DNA of 44,520 nt from Ruminococcus sp. (lineage in GTDB: Bacteria; Bacillota; Clostridia; Oscillospirales; Ruminococcaceae), in NCBI GenBank assembly GCA_017478965.1, contig JAFVCV010000055.1, forward strand, positions 1 through 44,520, written 5' to 3'. Of the stretch, positions 1 to 44,520 are shown piece after piece (positions within the stretch are counted from its first letter, which is position 1; each line of letters starts with the position of its first letter). Position numbers and translations under genes: made by a program. Under the pieces are notes generated by a model. The model saw nothing but the letters and a program-made list of their open reading frames with translations, did not search any database and had not been told where the DNA came from.

Positions 1-15
1 CGTGCTTTTTGATAA

Positions 16-306
16 CTATTTCAAAAAGCGGTCGCTTTTGACTGTAACACCCGAGTTTTCCTCTGCTGTTTCCGCTTCAATAAGGATAGAGCACTCCTGC
101 TGCTCGATGCCGTCGAATTTCAGCTTATCGAAACGGTAGCTGTCAGCGTAGGTTATCTCTGAGGGGTCAACTATCTGCCTTTCAACCGGCTTTTTACTGC
201 CATCAGATGAAGCTGCATCACTGCTGTTCTCGGATTTTCCGCAGGCCGAAAATGTGAGGCATACTGCAAGTGCAGCTGCCAGTGCTTTACTTATTTTAGA
301 ACTCAT
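16..306 (-). CDS. Small putative lipoprotein
   Basis: A 96-residue protein starting MSSKISKAL with a lipoprotein signal peptide: short basic N-terminus, Ala/Leu-rich core and lipobox LTFSAC (Cys about residue 22), followed by a Ser/Asp/Lys-rich tether. It should be lipid-anchored outside the cytoplasmic membrane. The start at 306 is preferred over the ATG at 312 because the AAAGGAG at 314-320 then has a 7-base spacing. The body has one Cys and no recognised domain. Its stretch ECSILIEAET resembles NCTILINSET in the lipoprotein at 32407-33207, so it may be a shortened relative. That is a weak, by-eye similarity. It lies directly after the GH42 remnant, overlapped by the alternative start only. 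Confidence 0.6.
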   Translation of the reverse strand: MSSKISKALAAALAVCLTFSACGKSENSSDAASSDGSKKPVERQIVDPSEITYADSYRFDKLKFDGIEQQECSILIEAETAEENSGVTVKSDRFLK

Positions 307-308
307 TT

Positions 309-521
309 TCATTCTCCTTTTATAGTTTGAACATATTCCATCTCAAAGGGCTGCAGGCCGATATCCCCGCTGTTTAGCCTGATATTCTGCTCGTCTTCAG
401 AATTGTTAAAGATAAACTGTACTGAAACACTGCTGCCGGTTCTGGTGGTGACCTCCACATTTTCGGGCAGATCTGAAATATACGGTATTCCGTTATCAAG
501 AATATCCTTTTTAGAGATCAT
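309..521 (-). pseudogene. GH42 beta-galactosidase, C-terminal fragment
   Basis: A 70-residue reading frame resembling the last domain of GH42 beta-galactosidases. The pattern LPENVEVTTRTGSSVSVQFI followed by FNNSEDEQNI and a final LQPFEMEYV matches the C-terminal beta-sandwich (VEV-R-G-x-F-x-N layout ending in a hydrophobic 'L-P-E' strand). The catalytic barrel and trimerisation domain, over 550 residues, are missing. There is no ribosome site and no promoter for a 70-residue product, so I read it as the decayed 3' end of a gene. An AraC tail and a GH27 stub lie within 600 bases, which supports a lost galactoside locus. The family call is by motif memory and needs a profile search. Confidence 0.55.
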
Positions 522-652
522 ATCATCTGAAGCTGTATGTGTTGATTTGATTTTCTGAAACAGAAAGTTTTAAATATTTAATATACCATTTAATAATCCC
601 GAAAATACGTGATATATTTGGCGATAGTAGTTTCAGATTATAAAGAATGCTG

Positions 653-681
653 TTGATGATCTGAAACAGGTCTGATATAAT
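653..681 (+). promoter_or_regulatory. Promoter, TTGATG-17-TATAAT
   Basis: The -35 TTGATG (653-658) and -10 TATAAT (676-681) are 17 bases apart. A GAGGTGA ribosome site at 687-693 and ATG at 700 follow. A 9-base inverted repeat (GTTTCAGAT / ATCTGAAAC) spans about 629-665 and overlaps the -35. It now drives only the broken AraC gene. Confidence 0.55.
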
Positions 682-699
682 ATCTGTGAGGTGAGCGAT

Positions 700-922
700 A
701 TGTCCGCAGCAGTTAAAACAAACATCTACCCCTATGCAGAAAGCGCAGGCTGTGGGAAGCAAAGCACCTACTGCTTAAAACGGACAGTCCGATTGCAGAA
801 ATCGCAGAAGCTTGTGGCTTTTGCGATTATGGTATTTCAGTACTGTATTCAGACGTGCAGAGGAAATGTCCCCCTCCGATTACAGACAAATAAGTAAACA
901 ACAGTTAAATGAAAGGAAATGA
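700..922 (+). pseudogene. AraC-family regulator remnant (frameshifted)
   Basis: From 771 the frame reads LLLKTDSPIAEIAEACGFCD, the first half of the second AraC helix-turn-helix. At about 828-832 the frame must shift by one base, after which it reads YFSTVFRRAEEMSPSDYRQI and stops at 920-922. Together these give the canonical IAExCGFxDxxYFSxxFRxxxxxSPSxYR signature with one missing base. The 5' part has a good ribosome site and ATG at 700 but lies in a third frame and encodes nothing recognisable, so the gene has lost its ligand-binding domain too. AraC regulators commonly sit beside alpha-galactosidase genes, and the GH27 stub starts 7 bases downstream. Confidence 0.75.
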
Positions 923-928
923 TATACT

Positions 929-1036
929 ATGAAAACATCACTTGCAGCAGTACCGCCCATGGGCTGGAACTCATGGAACACCTTTGGCTGGAATATCAGC
1001 GATGAGCTTATCAGAACGGCCGCTGAAAAACGATGA
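929..1036 (+). pseudogene. GH27 alpha-galactosidase, N-terminal stub
   Basis: ATG at 929 opens a 35-codon frame containing PPMGWNSWNTFG, the hallmark N-terminal strand of GH27 alpha-galactosidases, then WNISDELIRTAAE, the usual first helix. It stops at TGA 1034-1036, where an intact enzyme would run another 350 residues or more. The following bases (about 1031-1101) read DEPAMEEIRRLTRKIMSG in another frame and look like the tail of an unrelated gene, so a deletion joins two partial genes here. The stub still has its native start context just after the AraC remnant. Confidence 0.8.
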
Positions 1037-1120
1037 GCCTGCCATGGAGGAGATCAGAAGGCTGACGAGGAAGATAATGTCTGGGGATATTTTTATGCGG
1101 TAAAAACAGACAACAATTAT

Positions 1121-1153
1121 ACAAGCCCTTAGAACGCTCTAAGGGCTTGTTTG
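1121..1153 (+). terminator. Stem-loop terminator
   Basis: A perfect 13-base-pair stem (ACAAGCCCTTAGA / TCTAAGGGCTTGT, loop ACGC) is followed by a short T-rich stretch. It probably ended the lost gene whose 3' end is at about 1101. From here to 1340 I see no gene. A short frame at about 1191-1257 (ending WIAYGLFKN) has no start context. Confidence 0.55.
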
Positions 1154-1339
1154 TCAATAGGGTATCAGATCATTATGGAATATTCCAAACGGAGATGCAG
1201 ACTCCGGCGGAACAGCTTATAGGTGCGTGGATAGCCTACGGGCTATTTAAAAACTAAACTACATATGCGCTGACGATCTCCCCGATATCTCATTAGCGTT
1301 TTCGTTTATATTGATAGATTTTTTATCCATCTGAACTCC

Positions 1340-1990
1340 TCATTGTTCCATGATCTTTCTGCCAAGCTCCCTTGCCTGCGCCAGCTTTTCGGAGAATACC
1401 GCTTCGTGTCGTTTTGCCTTCGACACCGGGTCAAACATCGTCCAGTCATACTTTGAATGATCATTCACCTGCAAGGTATCTCCTGCGAAAAGCACCTCGG
1501 TTTTACCGATAAATCGAGTGAGCGTGTTCTGATAATTTCTCACAAGCTCATGGTAAAACCCACCCTGTTCATAGGCTCTGTCGGGGGCGTTGCTGGTCAT
1601 GATGAAAAGCACAGGTATCTGCCTGCTGTTGGCACTGTAATGCTCGGTATTGTAGGTGATATACTGAAAGATAAGCCTTTCGTAAAGCGCACGAAAAGCC
1701 GCAGTACCTTCACCGAGATAATTCGGCGTTCCGAGTATAAGACCGTCAGCCGTTCTTATCTTTTCAAGCACCGGCTTTAAGTCATCATTGCAGATACACT
1801 CGCCGCAGTGCTTTTCTGTTTTGCACCCGAAACAGGATATACAGCCGGAATATTTACCGACCGTATATAGGTCGATGACCTCTGTATCGGCACCGTTTTC
1901 CGCTGCTCCCTCTGCCGCTGCCCGTACAAGCTGTGCGGTGTTCCAGTTTTTTCTCGGACTTGCGTTGATCGCAATGATTTTCTTGCTCAT
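1340..1990 (-). CDS. Flavodoxin-fold NAD(P)H-dependent oxidoreductase (iron-sulfur flavoprotein-like)
   Basis: This 216-residue protein begins KKIIAINASPRKNWNTAQLV, the phosphate-binding loop of the NADPH-dependent FMN reductase / flavodoxin-like family (FMN phosphate held by the SPRKxxNT loop). The segment CISCFGCKTEKHCGECICND (about residues 50-69) supplies a cluster of cysteines like that of iron-sulfur flavoproteins. The GTPNYLGEG motif near residue 88 matches the isoalloxazine-contacting loop (usually SPVYxG). Likely role: cytoplasmic flavin-dependent electron transfer or reduction of small oxidants. It is the last gene of a leftward redox cluster (2020-4046). Substrate unknown. Confidence 0.8.
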   Translation of the reverse strand: MSKKIIAINASPRKNWNTAQLVRAAAEGAAENGADTEVIDLYTVGKYSGCISCFGCKTEKHCGECICNDDLKPVLEKIRTADGLILGTPNYLGEGTAAFRALYERLIFQYITYNTEHYSANSRQIPVLFIMTSNAPDRAYEQGGFYHELVRNYQNTLTRFIGKTEVLFAGDTLQVNDHSKYDWTMFDPVSKAKRHEAVFSEKLAQARELGRKIMEQ

Positions 1991-2019
1991 TTAACATAAC
2001 TCCATAAATATCGACCTTA

Positions 2020-2175
2020 TCATTTGCAATGCTTATGGCAATTTCTCGGGCACTTATCCGATCCCGGCATCTTATCCCCGGTTATATACGCCGCTATCAC
2101 ACGGCAATGCACGATAAGCATTAACGCAAAGCATACAACGCAGCACTCAATAATTAACTTTAACACATTTTTCAT
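2020..2175 (-). CDS. Small Cys-rich membrane protein (51 aa)
   Basis: A 51-residue product starting MKNVLKLIIECC with one hydrophobic segment (about residues 5-30) and a short hydrophilic tail carrying CPRNCHKHC. The start at 2175 has a strong AAAGGAGATG site just upstream, lying immediately after the stop of the rubredoxin fusion gene at 2189, so translation is probably coupled. The tail cysteines and histidines could bind a metal or heme-iron. That is inference from composition alone. No family recognised. It lies between two redox proteins, which suggests an accessory role in the same cluster. Confidence 0.6.
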   Translation of the reverse strand: MKNVLKLIIECCVVCFALMLIVHCRVIAAYITGDKMPGSDKCPRNCHKHCK

Positions 2176-2188
2176 ATCAGCATCTCCT

Positions 2189-3130
2189 TTACGCCGGATT
2201 GAATTTGTCCTTCCCCTGCTTGCACCTCGGACATTTCCAGTCATCGGGCAGGTCATCAAAGGCTGTGCCGTCATTCTCATCGGGGTCGTAGATATAACCG
2301 CAGATCGAACAGACGTATTTGCCCGTAGTCTGCTTCTCGGAGAAGTCCACCTCTGCAAAAACGGTAGGCACAGGGTCATCCAGATCTATTACCCGCTTAG
2401 CTTCGAGGTTCTCATAGCCCTGGGGAGTATGAGTGCCGCAGTATACGGTCGGGATATTGCGCACAAATTCTCTCACACGGTCAAGAGTTTCACGGGCGGC
2501 GGTGAGGTCATCAAATACAACAGACAGCTTGTTCTCGTAAAGAGCCTCATCAACATAGGTGATATCGCCGTGGAGCATATAGAAAAGGCCGTCATTTTCT
2601 ACGATGATAATGCTGTTGCCGTTGGTGTGACCCTTTGCCTTGATGAAGTAAATGCCCTCTGCGATCTTCTGACTTTCGGGGAAATTGTGATATGCTCCGT
2701 CTGTGAAATCTACGGGAACAATATTGTCTATCCCACGCAATTCCTCCGCACCCAGCTCGTCCCGGTTCACATATATCTTAGCATTGGGAAACTGAGCGAT
2801 ACAGCCTGAGTGGTCATTGTGCTTATGAGTGAGCAGAATTTTTGTTACCTGCTCCGGTTTGTAGCCTAGAGCCGCAAAAGCCTCCATATAGCTGCAAATA
2901 TCCTTGCCGGTGTAGAGAACGCTGTTCCCGTCCGGAACTTCCTCGGGTGTTCCTGCCGGAAGTCCCGTGTCCACCAAAATGATTTCATCGCCGGTGTCGA
3001 TAAGATAATTTTGCAGACTGCCACGATAACGGATATTCTTGTCGAATTTCTCTGTGCCTTCCTCGCCGCCGAACACAAACGGCTGGGAATAAAATCCGTC
3101 TGTTCTGAATTTTACTGCTTTGATCTCCAT
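2189..3130 (-). CDS. Metallo-beta-lactamase-fold hydrolase fused to rubredoxin
   Basis: A 313-residue two-domain protein. Residues about 35-250 form an MBL fold of the lactonase-like branch, with the metal motif [10 protein letters not shown] (about 108-117), a later H in KGHTNGNS, an Asp in HGDITYVD and H in CGTHTPQG. The last 50 residues are a complete rubredoxin: [10 protein letters not shown] then CPRCKQG, giving the two CxxC pairs that hold iron. It lacks the flavodoxin domain of FprA-type flavodiiron proteins, so the rubredoxin is attached to a non-FprA MBL. Start at 3130 has an AGGAGG site. It lies in an oxidative-stress-like cluster, suggesting electron delivery to an MBL metal site or to a partner, but the reaction is unknown. 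Confidence 0.85.
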
Positions 3131-3186
3131 AATAAAAACCTCCTGTTACAGCAAAGGCTGCCGATGTCAGACCGACAGCCTTTTCA

Positions 3187-3582
3187 TTAAATTGTGATCT
3201 CTTCCTTGTTACACTCATTCGGTGAAGCGTTTATCAGCCTTTCGGGAGTGATGATGACCGCACATTTGAGCTGCATATCACCTTTGAAAGTCTCCTCGGT
3301 GAGCTTTACATAATGCTCATACGCTTCACCCTCATACACAAGCTCTGCCGTACCCTTGATCTGATAAGCTTCGCCCGTCAGCGGATTTGCACAGGCAACA
3401 GCTACCCTGCTGTTTGCCCTGATATTTTCAAGAGTTGTTTCAAGAAGAACAGCACCTATCGCAAGCCTGCCATCCCCGCATACCCGCTTAAAGCCTACGG
3501 GAACAACATTCGGCTCGTCACCGCTTGTGGCTATATACCATAGGTTCTCCTCGAAAACCTTTTTTACATTGTCGGGTATCAT
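3187..3582 (-). CDS. Pyridoxamine 5'-phosphate oxidase-family flavin-binding protein
   Basis: 131 residues from ATG 3582 (MIPDNVKKVFEEN), the usual beginning of short PPOX/flavin split-barrel proteins. A TTG at 3591 overlapping the previous stop is the alternative. Visible features are LWYIATSGDEPNVVPVGF, the first barrel strands that contact FMN phosphate, and NSRVAVACANPLTGEAYQIK, the second flavin strand. Such proteins bind FMN or F420-like cofactors and act as small oxidases or reductases. The substrate here is not predictable. It follows the ferritin-like gene with almost no gap, so the two are translated together, and it precedes the rubredoxin fusion in the same leftward operon. Confidence 0.75.
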   Translation of the reverse strand: MIPDNVKKVFEENLWYIATSGDEPNVVPVGFKRVCGDGRLAIGAVLLETTLENIRANSRVAVACANPLTGEAYQIKGTAELVYEGEAYEHYVKLTEETFKGDMQLKCAVIITPERLINASPNECNKEEITI

Positions 3583-3587
3583 AGCGA

Positions 3588-4046
3588 TCAAAGCTGCTGG
3601 TTCAGCCAGTTCTGGAGCCCGATCTTCTCGATCAGTTCAAGCTGCTGTTCAGCCCAGTACATATCCTCTTCTTCGTCCTGATAGTATTCTTTCAGCATAT
3701 CAAACGTGGTGTAATCGTCCCTTGCTTCCTCGACTATGGTCTTCAGCCAAGCCAGACCGTCCTTAGACACCTGAAGATCGTACTTGATCCACTCGATAAC
3801 ATCGGTGTAAACGGGAGTTTCGGGCTTAGTCTCATTCTTGACCTCGCCGCCCAGATCAAGGATACGGTCAATGCACTTCTTCACATAGCCCAGCTCCTCC
3901 TCAGTATGCTCTGCATACTTGTCACCAAGCTTGGAAAAACCCTGTGCTGCAAAGATCTTAGACTGGATAGCGTGTCCGATAGCCTGCTGGGAAAGTCCTG
4001 TTACTATCGCCTGTAAACCCTCGATAAGTTTCTTATTGTCTGCCAT
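3588..4046 (-). CDS. Bacterioferritin-like protein lacking usual iron ligands
   Basis: 152 residues, the length of bacterioferritin, with clear four-helix similarity near both metal-bearing helices: EEELGYVKKCIDRILDLGGE (compare DEMKHADKYIERILFLEG) and a C-terminal DEEEDMYWAEQQLELIEKIG then QNWL (compare DEEGHIDWLETELDLIQ..QNYL). By this alignment the two ferroxidase His ligands become Tyr and Asp, the heme Met becomes Leu, and the first-helix Glu becomes Leu. The fold should hold but classical ferroxidase chemistry may not. It is the first gene of the leftward stress cluster, with promoter at 4105-4133 and a GGAGGT ribosome site. The alignment was done by eye. Confidence 0.75.
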   Translation of the reverse strand: MADNKKLIEGLQAIVTGLSQQAIGHAIQSKIFAAQGFSKLGDKYAEHTEEELGYVKKCIDRILDLGGEVKNETKPETPVYTDVIEWIKYDLQVSKDGLAWLKTIVEEARDDYTTFDMLKEYYQDEEEDMYWAEQQLELIEKIGLQNWLNQQL

Positions 4047-4104
4047 TGTTGATACCTCCGATTATTTTTATTCTGATAAACCGTTCAAGTTCATCGTTAT
4101 TGTT

Positions 4105-4133
4105 ATTTTAGCACAAAAAAAGCTGATTGTCTA
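4105..4133 (-). promoter_or_regulatory. Promoter of the redox cluster
   Basis: On the minus strand TAGACA (4128-4133), 17 bases, TAAAAT (4105-4110). It lies 59 bases upstream of the ferritin-like start and reads through the PPOX, rubredoxin-fusion and flavoprotein genes. I looked for a PerR-type box (TTATAAT-N-ATTATAA) and saw only AT-rich partial matches. Confidence 0.6.
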
Positions 4134-4179
4134 TATAGAAAACCGGCATTTTATAAAACAACTTTACATTTTTGCAAAA

Positions 4180-4890
4180 TTATAAAATCCTATCGGGATA
4201 GATATTCGTAGAGACATTGGGCAAATCGAGGTATACATCGCAGACACCGTCCTTGATGCTGTATTTGTTCACGCCGGAATTAAAGTACGCCGTATCCACG
4301 ATCTCACAGAGCTTTTCCGGGATCGGCTTATCGCACCGTCAGGCAGTCAATTCCTGCGGATCCCGGCTATAGAGCATGAGCTTGAGGAGGGACAAGGATT
4401 TGTCACGGAAATACTCTGTCGAAAAGGTGGGGTCGAGCCCCCGCATCTTCCGGCAGAACCGCAGGGACGATGCAGTTTTGCCTACGCCACGGAGATCTTT
4501 GTCAATCATAAAAAAGGTGCTGATAAACTTGAAAAAGAGCCACGGCACAAAACCGAAGACCGCACCGCCGAAAAGCGCCCCAACAATATCCAGCACACCG
4601 ACACCTTTCCCGTTCATGATCTGACTGACAATGCCGATCACCAAAGTAACCAGCGCTGTCCCGATAATAAATTTCACGAGCTGATCTATTTGCGTGTCTC
4701 TCTTGTATGCCTCCGTAATGGAGTAATACATGACTTTCGGATAAAGCTCATCCATCACGAATTTCGTATCACAGTATTCGCAGCCGGATTCAAGCTTGCC
4801 GAGAGTGGACGATGCACCGCAGTTCGGACAGCAAAGAGGAGTGTCGGGGGACGCAAGTCCACCCTCCGACCTTGCAGAGCGTAAGACTGC
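4180..4890 (-). pseudogene. Zinc-ribbon / Tim44-like membrane protein, truncated and with an internal stop
   Basis: One continuous frame reads a zinc ribbon (CPNCGASSTLGKLESGCEYC, about 4761-4820), a linker, two hydrophobic segments (about 4590-4650 and 4510-4580) and a C-terminal part (RKMRGLDPTFSTEYF) resembling Tim44-like domains. A TGA at 4339-4341 interrupts it, but the same frame continues with DKPIPEKLCEIVDTAYFNSG to a TAA at 4180-4182, so the nonsense codon is recent or recoded. Upstream the frame runs into the terminator at 4894-4940 without any start codon, so the 5' end is lost too. An ATG at 4758 could give a 139-residue remnant. The Tim44 assignment is moderate; the broken state is directly visible. 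Confidence 0.7.
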
Positions 4891-4893
4891 CCC

Positions 4894-4940
4894 AAAAAAA
4901 GCACCCTCTCAAAACGCTTGTAAACGCTTTGAGAGAGTGC
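4894..4940 (-). terminator. Rho-independent terminator of the hydrolase operon
   Basis: Minus-strand stem of about 17 base pairs (GCACTCTCTCAAAGCGTTT / AAGCGTTTTGAGAGGGTGC) followed by seven T. It lies about 110 bases past the hydrolase stop at 5047. Confidence 0.85.
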
Positions 4941-5046
4941 TGTGCGGTTCATGTTTACCATTAGGGTATGTGCCGATCGTGGTATGCTCCGAAATTACAA
5001 TTATGACTTGTGTGGGACGGTTTTTGAGTGCGCCATTAGGCTATGG

Positions 5047-5997
5047 TCATTTGTCAAGCCCTGCGATAAATTCTCTCATAGCCTCGGCTATCTCGTCAGG
5101 CTTTTCCGTAGTTACCATATGACCGCAGTCAAGCTCTATCACCTGTGCATCTGTAAGACCATCGGCGTAGTCGTGCATTGCGTCTATCCACATCTGACCG
5201 CCTGTCTCCTTGCCGTCGGACAAGAACATCAGGGTCGGAATGTCGGGCTTGTCGGCAGAGTTGATCTCCTCGATGGCATCTGCAAGATGTGTTATCTCAT
5301 CTTCAACGTTTTTGTTGGCAAACTTTCTGAATGTTAAAGCCTTGTAGATTTCCTTTTCGTGCTGGTCATAGTGATCCGGGAACGTGCTGTCGGTCAGCAC
5401 AAGCCGTCCAAGTCCGGATTCTCTGAGGAATGTATAGAGAGCGGTCATTGTCTTTCCGTCATCTGCAAACTCCTCTTCGGTAAAGCTCTTCGGGGTACTC
5501 ATATCCAGTCCGACGATTGCTTCCACTTCATCAGGGTATTTCTGCGCCCAGAGGATTGCCTCTATCCCCGACATGGAGTGTGGACAAAGGATATACGGTG
5601 CTTCAACGCCCGCCTTTTGCAGTGCTTCACGATCCTGCCGCAGTATTGTGTCAAAATCTCTTTCGCCGTCCACCACATCGCTGAATCCGTAGCCGAATTT
5701 TTCTATGACTGCGATCTTGTAGGTATCGCTAAGTTTTCTGTACAACGGACTGTAATCCAGTATCGGTGATACATCTCCGCCACCGGACATGATAACGAGC
5801 GTGTGGTCGCCCTCGCCCTCGGTGTATATGCTCATCTGATTTCCGTCCACCTCTACCATTTGCCCAAGCGGTTCAAGGAGCGGCTTTTCCTTATGCAGCA
5901 TTATCCTGTGGTATATAAACATCACCAGAATGAACGCCAATAATATTATCAGTATTCCGAGCAGAATTTTTCCTGTGATTTTAAGTGCTTTTTTCAT
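5047..5997 (-). CDS. Membrane-anchored alpha/beta hydrolase
   Basis: 316 residues: an N-terminal transmembrane anchor (about 8-30, ILLGILIILLAFILVMFIY) and an alpha/beta-hydrolase domain. The nucleophile elbow is PHSMSG (Ser about residue 140), the oxyanion region is VIMSGGGDV near 70, and the catalytic His is in LDCGHMVTTEKPDEIA near the C-terminus, an arrangement common in the proline iminopeptidase/haloperoxidase-like group. With an uncleaved anchor and few basic residues outside, the domain probably faces outward. Its ATG overlaps the stop of the winged-helix gene (ATGA), so the pair is translationally coupled and the regulator probably controls it. Substrate unknown. Confidence 0.8.
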   Translation of the reverse strand: MKKALKITGKILLGILIILLAFILVMFIYHRIMLHKEKPLLEPLGQMVEVDGNQMSIYTEGEGDHTLVIMSGGGDVSPILDYSPLYRKLSDTYKIAVIEKFGYGFSDVVDGERDFDTILRQDREALQKAGVEAPYILCPHSMSGIEAILWAQKYPDEVEAIVGLDMSTPKSFTEEEFADDGKTMTALYTFLRESGLGRLVLTDSTFPDHYDQHEKEIYKALTFRKFANKNVEDEITHLADAIEEINSADKPDIPTLMFLSDGKETGGQMWIDAMHDYADGLTDAQVIELDCGHMVTTEKPDEIAEAMREFIAGLDK

Positions 5998-6500
5998 TTC
6001 TTTTTCTCCTCTGTAACAGGTGCGGATATTATGGAAAAACTCCTGTTTTTTCCATTCTCCTCTGATTTACTGTACTTATCAAAGACAGCCCGAAGCTCCT
6101 GAAGGAAATTTGCATAGCTTTCATCGGTCAGTGTAAGCATACTGGTGCGCAGGCATAGCATATCAGCGACGGGATCACTATTTCCTTTCTCGCTGTATCT
6201 CCGGAAGCTGCCATACAGCCCCATAAGGAATTGATATGCACTGTCGGCTATATCGGCATTTTCGGCGAATTTTTCCTCGTTAAGTGTCAAAAGCCTTTCC
6301 AGACTTCCTCGCACTTTGCGCTCCGACTTGACGATCAATACCTCCTCTTTCAGAAGATAATTGATATGTCGATAAATCGTAGGCTGCGGAACATCGGGCA
6401 ATTCCTCGCAAATCTGCTTTGTCGTCGCATCACCTTTTACCTGTAGAAACTGCAATATCTTCATTCTTACAGGGTTTGTGATAACATCGGATAGTTTCAT
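5994..6500 (-). CDS. ArsR-like winged-helix transcriptional regulator
   Basis: 168 residues from ATG 6500, which has a GAAAGGTGG ribosome site. The longer frame to 6554 would begin upstream of the predicted transcription start. The first 70 residues are a winged helix: VITNPVRMKILQFLQ, QICEELPDVPQPTIYRHINY (recognition helix) and a wing VKSERKVRGSLERLLTL. The rest is helical, about 90 residues, likely for dimerisation or ligand sensing. This layout matches ArsR/PadR-like regulators with an extended C-terminal domain. It is cotranscribed with the hydrolase at 5047-5997 from its own promoter. Confidence 0.8.
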   Translation of the reverse strand: MKLSDVITNPVRMKILQFLQVKGDATTKQICEELPDVPQPTIYRHINYLLKEEVLIVKSERKVRGSLERLLTLNEEKFAENADIADSAYQFLMGLYGSFRRYSEKGNSDPVADMLCLRTSMLTLTDESYANFLQELRAVFDKYSKSEENGKNRSFSIISAPVTEEKKK

Positions 6501-6525
6501 CGCATTACCACCTTTCTCAATATAT

Positions 6526-6554
6526 ATTATATTCTCAAATATGATAAAGGTCAA
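6526..6554 (-). promoter_or_regulatory. Promoter of the regulator-hydrolase operon
   Basis: Minus strand TTGACC (6549-6554), 17-base spacer, TATAAT (6526-6531), 26 bases upstream of the ATG. Near-consensus. The surrounding bases hold imperfect dyads suited to autoregulation, but no clean operator could be defined. Confidence 0.75.
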
Positions 6555-6663
6555 TAGAGTTCACAGAAAATTAACATTTCCCGTGATTTTATACACGAGA
6601 AAGGATATGCATTCCTCTCGAAAAGCATATCCCTCATCTGTTTTTACGCATTATTTATAGCTG

Positions 6664-6798
6664 TTAATCCGAAATATCCGTTATCAATGCCACGCCGTCC
6701 TTAAAGCCTGCCTTGTACGCCGCCCTCATCTCATCGGCGGCAGTCTCGCTCACACAGTCAAGTATCTTAATGATGGCAGGACGATATGAGTTTGCATA
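6664..6798 (-). pseudogene. C-terminal fragment of a small helical protein (DUF6809-like)
   Basis: A frame without start codon reads SYRPAIIKILDCVSETAADE, then MRAAYKAGFKDGVALITDIS and stops at 6664. The AYxxGFxDGxxL ending is typical of the small helical DUF6809-type proteins of Clostridia. Only about 43 residues remain and a stop bounds the frame at 6799. It lies between two divergent promoters and has no translation signals, so it is a remnant. The family call is tentative. Confidence 0.4.
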
Positions 6799-6848
6799 TT
6801 ATTCGCAAGCAGAAACTAAGCAATTAGGATCTGTTCCATTTTGACCCA

Positions 6849-6868
6849 AAGTTACAGATCTGAAACTT
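6849..6868 (+). promoter_or_regulatory. Putative BceR-type operator upstream of the response regulator
   Basis: A 20-base imperfect palindrome (AAGTTACAGATCTGAAACTT) abutting the -35. Its core TTACA-GATC-TGAAA matches the published BceR-family consensus TNACA-N4-TGTAA at all but one base. It suggests autoregulation of the two-component genes. Confidence 0.5.
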
Positions 6869-6895
6869 GATTTACTACCAAATATGTGCTATGAT
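6867..6895 (+). promoter_or_regulatory. Promoter of the two-component genes
   Basis: TTGATT (6867-6872), 17-base spacer, TATGAT (6890-6895). The ATG at 6928 follows an AGGAG site at 6914-6918. Confidence 0.65.
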
Positions 6896-6927
6896 AATAG
6901 TATCTTCATAGAACAGGAGCAACAGAA

Positions 6928-7590
6928 ATGAAAAGTATCATGATAATAGAAGACGAAAAGACCTTGCGTGAGGAGCTGTCCGTCCTGCTGCAAAATGCTG
7001 GCTACGAAACGCTTTGTGTGACGGACTATGAGAATGTATCAAAACAGATGAAAGCTTCTGATGCTGATCTTATACTGCTTGACATCAACCTTCCGGGTGA
7101 GAGCGGCGAAACTCTCTTGCAGGACTTCCGAAAACAAAGCGATACGCCAGTTATCATGCTGACGAGCCGCACCACTGAGATCGACGAAGTGCTGTCCATG
7201 AGCTACGGTGCGGACGATTATATCACCAAGCCCAACAACCCTACTATCCTGCTGCTGCGTATCTCGGCGGTGCTGAAACGGTCGGCCAGACCGAGCGCAG
7301 TACAAAAATATCATGACATAGAGGTCAGCACTGTCAAGGGAAGTCTGTTGCGCAAAGACGCAGAGCAGATACTCACCAAGAATGAAATGATAATATTTCA
7401 GCTGCTGCTTGACCGTCAGGGCGAGATCGTTACCCGTGATGCGCTGATGACTGCGCTCTGGGACAATGACGAGTTTGTGAATGACAATGCGCTTTCGGTC
7501 AATATCAGCAGATTGAGAGGAAAGCTTGCCGAGCTGGGCCTTCCCGACGCCATAGAAACACGCAAGAAACAGGGGTATGTGCTGAAATGA
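6928..7590 (+). CDS. OmpR-family response regulator (BceR-like)
   Basis: 220 residues: receiver domain (about 1-120) with acidic pair EDE at 8-10, phospho-acceptor Asp in LILLDINLPG (about 53), Thr/Ser in MLTSRT (about 80) and Lys in YITKPNNP (about 101), then an OmpR/PhoB winged helix (about 130-220) with the recognition helix DNALSVNISRLRGKL. The NxxTLDVxISRLRxKL-type helix and the downstream BceS-like kinase and BceAB-like transporter identify it as the regulator of a peptide-antibiotic resistance module. It overlaps the kinase gene by four bases. Arginine codons are mainly CGN, unlike the purine genes downstream. Confidence 0.92.
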   Translation: MKSIMIIEDEKTLREELSVLLQNAGYETLCVTDYENVSKQMKASDADLILLDINLPGESGETLLQDFRKQSDTPVIMLTSRTTEIDEVLSMSYGADDYITKPNNPTILLLRISAVLKRSARPSAVQKYHDIEVSTVKGSLLRKDAEQILTKNEMIIFQLLLDRQGEIVTRDALMTALWDNDEFVNDNALSVNISRLRGKLAELGLPDAIETRKKQGYVLK

Positions 7591-8582
7591 AGTTTAAAGA
7601 TCACTTGAAGGACAGGCTCACGGCATACCTTATCTATGGCATTTCGTGGGTGCTGGTACTGATATTTATGGCTGCGTTCCGCATTCCTTTTCAGGCTATA
7701 GTTATTGTGAGCATTATACTTCTGCTTACGGTAATTGCTGCTGAGTTATGGGGTATTTGGCGCAAAAAGAGCTATTATGACAAGCTATTGCACTGTCTGG
7801 ATGAGCTTGATAAAAAGCATCTGCTATTTGAAATGGCTGAGGTGCCCGAATTCCTTGACGGCCGCATCTTGTACAATGTCATGCAGGAAACCAACAGATC
7901 CATGTGCGAACATATCGCAGAATACCGCCGTGAGAACAAGGGATTTCGGGAATATATCGAACTCTGGGTACATGAGATAAAGCTGCCTGTTGCAGGTTTA
8001 CAGCTGATGTGCCACAATGACGGAAACACAAAGTATGCCGAGCAGCTCAAGCAGATCGACGATTATATCGAGAATGTTCTCTACTATGCAAGAAGCGGAA
8101 ATGCTGAGAAGGACTATATCGTAGGGTCCGTATCGCTCAAACGGGCCTTTGCGGATATTGCCATAAAAAACCGTGAGCAATTGCAGCAGAGGGATATCAC
8201 GCTCCGCACAGAAGATCTTGATAATAATGTTATGACGGACGGCAAGTGGCTTGGTTTTATTCTCGGACAGCTCATGGGGAACAGTATGAAATATGGAGCG
8301 ACTGAAATTACCGTCACGGCAGAAGCTCTCCCCGACAAGACCGTACTGCATTTCTGGGACAACGGCATTGGCATTCCCGAAAACGATCTGCCGTATATAT
8401 TTGAAAAATCCTTCACCGGAGAGAACGGGCGGACACACAGGAGATCAACGGGGATGGGGCTGTATATCGTGGGAAAGCTTTGTAAAAAGCTGGGACACAG
8501 CGTTGCGGCAAAGTCTGTTCAGGGGGAATTTACGGAGATCGTCATCACATTCGGAAAGAACGATATTTATGATGTGAGATAA
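7587..8582 (+). CDS. Intramembrane-sensing histidine kinase (BceS-like)
   Basis: 331 residues. Two transmembrane helices (about 14-34 and 38-57) are separated by only a few outside residues, so there is no extracellular sensor domain: the hallmark of BceS-type kinases, which learn of the antibiotic from their transporter. Cytoplasmic motifs: H-box WVHEIKLP (His about 129), N-box GNSMKYG, G1 DNGIGIP, F-box FEKSF, G2 STGMGLYI. It phosphorylates the response regulator encoded just upstream. The BceAB-like transporter downstream is its expected sensing partner. Confidence 0.92.
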   Translation: MKFKDHLKDRLTAYLIYGISWVLVLIFMAAFRIPFQAIVIVSIILLLTVIAAELWGIWRKKSYYDKLLHCLDELDKKHLLFEMAEVPEFLDGRILYNVMQETNRSMCEHIAEYRRENKGFREYIELWVHEIKLPVAGLQLMCHNDGNTKYAEQLKQIDDYIENVLYYARSGNAEKDYIVGSVSLKRAFADIAIKNREQLQQRDITLRTEDLDNNVMTDGKWLGFILGQLMGNSMKYGATEITVTAEALPDKTVLHFWDNGIGIPENDLPYIFEKSFTGENGRTHRRSTGMGLYIVGKLCKKLGHSVAAKSVQGEFTEIVITFGKNDIYDVR

Positions 8583-8589
8583 GCTGACA

Positions 8590-8603
8590 TTACAAAATTG
8601 TAA
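8590..8603 (+). promoter_or_regulatory. BceR box upstream of the transporter genes
   Basis: TTACAAAATTGTAA is an exact match to TNACA-N4-TGTAA, the binding consensus of BceR-type regulators. A weaker dyad, ACAG-CGA-CTGT, lies at 8620-8631 and could be the low-affinity second site described for such promoters. The box lies 44 bases upstream of the -10 at 8647. Confidence 0.7.
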
Positions 8604-8623
8604 GGTTGTGTAATATTAAAACA

Positions 8624-8652
8624 GCGACTGTAGGCACCTGCTGTGATATAAT
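8624..8652 (+). promoter_or_regulatory. Activator-dependent promoter of the transporter operon
   Basis: The -10 TATAAT (8647-8652) is perfect but the -35 position (8624-8629, GCGACT) does not resemble TTGACA. A weak -35 downstream of a BceR box fits a promoter that needs the phosphorylated regulator. Confidence 0.5.
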
Positions 8653-8702
8653 AAGATCATCAAAGGAGCAACAGCTCAATAATAATGAAAAAGGTGATCT
8701 AT

Positions 8703-8918
8703 ATGAAAAAGAATAGCAATAACGTCAAGAGAATAAAAAGAGACATGGTAATATCCACAATTGCAATGGCCATCGGACTTATCGGCATTATACTCCTATT
8801 CGTAAAAGAAAAGAAGTGGGACGCAGTCGGCTGTTCCATACTCGCCTGCAATGCTGTGATATTCTGGTGCAGCTATGACGCATTGAAAAAGGCCGCTGAC
8901 GAAAAAGAAGAAGAATGA
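8703..8918 (+). CDS. Small two-helix membrane protein of the resistance module
   Basis: 71 residues starting MKKNSNNVKRIKRDMV. ATG 8703 is chosen because AAGGTGAT lies 5 bases upstream. ATG 8685 would add six residues and has its AAAGGAG 16 bases away. Two hydrophobic segments (about 15-35 and 42-60) are flanked by basic and acidic ends (tail KKAADEKEEE). It sits first in the BceR-controlled operon, 22 bases before the ATPase gene. No family recognised. It may tune the transporter or kinase, but that is inference from position. Confidence 0.7.
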   Translation: MKKNSNNVKRIKRDMVISTIAMAIGLIGIILLFVKEKKWDAVGCSILACNAVIFWCSYDALKKAADEKEEE

Positions 8919-8940
8919 GCAGAAGGAGATGGGACCTTTC

Positions 8941-9705
8941 ATGGAATTGCTGAAAATACAGAACATCGAAAAATACTATGGCAGCAAGTCGTCCCTGACG
9001 AAAGCTATTGACGATATCTCGTTCTCGGTCGAACAGGGCGAATTCACAGCGATAATGGGTGCGTCGGGAAGCGGAAAGACTACGCTCCTCAACTGCATTT
9101 CCACCATCGACCGTGTGACGGCAGGTCATATTTACCTTGAAAGCACGGACATTACTGCCCTCAAAGGCAAAGAACTCAACAAGTTCCGACGTGATAAGCT
9201 GGGGTTCATCTTCCAGGACTTCAATCTGCTTGACACGCTGACGGCTTATGAGAATATCTCGCTTGCACTGTCAATACAAAAGCGTTCGGCAAGCGACATA
9301 GACAAGGCGGTAAAGGTAGTCGCCGAGCAGCTCGGCATTACCGAGGTCTTACAGAAATATCCCTATCAGATGTCGGGCGGCCAGAAACAGAGAGTAGCTT
9401 CGGCAAGGGCTATCGTCACAGAGCCAAAGCTGGTGCTCGCAGACGAGCCGACAGGTGCTCTTGATTCAAAGTCTGCGAAAATGCTGTTGGAGCGTTTTTA
9501 TTTCCTTAATCATGAGCATAATGCGACTATCATGATGGTAACGCACGACAGTTTCACGGCAAGCTACGCAAGCCGTGTCATCTTCATCAAAGACGGAAAA
9601 ATATTCAATGAGATCAGAAAAGGTCCAGGCAGCCGAAAGCAGTTCTTCGATAAGATAATCGACGTCGTGACGCTTCTGGGAGGTGACGTGAGCGATGCTC
9701 TTTAA
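8941..9705 (+). CDS. ABC transporter ATP-binding protein (BceA-like)
   Basis: 254 residues from ATG 8941. The in-frame ATG at 8929 touches the AAGGAG at 8923-8928 and is unlikely to be used. Motifs: Walker A GASGSGKTT, Q-loop IFQDFNLLD, signature MSGGQKQRV, Walker B LVLADEPTGALD, H-loop VTHD. The sequence type is the MacB/LolD-like class of the peptide-7 exporter (BceAB) family. It pairs with the permease whose gene overlaps its end by 11 bases. Likely role: powering removal of a cell-wall-active peptide from its lipid target and relaying flux to the kinase. Confidence 0.93.
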   Translation: MELLKIQNIEKYYGSKSSLTKAIDDISFSVEQGEFTAIMGASGSGKTTLLNCISTIDRVTAGHIYLESTDITALKGKELNKFRRDKLGFIFQDFNLLDTLTAYENISLALSIQKRSASDIDKAVKVVAEQLGITEVLQKYPYQMSGGQKQRVASARAIVTEPKLVLADEPTGALDSKSAKMLLERFYFLNHEHNATIMMVTHDSFTASYASRVIFIKDGKIFNEIRKGPGSRKQFFDKIIDVVTLLGGDVSDAL

Positions 9706-11737
9706 GCTCTCCCTCAGCAATATCCGCAAGAGCCTGCGGGATTATGCCATATATTTTTTCACGCTCATCATAGGCGTTTCGGTTTTCTATGTGTTCAATG
9801 CGGTCAGCGGACAGGTAGCTATGACGGTCATCGACACGGACGGCAGAGAGATCGCCCGGATACTGCAGATCGGCATTTCTGCAATGAGCGTATTTGTAGC
9901 GGGAGTTCTAGGCTTTCTTATCGTTTATGCGAGCCGTTTTCTTATGAAACGCCGCAACAGAGAATTTGCGCTGTATCTTATGCTCGGCATGGGCAAGGGA
10001 AAAATTTCGGCGATACTCCTGCTTGAAACGGTCATTATCGGGCTGGGTTCCCTTGGGGTGGGTCTTCTGCTAGGCATCGGTCTTTCACAGATAATGAGCG
10101 CTCTCGTTGTATCGCTGTTTGAAGCGGACATGACAAGATACAGTTTTATGGTATCGGGTGACGCTATCGGAAAGACGGTCATCTGCTTTGCGATAATGTA
10201 TCTTTTTATCATGATATTCAACAGCATCATCATCAGCCGTTTCAAGCTTATAGACCTGATGCAGTCGGGCAAAAAGTCGGAACAGATCAAACTGAAAGAT
10301 CCGTGGCTCTGTATCATCATATTTCTGATTGCGGCGGCGGCTCTCGGATATGCTTATTATCAGGTGGGCTGGAATTACGGTGAAGTTACGGGAAAGACAA
10401 TGGCGCTGTATATCACTATGGGTGCGGTGTCTACATTCCTGATCTTCTGGTCTGCGTCGGGTATGCTGCTGCGTGTGATGATGAGTATGAAAAACGTGTA
10501 CTATCGCAGTCTGAACGCTTTCACATTTCGTCAGATAAGCAGCAAGGTCAATACGATGGTATTTTCCATGACGGTCATCTGCCTTATGCTTTTTGTGACG
10601 ATATGTGCGCTGACGGCGTCCTTTTCCATGCGAAATTCCATGAACGCAAATCTTGAAGATCTTTGTCCTGCGGATTTTGAGCTTTCAGCAGATCTCAACG
10701 AGCCTGTTGAGGGACTGGACATTGTTTCGGAATGCAAAGACAATGGGCTGGACATAATGGCTTATGCAGGAGAGTATGAGAGATTTTACACCTATGGCGA
10801 CGCAGATTTTTCGCTGGAGGATTTCTGCGGCGATGCAGCCGAAAGGGTAAAAGCAGAGTTCATTTTTCTCGACTATTACACCTCCGAGCAGCTTATCGGG
10901 CTTGATGAATATAACGCCCTGATGAAGCTCTACGGCAAAGAAACGCTTTCGATGAATGATGACGAATATATACTTTTGTGCGACTACAAATCCATGAGAG
11001 CGATACGGGACAGCGTTCTCAAAGCTGACGGCAATATCACCGTTTACGGACATACGCTCCATTCAAAGTATGACGAATGTCAGGACGGTTTTATCAGCAT
11101 TTCCGCACAGCATATAAACGCAGGTATTTTCGTAGTACCCGACAGCGTTTTGGAGGGGCAGGCTCCGAGCGGCGATCACATCATCGGCAATTACAAAGCC
11201 GCTGACAAGGCAGGAAAAAAGGAGACCGAACAGGTCCTCCGCAGGGAATACGACACCATCACCCGTGATCTGAGCGGTCTGTCTGTTCATAAGACAGGCG
11301 GATACTTCGGGCTAAGTACAAAGATAGCCATTAAGAACGATGCGGTCGGGCTTGGTGCGATAGCGACATTTATGGGGCTGTACATCGGGCTTGTATTCCT
11401 CATCGCCTGCGGTGCGATACTCGCACTCAAAGAGCTTTCGGAAAGCGTTGACAGCATAGGCAGATATGAAATGCTCCGCAAGATAGGTGCAGATGAAAGC
11501 GATATTTCAAGATCGCTTTTCCGTCAGACAGGTATTTTCTTCCTGCTTCCGCTGATACTCGCCTGTGTGCATTCGGTGTTCGGCATGAAGTTTGCGGCAT
11601 ACTTCCTTGAAGTGTTCGGCACGGAAAAAATGACAGAATCCATAGCGGCGACTTCCATCATACTGCTGCTTATATACGGCGGGTATTTCCTTATCACCTA
11701 TTATTGCAGTAAAGGAATCATAAAAGAAAGAAAATAG
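9695..11737 (+). CDS. ABC transporter permease (BceB-like, FtsX fold)
   Basis: 680 residues with the BceB layout: a first TM helix (about 15-37), an FtsX-type block of helices (about 55-135), further helices to about 310, a large extracellular domain (about 320-550) and three C-terminal helices. The big extracellular domain after TM7 is what recognises the peptide-bound lipid in BceB proteins. NRxFALYLMLGMGKGKIS and, near the end, YEMLRKIGADESDIS are the two coupling-helix repeats of this family. The overlap with the ATPase gene indicates translational coupling. Which antibiotic is handled cannot be told from sequence. Confidence 0.92.
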   Translation: MLFKLSLSNIRKSLRDYAIYFFTLIIGVSVFYVFNAVSGQVAMTVIDTDGREIARILQIGISAMSVFVAGVLGFLIVYASRFLMKRRNREFALYLMLGMGKGKISAILLLETVIIGLGSLGVGLLLGIGLSQIMSALVVSLFEADMTRYSFMVSGDAIGKTVICFAIMYLFIMIFNSIIISRFKLIDLMQSGKKSEQIKLKDPWLCIIIFLIAAAALGYAYYQVGWNYGEVTGKTMALYITMGAVSTFLIFWSASGMLLRVMMSMKNVYYRSLNAFTFRQISSKVNTMVFSMTVICLMLFVTICALTASFSMRNSMNANLEDLCPADFELSADLNEPVEGLDIVSECKDNGLDIMAYAGEYERFYTYGDADFSLEDFCGDAAERVKAEFIFLDYYTSEQLIGLDEYNALMKLYGKETLSMNDDEYILLCDYKSMRAIRDSVLKADGNITVYGHTLHSKYDECQDGFISISAQHINAGIFVVPDSVLEGQAPSGDHIIGNYKAADKAGKKETEQVLRREYDTITRDLSGLSVHKTGGYFGLSTKIAIKNDAVGLGAIATFMGLYIGLVFLIACGAILALKELSESVDSIGRYEMLRKIGADESDISRSLFRQTGIFFLLPLILACVHSVFGMKFAAYFLEVFGTEKMTESIAATSIILLLIYGGYFLITYYCSKGIIKERK

Positions 11738-11754
11738 CAAAACGGATATACGAA

Positions 11755-11787
11755 AACGGCTGTACCCCGTGGAAGGGTACAGCCGTT
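11755..11787. terminator. Terminator between convergent permease and glgA
   Basis: A 13-base-pair perfect stem (AACGGCTGTACCC / GGGTACAGCCGTT). T runs are short on both sides (TTCTT on plus, TTTTCG on minus), so it can serve both convergent operons. It also marks the boundary where codon use changes. The 139 bases to glgA hold nothing else I can identify. Confidence 0.7.
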
Positions 11788-11926
11788 CTTGACGTTATCT
11801 GAGCAGCTTTATTTCGGTTTATCAGACCATTGCAAACAGTAAAGCCGATCATCTCCCCAAAAGCATTTCACGGACTCATTACTACCTAAAACGACCAATG
11901 GCCTTGTTTTTCCAAATCACAGGCCC

Positions 11927-13336
11927 TCAGGACTTCTCATAAAGTTCGATATATTGCTTGGCAGACTTTTCCCAGCTGAAATCCTGCTTGAAAGCACGGT
12001 TCACCAGCTGACCCCATTTTCTCTTATCGTCATAATAAGCTCTTGCCCTTACGCAGGCGTCAAGCATATCGTGGGCGTTGTAGGTCTTGAAAGTAAAACC
12101 GTTCCCGCCTTCGCCGCCGGCGTCGCTTATGCTGTCCCTCAGACCGCCTGTCTCACGGACTATGGGTATAGTTCCGTAGCGCAGTGCTATCATCTGAGCC
12201 AGGCCGCAGGGCTCGCTCTGTGAGGGCATCAGGAACATATCCGCACCTGCGTATATCCTCCTGGACAGCTCCGGCACAAACCCCAGCTGCAGTCCCACCT
12301 TGTCGGGATAACGGTAGTGCATCTCGGTGAAAAAGTCCTCATATATCTTCTCGCCTGAGCCAAGTATCGCAAACTTATAGCCCAGCTGGACGATGTCCTC
12401 AAATACATACTTTATCAGGTCCAGGCCCTTGTGGGAAACGAACCTGGTGACGATGCCGATGACAGGCTCATCCCCTTTTTCAAGGCCCAGCTCCTCCAGA
12501 AGCGCCTTTTTGCATTCCTTCTTGCCGGCCTTTTTGCCGGGGCCGTAATTCCTGGCTATATTGGGGTCGGTCATGGGGTCATAGATATCCTGTGAGATAC
12601 CGTTCAGGATACCGCTGAGCTTATACTGATGATGGACCAGCTCCCTGTCAAGTCCGTGGGAATACCATGGGTCAAGTATCTCCCAGGCGTAGCTGGGGGA
12701 AACGGTGTTGACCCTGTCGGAAGTCTCCACAGCCGCTTTCAGGAAGTTGACGTCCCCATCATAGCTGAGCAGATCGGTATAATAAAGCGGCACCCCGATT
12801 AGATCCCCGATAAGCTCCAGACCGTACTGGCCCTGGTACTGGATATTATGGATGGTGAAAACGGTCCTGATGTCCTCAAAGCCGGGCTGATAACGGTAAA
12901 AGATATCGTAATACACCGGCACCAGTGCGGTCTGCCAGTCGTTTGCATTGATGATATCCGGCTTGAAGTCGATATACCTCAGAAGCTCCAGGACAGCTCT
13001 GGAGAAGAAAATGAACCTCTCAGCGTCGTCATAGAACCCATAAAGTCCGTTTCGGGCGAAATAATACTCATTGTCCAGCAGATAGTAAGTCACGCCGTTC
13101 TCTACGCCCACAAATACCCCGCAGTACTGGTTCCTCCAGGCTACGGGTACTGTGAAATTAGTGATATAGCTCAGCCTGTCCTTCAGCTCCTGCCTGATGC
13201 TGCTGTAAAGGGGTATCACCACCCGGCAGTCATGGCCAAGGGCATTTATCGCCGCAGGCAGCGAACCTGCAACGTCGGCAAGTCCCCCCGATGCGATATA
13301 GGGCAGGGCTTCGCTGGCAGTATAAAGAATATTCAT
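11927..13336 (-). CDS. glgA: Glycogen synthase (ADP-glucose type, GT5)
   Basis: 469 residues, normal for bacterial GlgA. It transfers glucose from ADP-glucose to growing alpha-1,4-glucan chains in the cytoplasm. N-terminal Rossmann domain starts MNILYTASEALPYIASGGLA; SGGLADVAGSLP is the glycine-rich ADP-glucose loop (the preceding Lys of the E. coli KTGGL motif is Ser here). The C-terminal domain shows IGIVTRFVSHKGLDL and SEPCGLAQMIALRYGTIPIV (the catalytic E-x7-E region) and ETGGLRDSI. Start has an AGGGAGG site. It is the last gene of the leftward glg cluster. Confidence 0.96.
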   Translation of the reverse strand: MNILYTASEALPYIASGGLADVAGSLPAAINALGHDCRVVIPLYSSIRQELKDRLSYITNFTVPVAWRNQYCGVFVGVENGVTYYLLDNEYYFARNGLYGFYDDAERFIFFSRAVLELLRYIDFKPDIINANDWQTALVPVYYDIFYRYQPGFEDIRTVFTIHNIQYQGQYGLELIGDLIGVPLYYTDLLSYDGDVNFLKAAVETSDRVNTVSPSYAWEILDPWYSHGLDRELVHHQYKLSGILNGISQDIYDPMTDPNIARNYGPGKKAGKKECKKALLEELGLEKGDEPVIGIVTRFVSHKGLDLIKYVFEDIVQLGYKFAILGSGEKIYEDFFTEMHYRYPDKVGLQLGFVPELSRRIYAGADMFLMPSQSEPCGLAQMIALRYGTIPIVRETGGLRDSISDAGGEGGNGFTFKTYNAHDMLDACVRARAYYDDKRKWGQLVNRAFKQDFSWEKSAKQYIELYEKS

Positions 13337-13382
13337 ATATTAGCCTCCCTTCAAAAGAGAAATTTTCTATACAGTAAAGCAA

Positions 13383-13416
13383 GCCGCACAAAGCCGCATA
13401 AACGGCCCTGTGCGGC
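13383..13416 (-). other. Intercistronic stem-loop before glgA
   Basis: Outer arms GCCGCACA / TGTGCGGC (8 base pairs) and an inner GCCG / CGGC form a two-tier hairpin between the DUF4177 gene and glgA. There is no T run, so it is more likely an RNA-stability or processing element, or a leaky terminator lowering glgA expression. Confidence 0.45.
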
Positions 13417-13430
13417 ACATGATACTTATT

Positions 13431-13631
13431 TTATACGGTGTCCTTTTCCTGGACCTCACGGCAGAAGACTACCACGCACAGCTCACCGAGAGCACCGGGA
13501 GTCTCATATGAATGGAGCGTCCAGCCGTCGGATGCGTATTTATCTATCATATCCTGGAGCTGCTGAGTGAACTTGTTCCTTCCGGAAAAAGTACAGCCAA
13601 AGGAATCCACTTTATACTCATACTTTTTCAT
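13431..13631 (-). CDS. DUF4177 family protein
   Basis: 66 residues: MKKYEYKVDSF... with YASDGWTLHSYE in the middle and VVVFCREV at the end. This is the DUF4177 layout (Y-E-Y strand, helix ending in 'GW-L', closing hydrophobic strand), a small alpha/beta protein of unknown function. It lies 12 bases downstream of glgD and upstream of glgA, so it is expressed with the glycogen enzymes. That position hints at a regulatory or partner role, which is inference only. Confidence 0.75.
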   Translation of the reverse strand: MKKYEYKVDSFGCTFSGRNKFTQQLQDMIDKYASDGWTLHSYETPGALGELCVVVFCREVQEKDTV

Positions 13632-13643
13632 GCTCTGCTCACC

Positions 13644-14771
13644 TTACACCGTTGCGCCCTTTGCTACATACATAGGATACTCAGGCGAGCTGGTCAGTAT
13701 GTGCTTATCGGTAACGGTAACGTTCTTATCGGTCACGATATAGTTGAGCTGTGCCCCGTCGCCCACAACTGTGCCCTGCATGAGTATGCAGTTCTTGACC
13801 TTGGCGCCCTTGCCGACCTTTACGCCTCTGAACAGCACGCTGTTCTCGACTTCGCCCTCGATTATGCAACCGTCAGCCACCAGAGAGTTCTTTACAATGC
13901 AGTTAAGATCATACTTTGCAGGAGCGTTGTCGCTGACCTTTGTATAGATAGATCTCTTGGGAACGAAGAGCTTTCTGGCGTTTGCGGGATCAAGGATATC
14001 CATATTGGCAGCAAAGTAGCTGGAGGGGCTGTTGAGCTTTCTGAAATAGTTTGCGTACTCATAGGTCTTGATCTTCAGTTCGCTGCAGCGCTCCTGAAGG
14101 ATATTCTTCTCAAAGCTTACCAGGCCTCTTGCGATGGCGTCCTTCACCAGGTCCTTCATGAATTCCATAGACATCACGAACATATTGAGACTGGCTGTGC
14201 AGCTGCCGCTTAGCTCAGGCTGTATCAGCACACTTGTCACATTGCCCTCGCCGTCTGTATTCAGGACGGTAGCGGTCTTCAGTTCGTCAGAGCTGTAAAC
14301 GCCGGTATGTGTAACAACGGTGATATCTGCGCCGCTTTCTATATGCCTTGCCACGATGGGCTTATAGTCGATATTCGTGATGACGTCGCAGTCGGTCATC
14401 ACCACATACTTGGCGCTGCTGTGGCTGATAAAGCTCATAGCGCCGTATATAGCCTCTATCCTGCCTCTGTAAAGAGTGCTCTCAACATTGCCGAAGGGGG
14501 GCAGTATATAAAGGCCGCCCTTCTTCCTGGCCAGGTCCCATTCTCTTGCGGAGCCCAGGTGGTCCAGAAGGCTCTGATAGTTGGATTTTGTAATTACGCC
14601 GACTTCGCTGATACCGCTGTTGACCATATTGGAAAGCGGGAAGTCGATAAGTCTGTATCTGCCGCCGAACATCACAGAACCCATGGTCCTGTTCTTAGTC
14701 ATATCACCGAGAGTCGTGTCGTGCATATTTGCGAAGACCAGACCCAGTACATTGCCCATATTAACTTCCAT
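13644..14771 (-). CDS. glgD: GlgD, non-catalytic ADP-glucose pyrophosphorylase subunit
   Basis: 375 residues, the pyrophosphorylase fold (nucleotidyltransferase domain to about 240, then a left-handed beta-helix). Compared with GlgC, the nucleotide loop [14 protein letters not shown] is replaced by VFANMHDTTLGDMT, so the ATP-binding glycines are gone, while GGRYRLIDFPLSNMVNSGI is kept. That is the known character of Firmicutes GlgD, which forms a heterotetramer with GlgC and raises its activity. It lies 18 bases downstream of glgC in the same operon. Confidence 0.94.
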   Translation of the reverse strand: MEVNMGNVLGLVFANMHDTTLGDMTKNRTMGSVMFGGRYRLIDFPLSNMVNSGISEVGVITKSNYQSLLDHLGSAREWDLARKKGGLYILPPFGNVESTLYRGRIEAIYGAMSFISHSSAKYVVMTDCDVITNIDYKPIVARHIESGADITVVTHTGVYSSDELKTATVLNTDGEGNVTSVLIQPELSGSCTASLNMFVMSMEFMKDLVKDAIARGLVSFEKNILQERCSELKIKTYEYANYFRKLNSPSSYFAANMDILDPANARKLFVPKRSIYTKVSDNAPAKYDLNCIVKNSLVADGCIIEGEVENSVLFRGVKVGKGAKVKNCILMQGTVVGDGAQLNYIVTDKNVTVTDKHILTSSPEYPMYVAKGATV

Positions 14772-14789
14772 TATTTACTCGGTCCTTTC

Positions 14790-15992
14790 TTACATATTTT
14801 CATAGATTATAGCCTTAGGCGCAACAACGGCACCATCGGAAACACTGATGTTATGGCCTACGACTGCAACGCCCCATGAGTCCTTGTCCTCAACGTTCTC
14901 AGGTCTTTCGCCTATCTTGCAGTTCTCGCCGATGACCGAATTCTCACCCACTATGGCATACTCTACCTTAGCGCCCTTCTTGACAACTGCCCCGGGCATG
15001 AGGATCGAATCGTATATAACAGCCCCTTCCTCAACGATAACGCCGTCGGAGATCATGCTGAACTCCACCTGCCCGTCGATGACGCAGCCCTCAGTTACCA
15101 TAGAGTTCTGCACCTCTGCGTTCTTGCCTATGCTCTGAGGCGGCAAAACGGGGTTCCTCGAATAGATCTTCCAGCTGGGGTCATAGAGGTCGATGGGGAT
15201 ATTGGGATTGATAAGGTCCATATTGGCCTCCCACAGGGAGTCGATGGTACCGACATCCTTCCAGTAGCCGTCGAAACGGTAAGCCACCAGCTTCTCTCCT
15301 GCCTCTCTCATATCGGGTATGATATTCTTGCCGAAGTCCTTAGAAGCACTTTCGTCCTCCTCATTGGCGATGAGGTAAGCTCTCAGCTTGCTCCATGTAA
15401 AGATATAGATACCCATAGATGCCAGAGTAGAACGGGGGTTCTTGGGCTTTTCCTCGAAGTCGATGATATTGTCATCAGCATCGGTTATCATGATGCCAAA
15501 TCTGGAGGCCTCCTCCTTGGGAACGTCCAGAACTGCGATGGTAGCCGCAGCGTTCTTGGCCTTATGGAATTCCAGCATCTTATTGTAGTCCATCTTATAG
15601 ATATGGTCGCCGGAAAGCACTACGACATACTCGGGATCATATCTCTCGATGAAACCGATATTCTGATAGATGGCGTTAGCCGTGCCTGAATACCAGTCTG
15701 CACCTGTAGCCTTCTGATAAGGCGGCAGCACATGGACACCGCCGTGGATCCTGTCGAGATCCCAGGGCTGGCCGTTGCCGATATACTCATTGAGCACCAG
15801 CGGCTGATACTGAGTCAGAACGCCAACCGTATCAATGCCTGAATTGATACAGTTAGACAGCGGGAAATCGATGATACGATACTTTGCACCGAAGGGGACT
15901 GCGGGCTTGGCCACGTCCTGAGTAAGTGCATAAAGTCTGCTGCCCTGGCCGCCTGCCAGTAGCATTGCAACACATTCTTTTTTGTTGAACAT
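14790..15992 (-). CDS. glgC: Glucose-1-phosphate adenylyltransferase (ADP-glucose pyrophosphorylase)
   Basis: 400 residues. It makes ADP-glucose from ATP and glucose-1-phosphate, the committed step of glycogen synthesis. Visible motifs: [14 protein letters not shown] (ATP loop), [43 protein letters not shown] (catalytic metal Asp), FEEKPKNP (sugar phosphate), and [20 protein letters not shown]. The C-terminal hexapeptide beta-helix begins about residue 285. Partner GlgD is encoded next. An intercistronic hairpin at 16044-16065 separates it from glgB. Confidence 0.96.
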
Positions 15993-16043
15993 AATTTAAT
16001 TCACCCACCAATTTAATTTCTACTGTTTTTGATATTTCTACAC

Positions 16044-16065
16044 GGTCTCCCTCAGTGGGGAGACC
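16044..16065 (-). other. Intercistronic stem-loop between glgB and glgC
   Basis: GGTCTCCC / GGGAGACC, 8 base pairs with a short loop and no T run. It is probably an RNA processing or stabilising element rather than a terminator. Confidence 0.45.
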
Positions 16066-16105
16066 ATGATGTCAACATTCTTTACTGTTACCTGCGGACC
16101 GCCAG

Positions 16106-18148
16106 TCAGACTGCCTCGCCGTCAGTATCCTTAGTCTTCTTAGTGCTCTTCACGGCTGCCTTCCTGGTCCCGGTCTTCTTCTCGCCAGTCTTTTTCACAG
16201 CGGACTTCGCAGCAGCAGTTTTCTTTTCTGCAGCGTCCTTCTTTTTCTTCTCGGCGTCCTTCTTTACCTCGAAATACATACAAGCGAAAGGCGGTATATC
16301 CACGCATACAGACTGCTCAAAGCCGTGCATACCCACGTTCTGGGACTTGACGGTGCCATTGGTAAACGGAGCGCCGTCCTTGGAAGCGGAATTGAACACC
16401 TCGGTATACTTGCCCTTGTAAGGAACTCCGAAGCAATAGGACTTTCTTTCCACCGGAACGAAATTACACAGCACGATTATCTCATTGCCCTTCAGGTCAA
16501 AACGCCTGAAGATTATGATGCTCTGCCTGAAGTCGTCGTTGGCGATCCAGCTGAAACCGCCCCAGTCAAAGTCCCTCTGCCACATCTGCGGGTGGTCAAG
16601 ATAGAAGTGACTGAGCCGTTTTGAGAAAGCCTGATAGTTGCGGTGGTTATCATACTCGTCCACCAGGAACCACTCCAGTCCGTTCTCATAGTCCCACTCT
16701 CTGAACTGAGCGAACTCAGCGCCCATGAACAGCAGCTTTTTGCCGGGGTGGGCCATCATATAAGCCATGAACAGCTTGCACTGGTCAAACTTCCTGTCCA
16801 CATCGCCGCCGTACATCTTATTGACCAGGGAGGCCTTTCCGTGTACGACCTCGTCGTGGGATATGGGAAGAATGAAATTCTCCGAAAAAGCATAGAAAAA
16901 GCTGAACGTCAGCATATCGTGATGGAACGCTCTGTCGATGGGGTCATAGGCCATATACTTGAGCATATCGTTCATCCAGCCCATGTTCCACTTGAAATTG
17001 AAACCCAGGCCGCCGTCTGTGACGGGCTTTGTTACCATAGGCCATGCGGTAGACTCCTCGGCGATCATCAGTGCCGTCGGATTTCTTGAGAACACCGCCG
17101 TATTGAGCTGTCTCAGGAACTCAACGGCCTCCAGGTTCTCATTTCCACCGTACTTGTTGGGGGTCCACTCGCCGTCTCTCCTGTCATAGTCCAGATACAG
17201 CATAGACGCTACCGCATCGACTCTCAGCCCGTCCACATGATACTGCTCCAGCCAGTACAGCGCATTGGAGATCAGGAAAGACTTGACCTCTCCCCTGCCG
17301 TAATCGAACACCCTGGTGCCCCATGCCAGATGGTCCCTCTTCTTAGGGTCCTCATACTCATAGGAAGGACCGCCGTCGAACTCAAAAAGCCCGGCCTCGT
17401 CCCTTGGGAAATGTGCAGGCACCCAGTCAAGTATAACGGAGACTCCGGCCTGATGGAACTTATCTATCATAGCCATGAACTCGTGCGGTGTGCCAAATCT
17501 GGAAGTCGGCGCATAGTAGCCTATGCCCTGATAGCCCCAGGACCCGTCAAAGGGAAATTCCGCCAGGGGCATGAACTCGATATGCGTATATCCCATTTCC
17601 TTCAGATAAGGTATGATGGAATCTGCGAATTTCGTATATGAATAATATCTGCCGTCCTCACAGGTCTTCCAGGAATTGAGGTGGACCTCGTAGATATTCA
17701 TTGGGCAGTTATAAACGTCCTTGGTGCGTCTTTCCTTCTGCCACTTGGTATCCTTCCACTCATATCCCTCGATGTCGAATATCTTGGAACCGGTCTGAGG
17801 TTTCAGCTCCATATGGGTCCCGTAGGGGTCAGCCTTGTTCCTCTTCTGTCCGTCGCAGCCGGTGATACAGTATTTATAAGTATCAAAGGTCTTCAGACCC
17901 GGCACGAACCTTTCCCAGATCTCAGAATTTGACAGCAGCTCCATAGGATCCGCATTCTCATCCCAGTTATTGAAATCGCCTATGAGCGAGACGGCCTTAG
18001 CCTTTGCGGCCCAGACCCTGAAATAATACCCTTCTGCCCCGTCCTTAGTCCCTTTATGGGCGCCTAAGAACTTATAGGTCTCATAATTCGTCCCGTCATG
18101 GAACAGATAAACAGGTATCTCATAATCCTGCGGAATTTTATCGATCAA
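16106..18148 (-). CDS. glgB: 1,4-alpha-glucan branching enzyme with Lys/Ala-rich tail
   Basis: 680 residues from a TTG start at 18148, chosen because AAAGGAGG lies 8 bases upstream; the upstream GTG at 18190 would sit on the predicted transcription start. CBM48 module about 20-110 (FRVWAAKAKAVSLIGDFNNW), then the GH13 catalytic barrel: WVPAHFPRDE, DGLRVDAVASMLYLDY (nucleophile Asp), MIAEESTAWP (acid/base Glu), PISHDEVVHGK (transition-state Asp). It makes alpha-1,6 branches. The last 50 residues are an Ala/Lys-rich tail (KKDAEKKKKDAAEKKTAAAK and onwards), not part of usual GlgB. It is first in the glg operon. Confidence 0.95.
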   Translation of the reverse strand: MIDKIPQDYEIPVYLFHDGTNYETYKFLGAHKGTKDGAEGYYFRVWAAKAKAVSLIGDFNNWDENADPMELLSNSEIWERFVPGLKTFDTYKYCITGCDGQKRNKADPYGTHMELKPQTGSKIFDIEGYEWKDTKWQKERRTKDVYNCPMNIYEVHLNSWKTCEDGRYYSYTKFADSIIPYLKEMGYTHIEFMPLAEFPFDGSWGYQGIGYYAPTSRFGTPHEFMAMIDKFHQAGVSVILDWVPAHFPRDEAGLFEFDGGPSYEYEDPKKRDHLAWGTRVFDYGRGEVKSFLISNALYWLEQYHVDGLRVDAVASMLYLDYDRRDGEWTPNKYGGNENLEAVEFLRQLNTAVFSRNPTALMIAEESTAWPMVTKPVTDGGLGFNFKWNMGWMNDMLKYMAYDPIDRAFHHDMLTFSFFYAFSENFILPISHDEVVHGKASLVNKMYGGDVDRKFDQCKLFMAYMMAHPGKKLLFMGAEFAQFREWDYENGLEWFLVDEYDNHRNYQAFSKRLSHFYLDHPQMWQRDFDWGGFSWIANDDFRQSIIIFRRFDLKGNEIIVLCNFVPVERKSYCFGVPYKGKYTEVFNSASKDGAPFTNGTVKSQNVGMHGFEQSVCVDIPPFACMYFEVKKDAEKKKKDAAEKKTAAAKSAVKKTGEKKTGTRKAAVKSTKKTKDTDGEAV

Positions 18149-18196
18149 AGTACTAGCCTCCTTTATAGCAGGCAATATGCCTAATATCACACTTAT

Positions 18197-18225
18197 ATTT
18201 TAACCTTTTTTTAATTATTTTGCAA
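18197..18225 (-). promoter_or_regulatory. Promoter of the glycogen operon
   Basis: Minus strand TTGCAA (18220-18225), 17-base spacer, TAAAAT (18197-18202). The transcription start would fall near 18190, giving a 40-base leader before the TTG of glgB. The surrounding 18190-18335 is strongly AT-rich with no gene. Confidence 0.65.
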
Positions 18226-18338
18226 GGGGGTTTGTTAATGTTTTCAGTTTCATACAGTTTTTATATTGTCAGTTTGTATAATTTGTACACTAACTTTTAC
18301 AAAATTTTACTCTCAGTTAATATTTTATACATATTTAT

Positions 18339-20690
18339 TCAAACTTCCTTGCTCAGTTCGATCTTTATGACCAGGACCGTCAGGTCATCACAGCGTTTAC
18401 CCTTTCTCATCTCCATGGCAGCACGGCCTGCCAGACCGGCCAGCTCCTGTGCGGACAGTTCAGGAGATGCGGCGGCTAACTGTGAGAACTCCTCTGCCGT
18501 TTCTTCGTCCGCACCGTCGGAATTCATGATTATGATATCCCCGGCAAAGAGCTTGACATGGCTTATATCCGGCGCACAGTCCGGCAGTATCCCCACCGGG
18601 AAGGCCTGTCCCCCCAGCTCCATTACACTGCCGTCACGGCACAGTCTGCTCCTGACCGCACCGGATTTGAGAAAGGCCCCGCAGCCCCCGCAGAGGTCCA
18701 GCTTCAGAAGGTCCATAGTGGCAAACGACTCTTCCCAGCCCTTGACCCTGAGCATCGAATTGATGAGCCTGTGAGAGGTAGTCATAGAAAGGCCGGAGCA
18801 GATGAGCTTTTTCGCAAGGCTCACCGTGAACACCGAATCCAGCCTTGCACGCTTGCCGGTGCCCATGCCGTCAGACAGCATCACATATTTCTCGCTGCCG
18901 CCGGCGTCGAAGACCTCAAAGCTGTCCCCTGAATACTCCTCCCCTGCCGAAGCGGTAAAGCTGCCCACGGCGGCGCTGTAGGCCGGCAGTTCCGCAAAGC
19001 TCAGTCTCACATTGTCCTCCATAGCCAGCACGTCCGGCATACCCATATCGCAGTCCAGAAGTGATGAAAGCTCGGCGGTCAGCCTGACACGGTCCTCGCC
19101 CGGCTCCTCGCTGATATAAACGTCGGCCCGCCTGCAAAGCGCCTCGTCCACATAGACGCAGGCCCTGACTGCACGACACCCTTTCATTATAAAAAACTCC
19201 CGCACCCGTGAGCTTAGCCCCGGGTCGATGCTCCTGACCTGGGAGGAGCGGAAGGACAGGTCTTTCAGTATATCCTCCATACAGTAAAGCTGTTCGCAGA
19301 GCATACCTCTAAGCTCCCTCATCCGGATATTCTCCGCTTTCTGCTCGTTCATGCGGCGGGAGAATTCCGTGAAGGCTCCGGCTATCAGCGAGGGCCTTGT
19401 GCAGCACCTTAGCCTTACCTCCACGTCGGTCCGGCTGACGGTCCCGCAGGTCTGCGCCACATTCTCAAGAGACTCCATAGCCTCTTCAGCCCTGAGCCTG
19501 TCACCGCAGGAGACCCCTGCCTCAAAGCAGAGAGGATATGACGGACAGTCCTCACAGATGCAGCTCTTTACTTCCTCCGCTGCCGAATAGCCTGCCGTCC
19601 TGCGGTCCATGGCCGCCGACACACGGTCCAGTCTGCGGCGTATGTCCCCCAGAGTCTCCCCGGCCATCGAGAGCCGGGAGGAAGTGGTCTGACCCACTAT
19701 CTCCAGAGAGCTCCTGAACCCGGACACTGACCTGCCCACTCTCCTGACCGCCTGCAAAGGCACCGCTACAAAGATAAGTGAGCCTGCCACCAGGTCTGCG
19801 AACATCCTGTATGTATCGCCGTTGACCCCCACCGCCACCAGGCTGACCAGAGAGGCCACCAGAAAGCACAGGACCGTAGACAGTGTCCCGAAGTGGACGA
19901 AGGCCCCGCATATCAGCCCGGCAGTGGCCATCAGCAGAGTGTTCCTTGTCAGCGACGGGTCGCATATCATGACCCCGCAGGCGGTCAGCGCCCCTATGGC
20001 CGCCCCGCCGAAGCTGCGGTATCTCCTGACGGCCTGCAAAAGCATGAACACACCGAAGACCCGGCCAAGATTGACCGAAAAGATATTCACCGAAGTCAGC
20101 ACCGACAGGGTCATTATGTAGACGATGCCGAGAAATATGCCGTTCATTCCCGTAAGGTCAAAGACCCCGCTGCGCTCTCTGGAGATAAGCACCGTCCTGA
20201 CTACGAACACAGTACAGCCGCTCAGAAGTGCATTGACCATTCGCATGGAGGCCATGTAAAAGTCCGCCGGCATAGCCACCGTCACCACGCACCCGAAAAG
20301 CATGAGCACCCCGGTGTTGAGCAGAGCGTCATAAATGGGATCGTCCCTCTTCTCGCCCAGAGGGTCCACCGCCCTTACTGCGCTGATGACCAGCACCGCA
20401 CAGAGCTGCACTATCCTCCCCTCGATATCGCCTTTCAGCACCGCCGCTGCGATGAGCCCTATGAACACCGCTATGCCCTCACGGCCTGCCAGGGACGCAG
20501 CGGCTGCGCTCATGTAAGAGGGAAAGCCCAGTATCTCTGACATACCCGTGACCAGCCCCGCAGCGGCCGCCGTGACCTGCATGGCCCATCTGGGAGGTCT
20601 TTTAAGGGCGCTCCCCTTCCCCGCCGCTTTCATGGCCGGCGGAAGAGCGCTGAGTATCCTGCCGCCGGTCTCCTTTAGCTTTGAACTCAT
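18339..20690 (-). CDS. spoIIE: Stage II sporulation protein E (SpoIIE-type PP2C phosphatase)
   Basis: 783 residues, close to the 827 of B. subtilis SpoIIE. The N-terminal third is hydrophobic with about ten membrane segments (about 40-330), a middle domain follows, and the C-terminal 220 residues are a PP2C phosphatase with YVMLSDGMGTGKRARLDS (metal Asp), AFLKSGAVRSRL, FAGDIIIMNSDGADEE (metal Asp) and CDDLTVLVIKI. In sporulators it dephosphorylates SpoIIAA to activate sigma-F and helps position the polar septum. Start 20690 has an AAAGGAC site. Its presence argues the host can sporulate or descends from a recent sporulator. Confidence 0.93.
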   Translation of the reverse strand: MSSKLKETGGRILSALPPAMKAAGKGSALKRPPRWAMQVTAAAAGLVTGMSEILGFPSYMSAAAASLAGREGIAVFIGLIAAAVLKGDIEGRIVQLCAVLVISAVRAVDPLGEKRDDPIYDALLNTGVLMLFGCVVTVAMPADFYMASMRMVNALLSGCTVFVVRTVLISRERSGVFDLTGMNGIFLGIVYIMTLSVLTSVNIFSVNLGRVFGVFMLLQAVRRYRSFGGAAIGALTACGVMICDPSLTRNTLLMATAGLICGAFVHFGTLSTVLCFLVASLVSLVAVGVNGDTYRMFADLVAGSLIFVAVPLQAVRRVGRSVSGFRSSLEIVGQTTSSRLSMAGETLGDIRRRLDRVSAAMDRRTAGYSAAEEVKSCICEDCPSYPLCFEAGVSCGDRLRAEEAMESLENVAQTCGTVSRTDVEVRLRCCTRPSLIAGAFTEFSRRMNEQKAENIRMRELRGMLCEQLYCMEDILKDLSFRSSQVRSIDPGLSSRVREFFIMKGCRAVRACVYVDEALCRRADVYISEEPGEDRVRLTAELSSLLDCDMGMPDVLAMEDNVRLSFAELPAYSAAVGSFTASAGEEYSGDSFEVFDAGGSEKYVMLSDGMGTGKRARLDSVFTVSLAKKLICSGLSMTTSHRLINSMLRVKGWEESFATMDLLKLDLCGGCGAFLKSGAVRSRLCRDGSVMELGGQAFPVGILPDCAPDISHVKLFAGDIIIMNSDGADEETAEEFSQLAAASPELSAQELAGLAGRAAMEMRKGKRCDDLTVLVIKIELSKEV

Positions 20691-20804
20691 TTTTAACACG
20701 TCCTTTTCATCATGATGATAACAGATATATTCTATCATCTCAGGAACGTGAAAAATGTCGCTATAGGAAGGCCGCAGCCAACATATGCCGCACGCCTGCG
20801 GAAG

Positions 20805-21671
20805 TTACCCCAGACTCTCCTCCCTCAGGGCTTCGCTGAAGGCTATGAGCTGTTCCATGGTGAGCTGCTCGGGCCTTACGTTTTCTTTTAGTCCGCTTTT
20901 TTGTACAGCAGCGGCTGCCACAGACTTGTCTATGCCCATGGAGCCGGATACGGAATTCACCAGGGTCTTGCGCCTTTGCGAAAAAGCGCCTCTTGCCACG
21001 GAGAAAAAGAACTTCTCGTCAGTTACCCCAGGCGGAGTAGTCTCCCTTATGTCGAACCTGACCACGCAGCTGTCAACGTTCGGGGAAGGCATGAAGCTGC
21101 CCCGGGAGACATTGAAAAGGATCTTCGGCTCAGAAAAATAATTCACTGCCACTGTGACGGCCCCCATCTCACGGCTGCCCATGGGAGCGCAGAGCCTTGT
21201 GCCTGCCTCCTTCTGGACCATCACTGTGATGCTTTTTATCCTCAGCCGCTGCTCTAAAAGCATCATGATGACGGGCGAGGTGATGTAGTAAGGCAGATTG
21301 GCGCATACTGCGACATCTAGGCCCCGGAATTCTTCGTCGATGAGCTTGTGAAGGTCCACCTTCATCACATCGGCGTTTATTATCTTAACATTTTTGTGCT
21401 CGGCCAGGGTCTCTTCCAGCACCGGCATCAGGCGCTCGTCTATCTCGATAGCCACCACCTTTTCAGCTCTCCTGGCCAGCTCATTGGTGAGGACTCCTAC
21501 GCCCGTGCCTATCTCTATGATGCCGAAGCCCGGTCCGGCGCTGCCCATCTGAGCTATCCTCGGGCAGACCGATGGGTTGACCAGAAAATTCTGCCCTAAT
21601 GCCTTTGAGAAACTGAAACCGTGCCTGCTGAGCACGTCCCTGATAACGCCGATATTTGAAAGACCGTCCAT
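20805..21671 (-). CDS. rsmA: 16S rRNA dimethyladenosine transferase (KsgA)
   Basis: 288 residues from ATG 21671, which has an AAGGAG site; the longer frame to 21764 runs past the predicted transcription start. It dimethylates two adjacent adenines in helix 45 of 16S rRNA during 30S maturation. Motifs: SFSKALGQNFLVNPSV (N-terminal RNA contact), EIGTGVGVLTNELARRAEKV (SAM motif I), EIDERLMPVL (motif II), NADVMKVD, and CANLPYYITSPVIM (motif IV, NLPY). It lies 114 bases upstream of spoIIE in the same direction. Confidence 0.96.
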   Translation of the reverse strand: MDGLSNIGVIRDVLSRHGFSFSKALGQNFLVNPSVCPRIAQMGSAGPGFGIIEIGTGVGVLTNELARRAEKVVAIEIDERLMPVLEETLAEHKNVKIINADVMKVDLHKLIDEEFRGLDVAVCANLPYYITSPVIMMLLEQRLRIKSITVMVQKEAGTRLCAPMGSREMGAVTVAVNYFSEPKILFNVSRGSFMPSPNVDSCVVRFDIRETTPPGVTDEKFFFSVARGAFSQRRKTLVNSVSGSMGIDKSVAAAAVQKSGLKENVRPEQLTMEQLIAFSEALREESLG

Positions 21672-21745
21672 CTGTGCCGCTCCTTGTGAAAAATGACTAA
21701 AATTGAAAAAAACACCTGCCTGTACCTCAGGCAAAGCATAAAAAT

Positions 21746-21774
21746 ATTGTAACATTTTGTACATCTGTTGTCAA
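21746..21774 (-). promoter_or_regulatory. Promoter of rsmA
   Basis: Minus strand TTGACA (21769-21774), 17-base spacer, TACAAT (21746-21751). A small GCCTG/CAGGC hairpin follows in the leader (about 21717-21731). Confidence 0.75.
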
Positions 21775-21866
21775 TAGGTGCAGGTATATTTTTTTACATA
21801 TCGGGCAGATTATATCATACAGAGGAAATAATATCATACATCTCGGAAAAAACGGAGGTCGTCATC

Positions 21867-22082
21867 GTGAACACACAAAGAGAATCAAGAAACATACCGA
21901 TACCGAGGGGTCTTGCTATGACAGGCGGAGCCTTCGGCGCAGGAGAACTGAGAGGTCTGAGCGCCAGAGAGCTTGGCCTAATATGCGATACGGCGAGACA
22001 CACGGGGTCTTTGAAAGAAACACGGGACCTTGCAGCATCTCTTCACAGAGGAGAGATGCCCCCTGTAAGGGAGCTGTACTGA
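21867..22082 (+). CDS. Short conserved-looking hypothetical protein (71 aa)
   Basis: GTG start at 21867 has GGAGGT at 21854-21859, spacing 7, and is preferred to the upstream in-frame ATG at 21768, which lies on the rsmA promoter. The product begins VNTQRESRNIPIPRG, then a Gly-rich loop LAMTGGAFGAGELRG and two predicted helices (LSARELGLICDTARH, LKETRDLAASLHRG). Soluble, basic, no Cys pair or signal. I do not recognise a family. It is divergent from rsmA and upstream of the structured RNA. Confidence 0.6.
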   Translation: MNTQRESRNIPIPRGLAMTGGAFGAGELRGLSARELGLICDTARHTGSLKETRDLAASLHRGEMPPVRELY

Positions 22083-22158
22083 GGCGAAAAATGTAGGTTT
22101 AGGTTAAAATATACAATATGAGCTTAGATTTTTAATGCAAATTTTATATTCAGACCTG

Positions 22159-22187
22159 TTGAAATTCTTCAGATAATATTGTAAAAT
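22159..22187 (+). promoter_or_regulatory. Promoter of the structured RNA
   Basis: TTGAAA (22159-22164), 17-base spacer, TAAAAT (22182-22187), start expected near 22194. Confidence 0.7.
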
Positions 22188-22193
22188 ATTAAT

Positions 22194-22406
22194 GTGGGAC
22201 GTAGGTCCTGCTATCTCAGCTGTGGATGCTACAGGAGGGGAATATGTACAGGTCAACAGGTAAGTCTTGCCAATCGGTCCATACTGTATCGTTCTCATAT
22301 GCTTTCGGCGGTGCTTTAAGTTGTCTCCGCCTTGTCTCTGCGCACTCTGAGCTGAGTATGTCTATCAAGCTAACTGAAACTGCAACGCTATAGTTGCAGT
22401 TTTTTT
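22194..22406 (+). ncRNA. ssrS: Structured non-coding RNA, candidate 6S RNA
   Basis: A transcript of about 210 bases has its own promoter and terminator and lies directly upstream of purE. Hand folding gives a 6S-like rod: closing stem GACGUA (22198-22203) / UAUGUC and CUCAGCU (22216-22222) / AGCUGAG (about 22350-22356) with a 5' bulge; a central open region whose 3' side carries a hairpin GGCGGUG / CUCCGCC (about 22307-22330); and an upper stem AUAUG-UACAG / CUGUA-CAUAU capped by GGUAA-GUC-UUGCC. The layout (closing stem, central bubble with 3' hairpin, long apical arm) is that of 6S RNA, which binds sigma-A RNA polymerase. I believe 6S genes occur beside purE in some Clostridia, but this is from memory. 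Confidence 0.5.
22378..22406 (+). terminator. Terminator of the structured RNA
   Basis: Perfect 9-base-pair stem AACTGCAAC / GTTGCAGTT with a 6-base loop and a run of T. It lies 68 bases before purE, so purine genes depend on read-through or on a separate start. Confidence 0.85.
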
Positions 22407-22414
22407 GGTTTAGA

Positions 22415-22454
22415 GACGGCATTGCCGCCGGGCCGGGCTGCCCGGCTGTCCGTC
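22415..22454 (+). other. GC-rich hairpin in the purE leader
   Basis: Outer GACGG / CCGTC and inner GCCGGGC / GCCCGGC stems lie between the terminator and the GAAAGGAG site of purE. It may protect the 5' end of the purine mRNA after processing. No T run follows. Confidence 0.45.
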
Positions 22455-22473
22455 CCGAAAGGAGTATGATATC

Positions 22474-22971
22474 ATGAAAAAAGTTGCAGTCATTATGGGC
22501 AGCGACAGCGATTTCCCTGTGGTTTCAAAGGCCTGTGCAGAGCTGAAGGCCTACGGTGTGCCTTACGAGTGCCATGTTATGAGCGCTCACAGGTCCCCTG
22601 CCCTGGCGGCAGAATTTGCTGAGAGCGCCAAGGACAACGGCTTCGGAGTCATCATCTGTGCTGCCGGCATGGCGGCCCATCTTGCCGGAGTCATGGCGGG
22701 ACACACGATCCTGCCGGTAATAGGGATACCCTGCAAGTCCTCTAATCTGGAGGGACTGGACGCTCTTCTTGCTACTGTCCAGATGCCCAGCGGCATACCT
22801 GTGGCTACAGTGGCGATAGACGGCGCAAAGAATGCGGCTGTGCTGGCCATACAGATACTTGCCCTTTCTGACGAGGTGCTGGCCACCAGGCTCACCAAAG
22901 CCAAGAAGGAAATGATCGAGGGCGTCATCGAAAAGGATGCCGCACTTCAGGAAAAGCTCAGGACGATTTGA
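22474..22971 (+). CDS. purE: N5-carboxyaminoimidazole ribonucleotide mutase
   Basis: 165 residues, class I PurE. It moves the carboxyl group of N5-CAIR to give CAIR in purine synthesis. Motifs: VAVIMGSDSDFPVV (phosphate loop), VMSAHRSPALA (catalytic His), CAAGMAAHLAGVMAG and LPVIGIPCKS. Class I enzymes normally need PurK to supply N5-CAIR; purK is not in this window. First gene of the purine operon. Confidence 0.96.
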   Translation: MKKVAVIMGSDSDFPVVSKACAELKAYGVPYECHVMSAHRSPALAAEFAESAKDNGFGVIICAAGMAAHLAGVMAGHTILPVIGIPCKSSNLEGLDALLATVQMPSGIPVATVAIDGAKNAAVLAIQILALSDEVLATRLTKAKKEMIEGVIEKDAALQEKLRTI

Positions 22972-22981
22972 GGCGGATCAT

Positions 22982-23674
22982 ATGAAAACAGGCAGGAGCT
23001 TTAGAGCCATGGCGGCCGTACTTATCATGGGAGCTTTCCTTTCGTTGTCGGGCTGTTCGGGCAGGAGCGCTGACCCTGACCCTTCTGAGGTCAAGAGCAG
23101 CATGGGCTATAACGGCAGCTTCGATGAGGAGACTTTCGAGAAGATATGCAGCAGTATCAAAATAGGCGGGGAAAGTGTCGAACTGCCCTGCTCAGTGGGA
23201 GATATCGAGGAAAAGCTTACCATGAACGATAACTATGCTATCTTCTCCGGCGGCACCTCTTATTCCGACATGGTGGGACATATCAAGGTAGTGAACAACA
23301 GCAGCATTGACCCCACCTACCAGCAGGTCTACGGCATCTTCATGAATAATTTCAGCATTAAGGACACTTCCATCGGAGGACTGACCAGCAGTCTTTCAAA
23401 GGAAGATATCGAGAGCTTTTTCGGGAAGCCCACCGGCCAGGGCAGCATAGAGACTGACGGCGACGACATGGGAAGGCTGGCAGAGATAAGATATATCTAT
23501 TACGAACCGGGGAGTTACAGCTTTACGGTGGCTTTCAAAAAGAAGTCGGGTATGCTGTATTCTGTCACTGCGGAGATCGAGGACACCTCGGGCGGCGACG
23601 ACCCGTTCCTGTTCGACGGGACTGCAGCAGATGACACTGCGCAGGACGACGTGCCTGTGCTGGGCGAAGAATAG
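22982..23674 (+). CDS. Putative lipoprotein inside the purine operon
   Basis: 230 residues from ATG 22982, 10 bases after the purE stop. Signal peptide with lipobox SLSGC (Cys about 23), then a Ser/Asp/Pro tether and a beta-rich outer domain of about 180 residues ending in an acidic tail. VGDIEEKL near residue 75 and SLSKEDIESFFGKPTG near 140 look like two repeats of a 'helix plus G-x-P' unit seen in SmpA/DUF-type lipoproteins. No precise family. It is cotranscribed with purE and purC, yet nothing about it suggests purine chemistry. Confidence 0.8.
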   Translation: MKTGRSFRAMAAVLIMGAFLSLSGCSGRSADPDPSEVKSSMGYNGSFDEETFEKICSSIKIGGESVELPCSVGDIEEKLTMNDNYAIFSGGTSYSDMVGHIKVVNNSSIDPTYQQVYGIFMNNFSIKDTSIGGLTSSLSKEDIESFFGKPTGQGSIETDGDDMGRLAEIRYIYYEPGSYSFTVAFKKKSGMLYSVTAEIEDTSGGDDPFLFDGTAADDTAQDDVPVLGEE

Positions 23675-23747
23675 CAGGACGGCAGGCATCATCAGACGAT
23701 AAACGACATCAGTTTATGATAATAAATCTATCTGGAGGTATGTAAAA

Positions 23748-24464
23748 ATGGAAAACATCATCAAGGGCGAGCAGCTGTATGAAGGAAAGGCAAAGAAGGT
23801 ATTCGCTACCAACGAGCCTGATTATGTCATCGTAGACTACAAGGACGACGCTACCGCTTTCAACGGCGAGAAGAGAGGCACCATCGTCGGCAAGGGCGTT
23901 ATCAACAACAGAATGACTAACTTCATGTTCAAGAAGCTGGAGGAAGCAGGCGTACCCACTCATCTGGTGGAGGAGATCAGCGACCGTGAGACCATCGTCA
24001 AGAAGGTGGAGATAGTTCCTCTGGAGGTCATCATCAGAAACGTTGCCGCAGGCAGCTTTTCCAAGAGGATGGGCGTTGAAGAAGGCAGAAAGCTCCTGAC
24101 CCCCATACTCGAATACAGCTATAAGAACGACGACCTGGGCGATCCTTTCATAAATGATTACTACGCTCTGGCCCTGGGGCTTGCCACCAAAGAAGAGCTT
24201 GATACCATAGCCAGGTACGCTTTCAAGGTCAACGAGTTCATGGTAGAGTACTTCAAGGGCATCGGCGTTGACCTCATAGATTTCAAGATAGAGTTCGGCC
24301 GTTTCCACGGACAGATACTCCTGGCAGACGAGATAAGCCCTGACACCTGCCGTTTCTGGGATTCCAAGACCCATGAGAAGCTGGACAAGGACAGATTCAG
24401 AAGGGACCTTGGCAACGTAGAGGACGCTTATCAGGAAATGATGAAGAGAGTACTTGGTGAGTAA
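23748..24464 (+). CDS. purC: SAICAR synthetase
   Basis: 238 residues. It joins aspartate to CAIR using ATP. Motifs: [19 protein letters not shown] (nucleotide loop), [49 protein letters not shown] (substrate pocket), [11 protein letters not shown] and [12 protein letters not shown] (metal-binding). It has a GGAGGT site. Only three bases separate its stop from the PurF-like gene. Confidence 0.97.
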
Positions 24465-24467
24465 TAT

Positions 24468-25889
24468 ATGGGCGGATTTTTTGGCGCTGTTTCGTCCAAC
24501 GACTGTATACAGGACGTTTTCTTCGGAACAGATTATCATTCACACTTAGGCACAAGAAGAGGCGGCATGACCTCCTTCTCGCCTGAGACAGGATTTCAGA
24601 GGAATATCCACAGCATTGAGAACTCACCTTTCAGGACGAAGTTTGAAAAAGATGTGGAGTCTATGCGGGGCAAGGTCTGTATCGGGTGCATAAGCGATAC
24701 CGACCCGCGGCCCATCATGGTAAGGTCAAAGCTGGGGCTTTATGCAGTCTGCTCCATCGGCGTGATACATAACGCCGATAAGCTCAGCGAAGAACTGCTG
24801 AACAGCGGCTGCGCCAATTTCGAGACGATGAGCAGCGGCGCTATCAATTCCGCAGGACTGATAGGAGCGCTGATAGCTCAGAAGGAAAGCTTTGTGGAGG
24901 GCATAAGATACGCCCAGCAGAAGATAGTGGGGACCATGTCACTGGTCATAATGACAGAAGACTCTATCATCTGTGCGAGAGATAAGGCCGGCAGGCTGCC
25001 TATACTGATAGGCAAAAGGTCAGACGGCTACTGTTTCTCCTTCGAGGACTTCGCCTACAAAAAGGTGGGATACGAGACCTGCCACGAGCTCAGGCCCGGA
25101 GAGATCACAAAGCTGACCAAGGACGGCTATGAGATACTTTCCGAGGGTACGGACCAGATGAGCATTTGTACGTTTTTGTGGACTTATTACGGCTACCCCA
25201 ACGCCAATTACGAGGGCGTGAACGTAGAGGTCATGAGGATGCGAAACGGCATGATAATGGCGGAGAACGACATCAAGAACGGCAGGCTGCCTCAGGTGGA
25301 CTATATCTGCGGAGTGCCGGATTCGGGTACGCCCCACGCCATAGGCTATGCAAACAGGAGCGGGATACCCTTCGCAAGGCCGTTCATCAAATACACACCT
25401 ACCTGGCCTAGGAGCTTTATGCCCACGAACCAGAGTATGCGAAACAGAGTGGCTAAGATGAAGCTGATACCCGTACATGAGCTTATCGAGGGCAAGAAGC
25501 TGCTGTTCGTGGACGACAGCATCGTCAGGGGCACGCAGATGAGAGAGACTGTGGAGTTCCTTTATGAGAACGGCGCTAAGGAGGTCCATATGCGGTCTGC
25601 CTGTCCGCCGATAATGTACGGATGCAAATATCTCAACTTCTCCCGAAGCACCTCGGAGCTGGAGCTTATAGCAAGGCAGATAATCGACGAGCATGAGGGC
25701 GCAGAGGGCGTTAAGTACATAAACGAATACAGCGATTCAAACACAGAAAGAGGCCGTCTGCTCAGAGATGAGATCTGCCGCAGACTAAAGCTCACTTCCC
25801 TTGAATTCCAGTCGCTGCCCGGTACGGTCAAGGCCGTGGGCGCAGATGAGTGCAGGCTCTGCACCTACTGCTGGAGCGGAAAGGAGTAA
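24468..25889 (+). CDS. PurF paralogue with degenerate glutaminase domain
   Basis: 473 residues aligned along their length with amidophosphoribosyltransferase. The N-terminal nucleophile Cys is absent: it begins MGGFFGAVSS where PurF has CGVFGIY, with no propeptide. The glutamine pocket is also lost: IGHVRYSTTG is IGCISDTDPR, AHNGNL is IHNADKL, and the NDTEV Asp is missing. The phosphoribosyltransferase half is intact: PRPP motif LLFVDDSIVRGTQ, flexible loop SFMPTNQSMRNRVAKMKL, and PDSGTPHAIGYA. Cys residues in MSICTFL, YGCKY and CRLCTYC match the PurF Fe-S cysteines. It may make phosphoribosylamine from free ammonia, use another acceptor, or partner the true PurF encoded 7 bases downstream. 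Function unproven. Confidence 0.9.
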   Translation: MGGFFGAVSSNDCIQDVFFGTDYHSHLGTRRGGMTSFSPETGFQRNIHSIENSPFRTKFEKDVESMRGKVCIGCISDTDPRPIMVRSKLGLYAVCSIGVIHNADKLSEELLNSGCANFETMSSGAINSAGLIGALIAQKESFVEGIRYAQQKIVGTMSLVIMTEDSIICARDKAGRLPILIGKRSDGYCFSFEDFAYKKVGYETCHELRPGEITKLTKDGYEILSEGTDQMSICTFLWTYYGYPNANYEGVNVEVMRMRNGMIMAENDIKNGRLPQVDYICGVPDSGTPHAIGYANRSGIPFARPFIKYTPTWPRSFMPTNQSMRNRVAKMKLIPVHELIEGKKLLFVDDSIVRGTQMRETVEFLYENGAKEVHMRSACPPIMYGCKYLNFSRSTSELELIARQIIDEHEGAEGVKYINEYSDSNTERGRLLRDEICRRLKLTSLEFQSLPGTVKAVGADECRLCTYCWSGKE

Positions 25890-25896
25890 GGCCTGT

Positions 25897-27333
25897 ATGA
25901 ACGGTGTTGAGGGGCTGCATGAAGAATGCGGCGTTTTCGGTATATACTCGCCTGTGACCGGCGATGCGGCGGCGCAGGTATATATGGGGCTGTACGCCTT
26001 GCAGCACAGAGGGCAGGAAAGCTGCGGCATCGTGGTCAACGATGACGGAGTATTCAGAGCCCACAAGGCATTGGGTCTGGTGAACAGCGTCTTTGACAGG
26101 GACACTCTTAAGAGCCTTGGCAAAGGCAATATGGCCATAGGACACGTAAGGTATTCCACCACAGGCAGCAGCAGTGCCGCAAATGCACAGCCGCTGACGG
26201 TAAGGCATATGAAGGGTCCAATGGCGATAGCACATAACGGAAATCTGACCAACGCCAGAGAGCTTAGAGAAAGGTTCGAGGGCAAGGGCATGATCTTCCA
26301 CAGCACGAACGATACCGAGGTCATTTCATACACCGTAACTGAAGAACGGCTCTCCTGCGCCTCTATAGAAGAGGCCGTGGAAAGAGCTATGTACAGGATA
26401 AAAGGGGCATATTCACTGCTGGTGATGTCGCCCCGGAAGCTGATAGCGGCGAGGGACCCCAACGGGTTCAGGCCGCTGAGCCTTGGGAGGAGCGGAGACA
26501 CCTGGTACCTGGCCAGCGAGACCTGCGCTTTTGACAGCGTAGGGGCAGAATTTGTCAGGGATATCCTTCCGGGGGAGATAGCCGTCATCGAAGACGGAAG
26601 ACTCAAGTCCATAAGGACGCACTGCGGGGGCAAAGGAGATCTGTGCGTTTTCGAGTTCGTCTATTTCGCAAGGCCGGACTCGGTCATTGAAGGCGCAGGA
26701 GTACACGAAGCCAGGCTCAGAGCCGGGCATATACTCTGGAAGGAGCACCCTGTGGACGCTGATATAGTCATAGGAGTACCCGATTCGGGACTTGACGCCG
26801 CACTGGGGTTCTCTCAGGCAAGCGGCATACCCTACGGCATAGGGTTCGTCAAGAACAGGTATATAGGCAGGACCTTTATCCAGCCCTCACAGGCCCAGAG
26901 GACCAACAGCGTGAAGATAAAGCTAGGGGCAGTTTCGGGCACTGTCAGAGGAAAGCGGGTGGTGATGATAGACGACAGCATCGTCAGGGGCACCACCTCG
27001 GGAAGGATAGTCAGGCTGCTGAGAGAGGCCGGGGCAAGGGAGGTCCATGTGAGGATATCCTCGCCGCCTTTCATAGCGCCCTGCTATTTCGGAACGGATA
27101 TAGACAGCCGGGACAACCTTATCGCCTGCAGGATGAGCGTAAGCGAGATATGCAAGGAGATAGGCGCAGACAGCCTGGGGTATCTGAGTACGGAGGGCGT
27201 GACGAGGATAGCTGAGGGCGCAGGCTGCGGTCTTTGTACGGGCTGCTTTACCGGCAGGTATCCGGTAGAGGTCCCGGCAGATATGCCAAAGGACAAATTT
27301 GAGTGTAAAATTTCGGACAATTCAGAGCTATAG
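25897..27333 (+). CDS. purF: Amidophosphoribosyltransferase (glutamine PRPP amidotransferase)
   Basis: 478 residues from ATG 25897, with AAGGAG inside the end of the previous gene. It makes phosphoribosylamine, the first purine step. A ten-residue propeptide precedes Cys11 (MNGVEGLHEE then CGVFGIY), the Ntn nucleophile freed by self-cleavage. Glutaminase residues are all present (HVRYSTTG, AHNGNL, NDTEV). PRPP motif VVMIDDSIVRGTTS and loop FIQPSQAQRTNSVKIKL are intact. Cysteines at GDLCVFEF, IACRMS and CGLCTGC match the 4Fe-4S ligands of the B. subtilis-type enzyme. Confidence 0.97.
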   Translation: MNGVEGLHEECGVFGIYSPVTGDAAAQVYMGLYALQHRGQESCGIVVNDDGVFRAHKALGLVNSVFDRDTLKSLGKGNMAIGHVRYSTTGSSSAANAQPLTVRHMKGPMAIAHNGNLTNARELRERFEGKGMIFHSTNDTEVISYTVTEERLSCASIEEAVERAMYRIKGAYSLLVMSPRKLIAARDPNGFRPLSLGRSGDTWYLASETCAFDSVGAEFVRDILPGEIAVIEDGRLKSIRTHCGGKGDLCVFEFVYFARPDSVIEGAGVHEARLRAGHILWKEHPVDADIVIGVPDSGLDAALGFSQASGIPYGIGFVKNRYIGRTFIQPSQAQRTNSVKIKLGAVSGTVRGKRVVMIDDSIVRGTTSGRIVRLLREAGAREVHVRISSPPFIAPCYFGTDIDSRDNLIACRMSVSEICKEIGADSLGYLSTEGVTRIAEGAGCGLCTGCFTGRYPVEVPADMPKDKFECKISDNSEL

Positions 27334-27388
27334 CCGGCTGCGGCACAGGCTGCCGGCCTGAAAAAACAGATCACGAAAGGAACAGATC

Positions 27389-28429
27389 ATGAATAAGAAC
27401 AGCTATTCAAACAGCTATAAGGACGCCGGAGTGGACGTTACAGCCGGGTATAAGGCTGTGGAGCTTATGAAACAGTATGTTGGCAGGACCGTCACAAAGG
27501 GCGTTCTTGACGGCATAGGCGGTTTCGGCGGGCTCTTCGAGCTGGATATGACGGGCATAGAAAGGCCTGTGCTGGTATCCGGCACCGACGGCGTAGGCAC
27601 CAAGATAAAGATAGCATTCCTGCTGGACAAGCATGACACGGTAGGCATCGACTGCGTGGCCATGTGCGTCAACGAGATAATCTGCTGCGGTGCAAAGCCT
27701 CAGTTTTTCCTGGATTACATCGCCTGCGGCAGGAACATACCCGAGAAGATAGCAAATATAGTTTCGGGCGTTGCAGAGGGCTGCGTACAGGCGGGCTGTG
27801 CTCTGGTGGGCGGCGAGACTGCGGAGCATCCCGGCCTTATGCCTGAAGACGAATACGACCTGGCAGGATTTTCTGTGGGCGTTGTGGATAAGAGCAGGAT
27901 ACTGAAGCCGGACACCCAGAAGGCCGGGGACGTTATGATCGCCATAAAGTCCAGCGGCGTTCATTCAAACGGTTTCTCACTGGTGAGAAAGGTATTCGAT
28001 GTGAACGAGAAGAACCTGGCGGTCCGTTATGACGAGCTGGGCGCTACTCTGGGGGAGACTCTGCTGACACCCACAAGGATATATGTGAAGGCAGTGATGG
28101 CCCTGCAGGAGAAGGTTAATGTCAAGGCGATATCCCACATCACCGGCGGCGGTTTCTATGAGAATATCCCGAGAGCGCTGCCAAAGGGCATCTCGGCGCA
28201 GATAAGAAGGAGCGACGTTCAGGTGCTGCCTATATTCGACGTTATCGCCAAGACGGGCAATATCCCTGAGAGGGATATGTTCAACACCTTCAACATGGGC
28301 GTGGGAATGACCGTTGTGGTGGACAGGTACGATGCTGACAAGGCCATCGCCGCCATAAAGGCTGCCGGCGAGGAGGCCTATGTTTTAGGCGAACTGATAA
28401 ACAGCGACATGGGCGTTGTTATCTGCTGA
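27389..28429 (+). CDS. purM: AIR synthetase (phosphoribosylformylglycinamidine cyclo-ligase)
   Basis: 346 residues. It closes the imidazole ring from FGAM with ATP. Motifs: [44 protein letters not shown] (ATP/Mg loop), [33 protein letters not shown] and [18 protein letters not shown]-rich hairpin overlaps the purF stop at 27333-27357. Confidence 0.97.
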
Positions 28430-28460
28430 GCAAGGCGATCGGCATATATTATTCTTGCAT

Positions 28461-28502
28461 AGACCGTTTGCGGCGGCCCTTCTGCGTCTGCTGAAACGGT
28501 CT
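28461..28502 (+). other. Intercistronic stem-loop after purM
   Basis: Perfect 9-base arms AGACCGTTT / AAACGGTCT enclose a GC-rich loop. No T run. Probable processing or stability element separating the front of the operon from the rest. Confidence 0.5.
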
Positions 28503-28541
28503 GTGAAGTATCTGTAAAGCGTTTATAAGGAAGACGGTCTG

Positions 28542-29099
28542 ATGAAAAAACAAGGCAGGCTGGGGGAATGGATAGTCTGGTACTGGGAAAAGTACAAACC
28601 GGCCCTCATATGTATCACCATCGTTCTGGGCTTAGCGGTGCTGGTGCTCTTAGGCTACGGCAGAGACAGGCTCAGCGAGTATCGGAGCAATAATTCTCCT
28701 CAGGCCAAGAAAGAACAGGCCATGCGGGTAGAAATGGCAAAAAAGCCGGACTTCGCCCTGGAGGGGACGGAGGAGATCTGCTACTTTCCGGTGACCGTGG
28801 AGGGCATTGACGGTGAAAATTTCACTTATACGGTCTATTTCTCAGAGGTCCCTGAGGAGGAGAGCCTCAACAGCATGAACTCAGGTCTGGCTCAGGCATT
28901 TTCAAAATATAACAGCAGCGGCCGGGGCGCCGCAGCATATATGGGTCCTCTGGAAATGGAAAGCGGGACTGTTTACACATTGTACCTTGATCTGGGAAGT
29001 GCGCCGGACGATCAGCTGGTCACAGAGGTGCTGAGGGTGCTTGGAGGCTATGAGGGCATTGACCGGGTCATCATAAATGAAGGCGGTGGTTTTGAATGA
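28542..29099 (+). CDS. Membrane-anchored protein of unknown function in the purine operon
   Basis: 185 residues. A basic N-terminus (MKKQGRLGEWIVWYWEKYK) leads into one transmembrane helix (about 22-42, LICITIVLGLAVLVLLG) and an outside domain of about 140 residues with strands EICYFPVTVEG, FTYTVYFSEV and TVYTLYLDLG. The last codons overlap the purN start (ATGA), so the two are translationally coupled. I recognise no family. The tight coupling to purN is the only clue and may be operon happenstance. Confidence 0.75.
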   Translation: MKKQGRLGEWIVWYWEKYKPALICITIVLGLAVLVLLGYGRDRLSEYRSNNSPQAKKEQAMRVEMAKKPDFALEGTEEICYFPVTVEGIDGENFTYTVYFSEVPEEESLNSMNSGLAQAFSKYNSSGRGAAAYMGPLEMESGTVYTLYLDLGSAPDDQLVTEVLRVLGGYEGIDRVIINEGGGFE

Positions 29100-29722
29100 A
29101 GAACATAGTCGTACTGGTCTCCGGCGGCGGGACCAATCTACAGGCACTGATAGACGCTGAAAAAAACGGCAGCATCAGGGGCGGAAAGATAAGCTGCGTC
29201 ATCTCCTCCAAGGAGGGGGCCTACGCTCTGGAAAGAGCGAAAAACGCCGGGATACCGGGAGTAGTGATACCCAGGAAGGACTATCCTGACAAGGTGAGCT
29301 ACAGCAAGGCGGTCCTGGAAGAGCTGGGAAGGCAGCAGGCCGACCTGATAGTGCTGGCCGGATTTATGATAATACTGGACGAATGTGTGACTAAGGCCTA
29401 TCCCTACAGGATAATAAACGTCCATCCTGCACTGATACCAAGCTTCTGCGGCGAGGGCTTTTACGGACTGAAGGTACATGAGAAGGCCCTGGAGTACGGC
29501 GTGAAGATAAGCGGCGCCACCATACATTTCGTCAACGAGAAGGCTGACGCCGGGGCCATAATACTTCAGGGTGCGGTGGAAGTCGCCAATGACGAAACAC
29601 CGGAGAGCCTGCAAAAGAAGATAATGGAAAATGTGGAATGGAAACTGCTGCCTAAGGCAGTGTCCCTGTTCTGTGAGGACAGGATAGAAATAAAAGACGG
29701 CAAGGCTTACGTTATTCAATAA
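29096..29722 (+). CDS. purN: Phosphoribosylglycinamide formyltransferase
   Basis: 208 residues. It transfers the formyl group of 10-formyltetrahydrofolate to GAR. Motifs: VVLVSGGGTNLQALIDA (phosphate loop), VISSKEGAYALERA, LAGFMIILDECV, NVHPALIPSFCG (catalytic Asn and His) and GATIHFVNEKADAGAIILQ (Asp). Folate-dependent class, not PurT. Confidence 0.96.
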   Translation: MKNIVVLVSGGGTNLQALIDAEKNGSIRGGKISCVISSKEGAYALERAKNAGIPGVVIPRKDYPDKVSYSKAVLEELGRQQADLIVLAGFMIILDECVTKAYPYRIINVHPALIPSFCGEGFYGLKVHEKALEYGVKISGATIHFVNEKADAGAIILQGAVEVANDETPESLQKKIMENVEWKLLPKAVSLFCEDRIEIKDGKAYVIQ

Positions 29723-29738
29723 ACAGGAGGTTTACCAA

Positions 29739-30455
29739 ATGAAAAAACTCGATATCTATGAGGAGCTGAAAAGCAATGCTTACCCCGGTAGAGGTATCAT
29801 CATCGGCAAAAGCGCCAACGGCAAGTATGCAGTAACCGCCTACTTCATCATGGGCAGAAGTGTGAATTCACGCAACAGGGTCTTCACAGAGACCGAGGAC
29901 GGCATAAAGACTGAGGCGGCAGACCCCAGCAAGCTCTCCGACCCCCATCTTATAATCTATTCCCCCGTCCGTGTACTGGGCAACAAGACCATCGTCACCA
30001 ACGGCGATCAGACTGACACCATATATGAGCTGATGGACAAGCAGCAGACCTTCGAGCAGAGCCTTCGCACCCGTGAGTATGAGGACGACGCTCCCAACTA
30101 TACCCCCAGGATATCCGGCATCATGCACGTAGGGGACGGTATGTACAACTACGCTATGAGCATACTTAAATCCGCTGACGGCGACCCGGACAGCGTAGAG
30201 AGGTTCACATATTCCTATTCCTCGCCTATAGCCGGCTGCGGCCATTTTATCCACACCTATATGGGCGACGGCTCTCCCCTGCCGAGCTTTGAGGGCGAGC
30301 CTAAGAAAATAGGTATTCCTGACGATATAGACGAGTTCACTAAGGGATTGTGGGAGTCACTGAACGAAGACAATAAGGTGTCGCTGTTCGTGAGGTTCAT
30401 AGACATCGAAACAGGCAGGGCAGTCTCAAAGATAGTCAACAAATATACCAAATAA
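29739..30455 (+). CDS. purO: IMP cyclohydrolase (PurO-like)
   Basis: 238 residues, with no resemblance to the MGS-fold cyclohydrolase half of PurH. The features are those of the PurO/IMP_cyclohyd family first known in archaea: an early GRGIIIGKSANGKYAVTAYF and MGRSVNSRNRVF, a central YTPRISGIMH and a late YSYSSPIAGCGHFIHTYMGD. It should close the ring of FAICAR to IMP, the last step. It lies 16 bases before the stand-alone AICAR transformylase, so the two replace bifunctional PurH. It starts with an AGGAGG site. Confidence 0.85.
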   Translation: MKKLDIYEELKSNAYPGRGIIIGKSANGKYAVTAYFIMGRSVNSRNRVFTETEDGIKTEAADPSKLSDPHLIIYSPVRVLGNKTIVTNGDQTDTIYELMDKQQTFEQSLRTREYEDDAPNYTPRISGIMHVGDGMYNYAMSILKSADGDPDSVERFTYSYSSPIAGCGHFIHTYMGDGSPLPSFEGEPKKIGIPDDIDEFTKGLWESLNEDNKVSLFVRFIDIETGRAVSKIVNKYTK

Positions 30456-30471
30456 AGCGGAGGTAAAAGAC

Positions 30472-31653
30472 ATGGCTGACGAAATGCTTTTAAAATACGG
30501 GTGCAACCCCAATCAGAAACCCTCAAGAGTTTTTATGGAGGACGGCAGCGAGCTGCCCATCGAGGTCCTTAACGGCAAGCCGGGCTATATAAACCTGCTG
30601 GACGCCTTCAACGGCTGGCAGCTGGTAAGGGAGCTGAAAGCAGCTACGGGTATGTGCGCTGCGACCTCCTTCAAGCACGTTTCCCCGGCGGGAGCCGCTG
30701 TGGGCAGGCCTCTGACCGAGACTGAGGCTAAGATATATTTCGTTGACGACCTGGGGGAGCTTTCGCCTTTGGCCTGCGCCTATGCAAGAGCCAGAGGTGC
30801 AGACAGAATGTCAAGCTACGGCGACTTCATTGCCCTTTCGGACGTTTGCGACGTTCCCACTGCTAAGATGATACAGCGTGAGGTCAGCGACGGGATAATC
30901 GCACCGGGCTATACCGACGAGGCACTGGAGATACTCAAGTCAAAGAGGAAAGGCACCTACAATATCATCAGGATAGATGAAAACTACGTTCCCGAACAGG
31001 TGGAGCGCAAGCAGGTCTTCGGAGTGACCTTTGAGCAGGGCCGCAACGAGCTGAAGATCGACAACGAGCTGCTCTCAAACGTTGTGACCGAGAACAAGGA
31101 TATCCCCGATGACAAGAAGGAGGACCTTGTCATCTCCCTCATAACCCTTAAATACACGCAGTCCAATTCAGTCTGCTATGTGAAGAACGGTCAGGCCATC
31201 GGCATCGGCGCAGGGCAGCAGTCAAGAGTACACTGCACAAGGCTGGCCGGCAGCAAGGCCGACAACTGGTGGCTTAGACAGCACCCAAAGGTAATGGGAC
31301 TGCAGTTCGTTGACAATATCAGAAGGCCTGACAGGGACAATGCCATTGACGTTTATATCGGTGAGGAATATATGGACGTTCTGGCTGATGGCGCTTGGGA
31401 GAAGATATTCAAGGTAAAGCCTGAGGTGCTGACAGCAGAGGAGAAAAAGGAGTGGCTGGCAAAGAACACTGACGTATGCTTAGGCTCCGATGCGTTCTTC
31501 CCCTTCGGCGACAATATCGAAAGAGCTAAAAAGTCCGGCGTTTCCTACATCGCAGAGCCGGGCGGCTCAATTCGTGACGACAACGTCATCGACACCTGCA
31601 ATAAGTACGGCATGGCAATGGCCTTCACAGGCATAAGGCTCTTCCACCACTGA
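30472..31653 (+). CDS. purH: AICAR transformylase, stand-alone (PurH C-domain type)
   Basis: 393 residues covering only the AICAR formyltransferase part of PurH; the 200-residue N-terminal cyclohydrolase is absent. Motifs: KYGCNPNQKPSRVF (substrate loop), CAATSFKHVSPAGAAVG (catalytic Lys-His pair), ARARGADRMSSYGDFIALSD, TLKYTQSNSVCYVKNGQAIG and a terminal DACCxxY-like VIDTCNKYGMAMAFTG. It formylates AICAR with 10-formyl-THF. The partner cyclohydrolase is the gene just upstream. Some authors would name this purV. Confidence 0.9.
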   Translation: MADEMLLKYGCNPNQKPSRVFMEDGSELPIEVLNGKPGYINLLDAFNGWQLVRELKAATGMCAATSFKHVSPAGAAVGRPLTETEAKIYFVDDLGELSPLACAYARARGADRMSSYGDFIALSDVCDVPTAKMIQREVSDGIIAPGYTDEALEILKSKRKGTYNIIRIDENYVPEQVERKQVFGVTFEQGRNELKIDNELLSNVVTENKDIPDDKKEDLVISLITLKYTQSNSVCYVKNGQAIGIGAGQQSRVHCTRLAGSKADNWWLRQHPKVMGLQFVDNIRRPDRDNAIDVYIGEEYMDVLADGAWEKIFKVKPEVLTAEEKKEWLAKNTDVCLGSDAFFPFGDNIERAKKSGVSYIAEPGGSIRDDNVIDTCNKYGMAMAFTGIRLFHH

Positions 31654-31690
31654 TAAAGTCAGGGAGAGCATAGAGAAAGGAACGCTGCAA

Positions 31691-32368
31691 GTGAACAGAA
31701 AGATACTGGCTGCTCTGCTGGCGGTATATGCGGCACTTAATATGACCGCCTGCACAGGCAGCGGCGACAAGCAACGCAAGCCTGGCAGTTCTCAGGCAGC
31801 ATCAGGTGCGCAGGACAAGCATGAGGGCAACGGCAGCTCCGAAGATGGCTCTGAGCTCAGCGAGAGCGGCAGCACAGTCGAGGAGGTCAGCACTGATGCG
31901 GTGCGCTTTACCTATGACAAGGAGAAGTGGTCCCTTAACGCCGATGCTGAGAACGGCATCTTCCAGCTGGAGCATGATAAGGCCGCCGATGGGGACAAGG
32001 GGATATATATGCCCATAATCGCTGCCTATAATCCCGACGCCGCCTCTGTGGACCTGAAGACCCTGGCCGAGGGAATGAAGTCGGGTTTTGAGAACGCTGA
32101 GTTCTACGAGGAAAAAGCTACGACCTTCAACGGCTGTGACGCCTATGTGCTCAAGGGCCGGAGCGGCGGCGAGGAGAGTCCCGGGAAGATGGAGCTTTAT
32201 ATCGTCCATGAGGGTGACAATGTGCTGACCACCGGGTTCGTGGCCAGTCCCCCGGAGCTGAGCGAACAGTTCATGGAGGATATCCGGGAGGTCCTTGACA
32301 CCATATGCTTTACGCGACCGGAAGAAGACAGCGCCGCAGATGATACTGCGGCAGAAACAGAAGAATAA
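31691..32368 (+). CDS. Putative lipoprotein A of the purine operon
   Basis: 225 residues from GTG 31691 with AAAGGA about 10 bases upstream. Lipobox LNMTAC (Cys about 21), Ser/Gly/Glu-rich linker to about 70, then a compact domain of about 140 residues: FTYDKEKWSLNADAENGIFQ, ATTFNGCDAYVLKGRSG, KMELYIVHEGDNVLTTGFVA and EDIREVLDTICF. The same skeleton occurs in the next protein (TTFNGYDAYEYD, IAVHDSDLMIIAP, MQEVLDTLKF), so the two are tandem paralogues of a PsbP/DUF1795-like surface domain. No enzymatic motifs. Surface-exposed role inferred from the lipobox. Confidence 0.8.
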   Translation: MNRKILAALLAVYAALNMTACTGSGDKQRKPGSSQAASGAQDKHEGNGSSEDGSELSESGSTVEEVSTDAVRFTYDKEKWSLNADAENGIFQLEHDKAADGDKGIYMPIIAAYNPDAASVDLKTLAEGMKSGFENAEFYEEKATTFNGCDAYVLKGRSGGEESPGKMELYIVHEGDNVLTTGFVASPPELSEQFMEDIREVLDTICFTRPEEDSAADDTAAETEE

Positions 32369-32406
32369 CACGCATCAAAATAAATACAGTGAAGGAGAGT
32401 TTAGTA

Positions 32407-33207
32407 ATGAAAAAACTGATTATCGCTGCTCTGGCACTTTCCATGGTGATGTCCTTTGCAGCCTGCGGAAATGACGGCAATACAGACAGCAAGAGCGAGA
32501 CTGTTTCCAAGTCCGCTGCGGCTGAGGACAGCAAGGAAGAGGCTGAGAGCAAGGAAGAAGCTGAGGACAGTGAGGACGAGGCTGGCGAAGAGGCCGGCGA
32601 GGGTGTTGCTTCGGAGGCTGAAAAGGAAGAAGAGTCCTCCGAGGAGGAGACTGTCACAACGACCACAGCCGCACCTGAGGAAAAGCCTGAGGAGACTGAG
32701 ACAACCACGGCAGCCGCTGACGACAGCACCGCCGAGAACACCGAAGACGATACTGACCGCAACTTCACCTATTCCATCGACAAGACCAAGTTCGAGGACT
32801 CTGTAGACCCCTTCGGCAACACCACCATAACCTATATCGGCACCGATGTGCCAATGGCTGCCAATAACTGCACCATACTCATCAACAGCGAGACAGAGCC
32901 GGAGCTGGTGAACTACTCTGTTGAAGAGATCGCACCTGGGATAATGGAGTCCTTCAAGGCCGGCGCAGGCTTCGGCGACGCTATGACCGTTGACAAGGAG
33001 CAGAAGACGACCTTCAACGGCTATGACGCATACGAGTACGACTGCACATACACCAATTCCGATGCAAACGTCGTTTTCGACATAAAGATAATCATTGCTG
33101 TGCATGATTCCGACCTGATGATAATAGCTCCCATGATCTATCACGACGTAGCAGATCAGATCAGCGGAAATATGCAGGAAGTGCTTGATACCCTGAAGTT
33201 CAAGTAA
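32407..33207 (+). CDS. Putative lipoprotein B of the purine operon
   Basis: 266 residues from ATG 32407 (AAGGAGAG upstream). Lipobox SFAAC (Cys about 19). Residues about 25-115 are an extremely acidic, low-complexity linker of Glu/Ser/Ala and Thr runs, a flexible stalk through the peptidoglycan. The last 150 residues are a domain related to lipoprotein A, with FTYSIDKTKFEDSV, NCTILINSETEPELV, KTTFNGYDAYEYDCTY and NMQEVLDTLKFK. It is followed 27 bases later by purD. Confidence 0.82.
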   Translation: MKKLIIAALALSMVMSFAACGNDGNTDSKSETVSKSAAAEDSKEEAESKEEAEDSEDEAGEEAGEGVASEAEKEEESSEEETVTTTTAAPEEKPEETETTTAAADDSTAENTEDDTDRNFTYSIDKTKFEDSVDPFGNTTITYIGTDVPMAANNCTILINSETEPELVNYSVEEIAPGIMESFKAGAGFGDAMTVDKEQKTTFNGYDAYEYDCTYTNSDANVVFDIKIIIAVHDSDLMIIAPMIYHDVADQISGNMQEVLDTLKFK

Positions 33208-33234
33208 GGACCGTCTTTCAAAGGAGAGATAATT

Positions 33235-34599
33235 ATGAAAATACTGGTAGTAGGCGGCGGAGGACGTGAACACGCCATTATCTCGGCGCTGTCAAAGTCC
33301 CCCCTGGCTGAAAAGATATACTGCACCCCCGGCAACGGCGGCATAAGCGCCTGTGCTGAATGCTTTGACGTCGCCGCAACGGACATAGAGGGCGTAGTGG
33401 CCCTTGCTAAAAAGCTGGAAGCTGACCTGGTGGCAGTTGCACCGGACGACCCGCTGGTACTTGGCATGGTGGACGCTTTGCAGGCGGAGGGCTTTATGAC
33501 CTTCGGACCTAAAAAGTCCGCTGCGGTCATCGAAGGCTCCAAGGTGTTCTCGAAGGAGCTTATGAAAAAATACGGCATACCCACCGCAGGGTATGAGGTA
33601 TTCACTGACAGCGAGAGCGCCGTTAAGTATGTGAAGGAGCAGAACTCCTATCCGGCAGTCATAAAGGCTGACGGACTGGCTCTCGGCAAGGGAGTCATAT
33701 TAGCACAGAACGAGGAGGAGGCAGTTTCCGCTATCCATGAGATGATCGACGAACGCAAGTTCGGCGACAGCAGTGCGAGGATAGTGGTGGAGGAATATCT
33801 CACCGGTCCTGAGGTCTCTGTGCTGTCCTTCACCGACGGCAAGACCGTGGTGCCGATGATCTCTTCTATGGACCACAAGAGAGCCAACGACAACGATGAG
33901 GGCCTTAACACCGGAGGGATGGGAACTGTGTCCCCTAACCCTTACTATACTGAGGACATCGCAAAGGAATATATGGAGAAGATATTCCTCCCCACGATAA
34001 ATGCCATGAACGCAGAGGGACGCACCTTTGAGGGCTGCCTGTATTTCGGGCTGATGCTCACGCCTAAGGGGCCTAAGGTCATCGAGTATAACTGCCGTTT
34101 CGGGGACCCGGAGACTCAGGTGGTACTGCCGATGCTGAAGACTGACCTTGTTGAGATAATGAAGGCTATCTATGAGCACAGGCTCGGCGAGCTTGACGTT
34201 GAATGGGAGAACGGCAGCTGCGCCTGTGTGATAATGGCCAGCGGCGGATATCCCCTTTCCTACCCCAAGGACATCGAGATAAAAGGGCTTGACAGCAACG
34301 GCCAGATAGAGGGCGGCAGCGAGACTACGGTTTTCCACGCAGGCACAAAGCTCAGCGGCGGGAAGTTCCTGACCGCCGGCGGCAGGGTACTGGGCGTCAC
34401 AGCAAAGGGCCTGACCCTGAGAGGAGCCCTGGACAAGGCTTATGAGGGCGTGAAGAAGATAAGCTTTGAGGGCGCTCACTACCGCAGCGATATCGGCGCA
34501 AGAGCATTGAAGGCCCTTGACAGCGATCCGCTACACCTCGGATATAAAGACGACATGGAAGACTATATAGAGGAAAACGGCGTTTACCTCAGGCAGTGA
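33235..34599 (+). CDS. purD: Phosphoribosylamine-glycine ligase (GAR synthetase)
   Basis: 454 residues, slightly longer than the common 420-430. It joins glycine to phosphoribosylamine with ATP. Motifs: MKILVVGGGGREHAIISALS, TPGNGGIS, FGPKKSAAVIEGSKVFSKEL, PAVIKADGLALGKGVILA (ATP-grasp), HKRANDNDEGLNTGGMGTVS and EYNCRFGDPETQVVLP (metal Glu/Asn). Last gene of the operon, followed by a strong terminator. Confidence 0.97.
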   Translation: MKILVVGGGGREHAIISALSKSPLAEKIYCTPGNGGISACAECFDVAATDIEGVVALAKKLEADLVAVAPDDPLVLGMVDALQAEGFMTFGPKKSAAVIEGSKVFSKELMKKYGIPTAGYEVFTDSESAVKYVKEQNSYPAVIKADGLALGKGVILAQNEEEAVSAIHEMIDERKFGDSSARIVVEEYLTGPEVSVLSFTDGKTVVPMISSMDHKRANDNDEGLNTGGMGTVSPNPYYTEDIAKEYMEKIFLPTINAMNAEGRTFEGCLYFGLMLTPKGPKVIEYNCRFGDPETQVVLPMLKTDLVEIMKAIYEHRLGELDVEWENGSCACVIMASGGYPLSYPKDIEIKGLDSNGQIEGGSETTVFHAGTKLSGGKFLTAGGRVLGVTAKGLTLRGALDKAYEGVKKISFEGAHYRSDIGARALKALDSDPLHLGYKDDMEDYIEENGVYLRQ

Positions 34600-34619
34600 C
34601 AGGCAGAAAAACATACTGA

Positions 34620-34657
34620 CCGACCCGGAGCAAGGAATGTTCCGGGTCGTTTTTTTG
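34620..34657 (+). terminator. Terminator of the purine operon
   Basis: CGACCCGGA / TCCGGGTCG stem followed by seven T, 21 bases past the purD stop. Confidence 0.9.
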
Positions 34658-34668
34658 TACAGTTAAAC

Positions 34669-34702
34669 AAGAGCGCACCGACATCTCTGCCGGTGCGCTC
34701 TT
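34669..34702 (-). terminator. Terminator of the YhgE-like gene
   Basis: Perfect 12-base-pair stem AAGAGCGCACCG / CGGTGCGCTCTT. On the minus strand it is followed by TTGTTT. It faces the purine terminator, closing two convergent units. Confidence 0.8.
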
Positions 34703-34735
34703 ATTTCAATAGATCGGAGATCGGAAAAAGCTCAT

Positions 34736-37700
34736 TCAGTCGTCCTTCTCAGCTTTTACAGGAGAGATCTCATATATGAACTTTACCTCGCTTTCGGTGC
34801 CGTCAGCAACTCCGGAGAAGGTGTTGTATCCGGCGCTGAGATCGGAAAGTTCCTTGAGCCTGTCAACAAGGGGTCTCAGGTCGTCGTTATAAGCGCTGAG
34901 TATCTTGTCGATGCCCTCTTCCTTGAACTTCTTCATGCCGTCGTCAAGCTCCTTGCCGCCGTCAGCAAGCTTATCTATACCGTCAGTCAGCTCTGCTGTA
35001 CCGTCTTTAAGGGTGATGATGCCGGTGAACAGACTGCCGGTGCCGTCAGAGAGCTGTATAGCGCCCTGGGAGAGCGAAACGACTGCGCTGGATACTGTAG
35101 CGGTGCCGTTTTTGAGCTGCAAGCCCCCGTCATAAAGCTGACCTAAGCCGCCGTCAAGGGCAGCTGCGCCGGTCTTTACCTGGCCTATGCCGCCTCTCAG
35201 GGTGCCGAGACCTCCGTCCAGGGTCTGCGCACCGGTCTTTGCGGTGTCAAGGCCCGTGTAAAGTGCCTCTGCCCCGGCAGAAAGGTCCTCTGCCCCGGCA
35301 GCCAGGACTGCTGCGCCCTGCCAGATCGTGCCTGCGCCTGTATCCAGCTGCGAAACTGCCTCGTAGAACTCAGCGGTGCCGGCTTTCAGCTGCTTTCCGC
35401 CTGCACTGAGCTGACCAAGGCCCTCATCAAGGGCAGAAGCGCCCGTGCTCAGCTCTCCAAGGCCTGCCTGGAGATCCCCAAGGCCCTTATCAAGTGCAGC
35501 TGCGCCGTCATTAGCTCCGGTAAGGCCTGTTGAAAGCCCTGCGGTGCCGGTGGATAGCTTGCCTGCGCCATCGGCCAGCTTACTGCTGCCGTTCGACACG
35601 CTGTAAGCGCCGTCCGATACCTGTTTAGCACCAACAGAAAGAGTCTGTGCATTGCTGTAAAGGGTCTGAGCGCCGGTGGCCAGGGCCTTGCCGCCCTCGT
35701 CAAGCTGACCCAGCCCTGTATCAAGGGCCACAGCGCCGTTATAGGCAGCCGCTGCCCCTGCCTGGAGCTGTTCAAGTCCCCCGGCAAGTTCTGAGGACTG
35801 ACCGGACGCCTGGGCTGCACCGTTCCTCAGTCCGCCTGAGATGCTCTGCTGGGAAGAGATGGTCCCTTCAAGAGTAGCTATCATCTGCTGGATAGAGGGG
35901 TCGTCAGGATAAACGGAAGCCAGATTATAAAGGCCGCTCAGAACGCTCTGGTTATATGAAATAGTCGTATCAAGTGAATCTGCTGCGGTGTAGAGAGAAG
36001 AGGTCAGTGCATTGAGCTGCTCCGGGACCGTCTGCAGACCGGCAGCCAGACTGTCAATGCCGGTCTTTAAGCCCTCCAGACCTGTTACCAGCTCGGCGGA
36101 ACCTGCCTTGGAGGAGGTTATGCCTGCGGAAAGGGCAGCTGCGGAAGAACTGAGGGTCCCTGCGCCGTTGGAAAGGGCATAGGCGCCGTTGGAAACGTTG
36201 TAAGCACCGCCGCTGACGTTGTTTGCGCCCACAGCCAGCTGCTGTGAAGAGCCTGCCAGCTCTTTAGCGCCGCTGTCAAGGTCCTTTGCGCCCTTGTCGG
36301 CCGTATCAAGTCCATTGGAAAGCTTCTCAGCGCCGTCCTTTAACTTGTCTGCGCCGTCCTTTGCGGCAGCTGCGCCGTCTTTGAGGGCCTTGGAGCCTTC
36401 CTTAGCGCTGTCGATGCCATCAGAGAGCTTTCCGGCAGACTCGTCTATGGTCTTCGCACCCTCTTTGAGCTTATCTGCTCCCTCGGCCAGGGTCTTGCTG
36501 CCGTCGGAAAGCTCCTTTGCTCCGCCTGCCAGCTGCTTTGCGCCGTCGCTGACCTGCTTTGAGCCGTCCGCTGCGCTGACCAGTCCCTCGGCCAGAGCTG
36601 CTGCACCGTCTTTTAACTGTGCTGCGCCGCCATCGACCTGTCCTATGCCATCAGAAAGCTGTGAAGAGCCATCTTTTGCGGATCTTATGCCCTCGACCAG
36701 GGTCCCGGTGGAGCTGTCTAAGGTCGCAGTGCCCTCCTCAAGCTGTGATGCGCCGCTGGAAAGCTGCTTTGCGCCGTCGTCAAGCTGCTTTGAACCGTCA
36801 TAGAGCTTATCAACGCCCTCTTTAAGGTCCCCGGAGCCGTCCTGGAGCTTTTTGATGCCGTCATAAAGCTCACCTGTTCCGTCTGCAAGCTTGTCGGCAG
36901 CATCAGCAAGCTCATCAAGCTTAGATCTCAGCTCATCGAGGTCGATATCGTCACCGAAGTCGAACTCAGAGAATATGCTGCTGGTCCCGGCGGTGATGGA
37001 GGTCTTCAGCTCGAATTCCTTCACATCAGCGCTGAACTCGAAATACTCAGGTATCTCCACATCGTCCTTACCGTCAAGGCCAAGGCTGGTCTTCAGGCCC
37101 GGCAGTCCGTAGCCAAGGACCACTTCCCTGTCCCCGTCGGAAATAAGACGGCCGTTCGTGACCTCGATGTTAGTGAACTTTTCAGCGTCCAGCAGGATAC
37201 CGGTAGCCATCATGAAGGGAGTGTACATCTTGACCTTTTTGTCGCCTACGGTGACGTTCTGCTCTGACTTGTTGATGTACTCATACCTTACAGTGACCTT
37301 GCCGCTCTTACCGGCGATCTGCTCGGGAGTAACTGTTTTGCCGTCAAGTGTATAGGTGACTTTTATCTCAACCGGCAGTTCGGCGTCGCTGTAGCCCTTG
37401 TAATAAATATCGCTCCCACCCGCAGACCATGTCATGCCGGAGCCGCTCTTAGTGAAACCGTCGTCGGTCTTGACATTTTCGATATCGGTAAGTTCTGCCT
37501 TGTCGGGCAGTTCATCAAGGCCCTCGGGGTTAGTCAGGTGAGCGCTGACTATCTTTTTTGTCGCAACGCCGTTTGCGTCAGTCACAACGTAGACTGTCTC
37601 AGCCTTCTTGCGGCCACTACCCTTATCCTCTTTTTTTACAGCACTGTTTTTTGTACTCTTATCAGTCTCTGCGGCAGAAGTGCCGGTCTTTTCACTGTTT

Positions 37701-37795
37701 GACTTATCCTTTTCAGCAACAGCGTAAAGCCCTGTGGAGCCGGCGGATATAAGAACTGCCAGCAGTCCGGCCAAAAACCTTGAATACTTTTTCAT
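34736..37795 (-). CDS. YhgE/Pip-type heptad-repeat exported protein (1019 aa)
   Basis: 1019 residues: signal peptide (about 1-27), Ser/Lys-rich linker to 65, a globular domain (about 70-290) and then about 640 residues of 'L-x-x-G-a-x-x' heptads (for example LSDGIGQVDGGAAQLKDGAA), the Gly-containing repeats of YhgE/Pip proteins. A short break near 600-650 contains a helix with no repeats. There is no C-terminal membrane helix, unlike YhgE itself; it ends FIYEISPVKAEKDD. The repeats form a long rod outside the membrane. It lies downstream of the MMPL transporter, a common Firmicutes pairing, and may be its periplasmic-like adaptor. Partner role inferred. Confidence 0.85.
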   Translation of the reverse strand: MKKYSRFLAGLLAVLISAGSTGLYAVAEKDKSNSEKTGTSAAETDKSTKNSAVKKEDKGSGRKKAETVYVVTDANGVATKKIVSAHLTNPEGLDELPDKAELTDIENVKTDDGFTKSGSGMTWSAGGSDIYYKGYSDAELPVEIKVTYTLDGKTVTPEQIAGKSGKVTVRYEYINKSEQNVTVGDKKVKMYTPFMMATGILLDAEKFTNIEVTNGRLISDGDREVVLGYGLPGLKTSLGLDGKDDVEIPEYFEFSADVKEFELKTSITAGTSSIFSEFDFGDDIDLDELRSKLDELADAADKLADGTGELYDGIKKLQDGSGDLKEGVDKLYDGSKQLDDGAKQLSSGASQLEEGTATLDSSTGTLVEGIRSAKDGSSQLSDGIGQVDGGAAQLKDGAAALAEGLVSAADGSKQVSDGAKQLAGGAKELSDGSKTLAEGADKLKEGAKTIDESAGKLSDGIDSAKEGSKALKDGAAAAKDGADKLKDGAEKLSNGLDTADKGAKDLDSGAKELAGSSQQLAVGANNVSGGAYNVSNGAYALSNGAGTLSSSAAALSAGITSSKAGSAELVTGLEGLKTGIDSLAAGLQTVPEQLNALTSSLYTAADSLDTTISYNQSVLSGLYNLASVYPDDPSIQQMIATLEGTISSQQSISGGLRNGAAQASGQSSELAGGLEQLQAGAAAAYNGAVALDTGLGQLDEGGKALATGAQTLYSNAQTLSVGAKQVSDGAYSVSNGSSKLADGAGKLSTGTAGLSTGLTGANDGAAALDKGLGDLQAGLGELSTGASALDEGLGQLSAGGKQLKAGTAEFYEAVSQLDTGAGTIWQGAAVLAAGAEDLSAGAEALYTGLDTAKTGAQTLDGGLGTLRGGIGQVKTGAAALDGGLGQLYDGGLQLKNGTATVSSAVVSLSQGAIQLSDGTGSLFTGIITLKDGTAELTDGIDKLADGGKELDDGMKKFKEEGIDKILSAYNDDLRPLVDRLKELSDLSAGYNTFSGVADGTESEVKFIYEISPVKAEKDD

Positions 37796-37871
37796 GTTGA
37801 AGAACTCCTCTCAATGATGTTTTTCCGATCTATCAGATATAAAAATATAAATTATCTCCGTTTTTGCCTGC

Positions 37872-39980
37872 CTATTCAAAGGTCGGTACCTTAACGCCCT
37901 TTTCCCTGCTGCCCCTGAGCTTTCTCATGTCAAGGGTGGTGGCGATTATTACCTTATCGAACAGCATCAGCATGGAAGGCAGCACAGTGTTGACAACGAC
38001 CATGCTTATGAGCGCACCTCTCGAAAGAAGCGTACACAGCTGAGAGATCATATCGACGCTTGAATAAATGCCTACGCCGAAGGTCGCTGCGAAAAAGCCC
38101 AGGGCGCTGACCATGATGGACTTGATGGAGGTCGAAAGCGCAACGGTGACAGCCTCCTTCTTATCCTGTCCCCCAAGGCGCTCGGCCTTGTATCTGGTGG
38201 TCATCAGTATAGCATAGTCTACTGTAGCGCCAAGCTGGATAGTGCCTATAACGACTGATGCAATAAAGGGTATGACAGTATGGGTGTAGCATGGTATGCC
38301 CATATTGATGAACACAGCAAACTCGATGACTGCCACAAGTATTATAGGCAGCGTCACTGACTTCAAGGCCACAAGGATTATCACGAACACGAAGGCGATA
38401 GAAACGAAGTTGACTACCTGGAAGTCCCTGTTGGTGATCTCTATAAGGTCCTTTGTCGCAGCGCTCTCGCCTATGAGCATACCGTTTTCATCGTAGCTTT
38501 TGAGTATCTGCGTGAGCTTATCTATCTGGTCGTTGACCTCCTCAGAGGCCACCTTGTAATCAGAGCCTACCAGCATCATCTGCCACTGGTCGCCTTTGAG
38601 TATCTTCGTGATGCTGTCAGGGACCACCTCACGGGGTATGGAGGAACCTATGAGAGTATCAAAGGCCATAGTCATGCTGACTCCGTCCACCTCTCCCATT
38701 TCCTTCATCATCATGTTGACCTTTTTCTGCTCCATATCAGAGCGGCACATTACGATGTGGGTCGAGGATATGTTGAACTCCTCCTCCAGCTTCGACGCAG
38801 CCATAACGCTGTTAAGGTCTTTGGGAAGAGTGTCGGTCAGATTGTAGTACACATCGGTATGAGTCTCGCCGTAGACCGCAGGAATGAGCACCACAAGGAA
38901 AAGTACCATGAAAACGCCGTGGTGGTCAACTATCCATTTGGACAGCCTGTCGAATGAGGGTACCAGGTCCTTATGTGAGGTCTTCTCCAGGGGCTTGTCG
39001 AAAATAAGTATCATAGCCGGCAGCACAGTTATGCAGCAGACTACGCCTAAGATAACGCCTTTGGCCATAACGATGCCAAGGTCCAGACCAAGAGTAAAGG
39101 TCATAAAACAAAGGGCAAGGAACCCGGCAACTGTAGTGATCGAACTGGAAACTACCGAGGTAAAGGTCTTGCCGACTGCAATGGCCATGGCCTCCCTGTT
39201 GTCCTCAGGATGCAGCTGCTTCTGCTCCTTGTAGCTGTGCCAGAGGAATATGGAATAGTCCATCGTCACCGCAAGCTGGAGCACTGCTGCCAGGGCCTGG
39301 GTTATAAAGCTTATCTCGCCCTGTATGAAATTGGTGCCAAGGTTGTAAACTATGGCCATTCCCACGCTCACCATAAAGAACACAGGCACCAGAAAGCTGT
39401 CCATGGTAAAAGCAAGTATGATGACCAGCAGGATAACAGCGATGATGACATACACCGTCATCTCTTTCATAGTCAGGTCCTTGATGTCCTCGACCACTGC
39501 GGTCATTCCGCTGATAAAGCACTGCTCGCCTGCCAGCTTTCTCATGGTCACTACGGCCTCCAGGCTCTCGTCCGCCGAGGTCGCCCTGTCAAAAAATACC
39601 GCAAGCATGGTGGAATCATCAGAATTGAAAAAGCTGTAGATATCCTCAGGAAGTACCTCCTTAGGCAGCGATATATCAGCTATGCTGTCATACCACAGCA
39701 CGTCGCTGACAGCATCGACCTTCTCGAATTCCTTTTTCAGCTTTGCTACGTCCTTATCCTCCATGCCATCCACTACCACAAAGGCAAAACCGCCCTTGCC
39801 GAACTCGTCCAGCATTATGTCCTGTCCCTTCATGGTATCTATCTCACCGGGAAGATATGAAAGGATATCGTAGTTTATACGGGTATTGATAAACCCTATC
39901 CCTGCGGGTATGAGCAGCAGGAAGGATAGTATAAGTATCGGTATCCTGAGCTTTACCACCGCTCTGCCAAATTTGTCCAT
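37872..39980 (-). CDS. MMPL/RND-family membrane transporter
   Basis: 702 residues from ATG 39980 (GGGAGAT upstream; ATG 39995 adds five residues). RND-type architecture in two halves: TM1 at about 12-32, extracellular loop with NYDILSYLPGE, a five-helix block at about 170-320, then a second loop (about 365-510) with LTDTLPKDLNSVM, and a final block to about 690. VTMDYSIFLWHSYKEQ and GATVDYAILMTTRYK carry the conserved MMPL 'D-Y' pair in TM4 and TM10 that relays protons. It probably exports a lipid or drug. Controlled by the TetR regulator next door through operators in the shared promoter region. Confidence 0.92.
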   Translation of the reverse strand: MDKFGRAVVKLRIPILILSFLLLIPAGIGFINTRINYDILSYLPGEIDTMKGQDIMLDEFGKGGFAFVVVDGMEDKDVAKLKKEFEKVDAVSDVLWYDSIADISLPKEVLPEDIYSFFNSDDSTMLAVFFDRATSADESLEAVVTMRKLAGEQCFISGMTAVVEDIKDLTMKEMTVYVIIAVILLVIILAFTMDSFLVPVFFMVSVGMAIVYNLGTNFIQGEISFITQALAAVLQLAVTMDYSIFLWHSYKEQKQLHPEDNREAMAIAVGKTFTSVVSSSITTVAGFLALCFMTFTLGLDLGIVMAKGVILGVVCCITVLPAMILIFDKPLEKTSHKDLVPSFDRLSKWIVDHHGVFMVLFLVVLIPAVYGETHTDVYYNLTDTLPKDLNSVMAASKLEEEFNISSTHIVMCRSDMEQKKVNMMMKEMGEVDGVSMTMAFDTLIGSSIPREVVPDSITKILKGDQWQMMLVGSDYKVASEEVNDQIDKLTQILKSYDENGMLIGESAATKDLIEITNRDFQVVNFVSIAFVFVIILVALKSVTLPIILVAVIEFAVFINMGIPCYTHTVIPFIASVVIGTIQLGATVDYAILMTTRYKAERLGGQDKKEAVTVALSTSIKSIMVSALGFFAATFGVGIYSSVDMISQLCTLLSRGALISMVVVNTVLPSMLMLFDKVIIATTLDMRKLRGSREKGVKVPTFE

Positions 39981-40031
39981 ATGTCCATCTCCCATTTATT
40001 ATTGCGGGCTTAATAAAAGCAGTCCCGCAAA

Positions 40032-40044
40032 TGACCTGAGGTCA
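40032..40044. promoter_or_regulatory. TetR operator site 1
   Basis: TGACC-TGA-GGTCA, a perfect palindrome extended by AAA / TTT to 19 bases (40029-40047). It lies downstream of the transporter promoter start, where a bound repressor would block elongation. Confidence 0.75.
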
Positions 40045-40061
40045 TTTTTCTGACTGTTTAC

Positions 40062-40090
40062 AGTATAGCACAAAACTGACCGAAGGTCAA
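40062..40090 (-). promoter_or_regulatory. Promoter of the transporter operon
   Basis: Minus strand TTGACC (40085-40090), 17-base spacer, TATACT (40062-40067). The -35 is part of operator site 2, so repressor and RNA polymerase would compete. Confidence 0.75.
40077..40089. promoter_or_regulatory. TetR operator site 2
   Basis: TGACC-GAA-GGTCA, overlapping the -35 of the transporter promoter. Confidence 0.8.
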
Positions 40091-40098
40091 TAGAAAAA

Positions 40099-40111
40099 TG
40101 ACCCACGGTCA
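40099..40111. promoter_or_regulatory. TetR operator site 3
   Basis: TGACC-CAC-GGTCA. Its centre lies 22 bases (about two helical turns) from that of site 2, allowing cooperative binding on one face. Confidence 0.75.
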
Positions 40112-40134
40112 GATTTTTGTAGCACTGCACAAAA

Positions 40135-40147
40135 TGACCGCTAGTCA
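40135..40147. promoter_or_regulatory. TetR operator site 4 (one mismatch)
   Basis: TGACC-GCT-AGTCA, with AAA / TTT flanks like site 1. It lies 27 bases upstream of the -35 of the TetR gene's own promoter. Confidence 0.65.
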
Positions 40148-40174
40148 TTTATTCTATCTGTTAAAAATGTCCTA

Positions 40175-40203
40175 TTGACAATTTCTTCAAATGCAGATAT
40201 AAT
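40175..40203 (+). promoter_or_regulatory. Consensus promoter of the TetR gene
   Basis: TTGACA (40175-40180), 17-base spacer, TATAAT (40198-40203): an exact consensus promoter, not overlapped by an operator core, so the regulator should be made constitutively. Confidence 0.85.
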
Positions 40204-40263
40204 TGAATAAGGAAAGTTAATTTGGGGAAACAAGTGTTTTCCCGCCGAAAAAGGAGAAGTAAT

Positions 40264-40869
40264 ATGGGCAAGCTGGATATCAATAAAAAAGCCAAGGAAG
40301 ACTCTCTTCTCGCTACTGCCTATCGGCTCTTCACCACAAAGGGAGTCAGCAAGACCTCTGTCTCGGATATCACCGGGGACGCCGGCGTGGCTAAGGGGAC
40401 CTTTTATCTGTATTTCAAAGATAAGTACGATCTGAAGAACCGTCTGGTGGCCCACCGCTCGTCCATACTTTTCAAGAACGCCCTGAACGATCTGGAAAAG
40501 AACGGCAAGGAATTGACATATAACGAAAAGATAATCTTCGTCACCGATAATATACTGACCCAGCTTGAGAGCAACAAGGCGCTGCTGACCTTTATCTCAA
40601 AAAATCTCAGCTGGGGGGTGTTCAAGTCGGCCATAACTTCTCCCCCCAGGGGCGACGATGTGGATTTCAAGAGCATTTATGAGGCGCTCATCTCAGACGC
40701 ACCGGGAAATCTGGAGGAACCGGAAATCATGCTGTTCATGATAGTTGAGCTGGTAAGCTCCACCTGCTATTCTGCCATTCTCTATGAGGAACCGGCTCCC
40801 CTGTCAAAGCTGAAGCCTCACCTATACCGCTGTGTCAATGATATGATAAACAGTCACATAAAAAAATAG
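40264..40869 (+). CDS. TetR-family transcriptional regulator
   Basis: 201 residues from ATG 40264 (AAAGGAGAAG upstream; an in-frame start at 40222 lies too close to the predicted transcription start). The first 60 residues are the TetR helix-turn-helix: LLATAYRLFTTKGVSKTSVS, DITGDAGVAKGTFYLYFKDK, DLKNRLVAHR. The rest is a helical ligand domain of the AcrR-like type with ELVSSTCYSAILYEE near the end. It is divergent from the MMPL transporter, and four operator palindromes lie between them, so it is very probably the repressor. Many arginines are CGN, unlike the purine genes. Confidence 0.92.
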   Translation: MGKLDINKKAKEDSLLATAYRLFTTKGVSKTSVSDITGDAGVAKGTFYLYFKDKYDLKNRLVAHRSSILFKNALNDLEKNGKELTYNEKIIFVTDNILTQLESNKALLTFISKNLSWGVFKSAITSPPRGDDVDFKSIYEALISDAPGNLEEPEIMLFMIVELVSSTCYSAILYEEPAPLSKLKPHLYRCVNDMINSHIKK

Positions 40870-40931
40870 GGCGCTGTCATGACCTGGCCATAAGAGTCAT
40901 GAGCAATGCCTATACAGTCCGACGCATACAA

Positions 40932-40968
40932 AAAAGCTGCACTCCGCACTCAGCGGAGAGCAGCTTTT
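40932..40968. terminator. Bidirectional terminator
   Basis: AAAAGCTGC-A-CTCCGC / GCGGAG-A-GCAGCTTTT, a long near-perfect stem with T runs on both strands, between the convergent TetR and SHOCT genes. Confidence 0.85.
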
Positions 40969-40985
40969 GTTTATTTCTGGCAATG

Positions 40986-41636
40986 TCACATCCTGCTTAA
41001 AAGCTCACGGCGCTTTTGCTCGAATTCCTCCTGGCTGATAAGGCCTTTGTCCATCAAAGCTTTCAGCTCGCCGATCTTGTCAGCCTCGGACAGAGTGGGA
41101 GACTGGCTCTTACCCTCTGAGGCCTTGTCCTTTTCTATGAGCGTCAGGGCCTTTTGAACAAATTCGTCCGCATTCTGCACCCAGGCAAACTTGATGATCC
41201 CCCTTGTTGAGCGCACAGATACAGTCTTGCCGCCCCTGAGCCTGTCAAAAAAAGTCTCAGATACCATAATGTTGTCTATCTTGTCTAAGGGCAGTTTCAG
41301 CTGTGCTGTTGTGAACGTTTTTTTCAGTTGACCGTCAATGCTCCCTTCACAGAGCTTTAGTGAACACTGCTTGCTCAGCCTGCTGTTAAGAAAGAGCTTT
41401 ATGGGGAAAGATATAAGTACCACAGTTATGACCCAGGCCCAGATCGAAATGCCATCCAGCCGATAGTATCCAGGGTATACCTCAATAAAAAACAGCCTCA
41501 GAGTCAGCCCCTTATAGGTAGTTTTAGGTATGGCACCGATCACGAATACGATCAGTATGACCGCCGCAAGGACCTTGGCTAAAGGTGAGGCCTTGGACCT
41601 GATATCGGCGGTGCAGACAGTTTTTTTCTCTTCCAT
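40986..41636 (-). CDS. PH-like / SHOCT-domain membrane protein
   Basis: 216 residues from ATG 41636 (AGGAGG upstream; the longer frame to 41693 is less likely). Two transmembrane helices (about 20-40 and 60-80), then a PH-like strand domain (CSLKLCEGSIDGQL, LPLDKIDNIMVSETFFDRLR, GKTVSVRSTRGIIKFAWVQN) and a C-terminal SHOCT motif (IGELKALMDKGLISQEEFEQ KRRELL). SHOCT modules are short helical oligomerisation tags often at the ends of stress or membrane proteins. Its promoter holds a Xre-type operator, so the divergent Xre regulator probably represses it. Function unknown. Confidence 0.8.
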   Translation of the reverse strand: MEEKKTVCTADIRSKASPLAKVLAAVILIVFVIGAIPKTTYKGLTLRLFFIEVYPGYYRLDGISIWAWVITVVLISFPIKLFLNSRLSKQCSLKLCEGSIDGQLKKTFTTAQLKLPLDKIDNIMVSETFFDRLRGGKTVSVRSTRGIIKFAWVQNADEFVQKALTLIEKDKASEGKSQSPTLSEADKIGELKALMDKGLISQEEFEQKRRELLSRM

Positions 41637-41709
41637 GATAACCTCCTTGACAAATATACCTGCACTGTCAAAAAAACCCTGGGGAATATTCATGACAGCA
41701 CAGACAAAT

Positions 41710-41726
41710 TACCACAAACGTGGTTA
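41710..41726. promoter_or_regulatory. Xre operator-like site 1
   Basis: TACCACAAACGTGGTTA. Read on the minus strand (TAACCACGTTTGTGGTA) it aligns with sites 2 and 3. It lies between the -10 and the start of the SHOCT gene. Confidence 0.55.
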
Positions 41727-41736
41727 TTATATAATT

Positions 41737-41765
41737 ATAATACCATATTTGTGATAGTTTGTCAA
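41737..41765 (-). promoter_or_regulatory. Promoter of the SHOCT gene
   Basis: Minus strand TTGACA (41760-41765), 17-base spacer, TATTAT (41737-41742). Operator-like site 2 occupies the spacer. Confidence 0.75.
41740..41757. promoter_or_regulatory. Xre operator-like site 2
   Basis: ATACCATATTTGTGATAG, the weakest of three copies sharing ATACC-N2-ATTTGTGGTAT. It lies within the SHOCT promoter spacer. Confidence 0.55.
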
Positions 41766-41770
41766 GTGTT

Positions 41771-41788
41771 ATACCTCATTTGTGGTAT
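41771..41788. promoter_or_regulatory. Xre operator-like site 3
   Basis: ATACCTCATTTGTGGTAT, with 5-base outer arms ATACC / GGTAT. It lies upstream of the likely -10 TATGAT (41786-41791) of the Xre gene, so the regulator may control itself as well. Confidence 0.6.
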
Positions 41789-41889
41789 GATTTTATAGTA
41801 AACCAAAGCCGGTGAATACAATCGGGCTAAGATCACTTAGGCAAAGCCTTTTCGGTTTATCTGAGATAACACAAACAGGAGGGAAAACC

Positions 41890-42228
41890 ATGCAGCACTA
41901 TACCCGTATCCGAGATCTTCGTGAGGACAGCGACCTGACGCAGGAGCAGCTTTGCAAAAAGCTCTATATGAACAAGACCACCTACACCAATTATGAACAG
42001 GGCAAACATACCGTTCCGCTGGATTTTGCCGTCACCCTGGCGGAGTTTTACGATGTTTCCCTTGACTATCTCACAGGCCGCACGAACCGAAAACAGCCTG
42101 ACCGCTGCATGGAGCTTTCAAAAGAAGAGCTGAAGCTTATCCAGCAGTACCGCAGCCTTTCCGAGCGCAGCAAGGGCAGACACGATATCCTTATAGCCCA
42201 GCTTTTAGAACAGCAAAAAGACGAATAA
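41890..42228 (+). CDS. Xre-family helix-turn-helix regulator
   Basis: 112 residues from ATG 41890 (GGAGGG upstream). Residues about 5-65 are a Cro/C1-type helix-turn-helix: YTRIRDLREDSDLTQEQLCKK, then LYMNKTTYTNYEQGKHTVPL (recognition helix) and FAVTLAEFYDVSLDYLTGRT, the standard ending of Firmicutes Xre repressors. A short helical tail follows, probably for dimerisation. Arginines are largely CGN, hinting at a mobile origin. It is divergent from the SHOCT membrane protein with shared operator-like sites. Confidence 0.92.
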   Translation: MQHYTRIRDLREDSDLTQEQLCKKLYMNKTTYTNYEQGKHTVPLDFAVTLAEFYDVSLDYLTGRTNRKQPDRCMELSKEELKLIQQYRSLSERSKGRHDILIAQLLEQQKDE

Positions 42229-42257
42229 TCAGCCGTTTTTTTATCGCAGCTAGGACA

Positions 42258-42291
42258 CAAAAAAACCCCCTGCACTGTAAAGTGCAGAGGG
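42258..42291 (-). terminator. Terminator of the tRNA gene
   Basis: Minus-strand stem CCCTCTGCACT / AGTGCAGGGGG (one G-T pair) followed by TTTTTTTG. It may also end the Xre transcript from the other side. Confidence 0.85.
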
Positions 42292-42313
42292 CTTGGCCCT
42301 TCCGGCCACAGGA

Positions 42314-42387
42314 CGTCGCTGAGGGGATTCGAACCTCCGACCTGCCGCTTAGGAGGCGGCCGCTCTATCCAGCTGAGCTACAACGAC
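42314..42387 (-). tRNA. tRNA-Arg (anticodon CCU)
   Basis: Minus-strand cloverleaf of 74 bases: acceptor GTCGTTG / CAGCGAC, D arm AGCTCAGCTGGATAGAGC, anticodon stem GCCGC / GCGGC with loop CTCCTAA (anticodon CCT), T arm with GGTTCGAATCC, discriminator G. CCA is not encoded. It reads AGG, the codon heavily used by the core genes of this window. Confidence 0.96.
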
Positions 42388-42421
42388 ATGATGGAGTTGA
42401 GCTTTCAAACTCAACTCATAT

Positions 42422-42450
42422 ATTATAGCACACTTTTTCAGAAAATGCAA
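42422..42450 (-). promoter_or_regulatory. Promoter of tRNA-Arg
   Basis: Minus strand TTGCAT (42445-42450), 17-base spacer, TATAAT (42422-42427), 35 bases upstream of the tRNA. An 8-base dyad (GAGTTGAG / CTCAACTC) lies in the leader. Confidence 0.7.
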
Positions 42451-42456
42451 GAGGGT

Positions 42457-43851
42457 TCACAAAATATTTTTATTTTTTTCATCAAGTGCAGACATTTCAC
42501 GCATTTCACGCACAATAAATATCATGACAATGATGAAAGCGGACAGGTCGGCAGCAGGCGCAGCAGCCATTACGCCGGTTATTCCGAAGAAGATAGGCAA
42601 AATTATCAGCAGCGGTATCAGGAAGAACACCTGCCTGGTAAGGGACAGCAGTGCGCCTTTCAGCGGCTTGCCGATAGCGGAGCAGAAGTTCGACGATATC
42701 ATCTGTATGCCGGACAGGGGAAGAAGCAGCAGGAAGGTCCGCATGAACTTCACGGCGAACTCGAAGTACAGCTCCTCATTCTCTCCGGAGCCGAAAACTG
42801 ACAGCACCTGCCTTGGGAACACCTGGAAAACAAAAAAGCCTATAAGGGTTATGGTAAGCTCACACCCGATGACCAGCTTGTAGACCGCCTTTACCCTCTG
42901 ATACTTCTTTGCGCCGTAGTTGAACCCCACCAGGGGCTGCATACCCTGATTGAGCCCTATCACGATGGCAAGGACAATAGAATTTACCTTCATGACGATG
43001 CCGCTGGCAGCAAGAGGTATATCCTTTCCGTAGACTGACAAAGCGCCGTAGTATTTCAGCGAACGGTTCATGACTATCTGCACGAAGGTCAGCGCCACCT
43101 GGGTCAGGCCGTTGCTCATGCCCATCATGGCGGTGGAGCTCATCTCCTTCAGACTCAGTCGAAGGTCCTCTTTTTTTAGCGTTATTCGCTTGAATTTCCT
43201 GATATACAGCCCAGCATAGATGCAGGAGATGACCTGCCCGATGACCGTAGCCCAGGCCGCCCCGGCCACCCCAAGGCCTATCTTCACAACAAAAACATAG
43301 TCAAGCACCGTATTGACCACCGCACCGATCACCATAGAGGTCATGGAATAGCGAGGACTGCCGTCAGCCCTGGCGGCGTTGCTCATGCCGTTCATGAACA
43401 CGATAAAGGGCATACCCAGGGCGGTTATCCTGGTGTACTCCATGGCGTAGGGCAGGTTTTCCTCGGTCGCACCGAAGGAAACGAGCATCGGGTGAAGGAA
43501 CAGCTCAGTGACCGCTGCATAGACGATGCCAAAGCTCAGCATCATGCAGATGCCGTTGCCCATGGTCCTGGCTGCCCTCTCCGGCTCGCCCTGGCCTAGG
43601 TACAGGGAAAACCTGGAGGCCGTACCTATGCCGATAGTGAGGGTTATGGCCATGCAGATGGTGGTAAGCGGGAAGGCCACGGTGGTGGCGGCATTGCCCA
43701 GATAGCCCACATATCTGCCTATAAATATCTGGTCCACCACATTGTATAGGGAGGACACCAGCATGGCTATGATGCTGGGTACAGCGAACCCGGCCAGGAG
43801 CTTTGGCACCTTTTCATAGCCTAAGGGGTTCTCGGTCTTTAATTCACTCAA
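42457..43851 (-). CDS. MATE-family multidrug efflux protein
   Basis: 464 residues from a proposed TTG at 43851 (GGAGATGGAAAG upstream); the open frame continues to 43917 without a ribosome site. Twelve membrane helices in two six-helix halves, with MATE signatures: FAVPSIIAMLVSSLYNVVDQ then IFIGRYVG in the first half, FPLTTICMAITLTIGIGTAS, and AIVIGLNQGMQPLVGFNYGA in the second. The Asp in VVDQIFIG and Gly-rich loops fit the DinF/NorM-like group driven by Na+ or H+. The substrate is unknown. It stands alone, transcribed toward the tRNA. Confidence 0.93.
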   Translation of the reverse strand: MSELKTENPLGYEKVPKLLAGFAVPSIIAMLVSSLYNVVDQIFIGRYVGYLGNAATTVAFPLTTICMAITLTIGIGTASRFSLYLGQGEPERAARTMGNGICMMLSFGIVYAAVTELFLHPMLVSFGATEENLPYAMEYTRITALGMPFIVFMNGMSNAARADGSPRYSMTSMVIGAVVNTVLDYVFVVKIGLGVAGAAWATVIGQVISCIYAGLYIRKFKRITLKKEDLRLSLKEMSSTAMMGMSNGLTQVALTFVQIVMNRSLKYYGALSVYGKDIPLAASGIVMKVNSIVLAIVIGLNQGMQPLVGFNYGAKKYQRVKAVYKLVIGCELTITLIGFFVFQVFPRQVLSVFGSGENEELYFEFAVKFMRTFLLLLPLSGIQMISSNFCSAIGKPLKGALLSLTRQVFFLIPLLIILPIFFGITGVMAAAPAADLSAFIIVMIFIVREMREMSALDEKNKNIL

Positions 43852-43939
43852 TTCTTTCCATCTCCAGAATAATACATTATCACCATTGATTATACAATAT
43901 CCCGGCGGATTTGTCAAATTTTTTGATATCTGTTCCCCG

Positions 43940-43977
43940 GGAAAAAATATCCCCCGGAACTGGTTTCCCGGGGGATA
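43940..43977 (-). terminator. Terminator of the CPBP protease gene
   Basis: TATCCCCCGG / CCGGGGGATA stem followed on the minus strand by TTTTTT, 8 bases past the stop. Confidence 0.85.
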
Positions 43978-43984
43978 AGCTTTC

Positions 43985-44520
43985 TCAGGCTGCCTGAGCA
44001 GCTTTTTTTGACCTTTTCTCAGCTATCAATATCATAACGCCGGCTATGATGCCAGGGACGGACAAGATCACCAGGCCGGCTATATGAGAATACTTCCCCA
44101 TCTGCTCGGCGTTGATGAAAAGCCCTATTGGAAGGGTCATGCAGTTGTCTAAAACTATGTGGAATATTGCCGCCGGAAGAACTGAGCCGGTCTTTTTAGT
44201 AAGGTAGGTCAGCGGGACAGACGCAAATACGCAGCCTATGCACATGAACAGTATCCCTACATAGGGAAAGCCGGGATAATCTCTGCCAAAATCATAGCCG
44301 TACCAGATGAGCGGAGCGTGCCACACAGCCCAGATGACTCCCGTCACCGCCACTGCCGGTGCGGTGGGCATGAGCTTTTCCAGCTTGGGGGTAAGGTACC
44401 CCCGCCAGCCGAATTCCTCACCGAAACCGTTTATGAGCATTGGCACGCACAGCCCAAGCTGCATGAGGAGAGTACCGATAAAGACCTTTGCTGTGCCCGT
44501 CTCTTTGACCGAGGGGTCGA
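43985..44520 (-). CDS. CPBP-family intramembrane metalloprotease (partial)
   Basis: The C-terminal 178 residues of a gene whose start lies beyond the window; the frame stays open to the right edge (DPSVKETGTAKVFIG before LLMQLGL). All CPBP (Abi) motifs are visible: motif 1 NGFGEEFGWRGYL (EExxxR), motif 2 WAVWHAPLIWYG (FxxxH-type His) and motif 3 AAIFHIVLDN (HxxxN/D). Four to five membrane helices surround them. The family includes prenyl-protein processing proteases and bacteriocin self-immunity proteins. Its neighbours give no hint which. It ends in the basic tail KRSKKAAQAA. Confidence 0.9.
   Translation of the reverse strand, partial: DPSVKETGTAKVFIGTLLMQLGLCVPMLINGFGEEFGWRGYLTPKLEKLMPTAPAVAVTGVIWAVWHAPLIWYGYDFGRDYPGFPYVGILFMCIGCVFASVPLTYLTKKTGSVLPAAIFHIVLDNCMTLPIGLFINAEQMGKYSHIAGLVILSVPGIIAGVMILIAEKRSKKAAQAA

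Follow-up and report, generated by a model that had tools for sequence, protein, structure and literature searches.

PurX, a glutaminase-dead PurF relative of gut and rumen Clostridia and a candidate ammonia-dependent enzyme of purine synthesis

In textbooks, purine synthesis is entered through PurF (EC 2.4.2.14; TIGR01134; structures 1gph, 1ao0 and 1ecb), which depends on glutamine. Pairs of enzymes that make one product from different nitrogen donors are known, as with the ammonia-dependent asparagine synthetase AsnA and the glutamine-dependent AsnB. The beta-lactam and carbapenam synthetases, which are class II amidotransferase relatives, have lost Cys1 and are not known to use ammonia any longer. 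As to PurF itself, PMC3261824 states that replacing Cys1 of the Escherichia coli enzyme by Ala or Ser abolishes the use of glutamine while ammonia is still used (citing Mei and Zalkin, 1989). All that evolution had to do, then, was to raise this existing route to a useful level. The same paper describes PurF′ (2011), a crenarchaeal PurF paralogue without Cys1 that is encoded beside purine genes; its authors proposed, as a suggestion, that it is an ammonia-dependent PRPP aminotransferase, and every Crenarchaeon with PurF′ reported there also carries PurF (PMC3261824). According to PMC5552732, rumen bacteria prefer ammonium as their nitrogen source, and an amtB-glnK-asnB-GOGAT cluster of Prevotella ruminicola is described there as ammonium-responsive; we cite it as responsive only, because passages in the Results and the Discussion of that paper disagree on the direction.

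Here we describe PurX, encoded in a stretch of 44,520 nucleotides from a Ruminococcus genome (hereafter the window). PurX shares with PurF the two-domain fold, the PRPP motif, the pyrophosphate loop, the basic residues of the flexible loop, four cluster-type cysteines and a place in the pur operon. It differs in lacking Cys1, the Arg73 loop and Asn101, in carrying Gln after the PRPP motif and a flexible loop of the KYTPTW type, and in scoring below the TIGR01134 cut-off. It is like PurF′, as that protein has been described, in lacking Cys1 and in lying near pur genes; unlike PurF′ it is bacterial, is often the sole member found (54 PurX-only genomes) and divides genomic locations with PurF. 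Unlike a partner subunit of the GlgD type, PurX occurs in genomes where no catalytic paralogue was found. The analogy with AsnA and AsnB is limited, as AsnA is unrelated to AsnB whereas PurX descends from a glutamine amidotransferase. A literature search, conducted mostly outside subscription journals, found no description of a bacterial PurX family, of its sole-enzyme status or of PurF in nitrogen clusters. What appears to be new is the bacterial family itself, often the sole such enzyme found, together with the way in which it occupies the pur operon and the presence of PurF in nitrogen-assimilation clusters.

Residues, fold and selection of PurX

PurX was aligned with 96 distinct homologues, which became 139 once those of named Clostridia, Bacteroidales and Peptoclostridium were added. 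An earlier note on this DNA had claimed that the Ntn cysteine, the glutamine-binding arginine and the asparagine of PurF are replaced, and the alignments confirm it. The Cys1 site holds Gly in 132, Ser in seven and Cys in none of the 139 distinct sequences, the Arg73 loop is absent (columns 73-80 are gapped in 96 of 96 homologues), and the site of the oxyanion residue Asn101 is occupied by Val (92), Ile (46) or Thr (1; n = 139); the roles of these three sites we take to be those of E. coli PurF. The note's further claim, that the PRPP motif, the flexible loop and the cluster cysteines are intact, held across the 139 homologues: every listed site of the motif, the pyrophosphate loop and the flexible-loop Lys and Arg residues is retained in at least 138 of them, with the sole exception of the final Thr of the motif, for which all 139 have Gln. 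Four cysteines of the Bacillus subtilis type, candidate ligands of a putative cluster, are likewise retained in every one. Judged by these residues, PurX has lost the glutaminase and kept the transferase half.

The protein has the two-domain fold of PurF, and against the NCBIfam equivalog model TIGR01134 it scored 184.5 bits, below the cut-off of 350. In the predicted structure pLDDT falls below 50 at residues 309-320, inside the flexible loop. Two features are new to PurX, namely D-Y-H/N-S-H-L-G in the dead half and the nearly invariant K-Y-T-P-T-W in the flexible loop. Beta-lactam and carbapenam synthetases appear among the structural matches of PurX; like PurX they keep a dead Ntn domain as structure, and their second domain differs.

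Across 16 loci of the window's genus, dN/dS by the Nei-Gojobori method was 0.042 for purX overall (dead half 0.051, transferase half 0.036) and, at the same loci, 0.060 for purM, 0.058 for purH, 0.068 for purE and 0.063 for purN; pairs with dS of at least 3 were dropped, which kept 103 of 120 pairs for purX, and with a mean dS of 1.1-1.6 the ratios are rough. purX is under strong purifying selection, including its dead glutaminase half. The random loss of PRPP residues that the note had named as a sign of simple decay was looked for in the homologues and was not seen. Since the PRPP site is conserved and dN/dS is low, purX is not decaying, and its reading as a pseudogene is ruled out.

Table 1. 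Positions of PurX features and of the surrounding pur genes in the window
Feature	Position	Strand	Remark
purX, glutaminase-dead PurF relative	24468..25889	+	473 aa
Ntn/GATase-like half, aa 1-228	24468..25151	+	catalytic and glutamine-binding residues gone
Gly2 codon, site of the Cys1 nucleophile	24471..24473	+	from alignment of homologues
Cluster-type cysteine C234	25167..25169	+	139/139 homologues
Pyrophosphate loop GVPDSG, aa 282-287	25311..25328	+	
Flexible loop K308-K332	25389..25463	+	KYTPTW near-invariant; PurF equivalent KNRY(V/I)
PRPP motif DDSIVRGT, aa 349-356	25512..25535	+	next residue Gln in 139/139, Thr in PurF
Cluster-type cysteine C386	25623..25625	+	139/139 homologues
Cluster-type cysteines C465 and C468	25860..25871	+	each 139/139 homologues
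purE	22474..22971	+	TIGR01162
purC	23748..24464	+	TIGR00081
Canonical purF, propeptide and Cys1	25897..27333	+	start set inside longer ORF 25801-27333
purM	27389..28429	+	TIGR00878
purN	29096..29722	+	TIGR00639
purO-type IMP cyclohydrolase	29739..30455	+	PF07826
purH, AICAR formyltransferase only	30472..31653	+	PRK07106 type
purD	33235..34599	+	TIGR00877

IMP synthesis is split in the window (29739-31653) between a PurO-type cyclohydrolase and a separate AICAR formyltransferase of the PRK07106 type, with no bifunctional PurH. Between the pur genes lie ORFs without a Pfam match (22937-23674, 28542-29099, 31691-32368 and 32389-33207), and for those at 28542 and 32389 the homologues, present in some members of the genus, reach no more than 24-36% identity. 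Rfam searches at gathering scores returned one tRNA and otherwise nothing in the window, and nothing in nine PurF loci. The window genome was placed in the genus of Ruminococcus albus and is therefore a Ruminococcus in that sense.

Distribution of PurX and the genomic place of purX

PurX was found in 219 of 394 sampled genomes of the order, more than half, and in 104 of the 394, roughly one in four, it had no second PurF-family match beside it. The other 115 PurX genomes had one or more second matches, and the remaining genomes divided into 144 with PurF-type matches only and 31 with neither. At a completeness of at least 95% there were 54 PurX-only genomes, 96 with both and 96 PurF-only. Those 54 were searched again with the PurF model, together with G007 (99% complete, from the window's genus) and ten of the 31 'neither' genomes, and none of the 65 (55 PurX-only and ten 'neither') passed the PurF cut-off. 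One of the 55, G295, was set aside for a PurF fragment at a contig end, which leaves 54. PurD was present in 53 of these 54, in 15 of 16 PurF-only control genomes (taken from the 96) and in four of the ten 'neither' genomes, and PurL in 53 of 54, 16 of 16 and four of ten, respectively; a single PurX-only genome, G044, lacks both. That four 'neither' genomes keep PurD and PurL implies that assembly gaps or another route exist, and the main caution is that a few genomes have no visible enzyme for the phosphoribosylamine step.

All 25 genomes of the window's genus carry PurX, and 22 of them have PurF over the cut-off. In one of the 25, G006, purX is split in two frames and there are two canonical PurF genes; both lie beside glutamine amidotransferase genes (G006:C10, loci L030 and L049), and the split is either an error or a real loss. 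Among 39 genomes of the named collection, reached via 40 of its 80 loci and with completeness not given, 29 had PurF over the cut-off and ten did not. On a quick tree with 91 labelled rows we counted at least 11 switches between 'both' and 'PurX-only', a count made without a shuffle control. The root of this tree was not used, because its PurX-PurF branch stops at the maximum length of 10.

purX has purD close by, on the same contig and within about 7 kb, in 37 of the 54 PurX-only genomes. In the other 17 purX is not near purD, in part at contig ends and in part in an extra-operon PurX clade, which has no widely conserved neighbour. One set of 20 loci had purX among pur genes in 19, and the other (L042) stops at a contig end. 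Of the PurX-only loci that were fetched, 28 of 40 had pur neighbours, mostly in the order purE-purC-purX-purM-purN-purO-purH-purD, a figure biased because 20 of the loci were chosen for purX and purD sharing a contig. The 12 loci with no pur gene nearby comprise 11 with a PurX 52-55% identical to P0001 and one (L124) of the operon type. When the purD regions of ten genomes from the 52-55% group were examined, seven showed a purE-to-purD run with no purF-like gene, and the other three were cut short or held purD alone. The slot of purX in the operon is usually taken by purF in PurF-only genomes, where 23 of 30 loci had pur neighbours within 1.5 kb. Among the neighbours of PurX (80 named-collection loci and 12 others, five of the 92 being dropped for want of an ORF with the string KYTPTW), the only family at a fixed position was an ORF directly upstream in six loci, which by its first residues reads as purB.

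In a phylum-wide sample the scores separated cleanly, PurX reaching at least 729 bits and other matches at most 242: 20 of 299 genomes carried it, and all 16 of these from outside the order had a second PurF-family match. PurX of 47-48% identity along its whole length is present in Bacteroides finegoldii, Parabacteroides distasonis and Phocaeicola massiliensis, and PurX of 50.5% identity in Peptoclostridium acidaminophilum. The gene order is purX-pepT-gcvT in B. finegoldii and P. distasonis and purX-pepT in Peptoclostridium, so that in two phyla PurX is linked to genes of peptide (and glycine) breakdown (L242, L243, L244). GcvT releases ammonia. The statement that Bacteroides lacks canonical PurF, drawn from a control in Bacteroides ihuae, was dropped; the control tells nothing, because GlmS alone could explain its result.

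The probable reaction of PurX

We consider it very probable that PurX is an ammonia-dependent PRPP amidotransferase, that is, a phosphoribosylamine synthase, because it occurs as the sole PurF-family protein alongside PurD and PurL and because purX lies near purD. As the glutaminase is absent, PurX would condense PRPP with free NH3 (or NH4+), and the phosphoribosylamine would be passed to PurD. We infer both that ammonia is the nitrogen donor and that PurX is sufficient in vivo. An ammonia-using phosphoribosylamine synthase was one of three functions suggested in the earlier note and is strongly supported; the other two, an obligate partner in the manner of GlgD and a transferase for another acceptor, fared worse in view of the 54 PurX-only genomes, 53 of which have PurD and PurL.

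It is improbable, though less so than the alternatives that follow, that such a synthase is fed ammonia by an unlinked glutaminase subunit and not from solution. The dead half is conserved (dN/dS 0.051) and has acquired new invariant residues, so it could dock a partner or form a tunnel. However, no glutaminase was seen among the neighbours that could be named with our query set, which covers part of the neighbouring ORFs, and a partner would be unnecessary, because Cys1-less E. coli PurF reportedly uses ammonia.

PurX might also lack catalysis or have a regulatory part, joining PurF in mixed oligomers as a subunit of the GlgD kind, and there the shared fold and the tandem purX-purF arrangement would make sense. 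The tandem, to which the earlier note had drawn attention, is real in 13 of the 73 genomes carrying both genes (the window, three other members of its genus, which makes four in the genus, and nine of 47 further genomes), but it is not the key fact, as the genes lie apart in 60 of the 73. The PRPP site is conserved in PurX, and PurX stands alone in 54 near-complete genomes, 53 of them with PurD and PurL. An obligate partnership is unsupported because PurX persists where PurF was not found; the PurX-only genomes rule out mixed oligomers as its essential role, and we give the subunit reading very little credence.

Equally doubtful is that PurX phosphoribosylates another acceptor while PurX-only cells obtain phosphoribosylamine by another route. 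The Thr-to-Gln change at the PRPP loop (139 of 139) and the rebuilt flexible loop could reflect such an acceptor, and the pepT-gcvT context in Bacteroidales, the presence of PurX in G044 without PurD or PurL, and the four 'neither' genomes with PurD and PurL point the same way. Against it, in many families purX sits in the pur operon at the place of purF, and PurD and PurL are kept in 53 of 54 PurX-only genomes, which another acceptor would leave with no known source of phosphoribosylamine. That PurF is really present in all these genomes, its absence being an assembly artefact and PurX an accessory paralogue, is scarcely credible: most of the genomes are drafts, four of the ten 'neither' genomes have PurD and PurL and G295 has its PurF piece at a contig end, but at a completeness of at least 95% 54 of 150 PurX genomes are PurX-only while PurD or PurL is missing in one of 54, and there are contiguous operons with PurX in place of PurF and purE-to-purD runs with no PurF.

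The neighbourhood of purF in genomes with PurX

To learn where purF resides when both genes are present and not in tandem, we examined 62 PurF loci, comprising 19 from the window's own genus (18 genomes), 30 from the order and 13 from beyond it. Nitrogen genes were called by their NCBIfam names (the ammonium transporter AmtB, P-II or GlnK, AsnB, the CTP synthase PyrG, CarA, GOGAT and Gdh); a small ORF of the GOGAT GATase type had no NCBIfam match, and this ORF and gltD were named by reading the sequence. Where purX is inside the pur operon, PurF lies beside nitrogen genes at 23 of 29 loci (28 genomes), elsewhere at six and in the pur operon at none; the tandem genomes are excluded from this count. 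Of 28 loci from genomes whose purX is outside the operon, 14 have PurF among the pur genes of the operon, 11 have it beside nitrogen genes and three elsewhere, and where the context of purX was not fetched it is beside nitrogen genes at three and elsewhere at two. None of 71 background loci (70 PurX or purD loci and one of E. coli) had nitrogen genes; one PurX locus examined later, in genome G621, does have pyrG near. Order-wide, nitrogen genes were found within 1.5 kb at 33 of 62 PurF loci from PurX genomes versus six of 30 from PurF-only genomes (Fisher p 0.003, a value that ignores kinship, the six cases falling in two families), a weaker contrast than 23 of 29. Two genomes of another order of the class, G602 and G622, show the same association.

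That PurF is placed with genes for taking up ammonium and for enzymes that use glutamine fits a role under scarce ammonia. In genomes with both, the glutamine-dependent isozyme PurF would serve when ammonia is low, and PurX in ammonia-rich places such as the gut or rumen. Taken jointly, we think it rather likely that a sizeable fraction of the Clostridia in gut and rumen use free ammonia, by way of PurX, for the first committed step of purine synthesis, with PurF demoted to a nitrogen-starvation isozyme that is placed with AmtB-GlnK, GOGAT, AsnB, PyrG and CarAB, in R. albus 7 even on a megaplasmid, and is repeatedly lost or replaced; this would amount to a two-enzyme nitrogen switch, of which Bacteroidota would share the ammonia branch (purX-pepT-gcvT). 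Should PurX prove sufficient, the nitrogen donor in metabolic models of these bacteria is wrong, glutamine analogues that target PurF could miss them, and bacteria with such a protein as their only one offer a way to test the question raised in 2011 by archaeal PurF′. The nitrogen genes around PurF also yield a simple prediction for expression on high versus low ammonium.

One locus has the row amtB-glnK-asnB-pyrG-purF (L228:2129-8625), which brings the glutamine amidotransferases of asparagine, CTP and purine synthesis together with ammonium uptake, and other genus members have purF-asnB-carAB; such gatherings possibly represent an ammonium-limitation regulon. On a quick tree the PurF proteins of the genus comprise the tandem type and two lineages with good support; asnB-carAB goes with the first of these, and amtB, pyrG or GOGAT with the second.

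In Ruminococcus albus 7 (DSM 20455, our genome G022) the two genes are on different replicons. Its PurF is 100% identical to RUMAL_RS20040, which sits on plasmid pRUMAL02 (352,646 bases) and adjoins the ammonium transporter RUMAL_RS20035, and its purX lies among pur genes on a separate 3.7-Mb contig (L043). No further PurF over the TIGR01134 cut-off was found in this genome. The plasmid locus (L222/L255) corresponds to pRUMAL02 301522-305178; PLSDB types the plasmid as conjugative, and the transporter has a P-II-like C-terminal part. Two other PLSDB 'plasmids', NZ_OY725754 and NZ_OY725932, carry eno, ribosomal protein and further housekeeping genes, and seem to be chromosome fragments with a wrong label.
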